Shown here: positions 1-48,269 of the stretch, one piece after another
How positions within the stretch are numbered: position 1 is the stretch's first letter
How the letters are laid out: every line of letters begins with the position of its first letter
From: Nitrospira sp.
Lineage (GTDB): Bacteria; Nitrospirota; Nitrospiria; Nitrospirales; Nitrospiraceae
DNA length: 48,269 nt
Assembly: GCA_030692565.1 (NCBI GenBank)
Contig: JAUYAO010000016.1
Span: forward strand, 1-48,269
Direction of reading: 5' to 3'
Translations under genes and position numbers: made by a program
The notes under the pieces: model-generated
Database searches by the model: none
The model's input: only the letters and a program-made list of their open reading frames with translations
Told to the model about the DNA's origin: nothing

Positions 1-1402
1 GATCATAGGTGAAGGCCGTGATCCCGTTGATCGCATCGTGAATCTGCGTCACCCGATTCAAATTATCGTAGGTAAATTGCGTGCTCTTCCCTCGTGCATC
101 CACGATGGCCACCAGGCGGGACACGGCGTCGTAGAATCGCAGCGTGCGGTGGCCCAAGGGATCGACGGTGGCAATGAGGTTGCCGACGTCGTCGTATTCA
201 AAGGTGGTCGTATGGTTCAGCGCGTCGGTGACCGTGATCGGCTGGCCGAACTGGTTGTACGTGATGTTCGTCGCATGCAAGAGCGGATCGAGGGTGGTGA
301 GCATGTTCCCGGTGACTGAATCATAGGTGAAGCGGGTGTTTTGATTCAGGGCATCCGTGATTTTCGTGGCACGGTTAAACGTCGGTTCATATTCAAAGAG
401 GGTGGGATTCTGCTGGGGATCGAGCACCGAGTTCACGTTGCCAGCCAGATCGTAGGTAAACTTGGTCAACCGATTGAGCGGATCGCGGACTTCCATGACT
501 TGATTCGTCGTGAAGTCGCGGGTCATGCGCGTCTGCTGGCCGAGGGCATCGACGACCGCCACGTCATGGCTACGGGTATTGAATCGATGAATGGTCTTTT
601 TCCCACGGGGATCCGTCACCGTCGCTTGCGTGACCGTGCGATTGGTCACGACATAGTCGATCTGCGAGACGCCGCCATCGGCCAGGGTTTGCGTGACCAC
701 CGCCGGGTCGAGCGGACAATTCCCCCCGCTGCAATAGGTATTCGTCAGATAGGTGATGCCGCGCGCGTCGGTGATGGAGGCAATATTAAAGGGACCTGAG
801 TAGCCGTAGGTGGTGACACCCCCGGCAGCATTGGCCACCGCGTGAAGGCGCGGACTCCCCCAGGGTGACGGTGAGGCTTCGTAGGTATAGGTGACGGTCC
901 GACCTAAGGGATCGACGATCTGGCTGATGCCGCCGCCACCATATTGGAACGTGAGGGCGCGGCCGCCTGGTTCAAGAATCTGCTGAATCTGGCTCCCGCT
1001 CCGCACGATGGTGACGGTGTTCCCATTCCGGTCCGTGATGCTACGAATCCAGCCATCGGAACCGAACGTTCTGACGGTCCCATTCTTGTCGCGCAGGGTC
1101 GAACTGCCGTCTTGATTGCGCCGCGCGATCATCCCGGCCAGCAGGGGCGTGCGATCCGCCCGGTAGGTCCCGTCGGTCTGGAGCGAGAAGCGCTCACGGC
1201 TGAACCCGGCGGTATAGGTCAACGTCTGCCCGGTACCTTCGCCGGTAAGCCGGTCGTCGTAGTCCATCAAGGCGGTGTTAAAACCGAAGGCATTGGAATT
1301 CACAAGCTCACGGGCCGGAGGCATGCCACTCGAGGTGTCGGTTTTGAGACCACACCTGAATGTGTCTCTATGGGTTTCAGGTTTCTCAGCTGCCTGAATC
1401 AT
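1..1402 (-). CDS. RHS/YD-repeat protein, partial (C-terminus beyond window edge)
   Basis: The minus-strand frame is open from the window edge to at least 1402 and translates into tandem YD repeats. Phrases such as FTYDLAGNVNSVLDP, FTYDSVTGNMLTTLDP and FEYDDVGNLIATVDPLG recur about every 20-21 residues. The N-terminal part, with TDRNGNTVT and FQYGGGG, resembles the region that opens an RHS shell. RHS proteins wrap a C-terminal toxin or are surface and secreted proteins; the C-terminal tip that would tell is outside the window. The start is unclear. ATG at 1402 is used here, with another ATG at 1324. No signal peptide or complete N-terminal domain is present, and the frame stays open into mazF, so this looks 5'-truncated: an rhs remnant behind a toxin-antitoxin pair. 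Plus-strand reading frames over this stretch are antisense shadows. Confidence 0.8.
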   Translation of the reverse strand, partial: MIQAAEKPETHRDTFRCGLKTDTSSGMPPARELVNSNAFGFNTALMDYDDRLTGEGTGQTLTYTAGFSRERFSLQTDGTYRADRTPLLAGMIARRNQDGSSTLRDKNGTVRTFGSDGWIRSITDRNGNTVTIVRSGSQIQQILEPGGRALTFQYGGGGISQIVDPLGRTVTYTYEASPSPWGSPRLHAVANAAGGVTTYGYSGPFNIASITDARGITYLTNTYCSGGNCPLDPAVVTQTLADGGVSQIDYVVTNRTVTQATVTDPRGKKTIHRFNTRSHDVAVVDALGQQTRMTRDFTTNQVMEVRDPLNRLTKFTYDLAGNVNSVLDPQQNPTLFEYEPTFNRATKITDALNQNTRFTYDSVTGNMLTTLDPLLHATNITYNQFGQPITVTDALNHTTTFEYDDVGNLIATVDPLGHRTLRFYDAVSRLVAIVDARGKSTQFTYDNLNRVTQIHDAINGITAFTYD

Positions 1403-1412
1403 GACTCGGATG

Positions 1413-1754
1413 TTAGAGGAGCGCGTGTAGTTTGCTAAGCGTTTCTGCGACAGCGTCGAGCGGCGCGATTCCTTTCTTGACTGCCTTTCGGATCTTCCAA
1501 TCCAGGCTTTTGACCTGATCTGCCAGCACAACGCTCGTATGGCTGGGTTCGTCTGTGACGACGACTTCGAATGGATAGCCCTTTTTCTGGCTGGTCATCG
1601 GGCAGCACAGCATCAACCCGCTGGCGCGATTGTAACTGGCCGGCGACAGGACGAGGGCTGGCCGATGTCCCGCTTGTTCGTGGCCAGCCTGAGGATTGAA
1701 TTGCAGCCAGACGATATCTCCCCGGTCTGGAACATATCGGGGGGCTTTCATCAC
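1413..1754 (-). CDS. mazF: MazF/PemK-type endoribonuclease toxin
   Basis: About 113 residues, the usual MazF length. The N-terminus carries the family signature RGDIVWLQFNPQAGHEQAGHRP (about residues 11-32), followed by ALVLSPASYN and the central CCPMTS, all typical of the PemK/MazF barrel that cleaves mRNA at short motifs. The upstream mazE stop overlaps the start: GTG at 1754 gives a 4-base overlap and ATG at 1751 a 1-base overlap, so translation is probably coupled. The order antitoxin then toxin is standard. All catalytic-region residues seem present, so the toxin is probably active. It sits directly upstream of the truncated RHS frame. Confidence 0.9.
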   Translation of the reverse strand: MMKAPRYVPDRGDIVWLQFNPQAGHEQAGHRPALVLSPASYNRASGLMLCCPMTSQKKGYPFEVVVTDEPSHTSVVLADQVKSLDWKIRKAVKKGIAPLDAVAETLSKLHALL

Positions 1755-1993
1755 CAGACCTCTCGTCCGGCCGGATCACCGGTGTCGATTTCGTCGTGCA
1801 CATTCTTCGATGTGATGCGTTGTACTAAGTCGTCCAATCGATAGATGCGGCGAAGGTGCGGCTTCAGGACGACATTCCCTTCCTGGACGACGATCTCAAG
1901 GTCGTCGTGGGCTTTGAGCCCCACCTGCATGGCCACACTCTTCGGCACTCGGATCGCCAGGCTGTTTCCCCATTTCTGCGCGGTCGTCTTCAT
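1751..1993 (-). CDS. mazE: MazE-type AbrB-fold antitoxin
   Basis: An 80-residue protein opening with KWGNSLAIRVPKSVA, the classic MazE/AbrB swapped-hairpin DNA-binding motif, followed by VGLKAHDDLEIVVQEG. The acidic C-terminal tail (HDEIDTGDPAG) is the segment that in MazE threads into the toxin dimer. A ribosome site GGGAG lies 7-8 bases before the ATG. It is co-transcribed with the overlapping mazF, and autoregulation is expected for the family; a repeated motif upstream is a candidate operator. Confidence 0.9.
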   Translation of the reverse strand: MKTTAQKWGNSLAIRVPKSVAMQVGLKAHDDLEIVVQEGNVVLKPHLRRIYRLDDLVQRITSKNVHDEIDTGDPAGREVW

Positions 1994-2008
1994 CGCGATT
2001 CTCCCTAT

Positions 2009-2030
2009 GTAGATACGGCGTAGATACTAC
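2009..2030 (-). promoter_or_regulatory. Candidate mazEF operator (direct repeat)
   Basis: Read on the minus strand, GTATCTAC-GCC-GTATCTAC is an 8-base direct repeat 11 bases apart, about one helical turn, ending 16 bases before the mazE ATG. The distal copy is also part of the dyad GTAG-TAT-CTAC. Placement and periodicity suit binding of MazE dimers on one DNA face. The role is inferred. Confidence 0.4.
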
Positions 2031-2206
2031 AATGAGGTGGCAGGTGCGTCAAGCAAGGGTGCTCGGTTTCTTGAAGGGATCTCGCTTCTGCGCGGTCGGC
2101 AATGTATGGAAGCTGACGAGGGAATGTGGTGTGTGATGGAGAGGTGGCAGTAATCAGGGGGAGAGACAAGGTCTCTCTCCCCGATGAAGTCACAGCCGGA
2201 TTTCGC

Positions 2207-2671
2207 CTACTTGGCCTGGACTAAGAATCCTTTGGACCGGGCGTTGCCGCCGCCGGCGACGACGTCGATGAACGACATACCCGCTTTCACATCGGGGACC
2301 GTGGCTTCGATAGTCGTGTCGTTGACGAAGGTGTACTCGATCTTGGCCGACCCCGCCGCGCTGAAGGCTACGCCGCGGAAACATTCTTTGCTGCCGAAAT
2401 TCTCGCCCGTGATCGTCACTTTCTGGCCGGGCTTCGCTTCGTCGGGCTGGACCTTGAATATTTTCGGGCGCTTGCTCCGATCGCAGATCGGATCTTGCTC
2501 TACTTTATCGGAGCCCGACCCCTTGATGGACTCCGTGCCGTACAGCGTAAACCCCGCGCCATCGACAAAGGCTCCGTTATTGTCCTCCGCACCGGCTTGG
2601 ATGGACGAGAGCGGAAGCATAAGAAACGAACCGAAGAGAACGAAAAGAGCGAGTAAAGAACGGGGCTGCAT
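2207..2671 (-). CDS. Secreted IPT/TIG-domain protein
   Basis: 154 residues. Residues 1-26 form a signal peptide (hydrophobic LLALFVLFGSFLML, cleavage near IQAGA). The rest carries an IPT/TIG immunoglobulin-like fold: PKIFKVQPDEAKPGQKVTITGENFG (about residues 69-93) is the diagnostic opening, ending with ATVPDVKAG and DVVAGGG. Two cysteines (PICDRS, KECFRG) may form a disulfide. A strong ribosome site AAGGAGGT precedes the ATG. It lies 21 bases after the PstS-like gene on the same strand, so the two are likely co-transcribed. The exact function is unknown; an exported structural or binding protein is most likely. Confidence 0.8.
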   Translation of the reverse strand: MQPRSLLALFVLFGSFLMLPLSSIQAGAEDNNGAFVDGAGFTLYGTESIKGSGSDKVEQDPICDRSKRPKIFKVQPDEAKPGQKVTITGENFGSKECFRGVAFSAAGSAKIEYTFVNDTTIEATVPDVKAGMSFIDVVAGGGNARSKGFLVQAK

Positions 2672-2692
2672 GCTGACCTCCTTAATGAAGAT

Positions 2693-3514
2693 CTAGGGAC
2701 TCGGCATCGGCACGTACGTTTCAGCAATGATGGCTTGCCCGGCAGCGGACAGCGCAAACTGCGCAAACGCCTCGACGAGAGGATTTGCCTCTTTCTTGGA
2801 GAGCAGCATGATCGGCCGGCGCAGCGGGTACCGGCCGTCTTTGACGGTCGGCGCTTCCGGCTCGATCTTATCGACCGGGAGCAGGCGCACGGCAACTCCC
2901 GTAGAGACGACTGAGAGGCCGGTACTCAGTGAAATATAGGTGACGGCGGAGAGCGGCGGGAGTGTGCCGACCACCGTCTTCACAGCTTTATCATCATGGC
3001 CGATGATTTTGGCTGTCTCCGGGATCTTTCCTGCAATGCCTAGTTGTGACTCAAACGCCTCGCGGATATTCTGATTGCGCGGGCGGTCGATCAGGAGGAT
3101 TCGCGTGTCCGGCCCGCCGACGTCTGCCCAGGTCGTGAATTTCCCCGAAAAGAGCTCAGCGACCTGCTGCTTGGTGATTTCCTTGGTGAAATTGGAGAGG
3201 TGGACGAGGATGCCGATCCCGTCCCATCCAATCTGTTTGCCGGCCAGGGTTGGATCCTCCGATCCTGTGATCGCGATATGGGCCTGTCCGGACTTCACCA
3301 TGTCGACTGGCTTGGAGTTGTCTTCCCACAGGAGATCGACGTAGGCCCGGGGGTTCGCTTTCTCAAAGGCGTGCGCCAGTGCTTCAATGGTGGTGTTCTC
3401 CGGCCCGTTGCCCGCGATCACCAGGCTTCCCGCCACTTCTGCATGGGAAAGGGAAGAGAAGCCCACGAGAGCTACGACGCTTACCCAACAGGCACACAGC
3501 AGTCTGACGATCAT
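2693..3514 (-). CDS. PstS-like periplasmic substrate-binding protein
   Basis: 273 residues from the ATG at 3514, chosen because AAGGGAG lies just upstream and a signal peptide (LLCACWVSVVALVGFSSLSHA) follows; a longer frame upstream overlaps fmdB and is not credible. The mature protein begins GSLVIAGNGPENTTIEALAHAFEK, the pattern of PBP-like phosphate-binding proteins, and continues with HIAITGSEDPTLAGKQIG and ELFSGKFTTWADVGG, where the SGK..W segment is a PstS hallmark. No pstCAB permease is nearby, so it may be an orphan binding or sensing protein rather than part of a phosphate transporter. Ligand not determined. Confidence 0.8.
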   Translation of the reverse strand: MIVRLLCACWVSVVALVGFSSLSHAEVAGSLVIAGNGPENTTIEALAHAFEKANPRAYVDLLWEDNSKPVDMVKSGQAHIAITGSEDPTLAGKQIGWDGIGILVHLSNFTKEITKQQVAELFSGKFTTWADVGGPDTRILLIDRPRNQNIREAFESQLGIAGKIPETAKIIGHDDKAVKTVVGTLPPLSAVTYISLSTGLSVVSTGVAVRLLPVDKIEPEAPTVKDGRYPLRRPIMLLSKKEANPLVEAFAQFALSAAGQAIIAETYVPMPSP

Positions 3515-3576
3515 GCCAGCTCCCTTGTGGTCGAGACGTGACTGAGTCGATATGAGTGCCACCTGGTGGTCATGTG

Positions 3577-3891
3577 CTAGGAGTCTGCTCCTGGGCCCGA
3601 TCCGGAATCGGAGGTCGACGCGGCATTGGGCTGGGGAACGTTGCGCTTGGCGTTCAAGGGGGGGAGTTTGGCGAATCGGTCCATGCGCTCGTTGAGCATC
3701 GAGCCGGCCTTCATTTCTGCGAAGCCCGGTTTGTGATCGCCTTTGACGGTTGAGGCAAAGGAGGAGAGGAGCCGCGTGGCGTCCTGCGCCTGGCAGAACG
3801 GACATTCGGTATCTTCCGGTCGCGCATGGACGGATTGCGTCGCCTCGAATGCTTTTGAGCATTGCCCGCACCGATACTCATACACAGGCAT
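3577..3891 (-). CDS. FmdB-family zinc-ribbon protein
   Basis: 104 residues beginning MPVYEYRCGQCSKAFEATQS with a second CxxC at ECPFCQA (about residue 30), the zinc-ribbon arrangement of the FmdB family. The C-terminal half is basic, then Ser/Ala/Pro-rich and probably disordered. The family was named after a putative formamidase regulator; the real role is unclear. The start is supported by AAAGGGA nine bases upstream. Confidence 0.85.
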   Translation of the reverse strand: MPVYEYRCGQCSKAFEATQSVHARPEDTECPFCQAQDATRLLSSFASTVKGDHKPGFAEMKAGSMLNERMDRFAKLPPLNAKRNVPQPNAASTSDSGSGPGADS

Positions 3892-3977
3892 GATCGAGTT
3901 CCCTTTCTCTTGGCAGATCCGCTCCGTCGGTGAATTTTACACACGGAGGAATCCCGGCAAATACCACACCGGTGCCC

Positions 3978-4007
3978 TTGACCGGCCGACGAACTTTGTC
4001 TTATTGT
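3978..4007 (+). promoter_or_regulatory. Putative sigma-70-type promoter
   Basis: TTGACC (3978-3983) and TATTGT (4002-4007) are separated by 18 bases, in the divergent gap between fmdB and the small gene at 4056. The -35 is 5/6 and the -10 is 4/6 to consensus. No experimental support. Confidence 0.35.
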
Positions 4008-4055
4008 ACACAACCAAGTAGTTGAACTGCCAGCGTGAATCACAGGAGGCTGTCG

Positions 4056-4232
4056 ATGTCGGTGTTGATTAGAAAGTACAAAGGGAACAACGGAATGATG
4101 CAGGAAGAGCGCATCGATGACGAGGATCGCATTGAACGGTATATGCGTCTCTTCGACAAAGACGATGTGAAGAAGTTGGAGACCGGAGTCAAGGTCGTCA
4201 TCGAAAAAGACGAGTGGATTCTCGTTCCGTAA
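4056..4232 (+). CDS. Small hypothetical protein, 58 aa
   Basis: The ATG at 4056 is preceded by AGGAGG at 4044-4049, which decides the start. The product is very charged (DDEDRIERYMRLFDKDDVKKLE, then VVIEKDEW) with no signal peptide or membrane segment, and is probably helical. I recognise no family. The good ribosome site and coherent charge pattern argue it is real. Confidence 0.6.
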   Translation: MSVLIRKYKGNNGMMQEERIDDEDRIERYMRLFDKDDVKKLETGVKVVIEKDEWILVP

Positions 4233-4312
4233 TTCGATTGTCGGGCGGGGTCATCGAAGTATCGCCTCGGTGATTCTGTCCGGCACTCCCTTTCCAGTGT
4301 AGATTGGCCGTC

Positions 4313-4516
4313 ATGATTTATTGGGTCCATATCGCCCGCTCCATTGATCGCGTGACGCTCCATAAAGAACGTTGCTCGGAAGTTCCCGCGAACGTCTTCT
4401 CCAGCGACTTTTGGGAGGGCGGTTGGTTCGATTACCCTGATAAAGAGCGGGCTCTTCGGGCCATGGAGCAGGCCGGGACGAACGTGCAGCGGCGCTGTGC
4501 GTTGTGTCGACCGTAA
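4313..4516 (+). CDS. Small Cys-containing hypothetical protein, 67 aa
   Basis: Begins MIYWVHIARSIDRVTLHKERC; an in-frame TTG at 4304 would add three residues. A Cys/His pair (HKERC, about residues 17-21) and the C-terminal RRCALC could form a small zinc site of the type H-C...CxxC. The central WEGGWFDYPDKERALRAM is amphipathic. Family not recognised. It lies between the 58-aa gene and the DMT transporter, on the same strand. Confidence 0.55.
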   Translation: MIYWVHIARSIDRVTLHKERCSEVPANVFSSDFWEGGWFDYPDKERALRAMEQAGTNVQRRCALCRP

Positions 4517-4527
4517 GAGGCAGTGCC

Positions 4528-4601
4528 GAGTTCTGAGTGCTCGGTCCTGAGTCGTTCTCTGAGATTCGAGCCCAGCACTCAGCACCCAAGTCTCAGTGCT
4601 C
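4528..4601. repeat. Imperfect hairpin built from CTGAGTGCT-like words
   Basis: Left arm 4528-4555 and right arm 4573-4601 pair imperfectly over about 28 bases. The perfect core is CTGAGTGCT (4533-4541) with AGCACTCAG (4574-4582). It occupies the gap before the DMT transporter gene, which lacks an obvious ribosome site because of it. Same architecture but different words as the other intergenic hairpins in this window. Confidence 0.6.
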
Positions 4602-4611
4602 TTTCAATCCC

Positions 4612-5481
4612 ATGCCCCGATTTGCGTTACTTCTGACCACTCTCATTTGGGGAGCGACCTTTCCTGCGACGAAAGCGGCGCTTGACCAAATTCCCCCCTT
4701 GTCGTTCCTTTTTTTGAGATTTCTCCTCGGGGCGGCACTCGTGGGGCTGTGCCTGGTTCTGATGGCTCGCCCGGTCTCGATGGACCGGGCGGTCCTCCGA
4801 GCCAGCGCGATCGCGACCGGATGGCTCTTTCTTGGCTATGTGCTGCAAACCGTGGGGCTCGGGTACACCACCGCGTCTAATTCTGCCTTTATCACGACGC
4901 TCTACGTCGTGTTCGTTCCGCTCATCTTGCGGCGTTTCGGCCCGCGCTCGTGGTTGGCGGCCGGGATCGCCACCATCGGCTTGTGGTGTTTGGTCAAGCC
5001 GACAACGAGCGTCAATCTAGGAGACCTGTTAACACTTGGGTGTGCACTGGCATTTGCCGCCCACATGGCCTGTCTGGAGCGGTACACGCGAGAGTTGGAT
5101 GCGACGTCGTTGTTTGTCTGGCAGTTGGTCGCCATGTCCGGACTCATGTTGGTGGCCATGGCCTGGGAGCATCCGACGTTAAGCGCGTTTGAGCCCACGA
5201 CGGTGTTGTTGATCGGCCTCGCGGTTACCGGAGTTTTGGCGACCCTGGCTTTTGCTGTACAGATGTGGGCGCAGCAGTTGCTCCCCGCGCAACAGGTGGC
5301 GCTCATTTTTTCACTCGAGCCGGCCTACGCGGCCTGGCTGGCGTGGTATTTTCTCGGGGAGTCGCTCGATTGGCTCGGGTGGGTCGGGAGCGGATTGATT
5401 TTGATCGCGGTGATTATTGGTTCGTTGGGGGCGAGTGTGGCTGGATCCGATCGCCCGCTCCAGATTTCACCGGCTGCATGA
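4612..5481 (+). CDS. DMT-superfamily (EamA) transporter
   Basis: 289 residues from the ATG at 4612; upstream in-frame sequence is intergenic hairpin. About ten hydrophobic segments in two EamA repeats: the first opens with TLIWGATFPATKAAL, and the second carries the family signature ALIFSLEPAYAAWLAWYFLGESL near the C-terminus. Inner-membrane drug/metabolite exporter family; the substrate cannot be read from sequence. No recognisable ribosome site. Confidence 0.85.
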   Translation: MPRFALLLTTLIWGATFPATKAALDQIPPLSFLFLRFLLGAALVGLCLVLMARPVSMDRAVLRASAIATGWLFLGYVLQTVGLGYTTASNSAFITTLYVVFVPLILRRFGPRSWLAAGIATIGLWCLVKPTTSVNLGDLLTLGCALAFAAHMACLERYTRELDATSLFVWQLVAMSGLMLVAMAWEHPTLSAFEPTTVLLIGLAVTGVLATLAFAVQMWAQQLLPAQQVALIFSLEPAYAAWLAWYFLGESLDWLGWVGSGLILIAVIIGSLGASVAGSDRPLQISPAA

Positions 5482-5496
5482 TGAAAGGTCTTTAGC

Positions 5497-5964
5497 ATGG
5501 CGCAGAAATTCGGGAACGGCCGGTGGGTACAGGAAGGATTTTTGGATAATCGGATCGAGGGGACTGTCGTCGGCCGCATTACCTTTGCCGCGATCGGACC
5601 GGTTGATGTCTATTTTTGTGGAGATTTTAAAGGCGAGATCGCCGGGCAGCTGATTCAGTTCCGCAACCGGCACTTTGAGGACGATGATGTGGCCGGGCAG
5701 GTCATCGGTGACATGGAGAATCCGCAGATCGGTGATGTGAATCTCATGTCCTTCGATCCCCATCCCAATCTGGTGCCGCATCCCTACATCGAATGGTTCT
5801 CGTTGCGGAAGAATCATTACCGCTTCGAGCTGGAGCCGGAAGATGCGTGGATTGTAAAGGGGGATGCAGTATTGGCCCTTGATGCGCAGAGCCAACGCAT
5901 ACGAGCATCGCTCGCCGGCCAAGTGGCGACAAAGCCCGCACCCGAGGAATCCGACTGGGTCTAA
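5497..5964 (+). CDS. Conserved-looking hypothetical protein, 155 aa
   Basis: Starts 16 bases after the transporter stop and is probably co-transcribed. Soluble, beta-rich and acidic, with many Gly/Asp turns: GTVVGRITF, VDVYFCGDFKGEIAG, PHPYIEWFSLRKNHYRFELEP. No signal peptide, membrane segment or recognisable motif. An unnamed Nitrospira-type family is my guess. Confidence 0.6.
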   Translation: MAQKFGNGRWVQEGFLDNRIEGTVVGRITFAAIGPVDVYFCGDFKGEIAGQLIQFRNRHFEDDDVAGQVIGDMENPQIGDVNLMSFDPHPNLVPHPYIEWFSLRKNHYRFELEPEDAWIVKGDAVLALDAQSQRIRASLAGQVATKPAPEESDWV

Positions 5965-5986
5965 GTAGCGAAGACGCGCCCTCGTA

Positions 5987-6961
5987 TCAGGCGGTGAGGG
6001 TGTCCTGTTTGCTCTTCCCCTCCCGCACGTAGTCCGGCACGTCGCGAATGTCCCACACCAACCCGACCTTCTCCATCATCTTCAGGCAGTAGTAAGTCAT
6101 GTCGACTTCCCACCAATAGAATCCCTGCCTCGTTGAGGCGGGATAGTAGTGGTGGTTATTGTGCCAGCCTTCGCCCATCGTAATGAGCGCGAGAATGAAA
6201 TTGTTCCGGCTGTCGTCGCCCGTCACGTAACGCTGTGAGCCAAAGACATGGGACAGCGAATTGATCGTGCAGGTGCCGTGCAGCAACGCAACGGTAGAAA
6301 TGAAGAACCCCCAAATCAGCATCTGTGGGCCGTTGGTGCCGAGTCCTGGCGCATAGGCCTCAAGCAATTTCCCGAGTCCGAACATGCCAAATCCGGCAAG
6401 GGTTGGCACGAGAATGTCGAATCGGTCCAGGAATCGCAATTCTGGAAATTTAGCAAAGTCCTGAATATTTTTGAGCCGCGGCGCAAAATGCGTCCGTGAG
6501 GTAAACCAGCCGATATGCGACCAGAGAAACCCGCCTTGCCTCGGCGAATGGACATCGTCCGGTGTATCGGAGGCAATATGATGGTGCCGGTGATGCCCGG
6601 CCCACCAGAGAGGACCACGTTGGGCGCAGGAGCCACCCAGGATGGCGAAAGCGAGCTGGACGGTCCGGGAGGTTTTGAATGTGCGGTGCGAAAAGTAGCG
6701 GTGATACCAGCCGGTGATGGCAAACATGCGGAGGAAGTAAAAGACCACGGCGACCGCCACAGCCGTCCAGCTCCATCCGACCCAAATGACCCCGAGACAC
6801 ATCAAATGGACGGCGATCAGGGGGATGGCGCGAAGCCAGTCCATCTTCGGCACGCCGTCCGTTTTCATATATTCCAGACCCGCCCAGGAGTCGAACCAGC
6901 GAAGGACGGTCAGCCACAGATCCTGGCCTCTGGTCGGTTGTAAGGTGCTCACGTCAGACAT
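5987..6961 (-). CDS. Acyl-lipid/acyl-CoA delta-9-type fatty acid desaturase
   Basis: 324 residues with the three histidine boxes of membrane diiron desaturases: HRYFSH (about residues 88-93), HRHHH (about 124-128) and HNNHH (about 265-269). The spacing is that of stearoyl-CoA desaturase-like enzymes. Hydrophobic hairpins flank the boxes (PLIAVHLMCLGVIWVGWSWTAVAVAVVFYFL). It would insert a cis double bond into membrane acyl chains at the inner membrane using O2. A second, divergent desaturase lies at 42444-43325. Encoded alone, convergent with the upstream plus-strand genes. Confidence 0.9.
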   Translation of the reverse strand: MSDVSTLQPTRGQDLWLTVLRWFDSWAGLEYMKTDGVPKMDWLRAIPLIAVHLMCLGVIWVGWSWTAVAVAVVFYFLRMFAITGWYHRYFSHRTFKTSRTVQLAFAILGGSCAQRGPLWWAGHHRHHHIASDTPDDVHSPRQGGFLWSHIGWFTSRTHFAPRLKNIQDFAKFPELRFLDRFDILVPTLAGFGMFGLGKLLEAYAPGLGTNGPQMLIWGFFISTVALLHGTCTINSLSHVFGSQRYVTGDDSRNNFILALITMGEGWHNNHHYYPASTRQGFYWWEVDMTYYCLKMMEKVGLVWDIRDVPDYVREGKSKQDTLTA

Positions 6962-7289
6962 TCGCTACCTCCAGGTCAGGGATACTTCGGCCTGGCTCGT
7001 AGGACGCCATGGGGCGAGATCCCAATTATGCTCAACGTAATCGGCGCACTTGGAGAAATCTGAAAAGGCAGGCCGCCGATATTTGCCGTTCTGGTCACGC
7101 TAATGGGGGCCAGCTTGATATCAGAATCTTATTATACATGGACTGCTGAAAAATGAAACAGCGGTTCTGATCTCCAACTTTTATTCTCTATATGTGAGTG
7201 ACGAGGAGTGTCTATTGTTTTTGACGGGCGAGACATCGGCGCTTGTTGATTTGACACTCTTGCCCCTGCGTCTCTAAAATGCGCGACTC
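6962..7289. other. Divergent intergenic region, desaturase / hemE
   Basis: 328 bases without a credible gene. It must hold divergent promoters for the desaturase and hemE, but I cannot place a convincing -35/-10 pair. A small hairpin ACTGCTG...CAGCGGT lies near 7142-7165, with AT-rich sequence (TTATTATACAT) just before it. Confidence 0.4.
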
Positions 7290-8315
7290 ATGAACGATCG
7301 TTTCCTCAAAGCGTGCCGGCGTGAGCCGGTCGATTGTACGCCGGTCTGGTTTATGCGCCAGGCTGGTCGGTATATGTCTGAATACCGTGCACTGCGGGCC
7401 AAACATTCCATGCTCGATTTGTGCAAGACGCCCGAATTGGCCGCACAAGTCACGATGCAGCCGATCGACCGCTTTCCACTCGATGCCGCCATCATTTTCG
7501 CGGACATTCTCCTGCCGCTGGAGCCGATGGGGCTGAATCTGGAGTTTGCCGAGGGGGAAGGCCCGGTGATTCACAATCCGGTCCGTGACCGTGCTGCGGT
7601 GGAACGCCTAAAAGTGGTGGATGGCAGTGAGCTCGAGTATGTGGCCGAAGCCATCAGGCAGGCGCGTCGGGCGTTGAACGGGCGTGTGCCGCTCATCGGA
7701 TTTGCCGGTGCGCCGTTTACGCTCGCGAGTTATGCGATCGAAGGCGGCGGATCGCGAAACTATCTCCACACCAAGCAGATGATGTACAGCGATCCCGCGA
7801 GCTGGCATAAGCTCATGGATAAGTTCGCGCGGGTTATCACCGGGTATCTGCGACGGCAGATCCAGGCCGGGACGCAGGCGGTGCAGCTGTTCGACAGCTG
7901 GGTCGGCTGTCTCTCGGCGGGGGATTACGCCGAGTATGTAAAGCCTCATGTCCAATTGATTTTCGACGGGCTCAAGCACGAGGGTGTTCCCCTCATCCAC
8001 TTCGGCACCGGCACGACCGCAATTCTCCGGCAGATGCGCGAGGCCGGCGGCGATGTGATCGGCATCGATTGGCGCATCCATCTGGATGAAGCCTGGGCGA
8101 TGGTCGGACATGATCGGGCCGTGCAAGGGAATCTGGATCCGCTGGTCCTGTTTGCGCCGCTCCATGAAATTGAACGCCGCGTCGAAGATATCTTACGGCG
8201 TGCCGGCAATCGGCCTGGCCACATTTTCAATCTCGGTCATGGCATTCTTCCGACCACACCGGTCGATCATGTGGCGGCGACGATCGACATGATCCACAAA
8301 CTCAGCCAACGCTAA
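7290..8315 (+). CDS. hemE: Uroporphyrinogen decarboxylase
   Basis: 341 residues, normal for HemE. Signature VWFMRQAGRYMSEYR (about residues 19-33) holds the substrate-binding RQAGR; FADILLPLEPMGL, GFAGAPFTLASY (about 131-142) and LFDSWVGCLS follow; the C-terminal HGILPTTP closes the TIM barrel. It converts uroporphyrinogen III to coproporphyrinogen III in the cytoplasm. First of the cluster hemE-hemH-hemG; a coproporphyrinogen oxidase is not in the window. Only a weak ribosome site is visible. Confidence 0.97.
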   Translation: MNDRFLKACRREPVDCTPVWFMRQAGRYMSEYRALRAKHSMLDLCKTPELAAQVTMQPIDRFPLDAAIIFADILLPLEPMGLNLEFAEGEGPVIHNPVRDRAAVERLKVVDGSELEYVAEAIRQARRALNGRVPLIGFAGAPFTLASYAIEGGGSRNYLHTKQMMYSDPASWHKLMDKFARVITGYLRRQIQAGTQAVQLFDSWVGCLSAGDYAEYVKPHVQLIFDGLKHEGVPLIHFGTGTTAILRQMREAGGDVIGIDWRIHLDEAWAMVGHDRAVQGNLDPLVLFAPLHEIERRVEDILRRAGNRPGHIFNLGHGILPTTPVDHVAATIDMIHKLSQR

Positions 8316-8340
8316 CATCCGTCAATGGTGAATCGTCCTG

Positions 8341-8372
8341 CGTCAAGCGTGGGGACTCTGCCACGGTTGACG
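8341..8372. repeat. Hairpin CGTCAAGCGTGG / CCACGGTTGACG
   Basis: 12-base arms (8341-8352 and 8361-8372) match at 11 positions, with an 8-base loop, in the hemE-hemH gap. Followed by GACG-type words (gtgtgacgaatgacgagg) shared with the hairpins at 16065, 35838 and 36908. Confidence 0.6.
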
Positions 8373-8395
8373 TGTGACGAATGACGAGGAGTGAG

Positions 8396-9340
8396 ATGGC
8401 GACCCCGCAACACCCTACGGCGATTCTCCTGATGGCGATGGGAGGACCCGACTCCCTCGACAACGTTGAGCCCTTCTTGCTGGATGTCCGTGGCGGGCGT
8501 CCGACCCCTCCCGAACTCGTCGAAGAAATCCGCGAACGCTATCGCGCCACCGGTGGGAAGTCGTCGGCAGTCGGCATTACGCAAGAGGTCGCAAAGAAAC
8601 TTGAACACCGATTGAATGCATCTGGAGGCGCACGGTATCGGGTGTATGTAGGTTTGCGGCATTGGCATCCCTTCATCAAGGAGACCTATGCCGAGTTGCT
8701 CGGCGAGGCTCCGGAGCAGGTCATCGGCCTCTGCATGGCGCCGCAACAGTCGTCGTTGAGCACCGGGGCCTACCGGAAAAAGGTGGAAGAGGCACGTTCC
8801 GCACTGCAGAGCACCTGCGCCGTCAGCTATGTGGGAAGCTGGAACCGGCATCCGCAACTGATTGCGGCGATCGTTGAAAATATCCGGCAGGGGCTGCTGA
8901 GATTTTCCGCGGACATCCGGAACCAGGTTCCGATTCTGTTTACGGCCCACAGTCTGCCGGAGCGGATCGTAGCCATGAAAGATCCCTATCCCGATGAGGT
9001 CAAAGGCACGGTCGATGCCATCACGGCTTGCCTCGGATCCCAGCCGACGCGGTTTGCCTACCAGAGTCAGGGGCGATCCAGTGAGCCGTGGCTGGGCCCG
9101 ACCGTGGAGTCTGCGCTGGAGGCGTTACATTGCGAAGGACCTCGGCAGGTGCTCGTAGCGCCGATCGGCTTCATTTGCGATCATGTGGAAACGTTGTTCG
9201 ATATCGACATTGAATTGAAGCAGTTGGCGGCGAAGAGAGGCATGCAATTAGAACGGATGTCCATGCTCAACGCCGATCCGGCACTGATTGAAACCTTAGT
9301 GTCGGTGATCGATGCCCACCAATCGTCTCAGGCACAGTAA
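8396..9340 (+). CDS. hemH: Ferrochelatase
   Basis: 314 residues from the ATG at 8396; GAGGAG at 8386-8391 favours this over the in-frame ATG at 8381. Motifs: LLMAMGGPDSLDNVEPFL at the N-terminus, catalytic-His signature LFTAHSLPERIV (about residues 178-189), and GFICDHVETLFDID near the C-terminus with the conserved HxETL. Inserts Fe2+ into the porphyrin. Ends 4 bases before hemG. Confidence 0.96.
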   Translation: MATPQHPTAILLMAMGGPDSLDNVEPFLLDVRGGRPTPPELVEEIRERYRATGGKSSAVGITQEVAKKLEHRLNASGGARYRVYVGLRHWHPFIKETYAELLGEAPEQVIGLCMAPQQSSLSTGAYRKKVEEARSALQSTCAVSYVGSWNRHPQLIAAIVENIRQGLLRFSADIRNQVPILFTAHSLPERIVAMKDPYPDEVKGTVDAITACLGSQPTRFAYQSQGRSSEPWLGPTVESALEALHCEGPRQVLVAPIGFICDHVETLFDIDIELKQLAAKRGMQLERMSMLNADPALIETLVSVIDAHQSSQAQ

Positions 9341-9343
9341 TTC

Positions 9344-10813
9344 GTGAGCACTCCTCGCACAGTCGTCATCGTCGGCGGCGGCATCTCGGGGCTGGCCACG
9401 GCGTTTTCTCTTCAGGAGCAAGCGGCTGCAGCCGGACAGCATATCCGCTGCATGGTGTTGGAGGCCGGGCCATCCTGGGGCGGCAAGATCGTGACGCATC
9501 GAATCGGCGACTTGACGACCGAAGCCGGGCCGGACTCCTTCCTCTCGCAAAAGCAGGCCGGGCTGGAGTTATGCCGGAAGCTGGGCCTGACCGATCAACT
9601 GATCAATACCAACGAGACCGCCAAGCGTGCGTTTGTTCTCTCGCGCGGGCGATTGCATGAATTGCCCGAGGGGCTCATCACCTTTGTGCCGAAGCAGTTG
9701 GGGCCGTTTCTCCGGAGCGGCCTCCTGAGTTGGACCGGACTGGCGCGCATGGGGCTGGACGTGGTGGTCCCGCGCGGTCCCGCACAAGGGGATGAATCGC
9801 TCGCATCATTTTTCCGGCGGCGATTCGGATCGCAAGCGTTCGAGCGAGTGTTAGAGCCGCTCATGGCCGGGATCTATGCCGGCGATGCGGATCAGATGAG
9901 TGTGAAAGCCACCTTCCCTCGATTCGTCGAGCTGGAGCAGGAATACGGCAGCATCATTCGCGGTATGATGGCCGCCAAGAAGAAGCAGCCGCCGGCTCCT
10001 GCAGGCGGACCTAAACGCACCATGTTCGTCAGTTTGCGGAACGGGCTGGGCGATCTGGTGACGGCCTTAACGGCGCGTCTCGCACAGCAGGGAGTGGAGT
10101 TGCGCACGGGCTGTCAGGTCGAGGCGTTGCGCGTGCGATCTCATGAACCGGGCCGCTGGATGTACGACCTCATTCTCAATAATGGGTCGGCGCTTTCGGC
10201 GGAGGCGCTGGTGTTGGCGACGCCCGCGTACGTGTCCGCCGAGCTGCTTCGTCCCTTGACGCCGATTGCCGGCGGGCTCTTGGAGATGATTCCCTATGCA
10301 TCGACGGCGACCGTTGCCGTGGCGTTTCCCGCTCAGGCGGTTGCGGGTGCGGTGGAAGGGTTTGGATTCATCGTGCCGCGCGCGGAGGCGAGAGATCTGA
10401 TTGCGGCGACCTGGACATCGCTGAAGTGGCCTCATCGGGCGCCGGCGGACCAAGTTCTGGCGCGTTGCTACGTCGGCGGGGTGGGGCGTGAAGCCATTCT
10501 TCAGCTGAGCGACGACCAATTGGTCGCGAAGATCCGGGCGGATTTGGCCGCCTTGTGCGGCATTAACGCGATGCCAACCTATGTCGAAGTGAATCGTTGG
10601 TGGAAAGCCATGCCGCAATACACGCTCGGGCATCTTGATCGTCTGACCCAACTTGATGCAGCATTGAGCCGGTACGGAGGCTTAGTGCTTACTGGCGCAG
10701 GATATCGTGGCGTGGGGATTCCTGACTGTATCCGCGATGGAGCAGTCGCAGCAGAAAAAGTGCTAGGGTATCTCTTCAAGCCCCGTCACGCTGCTTCGTC
10801 CGGCCGGAGCTGA
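9344..10813 (+). CDS. hemG: Protoporphyrinogen oxidase, FAD-dependent (HemY type)
   Basis: 489 residues starting with GTG. The N-terminal dinucleotide-binding motif VVIVGGGISGLATAFSLQ binds FAD, and the flavin-contacting LEAGPSWGGKI and TEAGPDSFL follow. The C-terminal LTGAGYRGVGIPDCIRDG is the FAD-closing motif of the oxygen-dependent HemY/PPOX family. Oxidises protoporphyrinogen IX (or coproporphyrinogen III, in the coproporphyrin branch). Three bases separate it from hemH, so the genes are coupled. Symbol usage varies (hemG/hemY). Confidence 0.93.
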   Translation: MSTPRTVVIVGGGISGLATAFSLQEQAAAAGQHIRCMVLEAGPSWGGKIVTHRIGDLTTEAGPDSFLSQKQAGLELCRKLGLTDQLINTNETAKRAFVLSRGRLHELPEGLITFVPKQLGPFLRSGLLSWTGLARMGLDVVVPRGPAQGDESLASFFRRRFGSQAFERVLEPLMAGIYAGDADQMSVKATFPRFVELEQEYGSIIRGMMAAKKKQPPAPAGGPKRTMFVSLRNGLGDLVTALTARLAQQGVELRTGCQVEALRVRSHEPGRWMYDLILNNGSALSAEALVLATPAYVSAELLRPLTPIAGGLLEMIPYASTATVAVAFPAQAVAGAVEGFGFIVPRAEARDLIAATWTSLKWPHRAPADQVLARCYVGGVGREAILQLSDDQLVAKIRADLAALCGINAMPTYVEVNRWWKAMPQYTLGHLDRLTQLDAALSRYGGLVLTGAGYRGVGIPDCIRDGAVAAEKVLGYLFKPRHAASSGRS

Positions 10814-10871
10814 GCGTCAAAGCGTCATACGGGTTGCACATGGTTCATATGGTTTCAATGGGACGAGGTGT

Positions 10872-11279
10872 ATGGATAACAAGCTGACGATCTTCGATGT
10901 GAGCGGGCCGTTCCGTGAGCCGCGGGAACCGATCTTTTCCTATGACTATTCCGTTCAACGGCAGGCCTGGGCGACGCCGGTCGGGATTCGCGTCAAGGTT
11001 TCGATTCCCGATGAGCTGGATGTGTTGCGCGAGCGGTTGCTGGGACCGGTGGCGGGTTCTCCCGGGCAGCAGATGGTGATCGGCAAGGTTCTGTCGCGGA
11101 CGATCGCGGATTGGAAAGTGCAAATTGCCGAGGCGGAGGGGATGCTGCTTGAGCGGCGCGATGTGATGCTCGCCCCCTTTGTGGGCCCCTTGGTCCATCT
11201 ATTTCAAAAGCTTGACGCCATGTTCGAGCAGGAGAAGGCGACCTTGCGGGAAGAGGTCAGGAAACGGGTTGGCTTGTAG
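10872..11279 (+). CDS. Hypothetical protein, 135 aa
   Basis: Soluble protein with a beta-like N-terminal half (LTIFDVSGPFREPREPIFSYDY, VGIRVKVSIPDEL) and a helical, charged C-terminal half (QEKATLREEVRKRVGL) that may coil. No known motif. It follows hemG by 58 bases on the same strand and could be co-transcribed with the haem genes. Confidence 0.55.
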   Translation: MDNKLTIFDVSGPFREPREPIFSYDYSVQRQAWATPVGIRVKVSIPDELDVLRERLLGPVAGSPGQQMVIGKVLSRTIADWKVQIAEAEGMLLERRDVMLAPFVGPLVHLFQKLDAMFEQEKATLREEVRKRVGL

Positions 11280-11559
11280 CAGATCGTCCCTCCTTTAAAA
11301 GCGATTGTTCATACTCCTCCGCTCAGGATGCATTCACACACAGTTTCTGGGGATACGTCTGTGGACAGCTCTATCCGGAAGCGAGGATCTGCTTGCGAGA
11401 TCTGCCGACGAGCTCCCTGCCCGAGATTTAGGCATTGGGGGGTCTGCGTCGCCCCCTACTAGATCTTGTAGAGACGATCACAGCCTGAATGGCTCTTGAC
11501 AAGCGTGCTGGGCCTGTGGACAGACCCTGTCAAGAAGCAGCCAAATCCACCGGATTTCA

Positions 11560-12177
11560 TTAGAAAATCGATCGATAGCGCTTGGAATGAACGCCGGATT
11601 CGTCGGTATAGCCGAGCGATCCCTTGTCCGGCGCGCCGGTATCGTTCAGGTCGATCCGGTAGTGGCCACGCACCTCTTCCATCGTTACTTCAAAGGGAAT
11701 CGCCCGCGGCAGGAGTGTCCCGGGGGCATGAGCGCCAAGCGCCAGGGTTTTGAGCGCCTCTGCTCCCGCATATTGCTTATCCGAAAACACATAAATGTCG
11801 GCGACGGCATGATCGCCGAGCGTATGTCCCGGCGTCGTGGCCGGGATATGGTCTCCCAGGGTGCCGGCCAGCCGTTCGCTCTTCAGCTGTTTTAAGAGGC
11901 CGGCCACTTGGCTATCTGTGGCTTCCGGCGGGACGACAATCGCGACCACGTTCATGTCTGTGATGTTGCTGTGGACTGTGTACATGACCGGGGCGGCTTC
12001 CGGATCTTCTACTGCCGGTCCCGCAGGGCCCTCCGTACCGGCTGCTTGTTTGTTGCGCGAGCTGGGTACGATCAACGCGACAAACAGCCAGAGGCCCAGC
12101 AAGATGGCAAAGACTACCACGAGGGGGTGGGCTCCGGCGCGCTTGCCTTCTTGATAGGGATTCTGCTCGTCGCTCAT
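11560..12177 (-). CDS. Membrane-anchored hypothetical protein
   Basis: 205 residues. A single N-terminal transmembrane segment (HPLVVVFAILLGLWLFVALIVP, about residues 17-38) follows a short cytoplasmic head, so the remaining 165 residues are probably periplasmic. That part has an Ala/Pro-rich linker, a beta-alpha pattern (VMYTVHSNITDMNVVAIVVPPEATDSQVAGLLKQL) and a C-terminal HYRIDLNDTG. The start overlaps the mazG stop by 4 bases, so it is translationally coupled to mazG. Family not recognised. Confidence 0.65.
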   Translation of the reverse strand: MSDEQNPYQEGKRAGAHPLVVVFAILLGLWLFVALIVPSSRNKQAAGTEGPAGPAVEDPEAAPVMYTVHSNITDMNVVAIVVPPEATDSQVAGLLKQLKSERLAGTLGDHIPATTPGHTLGDHAVADIYVFSDKQYAGAEALKTLALGAHAPGTLLPRAIPFEVTMEEVRGHYRIDLNDTGAPDKGSLGYTDESGVHSKRYRSIF

Positions 12178-13055
12178 GAGGGGATATCCTTTGCCGGTAT
12201 CGTGGTGCCTGGTTGCCCGGCGGCTTCACGAAGCCGACGCTTGGCGTTTTTCCAGAGCCCGTCCAATTCACTTGCCGTCATGCCGGACAGCGGACGTTGT
12301 TGTTCGGCAGCCTGGGATTCCACCAGGACAAACCGGTCGACAAAGCGGTTGGTCGAGAGCCGCAGGGCATCTTCGGGATTGACCTTCAGAAAGCGGGCGA
12401 GGTTGACGAGCGAAAAGAGCAGGTCGCCGAGTTCCCCCGCAACCTCGTCGCGGCTCGATGGGGAAGAGCCTAGCGCGGCTTCTGCTGCCAGGGCTGCTTG
12501 CAGTTCGCCGATTTCCTCCGCGATCTTCTTGAACACATCCGCGAGCCCGGTGGCATCGTGTGACCAGTCGAATCCGACCCGTGACGCCCTGGCTTGGACT
12601 TGATAGGCCCGGAGCAAAGCCGGGAGCGCTTTGGGCACTCCCTCTAACGCCGACTGGGCTCCGCCGGCGGCCTGCCGTTCGGTCCGCTTGATCTCTTCCC
12701 ACTGGCTCAGGACTTGTTCGCCATTGGTCGGCGTCGTCGCCGCATCCGGATCGCCGAAGACATGCGGGTGCCGGCGGACGAGTTTCGCGGCTAAGTGGTC
12801 GACGACGTCGTCGATGGTGAAGGTGCCGGCCTCGGAGGCAATCTGACTGTGGAAGATGACTTGGAGCAGCACATCGCCGAGTTCTTCCTTGAGTTTGGCG
12901 GTGTCCCGGTGGTCGATGGTCTCCAGGACTTCATAGGCTTCTTCAAGCAGGTAGGGCTTCAGCGATTCGTGCGTTTGTTTCCGGTCCCACGGACATCCGT
13001 TGGGAGCCCGGAGGGTGGCCATAAGATCGATCAATTTAGAAAAGCGATCGGACAT
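12174..13055 (-). CDS. mazG: MazG nucleoside triphosphate pyrophosphohydrolase
   Basis: 293 residues with two MazG folds. The first holds CPWDRKQTHESLKPYLLEEAYEVLETID and KLKEELGDVLLQVIFHS, giving the EExxE...ExxD magnesium motif (about residues 36-72). The second has EEIGELQAAL and EVAGELGDLLFSLVNLARFL. Hydrolyses (d)NTPs, and ppGpp in some species, to clean nucleotide pools. The second domain has a loop insertion (GSSPSSRD) before its ExxD. Upstream partner of the coupled membrane protein. Confidence 0.93.
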   Translation of the reverse strand: MSDRFSKLIDLMATLRAPNGCPWDRKQTHESLKPYLLEEAYEVLETIDHRDTAKLKEELGDVLLQVIFHSQIASEAGTFTIDDVVDHLAAKLVRRHPHVFGDPDAATTPTNGEQVLSQWEEIKRTERQAAGGAQSALEGVPKALPALLRAYQVQARASRVGFDWSHDATGLADVFKKIAEEIGELQAALAAEAALGSSPSSRDEVAGELGDLLFSLVNLARFLKVNPEDALRLSTNRFVDRFVLVESQAAEQQRPLSGMTASELDGLWKNAKRRLREAAGQPGTTIPAKDIPS

Positions 13056-13185
13056 ACGTTCCTCTATTGAGCGCCCACTCTATACCGATAGGAATGCCGG
13101 CTTCAACGGTTGTCCGTGGCTTGCGAGCTCCGGGGGCCTATGGTAGGGTACCGCGCACGAAGTCAGCGTCCTCGGTGAGGGAGCC

Positions 13186-13575
13186 ATGGCGGAACAAGAA
13201 GAAGGATTCGTCGTTCGGGATCGGCGGGGTGGGAGTAGTGAGACCGCCGCGAAAGCCTCTGGTCCAAGCGAATCCCCCAACCCGGCGGCGTCCTCGGAAT
13301 CGGATGCGGCGCATCACGCGCCTGCGTTTCCCGTCACCTTCTCCTCCTTCGTCATTTCCCTGGGCTCCTCGTCGCTGATGCTGATGGGGGAGAAACTCGA
13401 CCCTCAGCAACAGGCCGTTCCCGTCAATCTCCCGCAAGCCAAAGAAATTATCGATTTGCTCTCCGTGCTTGAAGAGAAGACCAAAGGGAATCTCACCTCT
13501 GAAGAGCAGACGGTCTTACGGGACATGCTCTATGCGCTTCGCATGAAGTACGTGTCCCTCTCGTCCGGTAAATAG
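13186..13575 (+). CDS. DUF1844-domain protein
   Basis: 129 residues. A disordered Ser/Ala-rich head (residues 1-45) precedes the DUF1844 core, FSSFVISLGSSSLMLMGEK, then PQAKEIIDLLSVLEEKTKGNLTSEEQTVLRDMLYALRMKYV. The conserved pattern of a helix, LG and an LxxLxxKT segment is typical. Function unknown. Divergent from mazG; GAGGGAG sits close to the ATG. Confidence 0.85.
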   Translation: MAEQEEGFVVRDRRGGSSETAAKASGPSESPNPAASSESDAAHHAPAFPVTFSSFVISLGSSSLMLMGEKLDPQQQAVPVNLPQAKEIIDLLSVLEEKTKGNLTSEEQTVLRDMLYALRMKYVSLSSGK

Positions 13576-13702
13576 ACCCGACGGGGCAGCGCTCACCTGT
13601 TGTCTGCGGATCCGCTCATGGCGGAACTTTTGAGACGGTCCGCCAATTCCGTTATAGTGGGCTCAGTGTTCGTGCAACCAGGCGAGGAGCGTCGGCGACC
13701 CC

Positions 13703-16042
13703 ATGCCGGATTCGGAACAGCCATCGCGCGCATTCTCCTCTGCGGGATCTGGCAGGGCGGAACGTCCTCTGCCCGGCGCAGGGGCGTCCGGTTCCGCTGT
13801 CTCCACCAAATCCTCACGTCTCACAGAGCCTGAGCGTAAGGCTCCTCATCTCCGTCCGGTCTGGATCGTTCTGATCCTCCTCATCCCCAGTCTGGCGTTG
13901 ACCTTCTACTATTCGCAGATGGCGGTACCCGGCGGGGGGGAAGCCGATTCGTTTCTGCCGACGACGAGTTACGCCTTTGTCCTGCTGCTCTTGAACCTCG
14001 ATTTGATCGGTTTCGTTGTCCTGACGTTGCTGCTCTCGCGCAACCTGATCAAGGCCTATTTCGAACGGCGTCACCGGCTGGTCGGGTCGGGATTTCGCAC
14101 CAAGCTCATCGCGGCCTTTATCGGATTCTCGCTGATCCCGACAATCCTGCTGGCGATTGTGGCGAGCGGGCTGGTCAATAAGGCGGTCGATGTCTGGTTC
14201 AGCGATCAGATCGATCGGGTGATGAAGGATTCGTATGAAGTGGCGCGCATGCAACATGCCGGACATATTGCGCTGGCCGTCAACAGCGCACGCGCGATCG
14301 GGCAGGAACTGTTTCGCGAGGATATGTTGACGTCCGAGCAGCGCGATTTGCTGATCGCGGCCATGGCCCGCAAACGGATGGAATACGGGGTGGCGGGGAT
14401 CGAAGTATTTTCGTCGAAAATGGAGACGCTCACCAAAGCGCTTGATGCGGAAATTCCCGCCGGGGTGTTGGACCTTCCGGTCAGCCAACTGGTGTTGCAG
14501 GTCATTAACGGGAAGCAAGAGTTCACCTCCGTGCAAGAGGCCCAGACCGGCCGGCTGGTGCGGGCCGGGGTGCCGGTGGCCGCCGGGAACAATCGAGGTG
14601 AGCTGGCCGGAGTCGTGGTCGTCGAGGCCTATGTGCCGGAATCGCTGTTGACCAAGATGGAAGGAATCGGGCGGCAATACGAAGAGTATAAGCAGATCAA
14701 GGCCATGAAGAATCCGATCAAGGCCGGCGCCTACCTCTTTGTGGCGGTCGTGACCGTGATGATTCTCTTCAGCGCCACCTGGTTCGGATTTTATGTCGCC
14801 CGCAGCATTACGGTGCCGATTCAGCGGCTGGCCGAAGCGACCGAGGCGGTGGCGCAAGGGGATTTGTCGGTGAAGATCGATGCCAAGGCGACCGACGAAA
14901 TCGGCACCTTGATCGAGTCGTTCAATCGCATGACCGGGGACTTGCAAGGCAGCAAGTTCAAGCTGGAAGATGCCAACCGTTCGCTGCGGCAAACGAACGT
15001 CGAGCTGGATCGCCGCCGGGCGTACATTGAAACCGTCGTGGAGACGATCGCCGCCGGATTGCTGTCGATCGACCGGAACGGAATAGTCACGACCTTCAAT
15101 CCTTCCGGAGAGCGTATTCTCGGGCTGTCCGCCGACCGGATTCGTGATCGTCAGGCGAACGAGGTCTTTAAAGAGTTTGGCCTGGATGTCTTTCAGGCGG
15201 TCTACGATCGGATGCAAGCCGATGATCGGGACGACTGGTCGCTGGAAGGACAAGTGGATGTGCAAGGGAAGCCGGTGAAGATTCGACTGAGCGGATCGCG
15301 CATGCGGGATGAGGCGAATAAAGACTTAGGGTACGTGCTGATCTTCGACGACCTGACGGAGTTGATCAAGGCGCAGAAAGTCGCCGCCTGGCAGGAAGTG
15401 GCCCGTCGAGTGGCCCATGAGATCAAGAACCCGCTCACGCCGATCCAGCTGTCGGCCCAGCGCTTGCGCAAGAAGTTTTTCGAGAAGTCTCCGGACTTCG
15501 ACAAGATTTTCGACGAAGCGACCAATGTCATCGTGACGGAGGTGGGCAGCCTGAAGCATATGGTGGATGAGTTCTCGAAGTTCGCCCGCCTGCCTGCGCC
15601 CCAGATGGCCAGACAGTCGTTGAACGAGGTGATCCAGGAGGTGCTGACGCTCTATCGCGCGGCGCATAAGGACATCGAATTCTGTGTCGAGTTGGATGAC
15701 GATCTTCCCGTGCTCAACTTCGATCGTGAACAGCTGAAGCGGGTCTGCGTGAATTTATTCGACAATGCCATCCAGGCGATGAATCACACGGGGCGGGTCT
15801 GGGTCAGTACGAAGTACGACACCAAGCGCAAGCGGGCGATCGTGAGTGTGGCCGACGAAGGCGTCGGGATTACGCCCGAGGATCAAGAGAAGCTGTTTGT
15901 GCCATACTTTACGAGGAAGAAAACCGGGACGGGGCTGGGGCTGGCGATCGTGCGCCGGATCATTACCGATCATGACGGCCAGATTCAGGCCTCGAATAAT
16001 CAGCCGAAGGGCGCAGTGTTTACCTTCGATTTGCCGGTGTAA
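13703..16042 (+). CDS. NtrY-like membrane sensor histidine kinase
   Basis: 779 residues. Membrane segments lie near 53-70, 88-112, 133-155 and 348-370, enclosing a periplasmic sensor of about 190 residues. Then come HAMP (about 372-425, SITVPIQRLAEATEAVAQGDL), PAS (about 440-550), HisKA with phospho-acceptor H572 in AHEIKNPLTPIQLSAQRL, and the ATPase domain with N box NLFDNAIQAM, G1 DEGVGI and G2 GTGLGLAI. Layout and the ENPLTPIQ-type H-box match the NtrY family. Pairs with the sigma-54 regulator that follows, about 100 bases downstream. Signal unknown. Confidence 0.9.
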   Translation: MPDSEQPSRAFSSAGSGRAERPLPGAGASGSAVSTKSSRLTEPERKAPHLRPVWIVLILLIPSLALTFYYSQMAVPGGGEADSFLPTTSYAFVLLLLNLDLIGFVVLTLLLSRNLIKAYFERRHRLVGSGFRTKLIAAFIGFSLIPTILLAIVASGLVNKAVDVWFSDQIDRVMKDSYEVARMQHAGHIALAVNSARAIGQELFREDMLTSEQRDLLIAAMARKRMEYGVAGIEVFSSKMETLTKALDAEIPAGVLDLPVSQLVLQVINGKQEFTSVQEAQTGRLVRAGVPVAAGNNRGELAGVVVVEAYVPESLLTKMEGIGRQYEEYKQIKAMKNPIKAGAYLFVAVVTVMILFSATWFGFYVARSITVPIQRLAEATEAVAQGDLSVKIDAKATDEIGTLIESFNRMTGDLQGSKFKLEDANRSLRQTNVELDRRRAYIETVVETIAAGLLSIDRNGIVTTFNPSGERILGLSADRIRDRQANEVFKEFGLDVFQAVYDRMQADDRDDWSLEGQVDVQGKPVKIRLSGSRMRDEANKDLGYVLIFDDLTELIKAQKVAAWQEVARRVAHEIKNPLTPIQLSAQRLRKKFFEKSPDFDKIFDEATNVIVTEVGSLKHMVDEFSKFARLPAPQMARQSLNEVIQEVLTLYRAAHKDIEFCVELDDDLPVLNFDREQLKRVCVNLFDNAIQAMNHTGRVWVSTKYDTKRKRAIVSVADEGVGITPEDQEKLFVPYFTRKKTGTGLGLAIVRRIITDHDGQIQASNNQPKGAVFTFDLPV

Positions 16043-16064
16043 TTGAAGAAGTGACGAGTGACAT

Positions 16065-16129
16065 GTGACGAGTGACGGGTGGCAAGAGGCAGGGGGTGTG
16101 CCTCGGACTTGTCACGCGTTACCAGTCAC
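16065..16129. repeat. Imperfect 22-bp hairpin of GTGACGA-type words
   Basis: Arms 16065-16086 and 16108-16129 pair at 17 of 22 positions, with an inner GAGGCA/TGCCTC stem. The left arm repeats gtgacgagtgac just upstream. Lies in the kinase-regulator gap, so it may modulate relative expression of the pair. Confidence 0.65.
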
Positions 16130-16145
16130 TGAATATGGGGGACGC

Positions 16146-17540
16146 ATGTCAGCATCGATCTTAATCGTCGACGACGAAGCCGCTATTTTGACCTCATTGC
16201 GAAGCATCCTTGAGGACGAGGGATATGACGTCTCCGTGGCCAGCAGTGGGGTCGAGGCCTTGAAAATCTACACGACGGATCCGCCGGACCTCATGATTCT
16301 GGATATCTGGATGCCGGAGTTGGATGGGTTGGAGACTCTGAAGCGGGTGAAAGAGTTCGTGCCGACGGCCCAGGTCATGATGATGTCGGGGCATGGGTCC
16401 ATCGAGACCGCGGTCAGGGCGATCAAGCTGGGGGCCTACGACTACATCGAAAAGCCCCTGTCTTTGGAGAACGTCACGCTCCGTGTGAAGCATGCGCTCG
16501 ATCAATACCGGCTGGAGCAGGAGAACCGGACGCTCAAGACGAAGGTGCAGCGAAAGTTCGAGCTCGTCGGCCAGTCTCCCGTCATGCAGCAGTTGCGGCA
16601 GCTGATTGAAACGGCGGGTCCCACCAACAGCCGGGTCTTGATCGGCGGCGAGAACGGGACGGGCAAAGAGCTGGTGGCGCGCGCGATTCATACTCACTCC
16701 GCCCGGGCCGAACATCCGTTCGTGGCGGTGAATTGCGCCGCCATTCCCGAGACGTTGATTGAAAGCGAATTGTTCGGCCATGAAAAAGGGTCGTTTACCG
16801 GCGCGACCTCGATGAAACGGGGGCAATTCGAGCAGGCCGACGGCGGGACGCTGTTTCTGGACGAGATCGCGGATATGAGCCTGAACACGCAGGCGAAGGT
16901 GTTGCGGGCACTTCAAGAACAGCAGTTCACGAGGGTCGGCGGCGGCAAGTTGATGAAGGTGGATGTGCGGGTGTTAGCCGCGTCGAACAAAGACCTGGAA
17001 AAGGAAATCGCCAAGGGAACGTTCCGCGAAGACCTGTATTACCGGCTGAACGTGGTGCCGATCATCGTGCCGCCGTTGCGGGAACGCCGCGAAGATATTC
17101 CTGCGCTGGTCCGTCATTTCATGAAGATCCATGCCGAGGAGCAGGGGCTGCGCATCAAAGAAGTGACGCCCGAAGCGATGGCGGTGTTTCAGCAGTATGA
17201 ATGGCCCGGCAATATCCGCGAATTGCGCAATCTCATTGAGCGGTTGATGATCATGGTGCCGGGGGGCGTGATCGATGCGCCGCAGGCGGCGATGTCTCTA
17301 CAGGGGCGGGGAAGCAGCCAGAGTGTGGCGGCGAGTGCCCAGGCGAGCAGTTCGCTGCTATCGAAATCCTACGATTCTTTGCGCGATGCCCGGAATGCGT
17401 TTGAAAAGGACTATATCGGCCGGAAGCTGCGCGAGCACCATTGGAACATTTCGCGGACCGCCGAAGATCTCAAGATCGAACGCAGCCATCTCCATCGAAA
17501 AATCAAGTTATTGGAAGTAGAGATGCGACCGGAGGTCTAG
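16146..17540 (+). CDS. NtrX/NtrC-type sigma-54 response regulator
   Basis: 464 residues from the ATG at 16146; the frame upstream is a hairpin. Receiver domain with acidic DDEAA, phospho-acceptor D53 (MILDIWMPELDG) and K of IEKPL. The AAA+ domain has Walker [13 protein letters not shown], the sigma-54 contact loop as GSFTGA, Walker B GGTLFLDEIADM and the arginine region REDLYYRLNVVPI. The C-terminal Fis-like helix-turn-helix ends near HWNISRTAEDLKIERSHLHRKI. Activates sigma-54 promoters when phosphorylated, presumably by the upstream NtrY-like kinase. Confidence 0.93.
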   Translation: MSASILIVDDEAAILTSLRSILEDEGYDVSVASSGVEALKIYTTDPPDLMILDIWMPELDGLETLKRVKEFVPTAQVMMMSGHGSIETAVRAIKLGAYDYIEKPLSLENVTLRVKHALDQYRLEQENRTLKTKVQRKFELVGQSPVMQQLRQLIETAGPTNSRVLIGGENGTGKELVARAIHTHSARAEHPFVAVNCAAIPETLIESELFGHEKGSFTGATSMKRGQFEQADGGTLFLDEIADMSLNTQAKVLRALQEQQFTRVGGGKLMKVDVRVLAASNKDLEKEIAKGTFREDLYYRLNVVPIIVPPLRERREDIPALVRHFMKIHAEEQGLRIKEVTPEAMAVFQQYEWPGNIRELRNLIERLMIMVPGGVIDAPQAAMSLQGRGSSQSVAASAQASSSLLSKSYDSLRDARNAFEKDYIGRKLREHHWNISRTAEDLKIERSHLHRKIKLLEVEMRPEV

Positions 17541-17584
17541 CAGTCACGGACTTCGGGAGCGTGTTGAGAGGCGTCGGGGCAATC

Positions 17585-18298
17585 CTAAGGCGATTGTCCG
17601 AACACTTGCTTGAGGAGGCCGGTGACGCGGGCGGCCGGATTCGTCCTGATGGCCTGCTCTTCCTGGCCCAGCATCAGAAATAGCCCCTCCAGTCCTTTCC
17701 CAACTACATACTGATCCAGGTCCACAAGCTCGGTCTTGGGGAAGGGGATCGTTCTGAAATGTTGGACCAACTCTTTGTACTGACGTGTGACGCCGATCTG
17801 GTTCATGGCTTGCTCGACATGGGGACGAAAGGCGGCGGTCAGTTGCGCGGAGGTTTTGGCTTTGAAGTATTCGGTGGCGGCGGTGTTCGGGCCCGATAGA
17901 ATCTGTTGAGCGTCGGCAAACGTCATCGGCGCAATCGCACCGGCGAATATTTCTGCGGCCTGCGGAGCGGCTCGTTCTGCCGCCCGGTTCATGCTCAACA
18001 CGAACTCGTCGACTTGCGGGCCGAAGCCGAATACGCGCAGGCCTTTTTCAAATGAGTGCAGCTGTTCCGGCATAGGAATCCTGATCGACGGATTGCGGTA
18101 ATATCCATCCGGTTTCCCCGTCAGGGCAGTCGCGTGTTCTGTCCCGATGCGGAGCGCTTCTTTGAGTCCGGCGGCGATCTGGTCTTGCGTGAGACCTGCC
18201 GGCGCCGGGAGTCCGAACAGCTGAAGCGATTGAGAAAGTTCGGTGCAGGCCGCGAATGACAGAAAAAACAGTCCCAACCAGGGAATCAGTTGTCGCAC
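17585..18298 (-). CDS. DUF4197-domain putative lipoprotein
   Basis: 237 residues. The leader MRQLIPWLGLFFLSFAAC ends in a lipobox-like FAAC, suggesting an acylated Cys18. The rest matches DUF4197: GLKEALRIGTEHATALTG, GYYRNPSIRIPMPEQL, MNRAAERAAPQAAEIFAGAI, MTFADAQQIL and AATEYFKAKTSAQL. Helical and probably periplasmic; function unknown. Divergent from purM and tail-to-tail with the regulator gene. Confidence 0.85.
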   Translation of the reverse strand: MRQLIPWLGLFFLSFAACTELSQSLQLFGLPAPAGLTQDQIAAGLKEALRIGTEHATALTGKPDGYYRNPSIRIPMPEQLHSFEKGLRVFGFGPQVDEFVLSMNRAAERAAPQAAEIFAGAIAPMTFADAQQILSGPNTAATEYFKAKTSAQLTAAFRPHVEQAMNQIGVTRQYKELVQHFRTIPFPKTELVDLDQYVVGKGLEGLFLMLGQEEQAIRTNPAARVTGLLKQVFGQSP

Positions 18299-18406
18299 CG
18301 TGAGTCTCCTTCGTGTGCCCGGGGGAATGGCGCGCTTCAGTATAGTGAAATGTTGAGCCTCTGTCTCGGCGCATCGGAGGAAAAGTCGGGGGCCGGAATT
18401 CCTGCG

Positions 18407-18434
18407 TTGACCCTCACAAGACGCTCCGTATAAG
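18407..18434 (+). promoter_or_regulatory. Putative purM promoter, near-leaderless
   Basis: TTGACC (18407-18412), 16-base spacer, TATAAG (18429-18434). The predicted start of transcription near 18441 is only about 7 bases before the purM ATG, and no ribosome site is visible there. Confidence 0.5.
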
Positions 18435-18447
18435 ATGCGACCCTCTT

Positions 18448-19485
18448 ATGACGACTTATCGCGATTCAGGTGTGGATATCGATGCGGGCGACGAATTTGT
18501 CGATCGCATTAAGCCGCTCGTCCGCTCGACCTTTCGCCCGGAAGTTCTGACGGATCTTGGCGGATTCGGAGGGCTGTTTCGTCTCCAGGCTAAGAAGTAT
18601 GAGGACCCGGTGCTGGTGTCCGGGACCGATGGGGTCGGCACCAAGCTCCGAGTGGCCTTCCTCATGGATCGGCATGACACCATCGGCATCGATCTCGTAG
18701 CGATGTGCGTGAACGATATTGTCGTCAGCGGCGCTGAACCCCTCTTCTTCCTCGACTATTTCGCTACGGGAAAGTTATCGGTTCCCAAAGCCCAGGAAGT
18801 GGTGAAGGGCATCGCCGAGGGCTGTCGCCAGGCCGGCTGTGCGCTCATCGGAGGTGAAACGGCAGAGATGCCGTCGATGTATGGAAACGGAGAGTACGAC
18901 CTCGCCGGCTTCGCCGTGGGCGTCGTGGACCGCCCGAAGATTATCGACGGCCGGTCCATCGTGCCGGGTGACGTCATCATCGGGCTGGCGTCATCCGGAC
19001 TGCATAGCAACGGCTACTCGCTCGCGCGGCGGGTACTGCTTGAACAGGCCAAGCTCACCGTGACCAGCCGCGTGCCGGAACTCGCGACGACCGTCGGCGA
19101 GGCTTTGCTGGTTCCCACCAGAATTTATGCCAAGCAGATTCTGGCACTCATTCAGGAGCATCCCATCAAGGGCGTCGCACATATTACAGGCGGCGGGATC
19201 ACCGAAAATCTGCCGCGCGTGTTCCCGTCCGGCGTGCGGGCGCGTATCCATCGGGATCGCTGGGCCGTGCCGCCGATCTGCTCGCTGATCAGCCGGCTGG
19301 GTTCCGTCGAGCGTGACGAGATGTATCGCGTGTTTAACATGGGGATCGGGTTGATCCTCGTGGTCCCCGCCGGGTCGGCTGATGCCGTCATTGCGGGGGC
19401 GAAGGCGTTAGGCGATCAAGGATATGTGATCGGCGAAATCGTCGCCGGCACTGAGACGGATCAACAGGTAACGTATGTCGGGTAA
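18448..19485 (+). CDS. purM: Phosphoribosylformylglycinamidine cyclo-ligase (AIR synthetase)
   Basis: 345 residues, normal for PurM. Typical segments: [33 protein letters not shown] (about residues 52-66), [38 protein letters not shown] (about 134-141) and [17 protein letters not shown]-grasp-like PurM fold; closes the imidazole ring in step 5 of purine synthesis. The last 11 bases overlap purN, implying coupled translation. Confidence 0.97.
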
Positions 19486-20149
19486 GAGAACCGCTCCTCT
19501 TCGAGTGGCCGTCCTCGCATCGGGGCGCGGATCCAACCTCCAAGCCATCATCGATAGTATCGAAGCCAATGCGGTTCAGGCGACCATCGTCGCCGTCATC
19601 AGCAATAAAAAAGACGCCGTGGCGCTTGAACGGGCCAGAAAGCACGGGCTGAAGGATCTCTTTGTTGATCCGAAGCCGTTTGCCGGGCAGCCCGACAGCC
19701 GGGAAGCCTACGATCGGGCGCTCCTGGCCATCCTGCAGCAGCATGATGTGGAACTGGTATTGCTGGCCGGCTACATGAAAATTGTCACGGCCGTGTTGGT
19801 GAACGCCTATGCCAATCGCATGATGAATATCCATCCGTCGCTGTTGCCGTCGTTCCCCGGATTGGATGTGCAGAAGAAAGCCATAGAGTGGGGATGTAAG
19901 CTGGCCGGCTGCACCGTGCATTTTGTCACCGAGGGAGTCGATGAAGGGCCGATCATTTTGCAGGCTGCCGTACCGATCTTGGATGACGACTCACCCGAGA
20001 CGTTGGCTGCCAGGATTCTGGTGCAGGAGCATAAGCTCTATCCCAGAGCCGTGCAGCTGTTCGCCGAAGGCCGTCTGCGCGTAGAGGGGCGCCGGGTCTT
20101 GATCGAGCAGGGGAGGCCGGTCGGGGAGGCCGTCATCGGTCCGTCGTAA
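19475..20149 (+). CDS. purN: Phosphoribosylglycinamide formyltransferase
   Basis: 224 residues. N-terminal [17 protein letters not shown] binds the substrate phosphate. The catalytic Asn-His pair lies in [14 protein letters not shown] (about residues 108-121) and the Asp in [14 protein letters not shown] (about 149-162), the complete N-H-D set of the folate-dependent enzyme. Formylates GAR in step 3 of purine synthesis. Overlaps purM; followed by a palindromic repeat element instead of further pur genes. Confidence 0.96.
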
Positions 20150-20174
20150 AAGTGCCGTGAAGAAAAATACGTTC

Positions 20175-20300
20175 GCAGGATGCTCAAAAAGGTTGTCAGC
20201 AAAGCCGCAGCGAGCGAAGGGCCGAAAGCGTACCCCAGCGGGTACGTTGAGGGTCTGAGCGACGCGAGAACGACGCCGGCAAACTTTTTCAGCTTCCTGC
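20175..20300. mobile_element. 126-bp palindromic MITE-like element
   Basis: Terminal inverted repeats of 26 bases (20175-20200 and about 20275-20300) match at 21 positions; both begin GCAGGA(T/A)GCT(C/G)AAAAAG. In the middle CGTACCC-CAGC-GGGTACG (20229-20246) forms a tight hairpin, so the whole unit can fold on itself. No open reading frame of note. It sits between purN and tRNA-Ala. Sequences of this style are common between Nitrospira genes as I remember them, but copy number cannot be checked here. No clear target duplication seen. Confidence 0.65.
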
Positions 20301-20452
20301 TAGAGAGTCGGGGGCCGGTTGTGTATAATCCGGCTGCGAAGAGGATGCGAGCCATACTTCCTCCCCGTTCTTCTACCGCAGTAAATCGTTTGCGCGCTCA
20401 TGCGCAACCAACCCTGTGGGATCCGCGGCTCGCGTCATCAGTTCCGCCAGGT

Positions 20453-20528
20453 GGGGGGCTAGCTCAGTTGGGAGAGCACTACGTTCGCAACGTAGGGGTC
20501 GGGGGTTCAACTCCCCTGCCCTCCACCA
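20453..20528 (+). tRNA. tRNA-Ala (anticodon CGC)
   Basis: 76 bases with encoded CCA. Acceptor GGGGGGC pairs with GCCCTCC (one G-T); D arm GCTC-AGTTGGGA-GAGC; anticodon arm CTACG-TTCGCAA-CGTAG with anticodon CGC reading GCG codons; T arm GGGGG-TTCAACT-CCCCT. All canonical. Marks the left side of an accessory stretch reaching to about 22340. Confidence 0.95.
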
Positions 20529-20667
20529 ACCTTCGCTCAAGCTTCGGTTGGCCGGCCAACCAGTAAAAATAGGTTGGGCAGCAACGCCGCACCCTTTGCT
20601 CTTGCCAGTCTCTGTTTTGATTCAGTCACAGTTGGGTAGTTTCCCCGTACTCCGTGCGATAGCGGTT

Positions 20668-20719
20668 GTATAACCTCGTCGGCCCAAGTCTCAGCAAAAG
20701 GGCCGAACGCTTGTTATGC
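20668..20719 (+). other. attC-like integron recombination site
   Basis: GTATAAC (20668-20674) and GTTATGC (20713-20719) are inverted simple sites pairing at all seven positions with one G-T. Inside them CGT-CGGCCC (20677-20685) pairs with GGGCCG-A-ACG (20700-20709), leaving one unpaired A, the extrahelical base that marks attC folded strands. Short unpaired spacers (CT and CTT) separate the two stems, and a 14-base loop closes the hairpin. Size 52 bases is close to short attC sites. No integrase gene is in the window. Confidence 0.5.
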
Positions 20720-20887
20720 CGATCCGCATAAGAACCCGTAACGCAGGGCTGCGACGTTGGGACCCATTGATTGGCCTTGGTCGTGGCGTATCGTTCACGA
20801 AGATTCCTGGCGTGTTATACGGACAGACGACTTCGACTCCGGCTCTTATCCGGATCCGCCTAAATATTGTTGGGTGCTGTCCTCAGC

Positions 20888-21613
20888 ATGCTTTCTTCAA
20901 TGAAGAGCGTTCCTTCGCCCACCACAGAGCAGAGCAATAGGCTCGCGGCCCTTGGCGTGCTCCTGGTTCTAGCAGTTTCGGCATTTTCACTGCTGGCTGC
21001 GCCGCTGGTTATGCCAGAGAGTTACTCGTGGCTATCGAATACAACTAGTGAGTCCGGCGCACAGGGTGTCGCTGGTGCTTGGCTCGCACGCCTCGGGTTT
21101 CTCACATTCGGATTGGCGGTGTTGTGGCTGGCTGCATCCTTGAGGTCCGTGTGGGCACGCGGCGCGAATTGGCTGCATGCGGCCTTCGGTGTGTTTATGA
21201 TAGCGACGGCTGCCTTCTCCCATCGACCATGGGTGGCCAGTGCCCCTTTCGATCCTGTCGAAGACTTCTTGCACTCGTTCACAGCTACGGCGATGGGCTT
21301 CGCGTTCGCGTTAGGGGTCTTGGTGCGGCTGCTCCAACGAGAAAGACACGACTTGTACAGTCGGGCATTCGATGTTGCAGCCCTGGTAACTGCAACCATC
21401 ATTCCTATCTTAATGGTCTACCTGCCGACGATGGATGGCCTGATTCAACGACTCATGTTTCTAACAGCGTACCTGTGGTACGGAAACGAGGCACTTCTAG
21501 TTCGTGAGCTTGGTAGAAGAGCACCCAACAAGGGCGGCGTTCAGTCGCGGGGCAGGGTAGTACATGAAAAAGTGCCCGTTTTACGCCGAGCGGGTTCGAG
21601 GCTCCGCGATTAA
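20888..21613 (+). CDS. DUF998-like membrane protein, possible integron cassette gene
   Basis: About 241 residues from ATG 20888 (alternatives TTG 20867, ATG 20900; no clear ribosome site). Six hydrophobic segments, e.g. LAALGVLLVLAVSAFSLLAAPLV, LGFLTFGLAVLWLAASL, ATAMGFAFALGVLVRLL and VAALVTATIIPILMVYLP, with an extracytoplasmic SNTTSESGAQG after the first. This layout is that of DUF998 proteins, function unknown. Base use is less GC-rich than the flanks. The last 30 or so residues (RAPNKGGVQSRGRVV...) are read from attC-like DNA, so the original stop may have been lost. Confidence 0.65.
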   Translation: MLSSMKSVPSPTTEQSNRLAALGVLLVLAVSAFSLLAAPLVMPESYSWLSNTTSESGAQGVAGAWLARLGFLTFGLAVLWLAASLRSVWARGANWLHAAFGVFMIATAAFSHRPWVASAPFDPVEDFLHSFTATAMGFAFALGVLVRLLQRERHDLYSRAFDVAALVTATIIPILMVYLPTMDGLIQRLMFLTAYLWYGNEALLVRELGRRAPNKGGVQSRGRVVHEKVPVLRRAGSRLRD

Positions 21614-21639
21614 ACGCCGTGTCCGCATGACATTTGGGC
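21523..21639 (+). other. Second, decayed attC-like fold
   Basis: ACCCAAC (21523-21529) fits the RYYYAAC simple site and is followed by AAGGGC, as many attC sites are. A 15-base arm GGCGTTCAGTCGCGG (21536-21550) pairs with 21604-21618 at 13 positions plus a G-T. The expected GTTRRRY on the right is not intact; TTTGGGC (21633-21639) is the nearest. The DUF998 frame ends inside the right arm. Confidence 0.35.
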
Positions 21640-21793
21640 ATTGCCAGTTATTGCATCCCGGTTTTTGAGAGAGAAATCGGGGACACTCTACACTTCTGGC
21701 CGTGAGGAAGCCTGGTCACGAGCCACAGGCTCATTTTCGATCATGGAAACTAGAAGAACTTAGAATGTTTCCGTTTCTTCATCAGAATAAGCC

Positions 21794-22051
21794 GTGAAAG
21801 CATCCTGCAATGTGCGGCTCATTGAAACAGCAACGGTGCTGGCGTATTCCTTCCATGGGCTTCGTATTGATGGTGTAACAGGCGGAGGGAAACAGGCTGG
21901 GTTCGTGAACCGAGGCGGCAAAGGAAGCCACAGAAACTTTGTCCACCCGAAGGCGACCAAACCAGTGACTATTTCTGGCAAACCAGGCGAGGATGCGAAA
22001 CACTATCAGGTTCGAGCTGTCCAGCTTGCAATTGAGGAGGCGAAGAAATGA
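21794..22051 (+). CDS. hicA: HicA-like mRNA interferase toxin
   Basis: 85 residues from GTG. The C-terminal half GKGSHRNFVHPKATKPVTI, then AKHYQVRAVQLAIEEAKK, is HicA-like: the GSHxxF/Y segment holds the catalytic His of the dsRBD-like fold, and AKxYQVxxV closes it. The N-terminal half (NVRLIETATVLAYSFHGLRIDG) is less typical, and GGGKQAGFVNRGGK looks like an insertion before the catalytic motif. Overlaps hicB by 4 bases in the usual toxin-antitoxin order. Toxin activity uncertain because of the odd N-terminus. Confidence 0.75.
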   Translation: MKASCNVRLIETATVLAYSFHGLRIDGVTGGGKQAGFVNRGGKGSHRNFVHPKATKPVTISGKPGEDAKHYQVRAVQLAIEEAKK

Positions 22052-22287
22052 AAGATAGCGCCAAATACGTGAAGATTGTTGAGTGGTCGGAGGAGGATCA
22101 GTGCTACGTAGGAAGTGCTCCTGGTCTCATATATGGAGGCTGCCACGGAAGTGATGAAAAAGAAGTCTTCAACGAGCTTTGCCAGGTGGTTGAGGAGGCG
22201 ATCGAATTGTATACCAAGGATGGTAAGCCGTTGCCTCTTCCAACCTCCGGGCGTGACTTCGCCACCAAGATGCAGCACGTTGCGTAA
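22048..22287 (+). CDS. hicB: HicB-like antitoxin
   Basis: 79 residues. KYVKIVEWSEEDQCYVGSAPGL is the partly degraded RNase H-like HicB fold, followed by GCHGSDEKEVFNELCQVVEEAIELYTKDGKPLP, the standard helix and PxP end. No added C-terminal DNA-binding domain is present, so it is a short HicB. AGGAGG lies 7 bases before the ATG inside hicA. Confidence 0.88.
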   Translation: MKDSAKYVKIVEWSEEDQCYVGSAPGLIYGGCHGSDEKEVFNELCQVVEEAIELYTKDGKPLPLPTSGRDFATKMQHVA

Positions 22288-22292
22288 TGCTG

Positions 22293-22335
22293 AGACTGAG
22301 AAAGACATTTAGGATGCCGTGTTGTTTCTCAGTCT
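22293..22335 (+). terminator. Inverted repeat after hicB, possible terminator
   Basis: AGACTGAGAAA (22293-22303) pairs perfectly with TTTCTCAGTCT (22325-22335), 11 bases with a 21-base loop, starting 6 bases after the hicB stop. Only a short T run follows, so terminator efficiency is doubtful; it marks the right end of the AT-richer island. Confidence 0.45.
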
Positions 22336-22571
22336 TTGCGCGGGTGTTTTGCGTTTAGCCTGCCGGTTTCCTTTCTGCCCTTCCTCTCCCCTGGCCTTCC
22401 CTTTGCTTAGTAGCGTGGGAACCGGAAAATTCCTCGCGTAAAGGATCCTCTTTGGGGCATAAGCCCACAGGGGTCGAAATTTCACTGTGGCATTTCGGGG
22501 CACTTTGGGCTTGAAGAGCCAGCGAAGGCGGATTAGGCTGCCCCAGCGATGACGAGATGAAGGAGTCGAGT

Positions 22572-23948
22572 ATGACGGAAGAATGGGGCGCGGTGCTGGT
22601 TGTCGATGACGACGCTGAGATGCGCGAGCTGGTCTTTGACGTGCTCAAGGATCGCGGCCATCAGATTTCGACGGCGGGAAGCGGGCAGGAGGCGCTGAAG
22701 CTCTTGGCCGAAGAAGATTTCGCCGTCGTGCTCACCGATTTGAGAATGAAGGGGATGCTGGGGACCGAACTGTTGGTGGAGATCAAGCGGCTGTACCCCG
22801 ACATCGGCGTGATCCTCATGACCGCGTTCGGGTCTGTCGAAACGGCCGTGGAGGCGATGAAGCGAGGCGCGAGCGATTATCTCACCAAGCCGGTCAAGAC
22901 CGAGGAAATTATTCGAGTCGTCGAGCGCGCGGTACGCGAATCCGCGCTTCGGAGAGAAGTGAGCCGGCTCAGGAAAGAAGTGCACAAGGAGTACAGTTTT
23001 CATCACATTCTTGGGAAGAGCAAGGCGATTCAGGCGGTGTTCGATTTGATCCGTCGCGTCGCGGATAGTCCGACCAATGTGCTCATCACCGGAGAAAGTG
23101 GAACGGGGAAAGAGCTGGTGGCGAAAGCCATTCATTACAACAGTGACCGGAAAGACGCCCCGTTCATCCCGGTGAATTGCGCTGCGATTCCCGAGCAGCT
23201 GTTGGAGAGCGAACTCTTCGGTCATATGCGCGGGGCGTTTACCGATGCGAAGTCGGACAAACGCGGGTTGTTTGAGGAGGCGCAAAAGGGGACGCTCTTT
23301 CTCGACGAGATCAGCGAGCTGCCGATCATGCTCCAGGCGAAGCTGCTGCGCGCCATCCAGGAAAAGGAAATTCGCCGGGTCGGCGCCAATAAGCCGATCG
23401 CCGTCGATGTGCGCATCATTGCCGCCACCAACCTGCATCTCGCGGAAGAGGTGAAGGCAAAACGGTTTCGTGACGATCTGTTCTATCGCCTCAATGTGAT
23501 CGAAGTGGTATTGCCTCCGTTGCGGGATCGCCGGGAGGATATTCCGATCCTGGTGGAAGCGTTCTTGAAGAAATGCGCCGCGGCCCGGAACAAGGAGGTC
23601 AAAGGCGTCAGCGAGTCAGCCTTGGCGATGTTGATGGATTACAGCTGGCCGGGCAATGTCCGAGAGTTGGAAAATGTCGTGGAGCGCGCGGTGACGCTCA
23701 ATCGCGGCGAGAAGATTGCGCCGGACGATCTGCCGCCGGCGGTGCAGGGGGCTCGCGGGGACCGGCGAGTGCTCGACGAAGCGGCGGAAAAGATGCTGCC
23801 GCTGCATGAGATCGAGCAAGAGTATATCAAGAAGATTCTCGACAAGACCGGCGGGAACAAGTATCAGGCCGCGCAGGCCTTGGGCATCGACCGGAAGACC
23901 CTCTACCGCAAGCTCGGCGAGATTGAAGAAGCGAAGACTCACGAGTAG
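22572..23948 (+). CDS. NtrC-type sigma-54 response regulator (GAFTDA variant)
   Basis: 458 residues from ATG 22572, chosen for AGGAG at 22561-22565. Receiver with DDDAEM, acceptor Asp in VVLTDLRMKGM, Thr of LMTAFGS and Lys of LTKPVK. AAA+ domain: Walker [13 protein letters not shown], the sigma-54 loop reads GAFTDA rather than GAFTGA, Walker B GTLFLDEISEL, sensor region FRDDLFYRLNVIEVVLPPLRDRREDIP. Fis-type helix-turn-helix at the end (GNKYQAAQALGIDRKTLYRKL). The Asp in the loop occurs in some natural activators, so sigma-54 activation is still expected. Probable partner is the kinase 36 bases downstream. Confidence 0.93.
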   Translation: MTEEWGAVLVVDDDAEMRELVFDVLKDRGHQISTAGSGQEALKLLAEEDFAVVLTDLRMKGMLGTELLVEIKRLYPDIGVILMTAFGSVETAVEAMKRGASDYLTKPVKTEEIIRVVERAVRESALRREVSRLRKEVHKEYSFHHILGKSKAIQAVFDLIRRVADSPTNVLITGESGTGKELVAKAIHYNSDRKDAPFIPVNCAAIPEQLLESELFGHMRGAFTDAKSDKRGLFEEAQKGTLFLDEISELPIMLQAKLLRAIQEKEIRRVGANKPIAVDVRIIAATNLHLAEEVKAKRFRDDLFYRLNVIEVVLPPLRDRREDIPILVEAFLKKCAAARNKEVKGVSESALAMLMDYSWPGNVRELENVVERAVTLNRGEKIAPDDLPPAVQGARGDRRVLDEAAEKMLPLHEIEQEYIKKILDKTGGNKYQAAQALGIDRKTLYRKLGEIEEAKTHE

Positions 23949-23984
23949 ACTATCGTCCACCATGCACGCCGGTCCAAGACCCTC

Positions 23985-26270
23985 GTGAATCCGCCGCTGG
24001 AAAAATCTACCCGCCTGGGAGCAGGGGCTGTTGTCCTGCTCACCCTATCTATTTTTATACTCGATCTCCTGACTCCATTGGGATGGGCTGACTGGCTGTT
24101 GTATTTCATCCCCCTTGTGTTGACCCTGCAATCTCCTCGCGATCGTGATTCCTACAATTTTGCCGCGGTGGTCACCTTGTTGACCGCCTTAGGCGGGTAT
24201 TTTTCGCCGCGCGACATTCATCCGGCCGTGGCGCTGATGAATCGTGTGCTCGGCCTGATGGTCATGTGGGGCGTCACCTGGATGATCGTCCGGCAGAAGC
24301 AGGCGCGCAGCCAGCTCGTCGGTGCCCGGGCCGCGCAGGCCCAGGCAGAAGCCGGGCGGGAAGCGGCGGTGGCGGCGCGTGAACTGGCTGAAGCCAGTGC
24401 CACCGGCGCGATTCACCGGGAGTCGCAAGCCGCCCGCGAATTACTGCTCAGCAGCCTCCGATTGGACGGGATTGTCCAGTCCGCCATGGATGCCATTATC
24501 ACCAGCGATGACCGGATGCAGATCCTGTTGTTCAACGCGGCCGCCGAAGAGATGTTTCAATGCCCTGCTCGCGAGGCGATTGGTCAGCCGGTAGACAGAT
24601 TTCTGCCGGCGCGGTTTCGAGAAGCCCATCGGCATCATGTGGAGGAGTTCGGACGATCCCGCGTGACCAGCCGGAAGATGGGGCAGCTCGGGAAGGTGAT
24701 GGGGCTTCGCGCGAACGGCGAAGAGTTTCCGGTCGAAGCCGCGATTTCCCATATCGTGGTGGAAGGCAAAACGTTTTACACCGTCATTCTTCGAGACATT
24801 ACGGAGCGGCTGCGGGCCGAAGAACAACTGCGGGGAATCGAAGAGCGATCCAGACTCGCTCTTGAAGCCGGGCAGCTCGGGGCCTGGGAACATGATGTGG
24901 AGACAGATCTGGTCCAGCTGGATGCCCGTGCCCAGGCGATCTATCGCTGCGGGACCGGCGTTTCGCTCGGAGCCATGATGGCCTGCGTGCATCCCGACGA
25001 TCTTCACGCCCTGCAGGAGCTGATGACGGCGACGCATCGGCCTGACGCGCCTGACGCGCGGTTTACGTCAGAGTGTCGGATGCAATATCCCGACGGGGAA
25101 GTGAGATGGATGGTGGTGCGGGCGCAGGCGTTTTTTGAAGGAGCGGGCGCCGGCCTTCGAGTGACTCGTGTGGTCGGGACCACGCAGGACGTGACCGCTC
25201 GCAAGCGCGTGGAACATCTGATCCGGCAGAGCGAAGAGCGATATCGGCGTCTGGTCGCGGTGTCACCGTACGGCATTCTCGTGATCCGGGCCGATCGGGT
25301 CATTTTTGCGAACGATCAGGCGCTCAAGCTGTTCGGCGCCGTGAAGGCCGAGGAGATTGTCGGAAGGTCTTCCTTCGATCTCTTTCATCAGGATTGCCAT
25401 CAGGCCATGTGCGAGCGGGCCGGTGAACTGCTTGGCGGCAGCCAGGTGACACCGATGGTTGAGGAGCGGATCACCAGGCAAGATGGCATAGCCATGGATG
25501 TCGAGGTCAGCTCGGCGGGATTCTCCGATGAAGAAGGTCCGGCCATCTTGGTGATGCTGCGCGACATCAGCGAGCGGAAACGGTTGCAGGACCGTTTGCG
25601 AAAGACGGAGAGAATCGCGGAGCTTGGGACCGTCGCGTCAGGGATGGCGCATGAAATCGGGACGCCCATGAACGTCATTCTGGGCCGCGCAGAATATCTG
25701 ATGGATCGCGTGACGGATGAGACGGTGAAGAAGGGCTTGCAGACGATCGTGGCGCAGGTGGAACGGATTACGCGTGTCATGAATCAGCTCCTGGCGTTCG
25801 CCCGGCGGAAACCGCCGGCGCGCGGCCCGCTGGTCCTGCGGGATGTCATCGAGAACAGTGTCGAGATGTTCCAGGAACGGCTGGCGAAAAGCCGGGTGCA
25901 GGTCGAGATGCAACTGGATGAGGCGTGCCCCCAAGTGCAGGCTGATGCCGACCAAATGAATCAGGTGCTCATCAATCTCATCATGAACGCCGTCCACGCC
26001 ATGCCGGAAGGCGGGCAGCTCCGCATCGGGATGGCTCAGGCTGACACCATGGTCAAGCTCACGGTGGCTGATACGGGCCACGGGATTCCTCCGGAGGTGA
26101 TCGCCAGGGTGTTTGACCCGTTCTTCACCACCAAAGAGTTTGGCAAAGGAACGGGGTTGGGGCTCACAGTGGTGAAAGGCATTATCGAAGAGCATCACGG
26201 TTCGATCGCAGCTGAAAGTCTGGAGGGTAAGGGAACGACGTTTACGATTTTGTTGCCCAAGAGCGGGTAG
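23985..26270 (+). CDS. Multi-PAS membrane sensor histidine kinase
   Basis: 761 residues from GTG. Three or four membrane helices (residues about 10-95, VVLLTLSIFILDLLTPLGW, WLLYFIPLVLTL, VLGLMVMWGVTWMIV) with almost no periplasmic part, then an Ala/Gln/Glu-rich coiled coil (about 105-150). Three PAS/PAC units follow at about 160-280, 285-405 and 410-530 (TVILRDITERLRAEEQL, VVGTTQDVTARKR, LVMLRDISERKR). HisKA holds H556 in GMAHEIGTPMNVIL; the ATPase has LINLIMNAVHAM, DTGHGI and GKGTGLGLTVV. Senses a cytoplasmic or membrane signal and likely phosphorylates the preceding regulator. Confidence 0.92.
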   Translation: MNPPLEKSTRLGAGAVVLLTLSIFILDLLTPLGWADWLLYFIPLVLTLQSPRDRDSYNFAAVVTLLTALGGYFSPRDIHPAVALMNRVLGLMVMWGVTWMIVRQKQARSQLVGARAAQAQAEAGREAAVAARELAEASATGAIHRESQAARELLLSSLRLDGIVQSAMDAIITSDDRMQILLFNAAAEEMFQCPAREAIGQPVDRFLPARFREAHRHHVEEFGRSRVTSRKMGQLGKVMGLRANGEEFPVEAAISHIVVEGKTFYTVILRDITERLRAEEQLRGIEERSRLALEAGQLGAWEHDVETDLVQLDARAQAIYRCGTGVSLGAMMACVHPDDLHALQELMTATHRPDAPDARFTSECRMQYPDGEVRWMVVRAQAFFEGAGAGLRVTRVVGTTQDVTARKRVEHLIRQSEERYRRLVAVSPYGILVIRADRVIFANDQALKLFGAVKAEEIVGRSSFDLFHQDCHQAMCERAGELLGGSQVTPMVEERITRQDGIAMDVEVSSAGFSDEEGPAILVMLRDISERKRLQDRLRKTERIAELGTVASGMAHEIGTPMNVILGRAEYLMDRVTDETVKKGLQTIVAQVERITRVMNQLLAFARRKPPARGPLVLRDVIENSVEMFQERLAKSRVQVEMQLDEACPQVQADADQMNQVLINLIMNAVHAMPEGGQLRIGMAQADTMVKLTVADTGHGIPPEVIARVFDPFFTTKEFGKGTGLGLTVVKGIIEEHHGSIAAESLEGKGTTFTILLPKSG

Positions 26271-26429
26271 CGGTCGCCGATCGCGTCGTGTCTCGGTTGG
26301 GGCATCTTGCACCAGTCGGATGCTCAGATGTTGGGGTGTTTCTCTTCAGCCTACGGTCGCGGGACCGGTCCTTCGTTACAAATCGCCTGTAAAATAGCCA
26401 GATTTGTGAGGGACGGTGAGCTGTCGCAA

Positions 26430-26445
26430 TGGCACTGTCTTTGCG
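26430..26445 (+). promoter_or_regulatory. Sigma-54 (-24/-12) promoter
   Basis: TGGCAC-TGTCT-TTGC-G fits the consensus TGGCAC-N5-TTGCW at every invariant base, with GG and GC correctly 10 apart. Predicted transcription start near 26457, about 45 bases before the GTG of the receiver gene. Just upstream lie ACAAATC-N16-GATTTGT (26378-26407) and the palindrome GGACCGGTCC (26362-26371), possible activator sites. Confidence 0.8.
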
Positions 26446-26501
26446 ACTTCGTCGGACACACGGATGGGCCGTGGAAGGGGATTGCTCAGGAAGGTGTGGT
26501 T

Positions 26502-26888
26502 GTGATCGAAGGCAAGCCGTCAGTACTTGTGGTGGATGACGATGGAGAGATGCGCAGCCTCCTGCTCGACGGGTTGCGGAGTGAAGGATACGTTCTTCGG
26601 GAAGCCGGAGACGGGGAAGAGGCCTTTCACTTGGTCCTCCGGGCAGTGCCGGATTTGATTCTGACCGAGATTTGGTTGACCGGGGGCGGTGTTGACTATG
26701 TGAATCGTCTGCGGGCGGTCGTTCCGCATTGTCCTATCGTCGTCATGACGGCGTTCGGGGACGACGGAGTGAGGATGGATGTGCTTCGGGCTGGCGCGAC
26801 GGCCTACCTCAGTAAGCCGATTCACCTGGCAGAATTGAAGTGCTGTGTGAAGCAGTTGCTTGGCAATAAAAGTTGGTCTATGAGCTAA
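26502..26888 (+). CDS. Stand-alone receiver protein with Glu at the phospho-acceptor site
   Basis: 128 residues from GTG 26502, supported by AGGAAGG at 26489-26495. A single CheY-like domain: VLVVDDDGEM, VVMTAFG (switch Thr), AYLSKPI (conserved Lys). The position that should be Asp reads Glu56 in LILTEIWL (codon GAG), whereas the NtrX-type protein at 16146 has LILD-like MILDIWM. Asp-to-Glu often mimics the phosphorylated state, so this protein may be locked on or signal without a kinase. First gene behind the -24/-12 promoter and 60 bases before a receiver-less activator; they could form a split regulator. Confidence 0.85.
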   Translation: MIEGKPSVLVVDDDGEMRSLLLDGLRSEGYVLREAGDGEEAFHLVLRAVPDLILTEIWLTGGGVDYVNRLRAVVPHCPIVVMTAFGDDGVRMDVLRAGATAYLSKPIHLAELKCCVKQLLGNKSWSMS

Positions 26889-26948
26889 GACGGAGTGGCC
26901 ACGGCGGGTTATCGTTCACGTGCGCTCAAATGGAATGGAGTAGATGAG

Positions 26949-28343
26949 ATGGCCGGATCTCAGGCGGATGGAGCTGTGGGTTCCCCTTTCGACGATCCAA
27001 TCATCGCGGCGCGGATTGAAGCGATCCGGCAGCTTGCGGGCGGGATATCGGATCGTGTGGCGGTGATGGATCGCGACTTCAATGTGGTGTACGCCAACTC
27101 GGCGGCTTGGACGGACCATGGGGCCGACGAGGGTGAGTCGTCTCATGCGAAGTGCTACGAGGCGTTTGCGCATCGCAGTGACCCCTGTGGTGCTTGTCCG
27201 GCTACCAAGGTGTTTGAGTCGCCGGGGATTCAGTCGGTCTCCTGCACGGCCGGAGGGGACGGAGCGGCCTGCGGGATGTATCAGGCGTTTCCTCTGGTTG
27301 GAAGTGACGGGCAGATCGCGTCCATGCTGGTGCTGTTTACCCCTCCCACTAAGCGAACCCCTCGACCGGCACTTCAGGTGCCGGAGGATCTTCCGGCTCC
27401 GATGGTACGGGAGCATCTGGGTGACCTCATCGGCCGCAGTGCGACGATGCAGCAACTCTTCGACATGATTGCGCTGGTGGCGGAAAGTCAGGCGACGGTC
27501 TTAATCCAGGGCGAAAGCGGCACGGGCAAGGAATTGGTCGCCAAGACCATTCATCGCCTCAGCGATCGCCGGGATAAACCGTTTGTGGTGGTGGATTGCG
27601 GATCGCTTCCGGAGACGTTGTTGGAGAGTGAGTTGTTCGGCCATATGAAGGGATCATTTACCGGGGCCACGGCCAATAAGCGGGGTCTATTCGAAGAGGC
27701 TGACGGCGGGACGATTTTTCTGGATGAAATCGCCGATACGACGCCGACCTTCCAGGCCAAATTGTTGCGGGTGCTGCAGGAAGGGGAAGTGAAACGGGTG
27801 GGAGGCAACCAGCCGATCAAAGTCGATGTGCGGGTGGTGTCGGCGACGAACAAAGACCTAACCGAATTGGTCAAGGCCAAGGCGTTCCGGCAGGATCTCT
27901 ATTATCGTCTAGCGGTCTTGCCGTTGTTTCTCCCTCCGCTTCGAGAGCGGCGAGAAGATGTTCCTTTGTTAGTCGACCATTTTGTGGTTGCCTCCTGTAA
28001 ACGCCATCGTCAGTCGCCGAGAACGGTATCCTCCGATGTGATGCATGCGCTCAGTGAGGCGGCCTGGCCGGGGAACGTTCGTGAGTTGCAGCACTACATT
28101 GAGCGGGCGGTCGTCACAACGATAGGTCCGGATCTGACCTGCGGCGATATTGTGGCGTTGGGATCCAAGGCGCCTGAGGAAGGACTGCGCATGGTGGTCC
28201 GGGATGCCGTCAGTCATACCGAACGGGCGCGCATCGTCGAGGCCTTGAGGAAGACCGGCGGGAATCGACTCAGAGCAGCCAAGATGCTCAAGATCAGCAG
28301 GGCGGGCCTCTACAATAAGCTCAGAGAATACGGCCTCCAATAA
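26949..28343 (+). CDS. Sigma-54 activator with Cys-rich PAS sensor domain
   Basis: 464 residues from ATG 26949 (GGAG upstream; GTG at 26895 is the longer option). No receiver. The N-terminal PAS-like domain (about 20-130) contains [20 protein letters not shown] and later [15 protein letters not shown], six cysteines that could hold a metal, Fe-S cluster or redox switch. AAA+ domain: [29 protein letters not shown] and [23 protein letters not shown]. Fis-type helix-turn-helix ends with [21 protein letters not shown]. Likely controls sigma-54 promoters nearby, including the one upstream of the giant oxidase. Confidence 0.92.
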
Positions 28344-28382
28344 TCCTCTTGTGTCCTCATTTGCCCCAACCGATCATGCCGT

Positions 28383-28404
28383 ACTGTCTAGTTGTGTAGA
28401 CAGT
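28383..28404. promoter_or_regulatory. Candidate upstream activator site, dyad 1
   Basis: ACTGTCTA-GTTGTG-TAGACAGT, 8-base perfect arms, centred about 200 bases before the predicted sigma-54 start at 28593. The half site ACTGTCTAC recurs at 28450-28458. Confidence 0.5.
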
Positions 28405-28473
28405 GCAACTATCTGAAAACGCAGGCCTTGGAAGTTCGTGGCCTGTTGGACTGTCTACGGATGTGGAATCATG

Positions 28474-28527
28474 CCTGTCGAGTGACAGGTGGTGAGGAAA
28501 GAGTGAACGGCACTGGAGCCGCTCCAG
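28474..28527. promoter_or_regulatory. Candidate upstream sites, dyads 2 and 3
   Basis: CCTGTC-GAGT-GACAGG (28474-28489) and CTGGAGC-C-GCTCCAG (28513-28527) lie about 110 and 73 bases before the predicted start. Dyad 2 shares the TGTC...GACA core with dyad 1. Confidence 0.4.
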
Positions 28528-28566
28528 GACTGGAGAATCGAAAATATGCTGGAACGGTCGTCACTT

Positions 28567-28582
28567 AGGCACAACGCTTGCG
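28567..28582 (+). promoter_or_regulatory. Sigma-54 (-24/-12) promoter upstream of giant oxidase
   Basis: A-GGCAC-AACGC-TTGC-G keeps every core base of TGGCAC-N5-TTGC except the first T. Correct 10-base GG-to-GC spacing. Start predicted near 28593, leaving a structured leader of about 240 bases before the oxidase ATG. Confidence 0.7.
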
Positions 28583-28595
28583 GGTAAAACGTCTC

Positions 28596-28669
28596 GCTGG
28601 TGAAGGTCTGGGTCATTTTGGACCGGCCTCCGAATAGCCCTTCCTTCGCAAGAAGGATCCTTCACCAGC
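28596..28669 (+). repeat. Long leader hairpin
   Basis: GCTGGTGAAGG (28596-28606) pairs perfectly with CCTTCACCAGC (28659-28669). The loop includes smaller stems such as CTTC-CTTCGCAA-GAAG. It begins within a few bases of the predicted sigma-54 start, so the transcript's 5' end would be folded. Confidence 0.55.
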
Positions 28670-28833
28670 TCTAATTCCCTCCAGGGGAGAGGCCGGAGAG
28701 AGTCGGAGGCCGGTACTTTTAGCAAAGAAGGTACTCGGAGGGCAGTTGAAGGGTATTCATAGTCGGTTGTTTCATCGGTGTGTTTCAACAGTCCGCCCAT
28801 GGAAGAGGCGGTCATAACAGGGGGAGGCCGTGT

Positions 28834-31800
28834 ATGAGGGTTTTTCAACTTCAATCTCAGCGTCAGCGGCGGTGTAGCCGCCTGTCGTTGATGCTGCACA
28901 GCGTGTTGCTGACGGGCAGCCTGGTGGTTGCACCAGGGCTGTTTGCGGCAGGGCCTGGTGAACCGTCGCATGACGGTCACGCGACTCCGGTCGCGATGCC
29001 GGGTTGGACGCAACAGCTCAAGGGCCAGACGGTGGTGGAAAACGCCATCGAGGGTCGTGCCGGTAATGCAGAGAAGATGGAGATGCAGCACCATCGTTTG
29101 ATGGAGAAGCTGGGGAGCCAGGCGAAGAAAGATGCGCAGGCGACCCCGGCGTCCGGTGCATTCAACGACATGTCGATGATGCACCAGTACATGGGACAGG
29201 ACGGCAGCAGCTTCCTGCTCATGTCGGATGGATCGAAGGGCGAGCCCGTCATGACGTCCGGTGGGAAGTGCCCGGCCGGTGCGCCCACCAAGCAGTACGA
29301 TGTCTCGATGATCAACATCGAGGTCACGTTAAACCGCTGGCTCGATTTCTATCCCGGCTATATGTATGCGCTGACCCAGGATCTCGGCAAGGTTCGCGGC
29401 GAGGAAGCCAAGAACAAAGCGGCTCGTGAAAAGGACGGGTTTGATCCGGGCGCGGTCACGACGGGCCTGCAGGGTGACGCGATTCAGCCGCTGGTGCTTC
29501 GCGCGAACCAGGGCGATTGCGTCAAGATGACTCTCCGCAACCAGATGGAGAGCGAGGATGGCAGTCTGTTCATCAGCGCCTCCAGTATGATCGTGAGCGC
29601 CACCGGGAAGCCGGCGACGACGACCAATCCGGAGTCGATCGTAGCGCCGGGCAAGAGCCAGGAATTCGAATGGTACATCCATCCGCAGATGCAGGAAGGG
29701 GTGCGCCAATTCCATTCCTACAGCCATGACCGTGAGTTGACGGTGCTCGGTCTCTTCGGCGCCTTTATCGTGGAGCCGAAGGGGTCGAAGTATCTCGATT
29801 CAATCGGTAGCGGCCCTGACAAGGAAGTCGCGAGTGGTTGGCAGGTGAACATCGATAACGGATCCGGACCGGACTTCCGCGAGTTCGTGATCTTCTATCA
29901 CGAAATCGGCGACGAGGCGTTCCGGCCGCTGAACAAGAAGGGTGACTTTTTGCCGCAGCGCGATCCGTTGACGGATGCGTATCGACCGGGCGGTCGTGCG
30001 CTGAATTATCGCAGCGAGCCGTTCGGCATCGATGAAATGCACCTCCAGCACGAGTATTTCGGCTTCGAGGATGAGTCGATGGCCTATAGCGGCTATACGT
30101 TCGGCGATCCGCCGACCACGGTTGCCCGCGGGTATCTGGGCGAGCCGGTGAAGTGGCGGGTCGTGCACGGTGGATCGGAAGTGTTCCATTCCCACCATCC
30201 CCATAGCGGAACCATCCGCTGGCAGCGTAGCCCTGGCACCGAGCCTAATAACATGTGGGCCATGGGTCAGGATGGTCCGGTGAAGTACCCGGTCGTCCGG
30301 ACGAAGTCCGACCGTGTCGACGTGGAAGTCATCGGTCCGTCCGAAGCGTTGGACCTGGAGCCGGAATGCGGCGGCGGCGGCTGTCAGCATCTGGCCGGCG
30401 AATTCCTCTATCACTGCCACGTCGCGCACCATTATGTGGCGGGGATGTGGGGGTACGGCCGGTTCTATAACACGTTGCAAGTCGGCGCGGCGCATACCGA
30501 CACGATGCCGGACCTGCAGGAATTGCCGGACCGGAAAGGCCGGATGAGGCTCGGCGTGTCGTCCGACAAATTGATCGGGACGACCGTCGATTGGTTCGGG
30601 AAGACCTTCAAGATCGTCGACAAGAACGAGAAGACCAACTGGAAGTCCGACCCGATCATCGTGAGCGTCAAGGATTGGGTGGAGATGTTCGTTCCAGCTC
30701 AGGGCAAGCCGGGCCATACGGACGACGAAAAGGGCCAGATCATGGCCTATGATGCGACCGTGTGGGACTGGAAGTGGAACGGCAACGTGGCCGTCGGTGA
30801 GCGGGAAAGTACAGCGAAATATCCAAAGTATCCCGCCGCAGCCAAGTGGGATGACAGCACGAGGCCTGCAATCCTGTTCGATCCGACGACAGGGAAGATG
30901 GCCTGGCCGTTGCTGAAGCCGCACTTCGGCAAGCGCAATCCGTTCTCCGCGAACCACAGTGGTGCGCCCTGGCTGGAGCCGATCCACCAGGATGCCAACG
31001 GTGAGCGGACGTCCGAACCGGCACAGCCCGGTGAGCAGGGACGTTGGAGTCTCTGCCCGGTCAATGCGAACCGGAAGTTCTATAACATTCACTTTGTCCG
31101 CATGCCGATCACCCTCGCCAAGAAGCAAGGAAAAGAGCCGGCCATGGTGGACAAGGATGGTCTGATCTATCTGCTCCACGAAGAAGAGCGGTTGACCAGA
31201 GCCAACGACGATCTCAAGCTCCCGGCGGTCATTCGCGCCAACGTGTATGACTGTGTGGACTTGGTTCTCACCAGTGAGTGGGACGACGACGACTACACGA
31301 ACTTCCAGTCGTCCAAGATCAATATCCATCCCCACTTCTTCCAGTTCGATACAGGGAACTCGGACGGTGTGATCTCCGGGATGGAGTATGAAATGTCCGT
31401 GCGCCCCTTCACGATGTGGGGGAAGAAAACGAAGCACGGATTGCCTGCACCGATGGTTGCCAAGCTCGTGGGCGAGGCAAAGGCCGGCGCCACCTCCGTG
31501 AAGATCCAGATGGCGCCGGGAGCGGCGCTGTTCCACCCCAACACCGAGTTGATGGTGGGTATGGATTGCTTGGAGAAGGGCAATGATGCCACAGCGTCGC
31601 TGCCGCGGGACAAGAGCTGTTCCGAAGTCGTCAGGATCAAGGACATCAAGGGCGATCAGGTGACGTTCTTCAAGCCGTTAAAGAACAATCATCCGGCGAA
31701 CGACCTCGTGTCGCCGGAGTTTGTGCGCTATCGGTGGTGGGTGGATGTGGATTTGGGGACGGTGTTCTGGCATGACCACGCGTTCGGCGCGACGACCTGG

Positions 31801-33774
31801 CCGCATGGCGGGTTCGGCGTGACGATCGTGGAGCCGTTCGGGTCCACCTATCACGATCCGAAGAACGGCAAGCTGGTGTGGAGCGGTCCGATCGCGGACA
31901 TTCACAGCAACGAGCCGATCGGCGCCGGTGTGAGCGGCAGCTTCCGTGAGTTGATGGTCTCCATCCACGACACGGTGCCGCACACGGTCAACGTCATCGA
32001 AGCCGGCAATCCTCCGGGACAGCCGATCGAAGTGGCGTTGGAAGCCGGGAAGACGGTGTCGTTCCAGATGCCCGATAAGATCTTGAACGCGCCGAATAAG
32101 TACATCAACGGCGGGACGCATACGACCGGCAGCGGTTTCAACTTCCGCGCGGCCCCGTTTGCGCAGCGCCTCTCGAACAATCCGGATACGTCAAAGCTGT
32201 TCAGCAGTGCGATCCATGGGGATCCGGGTACACCGCTCCTGCGGGCGTACACGGGCGACACCATGGTGTTCCGTCTGTTGCACCAGCTGATGAACGAATC
32301 GCACGTCTGGACGATCGCCGGCCACACCTTCCTCACGGAACGGTATGCGGCGGATGCCAACCGGAAGAACTCGATTCACGTCGGGATCGCCGAGCGGTAT
32401 GACCTCGTGACCAAGGCGGGCGGATTCCAGGGTATGCCCGGTGACTACATCCACTTCAACGGCAGAACGTCGCACTTCGCCGAAGGTGGATGGGGCATCG
32501 TGCGTGTGCTCGATAAGGAAACGGCGGATCTGAAGCCGCTCCCCAAGGGGACCAATCCCCTCGGGATCCCAGCCACCCCCAGCTCAGTCTGTCCGGCTGA
32601 CGCTCCGGTGAAGAGCTTCAACGTCGTGGCGTTGGATCGCCCGATGAAGCTCCATCCGAAGGCGCCGGATGCGATCGAGGTGGACTTCGAGCGGAAGATT
32701 GAAATGACCATGCCGGAAGGCAAGATCTTCGCGCTCGAAGCGGAAGCCACGACGGTAGCCAGCGGGGCAACACCGAATCCGCTGACGCTGCGCGTCAACC
32801 TTGGTGACTGCATCAAGGTGAATCTGAAGAACAAGATGAAGGCGAGCCGGGCGTCGTTCTTTGCGCCAGGATTGGCCTTTGATCCGAAAGACAGCCAGGG
32901 CCTGAACGTCGGGAACAACCCCGGCGATCAAACCATCGCTCCTGGCGAAAGCCGCGGCTATACCTACTACGCGCATCCTTCCAATAAGGAAACGACGTCG
33001 CTGGTGTGGGACGGTGGGAACGTTGTCGTCAATCCGCGTAACGGATTGTACGGCGCCATCGTCGTCGGTCCGCGCGGGTCGCAGTATCGCGACCCGGTGA
33101 CCGGTGCCGACAGCTCTCAGAAGAATTCATGGAGAGCGGACGTCATCGTCGATGCCAGCTTGCCTGAAAACGTTGGCAAGCGGAACTATCGCGATGTCGC
33201 CCTGTTCTTCCAGGATGAAGACAACATCATCGGAACCGCGTTCATGCCCTATGTGCAGAACGTCGCCGGTTTGACGTCGGTAAATTACCGCGCCGAACCG
33301 TACAAGTTCCGCGAAGAGCAAGGCTGCTCGCTCGGGAAGATCTTCCAGCCCTGTGCGGTGGATAAGCCCGAGGATCCCATCACGCCTCTGATCGAGGCGC
33401 ATGCGGGTGATGCCGTTCGCATCCATGTCATCGGTGCGAACAGCGAGCAGAACGGGATGTTTGCGGTCGAAGGCCATGAGTGGCCGATCGAGCCGTACAT
33501 GCCCGGTGCCGACCAGATCAGTGTGGTGGAGTATGCCGGATCGGAGACCCTCGATGTGTTCCTCCGTGGCGGTGCGGGCGGCCCGTATCGTCAGGTGGGA
33601 GACTTCGTGTGGTCCAACGCACGGCTGCCCTACACGCAGTCAGGACAGTGGGGCTACCTCCGTGTCTTGCCGGCCGGCGATTCACGGATCCAACCGCTCG
33701 GTACCCACGGGATGGGCGCCAAGCAGGCGGAAGTGGAGCCCGCAGTGAAAGCCATTCCGACCGCGATGAAGTAA
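28834..33774 (+). CDS. Giant exported multicopper oxidase (MofA/MnxG-like size and layout)
   Basis: 1646 residues from ATG 28834 (GGGGGAGG upstream). Signal peptide about 1-38 (LMLHSVLLTGSLVVAPGLFA). Six or more cupredoxin domains. Copper motifs: HSHHPHSG (about 453-460); HCHVAHHYVAGM (527-538), giving H-C-H-x3-H-x4-M for type 1 and type 3 copper; NIHPHFFQF (about 830); FWHDHAFGATTWPHGG (about 977-992). Together they supply the HxH pairs of a trinuclear centre. Domains 5-7 lack obvious ligands and may be structural. Far larger than laccases (about 500) but close to the Mn(II)-oxidising MofA (about 1660). Controlled by a -24/-12 promoter and ended by a strong terminator. Electron donor not known: Mn(II), Fe(II), organic or other. 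Confidence 0.88.
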   Translation: MRVFQLQSQRQRRCSRLSLMLHSVLLTGSLVVAPGLFAAGPGEPSHDGHATPVAMPGWTQQLKGQTVVENAIEGRAGNAEKMEMQHHRLMEKLGSQAKKDAQATPASGAFNDMSMMHQYMGQDGSSFLLMSDGSKGEPVMTSGGKCPAGAPTKQYDVSMINIEVTLNRWLDFYPGYMYALTQDLGKVRGEEAKNKAAREKDGFDPGAVTTGLQGDAIQPLVLRANQGDCVKMTLRNQMESEDGSLFISASSMIVSATGKPATTTNPESIVAPGKSQEFEWYIHPQMQEGVRQFHSYSHDRELTVLGLFGAFIVEPKGSKYLDSIGSGPDKEVASGWQVNIDNGSGPDFREFVIFYHEIGDEAFRPLNKKGDFLPQRDPLTDAYRPGGRALNYRSEPFGIDEMHLQHEYFGFEDESMAYSGYTFGDPPTTVARGYLGEPVKWRVVHGGSEVFHSHHPHSGTIRWQRSPGTEPNNMWAMGQDGPVKYPVVRTKSDRVDVEVIGPSEALDLEPECGGGGCQHLAGEFLYHCHVAHHYVAGMWGYGRFYNTLQVGAAHTDTMPDLQELPDRKGRMRLGVSSDKLIGTTVDWFGKTFKIVDKNEKTNWKSDPIIVSVKDWVEMFVPAQGKPGHTDDEKGQIMAYDATVWDWKWNGNVAVGERESTAKYPKYPAAAKWDDSTRPAILFDPTTGKMAWPLLKPHFGKRNPFSANHSGAPWLEPIHQDANGERTSEPAQPGEQGRWSLCPVNANRKFYNIHFVRMPITLAKKQGKEPAMVDKDGLIYLLHEEERLTRANDDLKLPAVIRANVYDCVDLVLTSEWDDDDYTNFQSSKINIHPHFFQFDTGNSDGVISGMEYEMSVRPFTMWGKKTKHGLPAPMVAKLVGEAKAGATSVKIQMAPGAALFHPNTELMVGMDCLEKGNDATASLPRDKSCSEVVRIKDIKGDQVTFFKPLKNNHPANDLVSPEFVRYRWWVDVDLGTVFWHDHAFGATTWPHGGFGVTIVEPFGSTYHDPKNGKLVWSGPIADIHSNEPIGAGVSGSFRELMVSIHDTVPHTVNVIEAGNPPGQPIEVALEAGKTVSFQMPDKILNAPNKYINGGTHTTGSGFNFRAAPFAQRLSNNPDTSKLFSSAIHGDPGTPLLRAYTGDTMVFRLLHQLMNESHVWTIAGHTFLTERYAADANRKNSIHVGIAERYDLVTKAGGFQGMPGDYIHFNGRTSHFAEGGWGIVRVLDKETADLKPLPKGTNPLGIPATPSSVCPADAPVKSFNVVALDRPMKLHPKAPDAIEVDFERKIEMTMPEGKIFALEAEATTVASGATPNPLTLRVNLGDCIKVNLKNKMKASRASFFAPGLAFDPKDSQGLNVGNNPGDQTIAPGESRGYTYYAHPSNKETTSLVWDGGNVVVNPRNGLYGAIVVGPRGSQYRDPVTGADSSQKNSWRADVIVDASLPENVGKRNYRDVALFFQDEDNIIGTAFMPYVQNVAGLTSVNYRAEPYKFREEQGCSLGKIFQPCAVDKPEDPITPLIEAHAGDAVRIHVIGANSEQNGMFAVEGHEWPIEPYMPGADQISVVEYAGSETLDVFLRGGAGGPYRQVGDFVWSNARLPYTQSGQWGYLRVLPAGDSRIQPLGTHGMGAKQAEVEPAVKAIPTAMK

Positions 33775-33800
33775 GCGGAGCGGACATGGTGTAACACCTC

Positions 33801-33845
33801 GTGGGGGAGCTGCCTGTAACATGCGGCTCCCCCACTTGTGTTTTT
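33801..33845 (+). terminator. Rho-independent terminator of the giant oxidase
   Basis: GTGGGGGAGC (33801-33810) pairs perfectly with GCTCCCCCAC (33826-33835), followed by TTGTGTTTTT. Isolates the oxidase transcript from the following gene set. Confidence 0.85.
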
Positions 33846-33862
33846 GAAGGTCAGGGCGTGGC

Positions 33863-33923
33863 TGAGGTTAGGGTTGAGGTCCCTGTATTCTGTATAATGG
33901 ATGGATGCTCAACTTTAACCTCA
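33863..33923. repeat. Hairpin of TGAGGTTA-type words
   Basis: TGAGGTTAGGGTTGAG (33863-33878) pairs with 33908-33923 at 14 of 16 positions. The loop contains a perfect TATAAT (33893-33898) without a recognisable -35. Confidence 0.6.
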
Positions 33924-33957
33924 ACCTCGGAATGACGAAGGAGGCTGGAGAACACAA

Positions 33958-34899
33958 ATGATCAGGACACAATTCATAGCAGCGATACTGGCGCTGGCAC
34001 TGGGAAGTCCCGCCTTGGCCTATGAAGAAATCACGGTTTCTGATGGAGGCACCATCAAGGGGGCGGTGACGCTTGAGGGGGCAGTTCCCAAGCCCAAGGG
34101 TTACAACTTGACTACGTTGCCTGACCCGTTCTATTGCGGGCGCATTTCGGACGGACAGGGCTGGCGGATCTTGCAACCATTCCAAGTCGGCCCGGCGGGC
34201 GAGTTTCGCGAGGTCGTGGTCTATCTGGAAGGGATCGAGAAAGGCAAGCCATTCAATGGAGGAGGCGTGCCGCAAATCGAAGCCAAAGATTGCCTGTTCC
34301 TGCCGTTCACCACGGTCGTGCGGGACGATCAATCGGTGACCGTGGTCAACATGGATCCGGTCATGCATGATATCCAGGCCTACGAAACGTCGAACTTGGG
34401 CGCGCGCGTCCTCTTCAACGTGCCGCTGCCGATGAATCCGCAACATCCGCGCAACTTTAAGGATCGCACCGAAGCCGGGATGTATCACAAACACATGGCC
34501 GGCCCGCCGATGAAAGAACTGGTGAAGCTCAGCAAGAACCGCCGGATCTTTGTGATGCAATGTGGGTTCCACGCCTATATGGAAAGCTGGGGAGTGGCTG
34601 TTACGAACCCGTACTTTGCCAAGACAGACGAGCAGGGGCGGTTCACGATCACGGATGTGCCACCGGGCACCTACAAGCTGGTGGTATGGCATCCCTATGT
34701 CAGGACCGCGACCGAGCAGATGGTCACCATCGGCCCGAAGGCCACTGTCGAGACCACGATCGGGGTTCCGGCTCCGACGGGAAGGCTCTACGCCAACGAG
34801 GTGTTAGAGCATGCGTACACGCGCTATAACGTGACCGAGGAAACCAAGAAAGAGATTGATCCGTTGGTCCACAAGCAGGACCACATGCAGGATCACTGA
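33958..34899 (+). CDS. Exported blue-copper (amicyanin-spaced) protein with carboxypeptidase-regulatory-like domain
   Basis: 313 residues. Signal peptide about 1-21 (FIAAILALALGSPALA). A cupredoxin region with a His in MDPVMHDIQ (about 137) and MQCGFHAYMESWG, where C202-x2-H205-x2-M208 has the ligand spacing of amicyanin. Then KTDEQGRFTITDVPPGTYKLVVWHP (about 220-244), a carboxypeptidase-regulatory-like beta sandwich. C-terminus is His-rich (VHKQDHMQDH). Probable periplasmic electron carrier. Position right after the giant oxidase suggests it passes electrons to or from it or one of the later redox proteins. Databases often call such proteins methylamine-utilisation-like, but methylamine use is not shown. 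Confidence 0.8.
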   Translation: MIRTQFIAAILALALGSPALAYEEITVSDGGTIKGAVTLEGAVPKPKGYNLTTLPDPFYCGRISDGQGWRILQPFQVGPAGEFREVVVYLEGIEKGKPFNGGGVPQIEAKDCLFLPFTTVVRDDQSVTVVNMDPVMHDIQAYETSNLGARVLFNVPLPMNPQHPRNFKDRTEAGMYHKHMAGPPMKELVKLSKNRRIFVMQCGFHAYMESWGVAVTNPYFAKTDEQGRFTITDVPPGTYKLVVWHPYVRTATEQMVTIGPKATVETTIGVPAPTGRLYANEVLEHAYTRYNVTEETKKEIDPLVHKQDHMQDH

Positions 34900-34918
34900 A
34901 GGCTATACTAAACGGCGA

Positions 34919-35032
34919 GGGGCTAGAGCCTAGGGGCGAGAGGGTAGACAATGAGAGGCAAAAGGAGGAGCGGTTTGTTGTACGCGGGTGTTCTTTCCTG
35001 CCTCTTGCCCCTTGCCTCTTGCCTCGTAGCCC
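34919..35032. repeat. Hairpin of GGGGCGAGAGG-type words overlapping a gene start
   Basis: Left arm 34919-34943 pairs imperfectly with the pyrimidine-rich 35001-35032 (cctcttgccccttgcctc...). The right arm lies inside the next gene and encodes the hydrophobic core of its signal peptide. Confidence 0.55.
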
Positions 35033-35907
35033 GGAGCGTAGCTCACGCCAATCATGAATCCTCGGCACAGCCTCCGCTCTGGACGCCGCTGGACGAGGTC
35101 GAGTACATGGCCACAATGGACGTGCCGGGCGGCATGGTCACGGTGCCGGTCGGTGAATTCTTGATGGGCAGCGATCCCCGGAAGGATCCGGCGGCCGGGC
35201 CGCAAGAACAACCGCTGCACCGCGTCACGCTCAATGCATTTGAGATCGATCGCTACGAAGTCTCGAACGTGGAGTATCTGAGATTTGTGCTGTCAACCGG
35301 CGCGAGCTGGCCGCAGTTCTGGCGGGCCAAGCCGTTCCCCGACAAGATGGCCACCCATCCGGTGATCAATGTCAGCTGGCAGGAGGCCGATGCCTATTGC
35401 CGCTGGGCGGGCAAGCGCCTGCCCACCGAAGCGGAGTGGGAGAAGGCGGCCCGGGGCTCCGATGGCCGGATGTTTCCCTGGGGCGATGAACCGGCCGGCT
35501 GGATCAAGAGTAACATCGCGCATTCCGGGTCGAAGCGGGGCGCCAAGTATCCGCCGTTGGCCAACATCAATCGGTATGACAAAGGGGTGAGTCCCTACGG
35601 GGTCTACCAGCTGGCCGGCAACGTCAGTGAGTGGGTGTCGGATTGGTTCGATCCGGACTATTACCGCTCGGGGATTAACGAAAATCCGCAAGGTCCGAAG
35701 ACGGGGGAGTTGAAAGTGTTTCGCGGCGGCTCATGGAACGAAGATCCGGAAGTAGCGCGGTCCGCCGGGCGCAACGGCGGAGAGCCGACAAGGAAGAGTT
35801 ACCTCACAGGATTTCGCTGTGCACGATCAGAAAGACCGTCAATAGTCACTCGTCAATCGTCAACCGGTGAGGATGTCGTCAAGGGCCTCACCGTCCGGAA
35901 CGATTGA
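34951..35907 (+). CDS. FGE/SUMF1-fold exported protein lacking the catalytic cysteines (1)
   Basis: 318 residues. Signal peptide MRGKRRSGLLYAGVLSCLLP...VAHA (about 1-32); TTG 34975 behind AGGAGG is an alternative start. The fold of formylglycine-generating-enzyme proteins is clear: GGMVTVPVGEFLMGSDPRKD, HRVTLNAFEIDRYEVSNVEYL, HPVINVSWQEADAYCRWAGKRLPTEAEWEKAARG, MFPWGDE, VSPYGVYQLAGNVSEWVSDWFD and KVFRGGSW...GFRCARS. The Cys pair that performs oxidation in true FGE (RGGSWxCxxxxC) is replaced here, so it is not a sulfatase activator. NirV, next to copper nitrite reductase, is a comparable relative. Its last 23 residues come from the next hairpin. Confidence 0.85.
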   Translation: MRGKRRSGLLYAGVLSCLLPLASCLVARSVAHANHESSAQPPLWTPLDEVEYMATMDVPGGMVTVPVGEFLMGSDPRKDPAAGPQEQPLHRVTLNAFEIDRYEVSNVEYLRFVLSTGASWPQFWRAKPFPDKMATHPVINVSWQEADAYCRWAGKRLPTEAEWEKAARGSDGRMFPWGDEPAGWIKSNIAHSGSKRGAKYPPLANINRYDKGVSPYGVYQLAGNVSEWVSDWFDPDYYRSGINENPQGPKTGELKVFRGGSWNEDPEVARSAGRNGGEPTRKSYLTGFRCARSERPSIVTRQSSTGEDVVKGLTVRND

Positions 35908-35929
35908 CGTATGACGCATGACGATTGAC
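35838..35929. repeat. 26-bp hairpin of GTCAATCGTC words overlapping a gene end
   Basis: Arms 35838-35863 and 35904-35929 match at 21 of 26 positions, extended by CCGGTGAGG/CCTCACCG. The left arm is the coding end of the preceding FGE-like gene. Confidence 0.65.
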
Positions 35930-35953
35930 ACTTCAATAACGAGGAGGCCGAGT

Positions 35954-36904
35954 ATGGAACGGAAGGAAGCGGAGCATTTCAGAAAGTGGGAGTGGGTGAT
36001 CAACGCGGTGTTGATTACGGCTGCACTCTTGGTCATGGCGAAGGTGGCCTGGGGGTTGGATACTCAAGACATCGTCATCGAGTGGACTGAGGCGGGCAAG
36101 AAAATCGCTGTTGATCGGGTGGCGAATTGGAAGTCCAAGGATGAAATGGTCCTGGTGCCGGCCGGTGAATTTATCATGGGCAGCGATAAAAAGACGGATC
36201 GGCTTGCCTATCGCGGGGAAATGCCGCAGCGCCGGGTTTATCTGGATGCGTTCGAAATCGGCAAGTACGAAGTGACGGCGCTGGAATATCTGAAGTTTAT
36301 CCTGGCGACCGATCGGAAGCCGCAATTGGACTGGCGGTATGACGGTGGGAATTTCCAGGAGACCATGGCGCACCATCCCATCATGCATGTGTCCTGGTAT
36401 GACGCGGATGCCTACTGCAAGTGGGCGGGGCGGCGGTTGCCGACGGAAGCGGAATGGGAGAAGGCGGCGCGCGGCACCGATGGGCGGCTTTTCCCCTGGG
36501 GACCGGAGCTTGCCGGACCCACGAGGGCAAACTTTGGACGGACCGGGCTGTCCGGTCCTGTGCGCGATCGTCCGGAGCGGTTGCTGCTCTATCCCCCGAT
36601 CATTTCTGTCGATCGGTACGACAAAGCCGTCAGCCCGTATGGGCTCTATCAAACGATCGGGAACGTGTCCGAATGGGTGTCCGACTGGTACGACAAGGAT
36701 TATTACGCGTCCGCGCCGGATCGCAATCCGAAAGGCTCGGAGACGGGCACGCAGAAGGCCTTCCGCGGAGGCGGGTGGATGGACAGCACGACGACGATGC
36801 GCGTTGCCATGCGGAACGGGACCGATCCCAACACCAAGATCAATTGGATGGGATTTCGTTGCGCGCAGTCGGCGCAGCCGTCAAGCGGTGACCGTCAGTC
36901 GTGA
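35954..36904 (+). CDS. FGE/SUMF1-fold protein, membrane-anchored, lacking catalytic cysteines (2)
   Basis: 316 residues from ATG 35954 (AGGAGG upstream; ATG 35918 is in the hairpin). One N-terminal membrane segment, VINAVLITAALLVMAKVAWGL (about 15-35), without a clear cleavage site. Then MVLVPAGEFIMGSDKKTD, RRVYLDAFEIGKYEVTALEYLKFIL, HPIMHVSWYDADAYCKWAGRRLPTEAEWEKAARG, LFPWG, AVSPYGLYQTIGNVSEWVSDWYD and KAFRGGGW...GFRCAQS. As in the paralogue, the FGE Cys pair is absent. Two adjacent divergent copies may form a heterodimer. Role probably structural, assembly or ligand binding. Confidence 0.85.
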   Translation: MERKEAEHFRKWEWVINAVLITAALLVMAKVAWGLDTQDIVIEWTEAGKKIAVDRVANWKSKDEMVLVPAGEFIMGSDKKTDRLAYRGEMPQRRVYLDAFEIGKYEVTALEYLKFILATDRKPQLDWRYDGGNFQETMAHHPIMHVSWYDADAYCKWAGRRLPTEAEWEKAARGTDGRLFPWGPELAGPTRANFGRTGLSGPVRDRPERLLLYPPIISVDRYDKAVSPYGLYQTIGNVSEWVSDWYDKDYYASAPDRNPKGSETGTQKAFRGGGWMDSTTTMRVAMRNGTDPNTKINWMGFRCAQSAQPSSGDRQS

Positions 36905-36907
36905 GTC

Positions 36908-36971
36908 GTCGTCATTCGTCAACCGTGAAAGCCGCTGATCGAATGACGTTTGACGGTTGGCGTGTGACGTC
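36908..36971. repeat. 23-bp hairpin of GTCGTCA / TGACG words
   Basis: Arms 36908-36930 and 36949-36971 match at 18 of 23 positions; further tgacg words continue to 37003. Same vocabulary as 35838-35929, placed between the second FGE-like gene and the monooxygenase. Confidence 0.6.
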
Positions 36972-37030
36972 CTGTCAGTGACGGTTGGCGCATGACGAGT
37001 CGCGAAGGGCTATCAAGGAGGGCTAGTAAG

Positions 37031-38065
37031 ATGATTCGATTCTCCGCTCTGCTACGGTCTCGCCCAGGCGTCATGTCGGCGCCGGGCGCCTGTGTCCTCG
37101 CTCTCGCTCTGACGGGCACTGCGCTGGCCGGTGGCACGCACAGCGCGCATGAGGTGCCCCAACTGCTGGGGCAGACGAGGACGGCGGTCACGTATGAGGG
37201 CAACCGTGTGACGGTGACATTCGGGCCGGTGGACTTGCCGTCCGGACACGATGGTGACCTGGCGGCCAGCCTGCCGAAACACGTCTTTACGTTGCCCGAC
37301 GATATGACGATGGTCGGATATCAATCGAGGGTGTTTACGAAGGACGGGGTGGATCTGCCGCGCCAGTATCTTCACCACATTCTGCTCATCAACCAGGATA
37401 AAGACAGTGTCTCGTGCCCAGGTGAGCCGTTGTTTTTCGCCGGGGCCGGTCTGGAGATGACGGAGGCGCGATTTCCCGCCGGGTATGGCGTAAAGATCGC
37501 CAAAGCCCAGAAACTCATGGCCATCGTCGCGTTCTATCACGGCGTGCCTCCGACGAAGGATGTGATGGCCAGCTTCACGATGGAGATGGCGCCCAAGGGG
37601 ACCGTACTACAAGCCTTGGATGTCTACCAGGTCGGCGTGAACACGGTCTGTTACAGCCAATTCCCGAAACGGCGCGCGGACGAAACCGATGAGGGGATCG
37701 AAGTCAAACCCGGCGTGCAGGTGGACAAGGCGCCGCTCACGTTCAGCATGGATGGCTGCGTGAAGTTTGCCTACCCGCACGGGCACGACCAAGTGTTGCT
37801 GATCGCGCTGGAAAACAAGACGGCGCAACGGACGCTGCTTCGAACGGTGCCCGACGTGGGACCGGATGGAGCCTTCTTGTCGTTCCTGCCGCATCAGATT
37901 TATCACAGCGCCCAGGGGTTCGGCGTGAATCGCCGCGATGCGTACGAGGTGGTGATGGTGCATCACCGGCCTCTTCACGATCCCCAGCCCAACCATGGGA
38001 TGGGGAACTATCTGCTGTATATGACGCCCGGCGAGTGTCAGGCTCAGGCGACGATGAGTCCCTGA
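37031..38065 (+). CDS. PHM/DBM-like copper type II monooxygenase, exported
   Basis: 344 residues from ATG 37031 (AAGGAGG at 37015). Signal peptide about 1-34 (ACVLALALTGTALAGG). Ligand pattern of peptidylglycine/dopamine monooxygenases: adjacent H115-H116 in YLHHILLI and H170 in AFYHGVP for one copper; H250 and H252 in YPHGHDQV and M324 in HGMGNYLLYM for the other. In rat PHM these are H107, H108, H172, H242, H244 and M314; order and spacing agree closely. Several cysteines could form disulfides. Such enzymes hydroxylate C-H bonds using O2 and an electron donor, in the periplasm here. Substrate unknown. Part of a run with the FGE-like and 2OG oxygenase genes. Confidence 0.72.
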   Translation: MIRFSALLRSRPGVMSAPGACVLALALTGTALAGGTHSAHEVPQLLGQTRTAVTYEGNRVTVTFGPVDLPSGHDGDLAASLPKHVFTLPDDMTMVGYQSRVFTKDGVDLPRQYLHHILLINQDKDSVSCPGEPLFFAGAGLEMTEARFPAGYGVKIAKAQKLMAIVAFYHGVPPTKDVMASFTMEMAPKGTVLQALDVYQVGVNTVCYSQFPKRRADETDEGIEVKPGVQVDKAPLTFSMDGCVKFAYPHGHDQVLLIALENKTAQRTLLRTVPDVGPDGAFLSFLPHQIYHSAQGFGVNRRDAYEVVMVHHRPLHDPQPNHGMGNYLLYMTPGECQAQATMSP

Positions 38066-38115
38066 AAGAGGCCGTCCGGGCTAAGAACAGGCGCGGGCTG
38101 TTCCCGTCGGGAGAG

Positions 38116-38877
38116 ATGATGCGGAATCTCAAGCTCAGCATCGAACGTGAGGTCATACGAGCGACCGAAGGGGTGGATCTTGAGGAAATAGGCCGTTGCT
38201 ACCGCGATCAGAATGAGTTTGTTGTCCTGGAGCGCTTTCTCACGCTCACGCAGCCCGTGGTTGATCAGTTGCTCGACGAGGTGGATCTGCTGACGCCCGA
38301 CGTCAATCGGAATTATGTTCCCGGACACAAGAAGGGAGGCAGCGTCAGTTTCTACACGCTCCTCGACAAGGCGTCGGCCATCCTCTTCCTCTATCGCTCG
38401 CCGGCCCTGCTCACATTCCTGAGCCGGCTCGTGGAGGCGCCCCTCCTGCTCTGTCCCGAAGACGATCCCCATTCGTGCGCCCTGTACTATTACCAGCAGC
38501 CCGGCGATCACATCGGCTTTCATTACGATACCTCCTACTACAAAGGGAAACGATATACGGTGTTGATCGGGTTGGTTGAGCGATCGGAACGCTGCCGGCT
38601 GGTGGCCCGCGTCCGGAAGAGCGGAGAGACCGAAGAAATCAGGGAAACACGGATTCCCATGGACCCTGGGACGGCCGTGCTCTTCAACGGCGACAAACTC
38701 TGGCATGCCGTCACGCCCCTCGGAAAGGGCGAGGAACGGGTGGTGCTCACGCTGCAGTACGTGACGAATCAGGAGATGGGACCGTTCAAGAAGACGTTTT
38801 CCAATCTCAAGGATGCGTTTGCCTACTTTGGACCCGCCGCGCTGCTCCGGTGGAATCCGTCGAAGAGGAAAGGATAA
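38116..38877 (+). CDS. 2OG-Fe(II) oxygenase, BesD/HalD-like scaffold
   Basis: About 253 residues; ATG 38116 or 38119 (GGGAG just upstream) is preferred to GTG 38035, which overlaps the previous gene by 31 bases. Iron triad in HIGFHYDTSYYKG (H-x-D) and the distal His in LWHAVTPLGKGEERVVLTLQY, whose Arg would bind 2-oxoglutarate. The HYD...GKxYTVLIGL and PLxxGxxRVVL context resembles BesD/HalD enzymes, but Asp is present where halogenases have Gly, so hydroxylation is expected. No signal peptide: cytoplasmic, unlike its neighbours. Substrate unknown. Confidence 0.7.
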   Translation: MMRNLKLSIEREVIRATEGVDLEEIGRCYRDQNEFVVLERFLTLTQPVVDQLLDEVDLLTPDVNRNYVPGHKKGGSVSFYTLLDKASAILFLYRSPALLTFLSRLVEAPLLLCPEDDPHSCALYYYQQPGDHIGFHYDTSYYKGKRYTVLIGLVERSERCRLVARVRKSGETEEIRETRIPMDPGTAVLFNGDKLWHAVTPLGKGEERVVLTLQYVTNQEMGPFKKTFSNLKDAFAYFGPAALLRWNPSKRKG

Positions 38878-38880
38878 GTC

Positions 38881-39381
38881 ATGCGTTTGGCTCTGCGGAT
38901 TCCCCAGTCCAAGTCCGAGACATTGCCTCTGGTGCTCAGCCTGGCCCGTTCAGCTCCGATGTTTCAAATGGAGACGGAGGGCCGGTCGCCGGTATACCTG
39001 GCGACCTTTCCGGATCTTTCTCTGTCGTTCGATCTCGTGGAGCGACTGATCGGCGCGGCGGCCGAGCTTCCGGGTGTCCAGGTGTCGATCAATGAACGAC
39101 CTGTCGAAGGTCTGACGAAGTTTTTGAGCGCGCTGAGGTGTTACCGCGAAAGCCTGGCTGAACTCGACCCTCAGGCCTATTGCGCGCGGCAGGCCGCGAA
39201 GATCGGCGATGCGGGCAGTTGCCCGGACCGCGCCTGTGTCTCTCATTGCCAGTTCATCTGTGCGCGCTGCCTGCAAGTCGTTCGGGAGATCGGCGTCCCA
39301 TCCATTCGCGCTCAATTGAAGGCGATTGCGATACACGCCGAAGTGGAGTGGTGCCCGAATCTCAGGCTGCCTGAGGGATGA
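38881..39381 (+). CDS. Cys-rich hypothetical protein, 166 aa
   Basis: Starts 4 bases after the oxygenase stop, so the two are coupled. The N-terminal half is a beta-alpha domain (SAPMFQMETEGRSPVYLATFPDLSLSFDLVERL). The C-terminal half concentrates eight cysteines: RCYRE, YCARQ, GSCPDRACVSHCQFICARC and EWCPN. That could bind a [4Fe-4S] cluster or zinc. Family not recognised. Proximity suggests it serves the oxygenase. Confidence 0.6.
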   Translation: MRLALRIPQSKSETLPLVLSLARSAPMFQMETEGRSPVYLATFPDLSLSFDLVERLIGAAAELPGVQVSINERPVEGLTKFLSALRCYRESLAELDPQAYCARQAAKIGDAGSCPDRACVSHCQFICARCLQVVREIGVPSIRAQLKAIAIHAEVEWCPNLRLPEG

Positions 39382-39383
39382 GG

Positions 39384-39418
39384 GGTGAATGGTGAATGTT
39401 CAATGGTGAATGTTGAAT
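39384..39418. repeat. Direct repeat of GGTGAATGTT words
   Basis: tgaatggtgaatgttcaatggtgaatgttgaat holds two near-identical 14-base units in tandem, just before the regulator gene. Another word-built intergenic tag, here without a visible pairing arm. Confidence 0.5.
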
Positions 39419-39455
39419 TGCATGCAGAGCGTGCCGCCACAATGATCGGCAGGTC

Positions 39456-40166
39456 GTGAAACGGAAGCCCTGTCTCATCGAGCATTGCGACACCTGCGCG
39501 TTTCGCGCGAAGGCGGTGTTGTGCGACATCGAAGGAGACGACCTCGCCGAATTTCAGCACATCAAACGCTCCCTCGATTACGAGTCTCACCAGACCGTCT
39601 TCTACGAAGGCCACGTGTGTTTGGGCCTCTATGTGTTGTGCGCGGGCAAGGTCAAGCTGACTCGTTCTTCGGCGCGAGGTCAGCGGCAGATCGTCAGGAT
39701 CTTGGGCCCTGGTGAGCTGATCGAGAAACACGTATTCGGAGATAGAGCCCTTCATGAAGTGACGTGCGAGACGTTGGAGGCCTCTCAAGTCTGCGTTATC
39801 GACAAGGAGCGCTACCTCGCGGTCATCCACCGGAATCCCCAACTGGCGATCAAGCTGATCCAACTCCTCAGTAATGAGGTTGGGGTGAATATGGATCATC
39901 TCGACCAGTTCACGTTCAAGACGGCCCGCGAGCGGCTGGCCGGCCTGCTCTTGGACCTCGGCGACCGATTCGGCAAACACGACGCCGATCAAGTCCGGGT
40001 TGGACTCACGCTCAAACGGGAAGAAGTGGCGGAGATGGCCGGGATCACGGTTGAAACCGCCATCCGCCTGCTCAGTGTGTTCCGGGATGAGAGGGTGCTC
40101 ACTATCGATGGAAGAACGATCACATTGCTGAATCCAGACCGTCTCGCCAGAATTGCCCGACGCTGA
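39456..40166 (+). CDS. Crp/Fnr-family regulator with FNR-like cysteines
   Basis: 236 residues from GTG. The N-terminus has CLIEHCDTCAFRAKAVLC (C6, C11, C14, C23), and further Cys in VLCAGK and TCETLEASQVC, so an oxygen- or NO-sensitive Fe-S cluster like FNR is possible. Cyclic-nucleotide-type barrel, about 30-140 (VFYEGHVCLGLYVLCAGKVKL); dimer helix; winged helix with KREEVAEMAGITVETAIRLLSVFRDE, keeping the E...R that reads TTGAT half sites. An FNR-type box lies upstream of the neighbouring hemerythrin. Confidence 0.85.
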   Translation: MKRKPCLIEHCDTCAFRAKAVLCDIEGDDLAEFQHIKRSLDYESHQTVFYEGHVCLGLYVLCAGKVKLTRSSARGQRQIVRILGPGELIEKHVFGDRALHEVTCETLEASQVCVIDKERYLAVIHRNPQLAIKLIQLLSNEVGVNMDHLDQFTFKTARERLAGLLLDLGDRFGKHDADQVRVGLTLKREEVAEMAGITVETAIRLLSVFRDERVLTIDGRTITLLNPDRLARIARR

Positions 40167-40204
40167 GCCACAACCCGTCAAACGTTATTCTCCTTCGCCG
40201 AATA

Positions 40205-40266
40205 CCCCGTAGCTTCCGGCCTTCGTAGCCGAAGTGACTACTTCGGCGGAGTAGGCTGCTACGGGG
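40205..40266. repeat. 62-bp hairpin repeat, copy A
   Basis: Begins CCCCGTAGCTTCC and ends GGCTGCTACGGGG; outer stem CCCCGTAGC/GCTACGGGG, inner stem GCCGAAGT-GACT-ACTTCGGC (40228-40247). Differs from copy B at three positions; see findings. Confidence 0.8.
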
Positions 40267-40281
40267 ATGAAGGCGGGGAGA

Positions 40282-40309
40282 ACCCTCCGTAGCCTTGGCG
40301 AAGGAGGGT
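40282..40309. repeat. Short hairpin ACCCTCC...GGAGGGT between the repeat copies
   Basis: Perfect 7-base arms with a 14-base loop (gtagccttggcgaa). On the minus strand it reads TTCGCCAAGGCTACGG, a phrase I recall as a widespread bacterial intergenic repeat. Confidence 0.55.
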
Positions 40310-40369
40310 AGTGGCTTCGGCACGCCGCCCAAAGGCTCTGGCCGACGGGTCGAAGAATTTCGCAAGATA

Positions 40370-40431
40370 CCCCGCAGCTTCCGGCCTTCGTAGCCGAAGT
40401 GGCTACTTCGGCGGAGTAGGCTGCTGCGGGG
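40370..40431. repeat. 62-bp hairpin repeat, copy B
   Basis: Same length and layout as copy A. Positions 6 and 57, which pair in the outer stem, change T-A to C-G; position 33 in the inner loop changes A to G. Confidence 0.8.
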
Positions 40432-40490
40432 AGCTTCATTCGTGGAACGTGAAACGTGGAGTCCCGCCTGAGGATTCCCGTCTGAGAAGT

Positions 40491-40552
40491 CGCTCCGCCC
40501 CCTCGCCCCTGGCCTCGGACCCCTGGCCTCGGACCCCTCGCCACGCCATTGC
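40491..40552. repeat. Tandem CCTGGCCTCGGAC units
   Basis: cccctggcctcggac occurs twice in tandem followed by cccctcg. Part of the 40167-40670 gap, which otherwise holds only the hairpin repeats, the FNR box and no credible gene. Confidence 0.5.
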
Positions 40553-40582
40553 GGCATAGGTCCAATGGCCTATCCCAAAGTA

Positions 40583-40596
40583 TTGATATGAATCAT
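40583..40596. promoter_or_regulatory. FNR/Crp-type operator
   Basis: TTGAT-ATGA-ATCAT agrees with TTGAT-N4-ATCAA at 9 of 10 positions, 75 bases before the hemerythrin start, as for an activator at about -40. The adjacent Crp/Fnr gene is the natural candidate. Confidence 0.65.
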
Positions 40597-40670
40597 AGGC
40601 CGGATTGACCGATCCCAGTCTGGGTCCGCCTTTCTTTTCGGTAGAGTGAGCGCGACGTAAGGAGGCCACG

Positions 40671-41261
40671 GTGCTCGCACGTTCGAGCTTCTGTACATGG
40701 GACTCGCGAACGATGGTGCCTCAAGGATGCAGGCGAACGAGTGTCACAGTCGATCCAGTGGCCCTTCTCAAGCGGGAGCACGGAATGATTTTGGACCAAC
40801 TGGCGATGATCGAAACGGCGATGAGCCCTCGCTCCGCCGGGAGCGGCGTGGCGGTGGGACCGGATCGGAGCACGCTGCGGGAACTGCTCCAATTCTTTAC
40901 CGGCCGCGTGGGAGTTCATTTCAAACGGGAAGAGATGTTGGTCGCAGACCTCCAGCGAATCCTTGGCCGGAAGCAGGAAGGGCAAGAACAGTTCCAGAGC
41001 TTCTTAGACGAACACCGGATGCTGAAAGCCGACGCGACCGCGGTGATGAGAAGGCTCAGAGGAAAACGGGCCGATGGTCGAAGTTCAGCGGTGGCGGGGA
41101 ATCTCGGTGGACTGGGACCGCTGAACGCAGCACTTTGCGCGCTGATCCGTCGCTATCGCGGACATATCTCCTGCGAGGAACGGGTGCTGTTTGTCTTGGC
41201 CGAGATGCGGCTGACGACCGAGCAGAAACGGCGGATCAGCCGGCGCATGTTGCAAGTGTGA
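40671..41261 (+). CDS. Hemerythrin-like (HHE) protein
   Basis: 196 residues from GTG, AAGGAGG five bases upstream. The HHE four-helix pattern is clear: LLKREHGMILDQL (His), FTGRVGVHFKREEMLV (His and Glu), FLDEHRMLKADA (His) and RGHISCEERVLF (His and Glu), enough for a non-haem diiron site binding O2 or NO. A basic linker (MRRLRGKRADGRSS) sits before the last helix. The first 27 residues are Cys/Arg-rich and not part of the fold. Likely in the FNR regulon. Confidence 0.85.
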   Translation: MLARSSFCTWDSRTMVPQGCRRTSVTVDPVALLKREHGMILDQLAMIETAMSPRSAGSGVAVGPDRSTLRELLQFFTGRVGVHFKREEMLVADLQRILGRKQEGQEQFQSFLDEHRMLKADATAVMRRLRGKRADGRSSAVAGNLGGLGPLNAALCALIRRYRGHISCEERVLFVLAEMRLTTEQKRRISRRMLQV

Positions 41262-41445
41262 AGTCCACTATGAGCGGGAAAGGCGTGATGAGCGCGACTC
41301 GCTTGAGTGAGGCCACACGAGTGCCGCCGATGCGTTCGACGATCGTCGCAGGGCTAAGAAGAGGAACGTCACGATGTTCAGAAGAGTAAACCGCGTGCTT
41401 ACCCTGCTCATGCCTCGGGTCGGCGGGTGCAAGACGGTAAGCCAA

Positions 41446-41470
41446 CAGGAGAGCCCATCAGGCTCTCCTG
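41446..41470. other. Perfect hairpin in the leader of the beta-barrel gene
   Basis: CAGGAGAGCC-CATCA-GGCTCTCCTG: 10-base perfect stem with a 5-base loop, 24 bases before the ATG. No T run. May be an attenuator or mRNA-stability element. Confidence 0.55.
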
Positions 41471-41494
41471 TGCCACATCAAGGAGGGGGATATC

Positions 41495-42202
41495 ATGCAG
41501 GTTCAGAGAATTGTGCGGAGCATTGGAGTGTGGTGTGTCGGAGCTGCGATCGCCGGGGGGCTCGTTGCCTCTGGTGTGTCGCCGGTTTCGGCTGAGGACG
41601 GCGCCGGCAATCAGGTGTTCTTCAAGGGCGGGTTCATGAATTTGAACCAGGATCGTGGTACGCAGATTTTTTCGGATACGAACGGCGTGTTGGGAGCCGG
41701 TGGAGTCAATGGAGGCAATGCGGGGTGGTATGCCGGCGCGGGGCTCGACTTGATGCTCTCGAAAGATGTGTGGGGGGCAATGGACAAGACCTCGGTGCTC
41801 GGGGAAATCGGGCTACAGTTCAACCGGATTAACTCTCACAGGGTGAACAATGCCGCAGGAAGCATCGCGACCCATGTGCTGACCGGCGCAACTGCCCTTG
41901 ATCCGCAGGAAGTCCAGCTCACCATGATGACGATTAACGTCGCGCCGAAGATTAAATTCATGGAGGGGAGCATGTTTCGGCCCTGGATCATTCCAATCGG
42001 TCTCGATTTTCACGTGATCAGCCCGCCGTCGAACAAGACGCAATATCTCGATATGGGCCTGCAGTTCGGCGCGGGATTTGAGGTGCAGGTGTGGAAGGCG
42101 TTCAAGGTCGGCGTCGATGCCCGCTATCACCTGACGGCCCGCATGACCAACACGGTGAACGATTACTTCCAGGTTGGCCCGTACGTGGGGATCTCGTTCT
42201 GA
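41495..42202 (+). CDS. Outer-membrane beta-barrel-like protein
   Basis: 235 residues. Signal peptide about 1-33 (GVWCVGAAIAGGLVASGVSPVSA). The mature part alternates in amphipathic strands (NQVFFKGGFMNLN, GWYAGAGLDLML, SVLGEIGLQFNRI, LDMGLQFGAGFEVQVW) and ends DYFQVGPYVGISF, a C-terminal aromatic typical of BAM-assembled barrels. About eight strands are expected, like OmpW or OmpA-type barrels. AAGGAGGGGG precedes the ATG. Could give small substrates access to the periplasm. Confidence 0.8.
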   Translation: MQVQRIVRSIGVWCVGAAIAGGLVASGVSPVSAEDGAGNQVFFKGGFMNLNQDRGTQIFSDTNGVLGAGGVNGGNAGWYAGAGLDLMLSKDVWGAMDKTSVLGEIGLQFNRINSHRVNNAAGSIATHVLTGATALDPQEVQLTMMTINVAPKIKFMEGSMFRPWIIPIGLDFHVISPPSNKTQYLDMGLQFGAGFEVQVWKAFKVGVDARYHLTARMTNTVNDYFQVGPYVGISF

Positions 42203-42213
42203 TCAATGCGGGT

Positions 42214-42254
42214 GCAAGGCAAAGGGGTGAGGGCTGTTCTTCCCTTTGCCTTGC
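42214..42254. repeat. 13-bp perfect hairpin GCAAGGCAAAGGG
   Basis: 42214-42226 pairs perfectly with 42242-42254, 12 bases after the barrel gene. May double as a transcript end. Word style (gcaaggc, gcctcttgcc) matches 34919-35032. Confidence 0.65.
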
Positions 42255-42443
42255 GCCTCTTGCCGCGTGCTTGAACAGGATAATGAAGCAACGTATTCCG
42301 GGATTTCCTGCTAGACGCCATTGGGATGGCAGCTATTGATTCTGTCTCGTCGATCCAGACAGGAACACGATCCAGCTTCTGTAATTTTCCGACGATCAGT
42401 ACGTTGGAGCGGCTGCCACTCACGGGATAAGGAGGCGGGGGCT

Positions 42444-43325
42444 ATGAGCCATCACCTGAATGCGGTCGTAGAGAACGGTCGAAGAGCGTGGGATATCCCG
42501 ACGGCAGCGCTGTTCTCGCTGGTCGCGGTGACGGCCCTCATCGGGGTGCCGCTCTTCGGCTACGTCCATGGCTATACGCGGCTGGACTGGGCCATGGGCG
42601 GCATCCTCTATCTCATCAGCGGACTGGGCATTACCGTGGGGTACCACCGGATGATTTCCCATCGCAGCTTCCGGTGCCCCGACTGGGTCAAGGCTGTGTT
42701 TTTGGTTGCGGGCGGCTGGGCGCTGGAGAACTCGGCGCTGAAATGGGGCACCGATCATGCGCGGCACCATGCGCGTGTGGATCAGGAGGAGGATCCCTAC
42801 AATGCGACGAAAGGATTCTGGTACAGCCACTGCGGCTGGCTCTTCACGAAAGATCCGCACAAGACCGAACGATTCGCGCCCTGGCTGCGGGAAGATCGCG
42901 TGGTGATGTGGCAGCACCGTTGGTATGTTCCCATCGTCCTGTCCGGCCTGGCGCTGCCGTTTGTGGTTGGTCTGTCGGCCGGAGGGGCATGGGATGGTCT
43001 CAGTTGCTTCTTGTTGGCCGGCGTCGGGCGGGTCTTTCTGGTGCTGAACTCCACGTTCTGCATCAATTCCATCTGTCACCTGTGGGGCCGTCAGCCCTAC
43101 AGTCAGGCCAATACCAGTCGGGACAGTTGGTGGGTGTCGCTGATCACGCTGGGGGAGGGCTATCACAACTACCATCACGCCTTCCAGCGAGACTACCGGA
43201 ACGGGCCTCTGTGGTACAACTTTGATCCGTCGAAGTGGCTCATCTACGGGTTATCCCGGTTTGGACTCGCCGAAGGGCTGGTCCGATTCGATTCGGAGGA
43301 TGGTGTCAGGTCACATTATTCATGA
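42444..43325 (+). CDS. Fatty acid desaturase, second copy
   Basis: 293 residues from ATG 42444 (AAGGAGG at 42429). Histidine boxes HRMISHRSF (about residues 69-77), HARHHAR (about 108-114) and HNYHH (about 237-241). Four membrane segments such as AALFSLVAVTALIGVPLFGYV and VPIVLSGLALPFVVGL. Same delta-9-like family as 5987-6961 but clearly divergent, so a different chain position or substrate is possible. Next to the Rieske gene, an electron-transfer protein family often near such oxygenases. Confidence 0.88.
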   Translation: MSHHLNAVVENGRRAWDIPTAALFSLVAVTALIGVPLFGYVHGYTRLDWAMGGILYLISGLGITVGYHRMISHRSFRCPDWVKAVFLVAGGWALENSALKWGTDHARHHARVDQEEDPYNATKGFWYSHCGWLFTKDPHKTERFAPWLREDRVVMWQHRWYVPIVLSGLALPFVVGLSAGGAWDGLSCFLLAGVGRVFLVLNSTFCINSICHLWGRQPYSQANTSRDSWWVSLITLGEGYHNYHHAFQRDYRNGPLWYNFDPSKWLIYGLSRFGLAEGLVRFDSEDGVRSHYS

Positions 43326-43352
43326 TGGTTCGTTGCGAAGTCGGATACAAAC

Positions 43353-43436
43353 CAGGCGAGGGGCCAGGGGCACAAGGCGAGAGGGAAGATATTTCTTTTG
43401 GTCACCCCTAGCCTCTGGCCCCGTGCCTCTCGCCTG
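43353..43436. repeat. 32-bp imperfect hairpin of GGCGAGAGG words
   Basis: Both ends read CAGGCGAG/CTCGCCTG; arms 43353-43384 and 43405-43436 agree at 24 of 32 positions. Lies between the desaturase and the Rieske gene. Confidence 0.65.
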
Positions 43437-43492
43437 AACAGCGGCGATTGCAGCAGAAGCGGTCATGATCAGAGAAAGGACCTCGTAACACA

Positions 43493-44224
43493 ATGCTCGC
43501 CGGTTTCTGGTACATTGCCGCCGAATCTCGGCTGGTTCGACCAGGCCATCTGACGGCCACAGCGCTGGCGAATCAAGCGATCGTCCTGGTCCGCAACCGT
43601 TCAGGAACGGCGCAGGCGCTGGAGGATCGGTGTTCTCATCGGGGAGTCCCTCTCTCGTCCGGCAGGTTGGAGGGTGAATCTATCCAGTGTCCGTATCATG
43701 GGTGGCGATTTTCGACTTCGGGGGCCTGTCTGGAGGCGCCGGTCCTAGGGGCTGGCGCCGCGCCGAAGTCGGCCTGTGTCCGATCCTATCCGGTGCAGGA
43801 ACAAGATGGATGGATCTGGGTCTATGTGGGGAACGAACGATGTCCGATACCGGTGGCCCCGCCGCCGACGTTTCCAGTGCCTGCGGACGGCAGTCCGGTG
43901 TCTATGTTGAGGATGTCCATGCCGGTCAAGAGCAGGATGGAGTTCGCGGTCGACAACTTCATTGATCCGGCCCACGTCCCCTTCGTTCACACCGGCATCT
44001 TTCGCCGGCGGAAGGCCCAGAGGTTGAAGGAGAAAGAATTTATACGGTTGCCGCAGGGCTTTCGAACCGTGTCCACCAATGTGCTCCTGCCGAACACGAT
44101 TGTCTTTCGCGCCGTGACTCCGACGCTCGCGCCGGCGAAGACCACGGTGGATTTCCTTATGCCGGGGATTCATCTGGAAACGTTCGAGGTGGGCGCGCGC
44201 TGGGGGGGGCGATCATGGTCGTGA
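43493..44224 (+). CDS. Rieske non-haem iron oxygenase, N-terminal part (frame interrupted)
   Basis: 243 residues in this frame. Rieske [2Fe-2S] ligands in CSHRGVPLSSGRLEG...CPYHGW (about residues 46-69). The mononuclear iron region is EFAVDNFIDPAHVPFVHTG (about 150-168) with the H-x4-H pattern. The frame then runs through GIHLETFEVGARW into a G8 tract (44202-44209) and stops 15 bases later; the remaining 105 residues continue in the -1 frame. With 9 (or 6) G residues one intact protein of about 346 residues results. Related to VanA/PobA-type phthalate-family oxygenases. Substrate unknown. Confidence 0.85.
   Translation: MLAGFWYIAAESRLVRPGHLTATALANQAIVLVRNRSGTAQALEDRCSHRGVPLSSGRLEGESIQCPYHGWRFSTSGACLEAPVLGAGAAPKSACVRSYPVQEQDGWIWVYVGNERCPIPVAPPPTFPVPADGSPVSMLRMSMPVKSRMEFAVDNFIDPAHVPFVHTGIFRRRKAQRLKEKEFIRLPQGFRTVSTNVLLPNTIVFRAVTPTLAPAKTTVDFLMPGIHLETFEVGARWGGRSWS
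44202..44209 (+). repeat. G8 homopolymer at the Rieske frameshift
   Basis: Eight G in a row exactly where the reading frame must shift by -1. A slippery G-GGG-GGG context, phase variation or a sequencing/assembly error are all compatible. Confidence 0.9.
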
Positions 44225-44532
44225 TCACGCCGCTCACGGAACACTCCACGCGCTTGGACTTCACGATGGGGTGGAATTTTCTCCGCGGGGTGTTTCCGCT
44301 CGTCTGGCTCGCGCGGCTGATAGGCGGGATCGTCCTTCGGCAGGACCGCTGTATTATTGAACTGCAGGAGCAGGGGCATTGTCACAAGAGCGCGATGAAT
44401 TTGAGCCTGGAGTCTGACAGACTGGCCGTCTGGTACCGCCAGTTGCAGAAGTATCATCTGGACAAATCGGCCGGCGTGCCCAACCCGCAGCATCCGGTTC
44501 CGGAGAAGGTCACGCTCAGATGGGTCACCTGA
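44215..44532 (+). pseudogene. Rieske oxygenase, C-terminal part in the -1 frame
   Basis: 105 residues, VVITPLTEHSTRLDFTMGWNFLRG..., ending LAVWYRQLQKYH and PVPEKVTLRWVT. This is the normal end of the catalytic domain, colinear with the N-terminal part and overlapping it by 10 bases. No ribosome site of its own is evident before the ATG 44215, so it is treated as a displaced piece of the same gene. Confidence 0.75.
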
Positions 44533-44593
44533 TGGATTATGCGAAAGCCGATTCCGCTCGACTCGGAAATAGGCGGAGAAGTGGGCGTGACGC

Positions 44594-45070
44594 ATGACGA
44601 TTGTTCTGATCTGGCTCCATCTGCTCGCCGCGATCAGTTGGATCGGCGGGATGATCTTTCTCTCGCTGGTCCTGGCCCCTCTTGTCAGAAGCCGCAAGGC
44701 TGCGCCTGAATTCATGGCGCTGTTTCGATCCGCCGCGTTGCGATTCCGCCTCGTTGTGTGGAGTGCCATTGCCGTGTTGCTGACGACCGGTCCCGTGCTG
44801 CTTCTTAACCGAGGACTGTCGTTGGTCGCTGTGACTGGCTGGCCCGCGATCTTGATCGTAAAATTGTCCCTCGTCGGACTCCTTCTCCTTCTCACGGTGC
44901 TGCATGATCTCCTGCTCGGGCCGCGGGTCAGTCAGATCAGCGTGACACCAGCCGCTGCAAGGACGGCGTGGGAGCAGATCCTCGTGCGGACGGCTCGTTG
45001 GGTGCCGCGCCTCTCCCTGCTGGTCGCGCTGGCAGTGATGATCGCAGCGGTGGTGCTGGCTCGATCGTAG
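44594..45070 (+). CDS. CopD-like integral membrane protein
   Basis: 158 residues with four membrane helices: IWLHLLAAISWIGGMIFLSLVLAPL with the typical H-x3-A-x3-W-x-G-G of CopD-family copper-resistance proteins, VVWSAIAVLLTTGPVLLL, AILIVKLSLVGLLLLLTVLHDLLLGP and a C-terminal helix. His residues in helices 1 and 3 could handle copper. Fits the copper-protein neighbourhood; a copper import or protection role is inferred. Confidence 0.72.
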   Translation: MTIVLIWLHLLAAISWIGGMIFLSLVLAPLVRSRKAAPEFMALFRSAALRFRLVVWSAIAVLLTTGPVLLLNRGLSLVAVTGWPAILIVKLSLVGLLLLLTVLHDLLLGPRVSQISVTPAAARTAWEQILVRTARWVPRLSLLVALAVMIAAVVLARS

Positions 45071-45201
45071 CCATTGCAGATGCCAGGGCCGGTCAGTTGC
45101 TCTCATTCAGTAATCCTTCTAAGCTAGACAACAGAGTGCGAGGTGGCGAGCGAGGAATTGTTCTCGTTCGCGTCACGCGAGGCAGAAGGAGGCCAACAAT
45201 C

Positions 45202-46461
45202 ATGAGACAGATAAGCACTACAAGGCGGACATGGTGTTTCTCCACGATCGTTGGTGCGTGGGTTGCTCTGGGGGTGACGCTTGGCGGCGGCGCGCCCGCC
45301 TGGGCCTATGAAGTGTGGTTGACCGATCAGTCCGATACCGGGAAGGAAAGCGGCGGCTATCTCCACATCTATGATGGGGCGCAGCTCGCGGCGAATCCTG
45401 CCTCGGCGAAGCCGACGATGACGATCGACTTTGCCGGCGACATCGGCAAGTTCTGCGAGGAGGCGACCAAGAAGGCCGTGCGTCGCCCGCACATGCTGTT
45501 TTTCAATAAGAATCAGGACCATGCCATTATTTCTTTCCTGAGCGGCCACGTCCTGTTCATAGACGCAGCGACGAAGAAGCCGGATGCCTGTCTGTCCATG
45601 GGGAAGAACGTCCATGCCGCCTGGCCGACGCCGGATCAGAAGATGGCGATTGCCGCGAACATTGCAGAGAAGAAATTCATCCGGATCTGGACGGACTATG
45701 CCGCGCATAAGTTCAGCTTCGATCCTGAGAAAGATGTTGTGAACCTGGTCGCGTTCGAAGGGGGCGAGCGTCCGGATACATCGCCGATCTGCCCGATCAC
45801 CGAATCGTCGAGCCGCTATGCGTTTGTGACGCTGCGTGGCGGCGGGTTGCTGGTGTTTGACGTGACGGTGACCCCGATGAAGGCGGTGGCGATGCTGGAC
45901 AATAACCAGGTTCATCCGGCCGGCTGCGGCGGAGTGCAAGTCGGCGACACGATGTATATCAATTCCGGAGGCGGGTGGCCGGTGGCGCCGCTCTCCTACG
46001 ATGTGTATGCGCTCGATATCTCGGGCCTGCCCGCCAAAGTATCAGCCAAGCTGGTCTCGCAGCGGGACGACAAGTTTGCCGATTCGCACGGCATGATCGG
46101 CGTCGGCCGCTATGTCTGGAGTGCGGATCGGGCCGGCAACAACGTTGAGATCATCGACACGCTCAGTAACTTCTCGGTAGGTTCAATCGACCTGGTGAGC
46201 GATGCGAACCAGGATCCGGCTCCCGATTTGATGGATGTCGCGCCGGATGGACAGTACGTCTTCGTCGGTCTTCGCGGCCCCAATCCATTAACCGGGAACG
46301 ATAAGGTCGCGCACAACGCCAAGGGGACCATCCCCGGTGTCGGTGTGATCCATGTGGATGCCGACGGCAAAGTCGGACATTACAAGGGACAGGCGGTCAT
46401 TACGAATAAGAAAGACGACAAAGAAACCGCCGATACTCACGGAATCGCGGTGAGAAAATAA
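45202..46461 (+). CDS. Exported beta-propeller protein (methylamine dehydrogenase heavy chain/YVTN-like)
   Basis: 419 residues from ATG 45202 (AAGGAGG upstream). Signal peptide about 1-36 (WVALGVTLGGGAPAWA). Repeated blades with the YVTN-like cadence: HMLFFNKNQDHAIISFLSGHVLFIDAAT, RYAFVTLRGGGLLVFDV, YVWSADRAGNNVEIIDTLS and DVAPDGQYVFVGLRGPNP, about seven in all. Overall like the heavy chain of quinoprotein amine dehydrogenases, but no light-chain gene with its Trp-derived cofactor is nearby, so enzymatic activity is not implied. Possibly a binding or scaffold propeller. Ends at a strong hairpin. Confidence 0.75.
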   Translation: MRQISTTRRTWCFSTIVGAWVALGVTLGGGAPAWAYEVWLTDQSDTGKESGGYLHIYDGAQLAANPASAKPTMTIDFAGDIGKFCEEATKKAVRRPHMLFFNKNQDHAIISFLSGHVLFIDAATKKPDACLSMGKNVHAAWPTPDQKMAIAANIAEKKFIRIWTDYAAHKFSFDPEKDVVNLVAFEGGERPDTSPICPITESSSRYAFVTLRGGGLLVFDVTVTPMKAVAMLDNNQVHPAGCGGVQVGDTMYINSGGGWPVAPLSYDVYALDISGLPAKVSAKLVSQRDDKFADSHGMIGVGRYVWSADRAGNNVEIIDTLSNFSVGSIDLVSDANQDPAPDLMDVAPDGQYVFVGLRGPNPLTGNDKVAHNAKGTIPGVGVIHVDADGKVGHYKGQAVITNKKDDKETADTHGIAVRK

Positions 46462-46471
46462 CGAGTGCGAT

Positions 46472-46515
46472 GCACAGGCCGCCGGATGCATGTCCGGAGG
46501 CCTGTGCTGTTTCTC
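46472..46515 (+). terminator. Terminator hairpin after the beta-propeller gene
   Basis: GCACAGGCC-G-CCGGA (46472-46486) pairs with TCCGG-A-GGCCTGTGC (46493-46507) around a 6-base loop, followed by TGTTTCTC. Confidence 0.75.
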
Positions 46516-46776
46516 AAGGGCTGATCCAGCCCTGCCCGGCTCATCCCCCGCAAGTGCCCCGTTCTGCCTCAGTGCAAATCGAATGGCTGGGGAAAGACTC
46601 CCCTCCTGAAGCCCATCCGCTTGTCTGGGACTGTGGAATTGCTGGAAGTTCCTGCCGGGAATAGCTTCGGATCCTGGCCGTAGTTTCGGCCCTCTGCTTG
46701 CACTCTACAAAATAAGGGCATCCGGAAATCGAGTGGGTCAAGGGCCTGGGGCTCGGTCTACCGCGTCGCGTCCCCC
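46516..46776. other. Intergenic stretch
   Basis: Part of a 578-base gap between the propeller gene and DUF2231. No credible gene, promoter or RNA recognised here; the rest of the gap is the palindromic block that follows. Confidence 0.4.
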
Positions 46777-46779
46777 TTT

Positions 46780-46932
46780 CCGATACCTCCCCTTCTCCGA
46801 TACCTCCCCTTCGTAAGGGGAGGGGAGGTGGGGTCGAGTCTCCGAAGGCTAGCGTGCGCGTATGTTTGCCGTGCTTGTCCGCATGGCCCCCAAGTCTTCG
46901 ACCTCCCCTGGCCCCTCCTTACGAAGGAGGGG
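46780..46932. repeat. Palindromic block with tandem 17-mer and two hairpins
   Basis: CCGATACCTCCCCTTCT (46780-46796) is repeated at 46797-46813 with one change. CTCCCCTT-CGT-AAGGGGAG (46804-46822) and CCCCTCCTT-ACG-AAGGAGGGG (46912-46932) are perfect hairpins whose outer sequences can also pair with each other, so the block may be a folded element of about 150 bases. Confidence 0.65.
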
Positions 46933-47039
46933 GATGACGCAACGTGGAGAGCGTCAAGCCGGGGGTGCGAGATCGTTCTCTGACCCACAGGAAACCCGGA
47001 AGCGCCAAAATAAGGAACCCAGATCTCGGAGGACAACCA

Positions 47040-47479
47040 TGCATCCCATTCATCCCATGCTGGTGCACTTTCCGATCGCGCTCTTATCAGCTGCGGTCTT
47101 TTTCGATCTGCTGGGAGGGAAGTGGCGTTCTGAAGAGTGCCGAATCGCCAGCCTCTATACACTGGTGTTGGGACTTGCAGGCGCGCTCGCGGCCGTAATC
47201 TCCGGTCATATGGCTGAAGAAGCCGTTGAGCCCAGCGGCGTTCCAGAGTCGGTGCTTGAGCTGCATGAGGGGTTGGGTTTTGCGACGTTCTGGATTTTCC
47301 TCGGGCTGCTGGGATGGCGAGTTATCATGGGGCTCGGGTTCGTGAGGGAGCGGCGCGCAGTTTCGGTGGGACTTGGCCTTGTAGGAATTGTCGTGCTCTT
47401 AGCGGCCAGTTACTACGGCGGGAGTCTGGTCTACGACTATGGCGCCGGCGTGGCGGGGTATCCCGCGAAAGCTCCTTGA
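47040..47479 (+). CDS. DUF2231 membrane protein
   Basis: 146 residues from ATG 47040 (GGAGG upstream). HPIHPMLVHFPIALLSAAVFFDLL is the DUF2231 signature: conserved His residues at the start of a helix, often viewed as haem or metal ligands. Four membrane helices follow, with DxxxLHEGLGFATFWIF in the middle. Members often sit beside cytochromes. Ends 11 bases before a cytochrome c'-like gene, so the pair is co-transcribed. Confidence 0.85.
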
Positions 47480-47490
47480 AAGGAACTAAG

Positions 47491-47964
47491 ATGAAAGCAC
47501 GCTTCTGTATCGTTGCGGTTGTGCTCTGGGTCGTCACGCTCGTCGGAGCCGGTTGGTTTTTCGTGAACGGTTTGACGACCAAAGGAGCTGACGGTCGCAT
47601 GGAAATACGACTGGCTCCAAGCGAGCGGGATCTGATCCTTGGGGAAATGCGACAGCTGCTGAAGGCGGTGCATGCAGTGGTCACCGGCGTGGCAGGGCAG
47701 GATCAGCCGGCAGACCGGCAGCAGATTGAACAGGCGGCGCGCGCCGCCGGCATGGGTATGGCGGCAGATGTGAATCCGGCGATCATGGTGAAGCTCCCGC
47801 TGCCGTTCAAACAGATGGGAATGTCGATCCATCGCGATATGGATGCCCTGGCCGACGCGATCGCGCAGAAGGAAACGCCGCAACAGATTCTACAGCGTCT
47901 GTCGAGCATGACGGCGCGCTGCACGACATGCCACGATTTGTATCGATTCGGCGTGGATAAGTAA
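47491..47964 (+). CDS. Cytochrome c'-like protein
   Basis: 157 residues from ATG 47491 (AAGGA upstream). N-terminal anchor or signal FCIVAVVLWVVTLVGAGWFFV. The body is helical and Met/Gln-rich (EMRQLLKAVHAVVTGVAG, PFKQMGMSIHRDMDALADAIA), and the only haem motif, CTTCH, is 10 residues from the C-terminus, the arrangement of four-helix cytochromes c' and c-556. These bind NO or carry electrons. With DUF2231 it may be a periplasmic haem unit; the hemerythrin at 40671 would be its cytoplasmic gas-binding counterpart. Confidence 0.82.
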   Translation: MKARFCIVAVVLWVVTLVGAGWFFVNGLTTKGADGRMEIRLAPSERDLILGEMRQLLKAVHAVVTGVAGQDQPADRQQIEQAARAAGMGMAADVNPAIMVKLPLPFKQMGMSIHRDMDALADAIAQKETPQQILQRLSSMTARCTTCHDLYRFGVDK

Positions 47965-48108
47965 CCGTCAGCGTTCAGTTATCAGCAGGAGAATGCGTTC
48001 GGAGGATCGTGAAGGGGGCGAGCGATTTCAGGGAAGGCTGAATCCATTTCAGGAACGGTGACTCCTACTCAACGTGATCGCTATGGCCGGATGGCGAGCG
48101 TAAGGAAG

Positions 48109-48127
48109 CAGGCCTGTGGCCTGTTTT
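48109..48127 (+). terminator. Possible terminator
   Basis: CAGGCC-TGT-GGCCTG followed by TTTT, 145 bases after the cytochrome gene and 48 bases before the next start. Confidence 0.5.
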
Positions 48128-48174
48128 AGCCGCGAGCAATGTCGCTCACGGTTACGTGCACAAGGAGGTGTCAG

Positions 48175-48269
48175 ATGAAGTCCAGAATGATTCTTTCCAT
48201 CGCAGTGGCCGCAGCCATGCTGCTGCCGGTCGGCATTGTGTCCATCGCGTCGGCGCAAGATCGCGACCG
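48175..48269 (+). CDS. Exported protein, N-terminus only (runs off the window)
   Basis: AAGGAGGTG lies 4 bases before the ATG. The 31 visible codons are a signal peptide, MKSRMILSIAVAAAMLLPVG then VSIASAQ, with cleavage expected after SA. The mature protein is beyond the window, so identity is unknown. Confidence 0.7.
   Translation, partial: MKSRMILSIAVAAAMLLPVGIVSIASAQDRD

Follow-up and report, generated by a model that had tools for sequence, protein, structure and literature searches.

A protein of 344 residues, encoded at positions 37031-38065 on the forward strand, is probably a PHM/DBM-type dicopper monooxygenase that works in the periplasm. Its gene lies in the window, by which we mean the whole 48,269-nucleotide stretch of a Nitrospira genome analysed here. 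The first-pass annotation had proposed such an enzyme. That proposal gained from the predicted fold and from the invariance of the candidate copper ligands, and found no counterpart in profile searches. Judged from the predicted fold and the ligand register, the protein most likely works like PHM and DBM. In animals, PHM makes hormones and dopamine hydroxylase makes noradrenaline. We also lean, with less assurance, towards a wider reading in which the protein represents a bacterial family that had gone unrecognised until now: dicopper monooxygenases with the PHM/DBM fold, carried by nearly all Nitrospiraceae, which would link the neuro-hormone monooxygenases of animals to an old bacterial enzyme with a new substrate.

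Gene product and candidate copper ligands

The window belongs to a genome of 4.17 Mb in 60 contigs, whose nearest named relatives are Nitrospira, nitrite-oxidising bacteria of soil and water. The start codon of the open frame is uncertain. An in-frame ATG precedes position 37031 at 36992, and a start at M15 (37073) would also be compatible with a signal peptide. On a sequence reading, the N-terminus resembles a signal peptide and the product is probably exported. Across 95 aligned copies, which include the window copy and some near-duplicates and leave out six short or split pieces from five loci, the cysteines C129, C207 and C243 occur in every copy and C336 in 93. Such near-invariance is consistent with an exported protein. 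Two further histidines, H73 and H312, are also present in all 95. Directly after the likely signal peptide, the alignment, the model and our reading of the sequence place a histidine motif at codons 37-40 (37139-37150, forward strand). H37 is kept in 95/95 copies, H40 in 86/95, and position 39 is histidine in 72/95 and alanine in the window copy. This motif, located in the low-confidence tail of the model, is possibly a copper-loading element.

The six residues named as ligands in the first-pass annotation are all found at those positions in the translation. Five of them, H115, H116, H250, H252 and M324, occur in 95 of 95 copies and H170 in 94; once rows more than 95% identical had been removed, the remaining 68 rows show no variation at any of the six. 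The ligands of PHM are given as H107, H108, H172, H242, H244 and M314 (PMC6123673), and a modelling paper on DBH lists H262, H263, H333, H412, H414 and M487 (PMC3197665). Accordingly matched on the forward strand are H115-H116 (37373-37378; PHM 107/108, DBH 262/263) and H170 (37538-37540; PHM 172, DBH 333) as predicted CuH ligands, and H250-G-H252 (37778-37786; PHM 242/244, DBH 412/414) and M324 (38000-38002; PHM 314, DBH 487) as predicted CuM ligands. The order and approximate spacing claimed for the six were borne out: the ligand groups are separated by 55, 80 and 72 residues here, against 65, 70 and 70 in PHM and 71, 79 and 73 in DBH. The DBH spacings of 79 (H333 to H412) and 73 (H414 to M487) are close to the 80 and 72 of the Nitrospira protein. 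When the mature sequence was shuffled 20,000 times, a loose PHM-like spacing pattern arose in 116 of the shuffles; counting only alignment positions with a conservation of 97% or more reduced this to 2 of 20,000. Both the CuH set (the HH pair and a third histidine) and the CuM set (HxH and methionine) are present in the sequence as predicted sites.

Predicted fold and register

An AlphaFold2 model built from 68 relatives of low diversity reached a pLDDT of 80.9 and a pTM of 0.78. This structure, a prediction only, is weak before residue 47, at residues 71-80 and at the very end. It comprises two jelly-roll domains in the arrangement of PHM. In a Foldseek search of the PDB, PHM and DBH entries filled the first 27 places (E 6.9e-10 to 4.9e-7), and the next match had an E of 3.0e-4. 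VIA-align placed residues 54-333 on residues 53-323 of PHM (6ala_C) with Z 17.0, an rmsd of 3.1 and 232 aligned residues. For DBH (4zel_A), residues 56-333 paired with 210-496 at Z 16.2, rmsd 3.2 and 239 aligned residues. PHM entry 5wja_D followed at Z 15.7, and the remaining PHM entries scored 12.4 to 14.5. The structure comparison with PHM that the first-pass annotation had suggested therefore came out PHM/DBH-like, with the next family at Z 8.8 or below.

The ligand register was read from the alignment ends, assuming no gap over the 3 to 10 residues between an end and the nearby ligand. The C-terminal strand of the full model is offset by 10 from PHM and by 163 from DBH, which puts M324 on PHM M314 and DBH M487. 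The N-terminal end was addressed with a fragment beginning at residue 112, for which start offsets of 8 (PHM) and 147 (DBH) were fixed before prediction. This fragment was predicted at a pLDDT of 87.2, with Z values of 9.5 to 12.9 and the best other chain at 6.5. Its start offset was 8 in 25/25 PHM rows and 147 in the DBH row, so that residue 112 pairs with PHM 104 and DBH 259. The expected offsets having been observed, H115 and H116 fall on PHM 107/108 and DBH 262/263. The C-terminal register of the fragment was the same as in the full model, and that of M324 was thus obtained in two models. Two of the four ligand segments (H115-H116 and M324) consequently lie in the register of known ligands. 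H170 is placed by order, spacing and its position near the end of the modelled strand 162-168; H250 and H252 by order, spacing and their location at the end of strand 242-253. Strand 5 of PHM begins at residue 107 (PMC6123673), and the corresponding strand of the AlphaFold2 model begins at 114. Both of the best structural matches (6ala and chain A of 4zel) represent closed conformations as described in the same source (PMC6123673). The match to closed forms may be real or may reflect a habit of metal-free predictions.

The best chain outside PHM and DBH was a PNGase, at Z 8.8. PNGase F and PHM have a double jelly-roll fold and Pfam clan CL0612 in common (PMC8812541), and for this reason the fold by itself does not prove the chemistry. 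It is conceivable that the Nitrospira protein is a double-jelly-roll protein that binds no metal, of the PNGase F or DUF2961 kind, whose histidines are kept for other reasons. The common fold and clan and the Z values of up to 8.8 for PNGase F and PNGase F-II are consistent with that explanation, which we nonetheless consider highly improbable. These structural matches are much weaker, PHM and DBH scoring about twice as high. PNGase F is not known to have copper sites. At both places where the register was tested, the invariant histidines and methionine coincide with copper ligands of PHM and DBH.

The predicted likeness to PHM and DBH is accompanied by marked differences. Compared with rat PHM (1phm, 6ala), the protein agrees over 232 residues in its predicted two-domain fold, and has the same register of the HH pair and the methionine, a similarly spaced HxH pair and probable export; identity is only about 12%. 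Four cysteines are near-invariant in the Nitrospira family, against the ten that PHM presumably contains. Human DBH (4zel) agrees over 239 residues and in the register of H262/H263 and M487, with an identity of 10%. The additional domains that we take DBH to carry are missing from the Nitrospira protein.

Sequence searches

Sequence methods gave no link to PHM or DBM. With the Cu2_monooxygen N and C models (PF01082 and PF03712), individual scans of the 68 family members gave no match at E<=10 (0/68), a threshold at which the HMMER filters discard most matches above about 0.1. For the 37031-38065 protein itself, Pfam returned a single sub-threshold and unrelated match, and NCBIfam none. A PDB sequence search with the protein yielded one unrelated match (E 0.72) and no PHM; with the family profile it yielded no match. 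Comparison by hhalign of the family with a PHM and DBH profile gave local E values of 0.54 and 0.36 and a global E of 1, and was underpowered, with two sequences on one side. Under a family HMM covering residues 105 onward, PHM scored no better than its own shuffles: 521 of the 735 reported shuffles (1000 made) scored as high. For DBH, 625 of 1000 shuffles were reported and the true sequence was not. Searches of plasmids by tblastn with the protein and with a PHM fragment found no match at E 0.1. Among 148 Nitrospirota genomes, that of the window included, none matched PF03712; because the controls also gave 0/14, this search says nothing on absence.

These silent methods, together with the 0/68 result, mean that the profile test put forward in the first-pass annotation failed. 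The link to PHM by Pfam, phmmer or hhalign is lacking, and the motifs diverge as well. HHMxxFxC and HxFxxxxHTHxxG, which we assume to be the signature motifs of the PHM/DBM family, are not kept in the protein. Where PHM reads HHMLLFGC and HVFAYRVHTHHLG, presumably its own versions of these signatures, the Nitrospira protein has HHILLINQ and CVKFAYPHGHDQV. By strict membership, its sequence falls outside the known profile families.

Proposed mechanism and substrate

In the proposed mechanism, each of the two jelly-roll domains would carry one copper, CuH held by H115, H116 and H170 and CuM by H250, H252 and M324. As in PHM, O2 would be bound and activated at CuM, the second electron would come from CuH, and a small substrate would be hydroxylated at a C-H or similar bond. 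The electron donor may be a periplasmic cupredoxin or a cytochrome. Export, copper binding, O2 chemistry, the donor and a substrate other than peptidyl-glycine are all features that we infer.

The substrate is most likely not a peptide. In PHM, we take R240 and Y318 to be the peptide-carboxylate residues and N316 to lie on the substrate side as well. The C-terminal register places PHM Y318 on L328 and N316 on N326, and R240 falls near Y248/P249, a placement that is approximate. In the model, the peptide-carboxylate residues thus appear to be lost, and the leucine at Y318 together with the position of R240 makes peptidyl-glycine an unlikely substrate.

Distribution and phylogeny

The family is near-universal in Nitrospiraceae. 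The gene is present in 42 of 59 genomes of relatives, including the window's own. By family, it occurs in 34/35 Nitrospiraceae (all of the window's genus), in 7/8 and 1/12 genomes of two further families (f2 and f3) and in 0/4 of a fourth. A sample spread evenly over the phylum, partly overlapping the first, contained 48 positive genomes among 198. Forty-six of these belong to the 47 Nitrospiraceae genomes, which span several genera; here the 130 genomes without a match were taken as lying outside Nitrospiraceae from a list ordered by kinship. Named carriers include Nitrospira moscoviensis and Ca. Nitrospira defluvii.

A scan of a genome collection, which reaches close relatives only, confirmed 85 loci, 80 of them listed. 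The listed loci carry the labels Nitrospira, Nitrospiraceae, Nitrospirae or Nitrospirota, except for two labelled 'uncultured Nitrosospira' (L035 and L075). L035 branches among Nitrospira in a maximum-likelihood tree of 68 rows, and L075 is outside the rows of that tree. Fifteen window-type rows (the window, the copies of five relatives and nine of the loci L021-L035, near-duplicates left out) lie on one side of a single branch with support 100/94. Five rows from loci of the other type branch nearer to this clade than the rest. The window's genome holds both types, the second copy being located on contig C33 with 67% identity.

A role in nitrite oxidation was considered and rejected. An NxrB-like protein was found in 10 of the 12 f3 genomes, nine of which are without the PHM-like gene. 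The name NxrB-like is our assumption, this protein being the only Fer4_11 match of the genome. This search covered the 59 relatives at a cut-off of 1e-100. It also missed the protein in 15/35 Nitrospiraceae and 3/8 f2 genomes, perhaps through assembly, and for that reason only the f3 contrast is used.

Previous reports and implications

In its table of copper proteins, a 2020 review enters PHM and DBM for eukaryotes alone (PMC7435645). A PHM domain is mentioned for the myxothiazol assembly line (PMC9396620), and a bacterial domain named PHM is therefore already in print. Open-licence literature combining Nitrospira with peptidylglycine or copper monooxygenase contained nothing on this protein, as far as titles and the starts of abstracts indicate, and the wider open-licence literature contained nothing on it among the matches listed. 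A transcriptome paper on N. moscoviensis uses locus tags to refer to conserved proteins whose function is unknown (PMC6606698). The text of a comparative study of Nitrospirales, an order that it describes as including nitrite oxidisers and complete ammonia oxidisers, contains neither 'copper' nor 'hypothetical' (PMC12342949).

If the proposed activity is real, a major group of nitrifiers would gain an unsuspected periplasmic O2-activating activity, and organisms central to nitrification a new oxygenase. The two coppers of PHM lie about 11 A apart (PMC6123673), and the Nitrospira protein would offer a small bacterial model for electron sharing between two distant coppers. It would also bear on the origin of animal PHM and DBM.

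Gene neighbourhoods and electron supply

In the window, the gene is surrounded on the forward strand by several genes for copper-type and oxygenase-like proteins. Upstream, 28780-33774 encodes a large multicopper oxidase of about 1630-1660 residues that is MnxG-like in part. The longest frame opens with GTG; the likelier start is the methionine at 28891, which precedes a signal-like stretch. The protein matches Pfam Cu-oxidase_3 (4.5e-13) and contains HxH and HCH motifs. Its partial NCBIfam match to the manganese oxidase MnxG, at 103 bits, falls well short of the curated cut-off (3100), and no claim of Mn oxidation is made. The gene at 33958-34899 encodes a cupredoxin-like protein with a CarboxypepD_reg-like domain, from Pfam, and a C-x2-H-x2-M motif (C202), from motif reading; copper is its presumed metal. 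A CopD-like match near the window copy stays below its cut-off.

Two tandem genes for FGE-sulfatase-domain proteins follow at 34951-35907 (Pfam 2.1e-60) and 35918-36904 (9.4e-59). Neither protein has a Cys pair near its C-terminal RGGSW/RGGGW motif. Such a pair is presumably the catalytic and copper site of true formylglycine-generating enzymes, and formylglycine chemistry was rejected for both because it is missing.

Downstream, 38116-38877 encodes a HalD-like 2OG-Fe(II) oxygenase (Pfam HalD 3.9e-9), whose longest frame begins at 38035 and overlaps the PHM-like gene. Its HxD motif, a feature by which hydroxylases are distinguished from halogenases, is intact, so the protein looks like a hydroxylase and not a halogenase. 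It is accompanied at 38881-39381 by a Cys-rich protein of 166 residues with 0 Pfam families at E<=0.001.

Homologues of the window genes, and of these only, were sought at the named loci and counted above 60 bits; the queries for the multicopper oxidase, the 2OG oxygenase and an ORF near 45187 had approximate 5' ends. Among the 15 named window-type loci (L021-L035), homologues of the 2OG-Fe oxygenase and of the Cys-rich protein each occur at 14, and those of the multicopper oxidase and of the cupredoxin each at nine. Both FGE-domain genes lie with the PHM-like gene on the same strand at four. Several of these counts are lowered because contig ends cut the loci. At the other 65 named loci (L036-L100, some of them short), no homologue of the window's multicopper oxidase, cupredoxin, FGE-domain or 2OG genes was found. 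The window-type locus L028, over about 10 kb on each side, has neither a multicopper oxidase nor a cupredoxin homologue.

The first-pass annotation had suggested that the neighbouring copper oxidase and blue-copper protein could act as electron donor in place of ascorbate. The co-occurrence of the three genes in the window, with each homologue at 9/15 window-type loci, lends some weight to a monooxygenase supplied by these two proteins, and the finding of neither at the other 65 named loci (0/65) or at L028 counts against it. Multicopper oxidases normally take electrons rather than give them; the cupredoxin is the better candidate. We judge supply by the adjacent pair improbable. As the copper-oxidase setting belongs to one sub-clade only, it cannot explain the electron supply of the family.

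The same neighbourhood bears on another alternative, namely that the protein keeps the PHM fold and copper sites, with a His motif added at the N-terminus, and serves as a periplasmic buffer, chaperone or oxidase instead of a monooxygenase. The His-rich segment with its invariant H37, the apparent lack of the PHM substrate-carboxylate residues and the proximity of the multicopper oxidase, the cupredoxin-like protein and the CopD-like match would all fit such a role. We regard it as unlikely, since the exact CuH (HH/H) and CuM (HxH/M) sets are kept, down to the weak methionine ligand, as catalysis would need and storage would not. In addition, the search around the other 65 named loci, by which copper genes unlike those of the window could be missed, found no oxidase or cupredoxin homologue.

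The universal copy lies in a different setting. In the reference Ca. N. defluvii, a SnoaL-like protein (Pfam SnoaL_3, signal-like start) is encoded just 5' of the PHM-like gene; at locus L060, the SnoaL-like gene just upstream occupies 8975-9886. A homologue occurs somewhere in 60 of the 65 loci L036-L100, and the SnoaL-like protein is a candidate functional partner of this copy.

Two further features were observed towards the end of the window. The first, at 43493-44532, is an SdmA-like Rieske oxygenase whose C-terminal domain is matched only at its beginning, over residues 2-38 of the 193 in VanA_C. An ORF at 44215-44532 overlaps it in another frame and may be the remainder of a frame-shifted gene. 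The second, at 45202-46461, encodes a protein of about 420 residues with a signal-like start and weak matches to the beta subunit of hydrazine synthase (E 7.6e-4) that stay well under the cut-off; it is probably a beta-propeller relative only.
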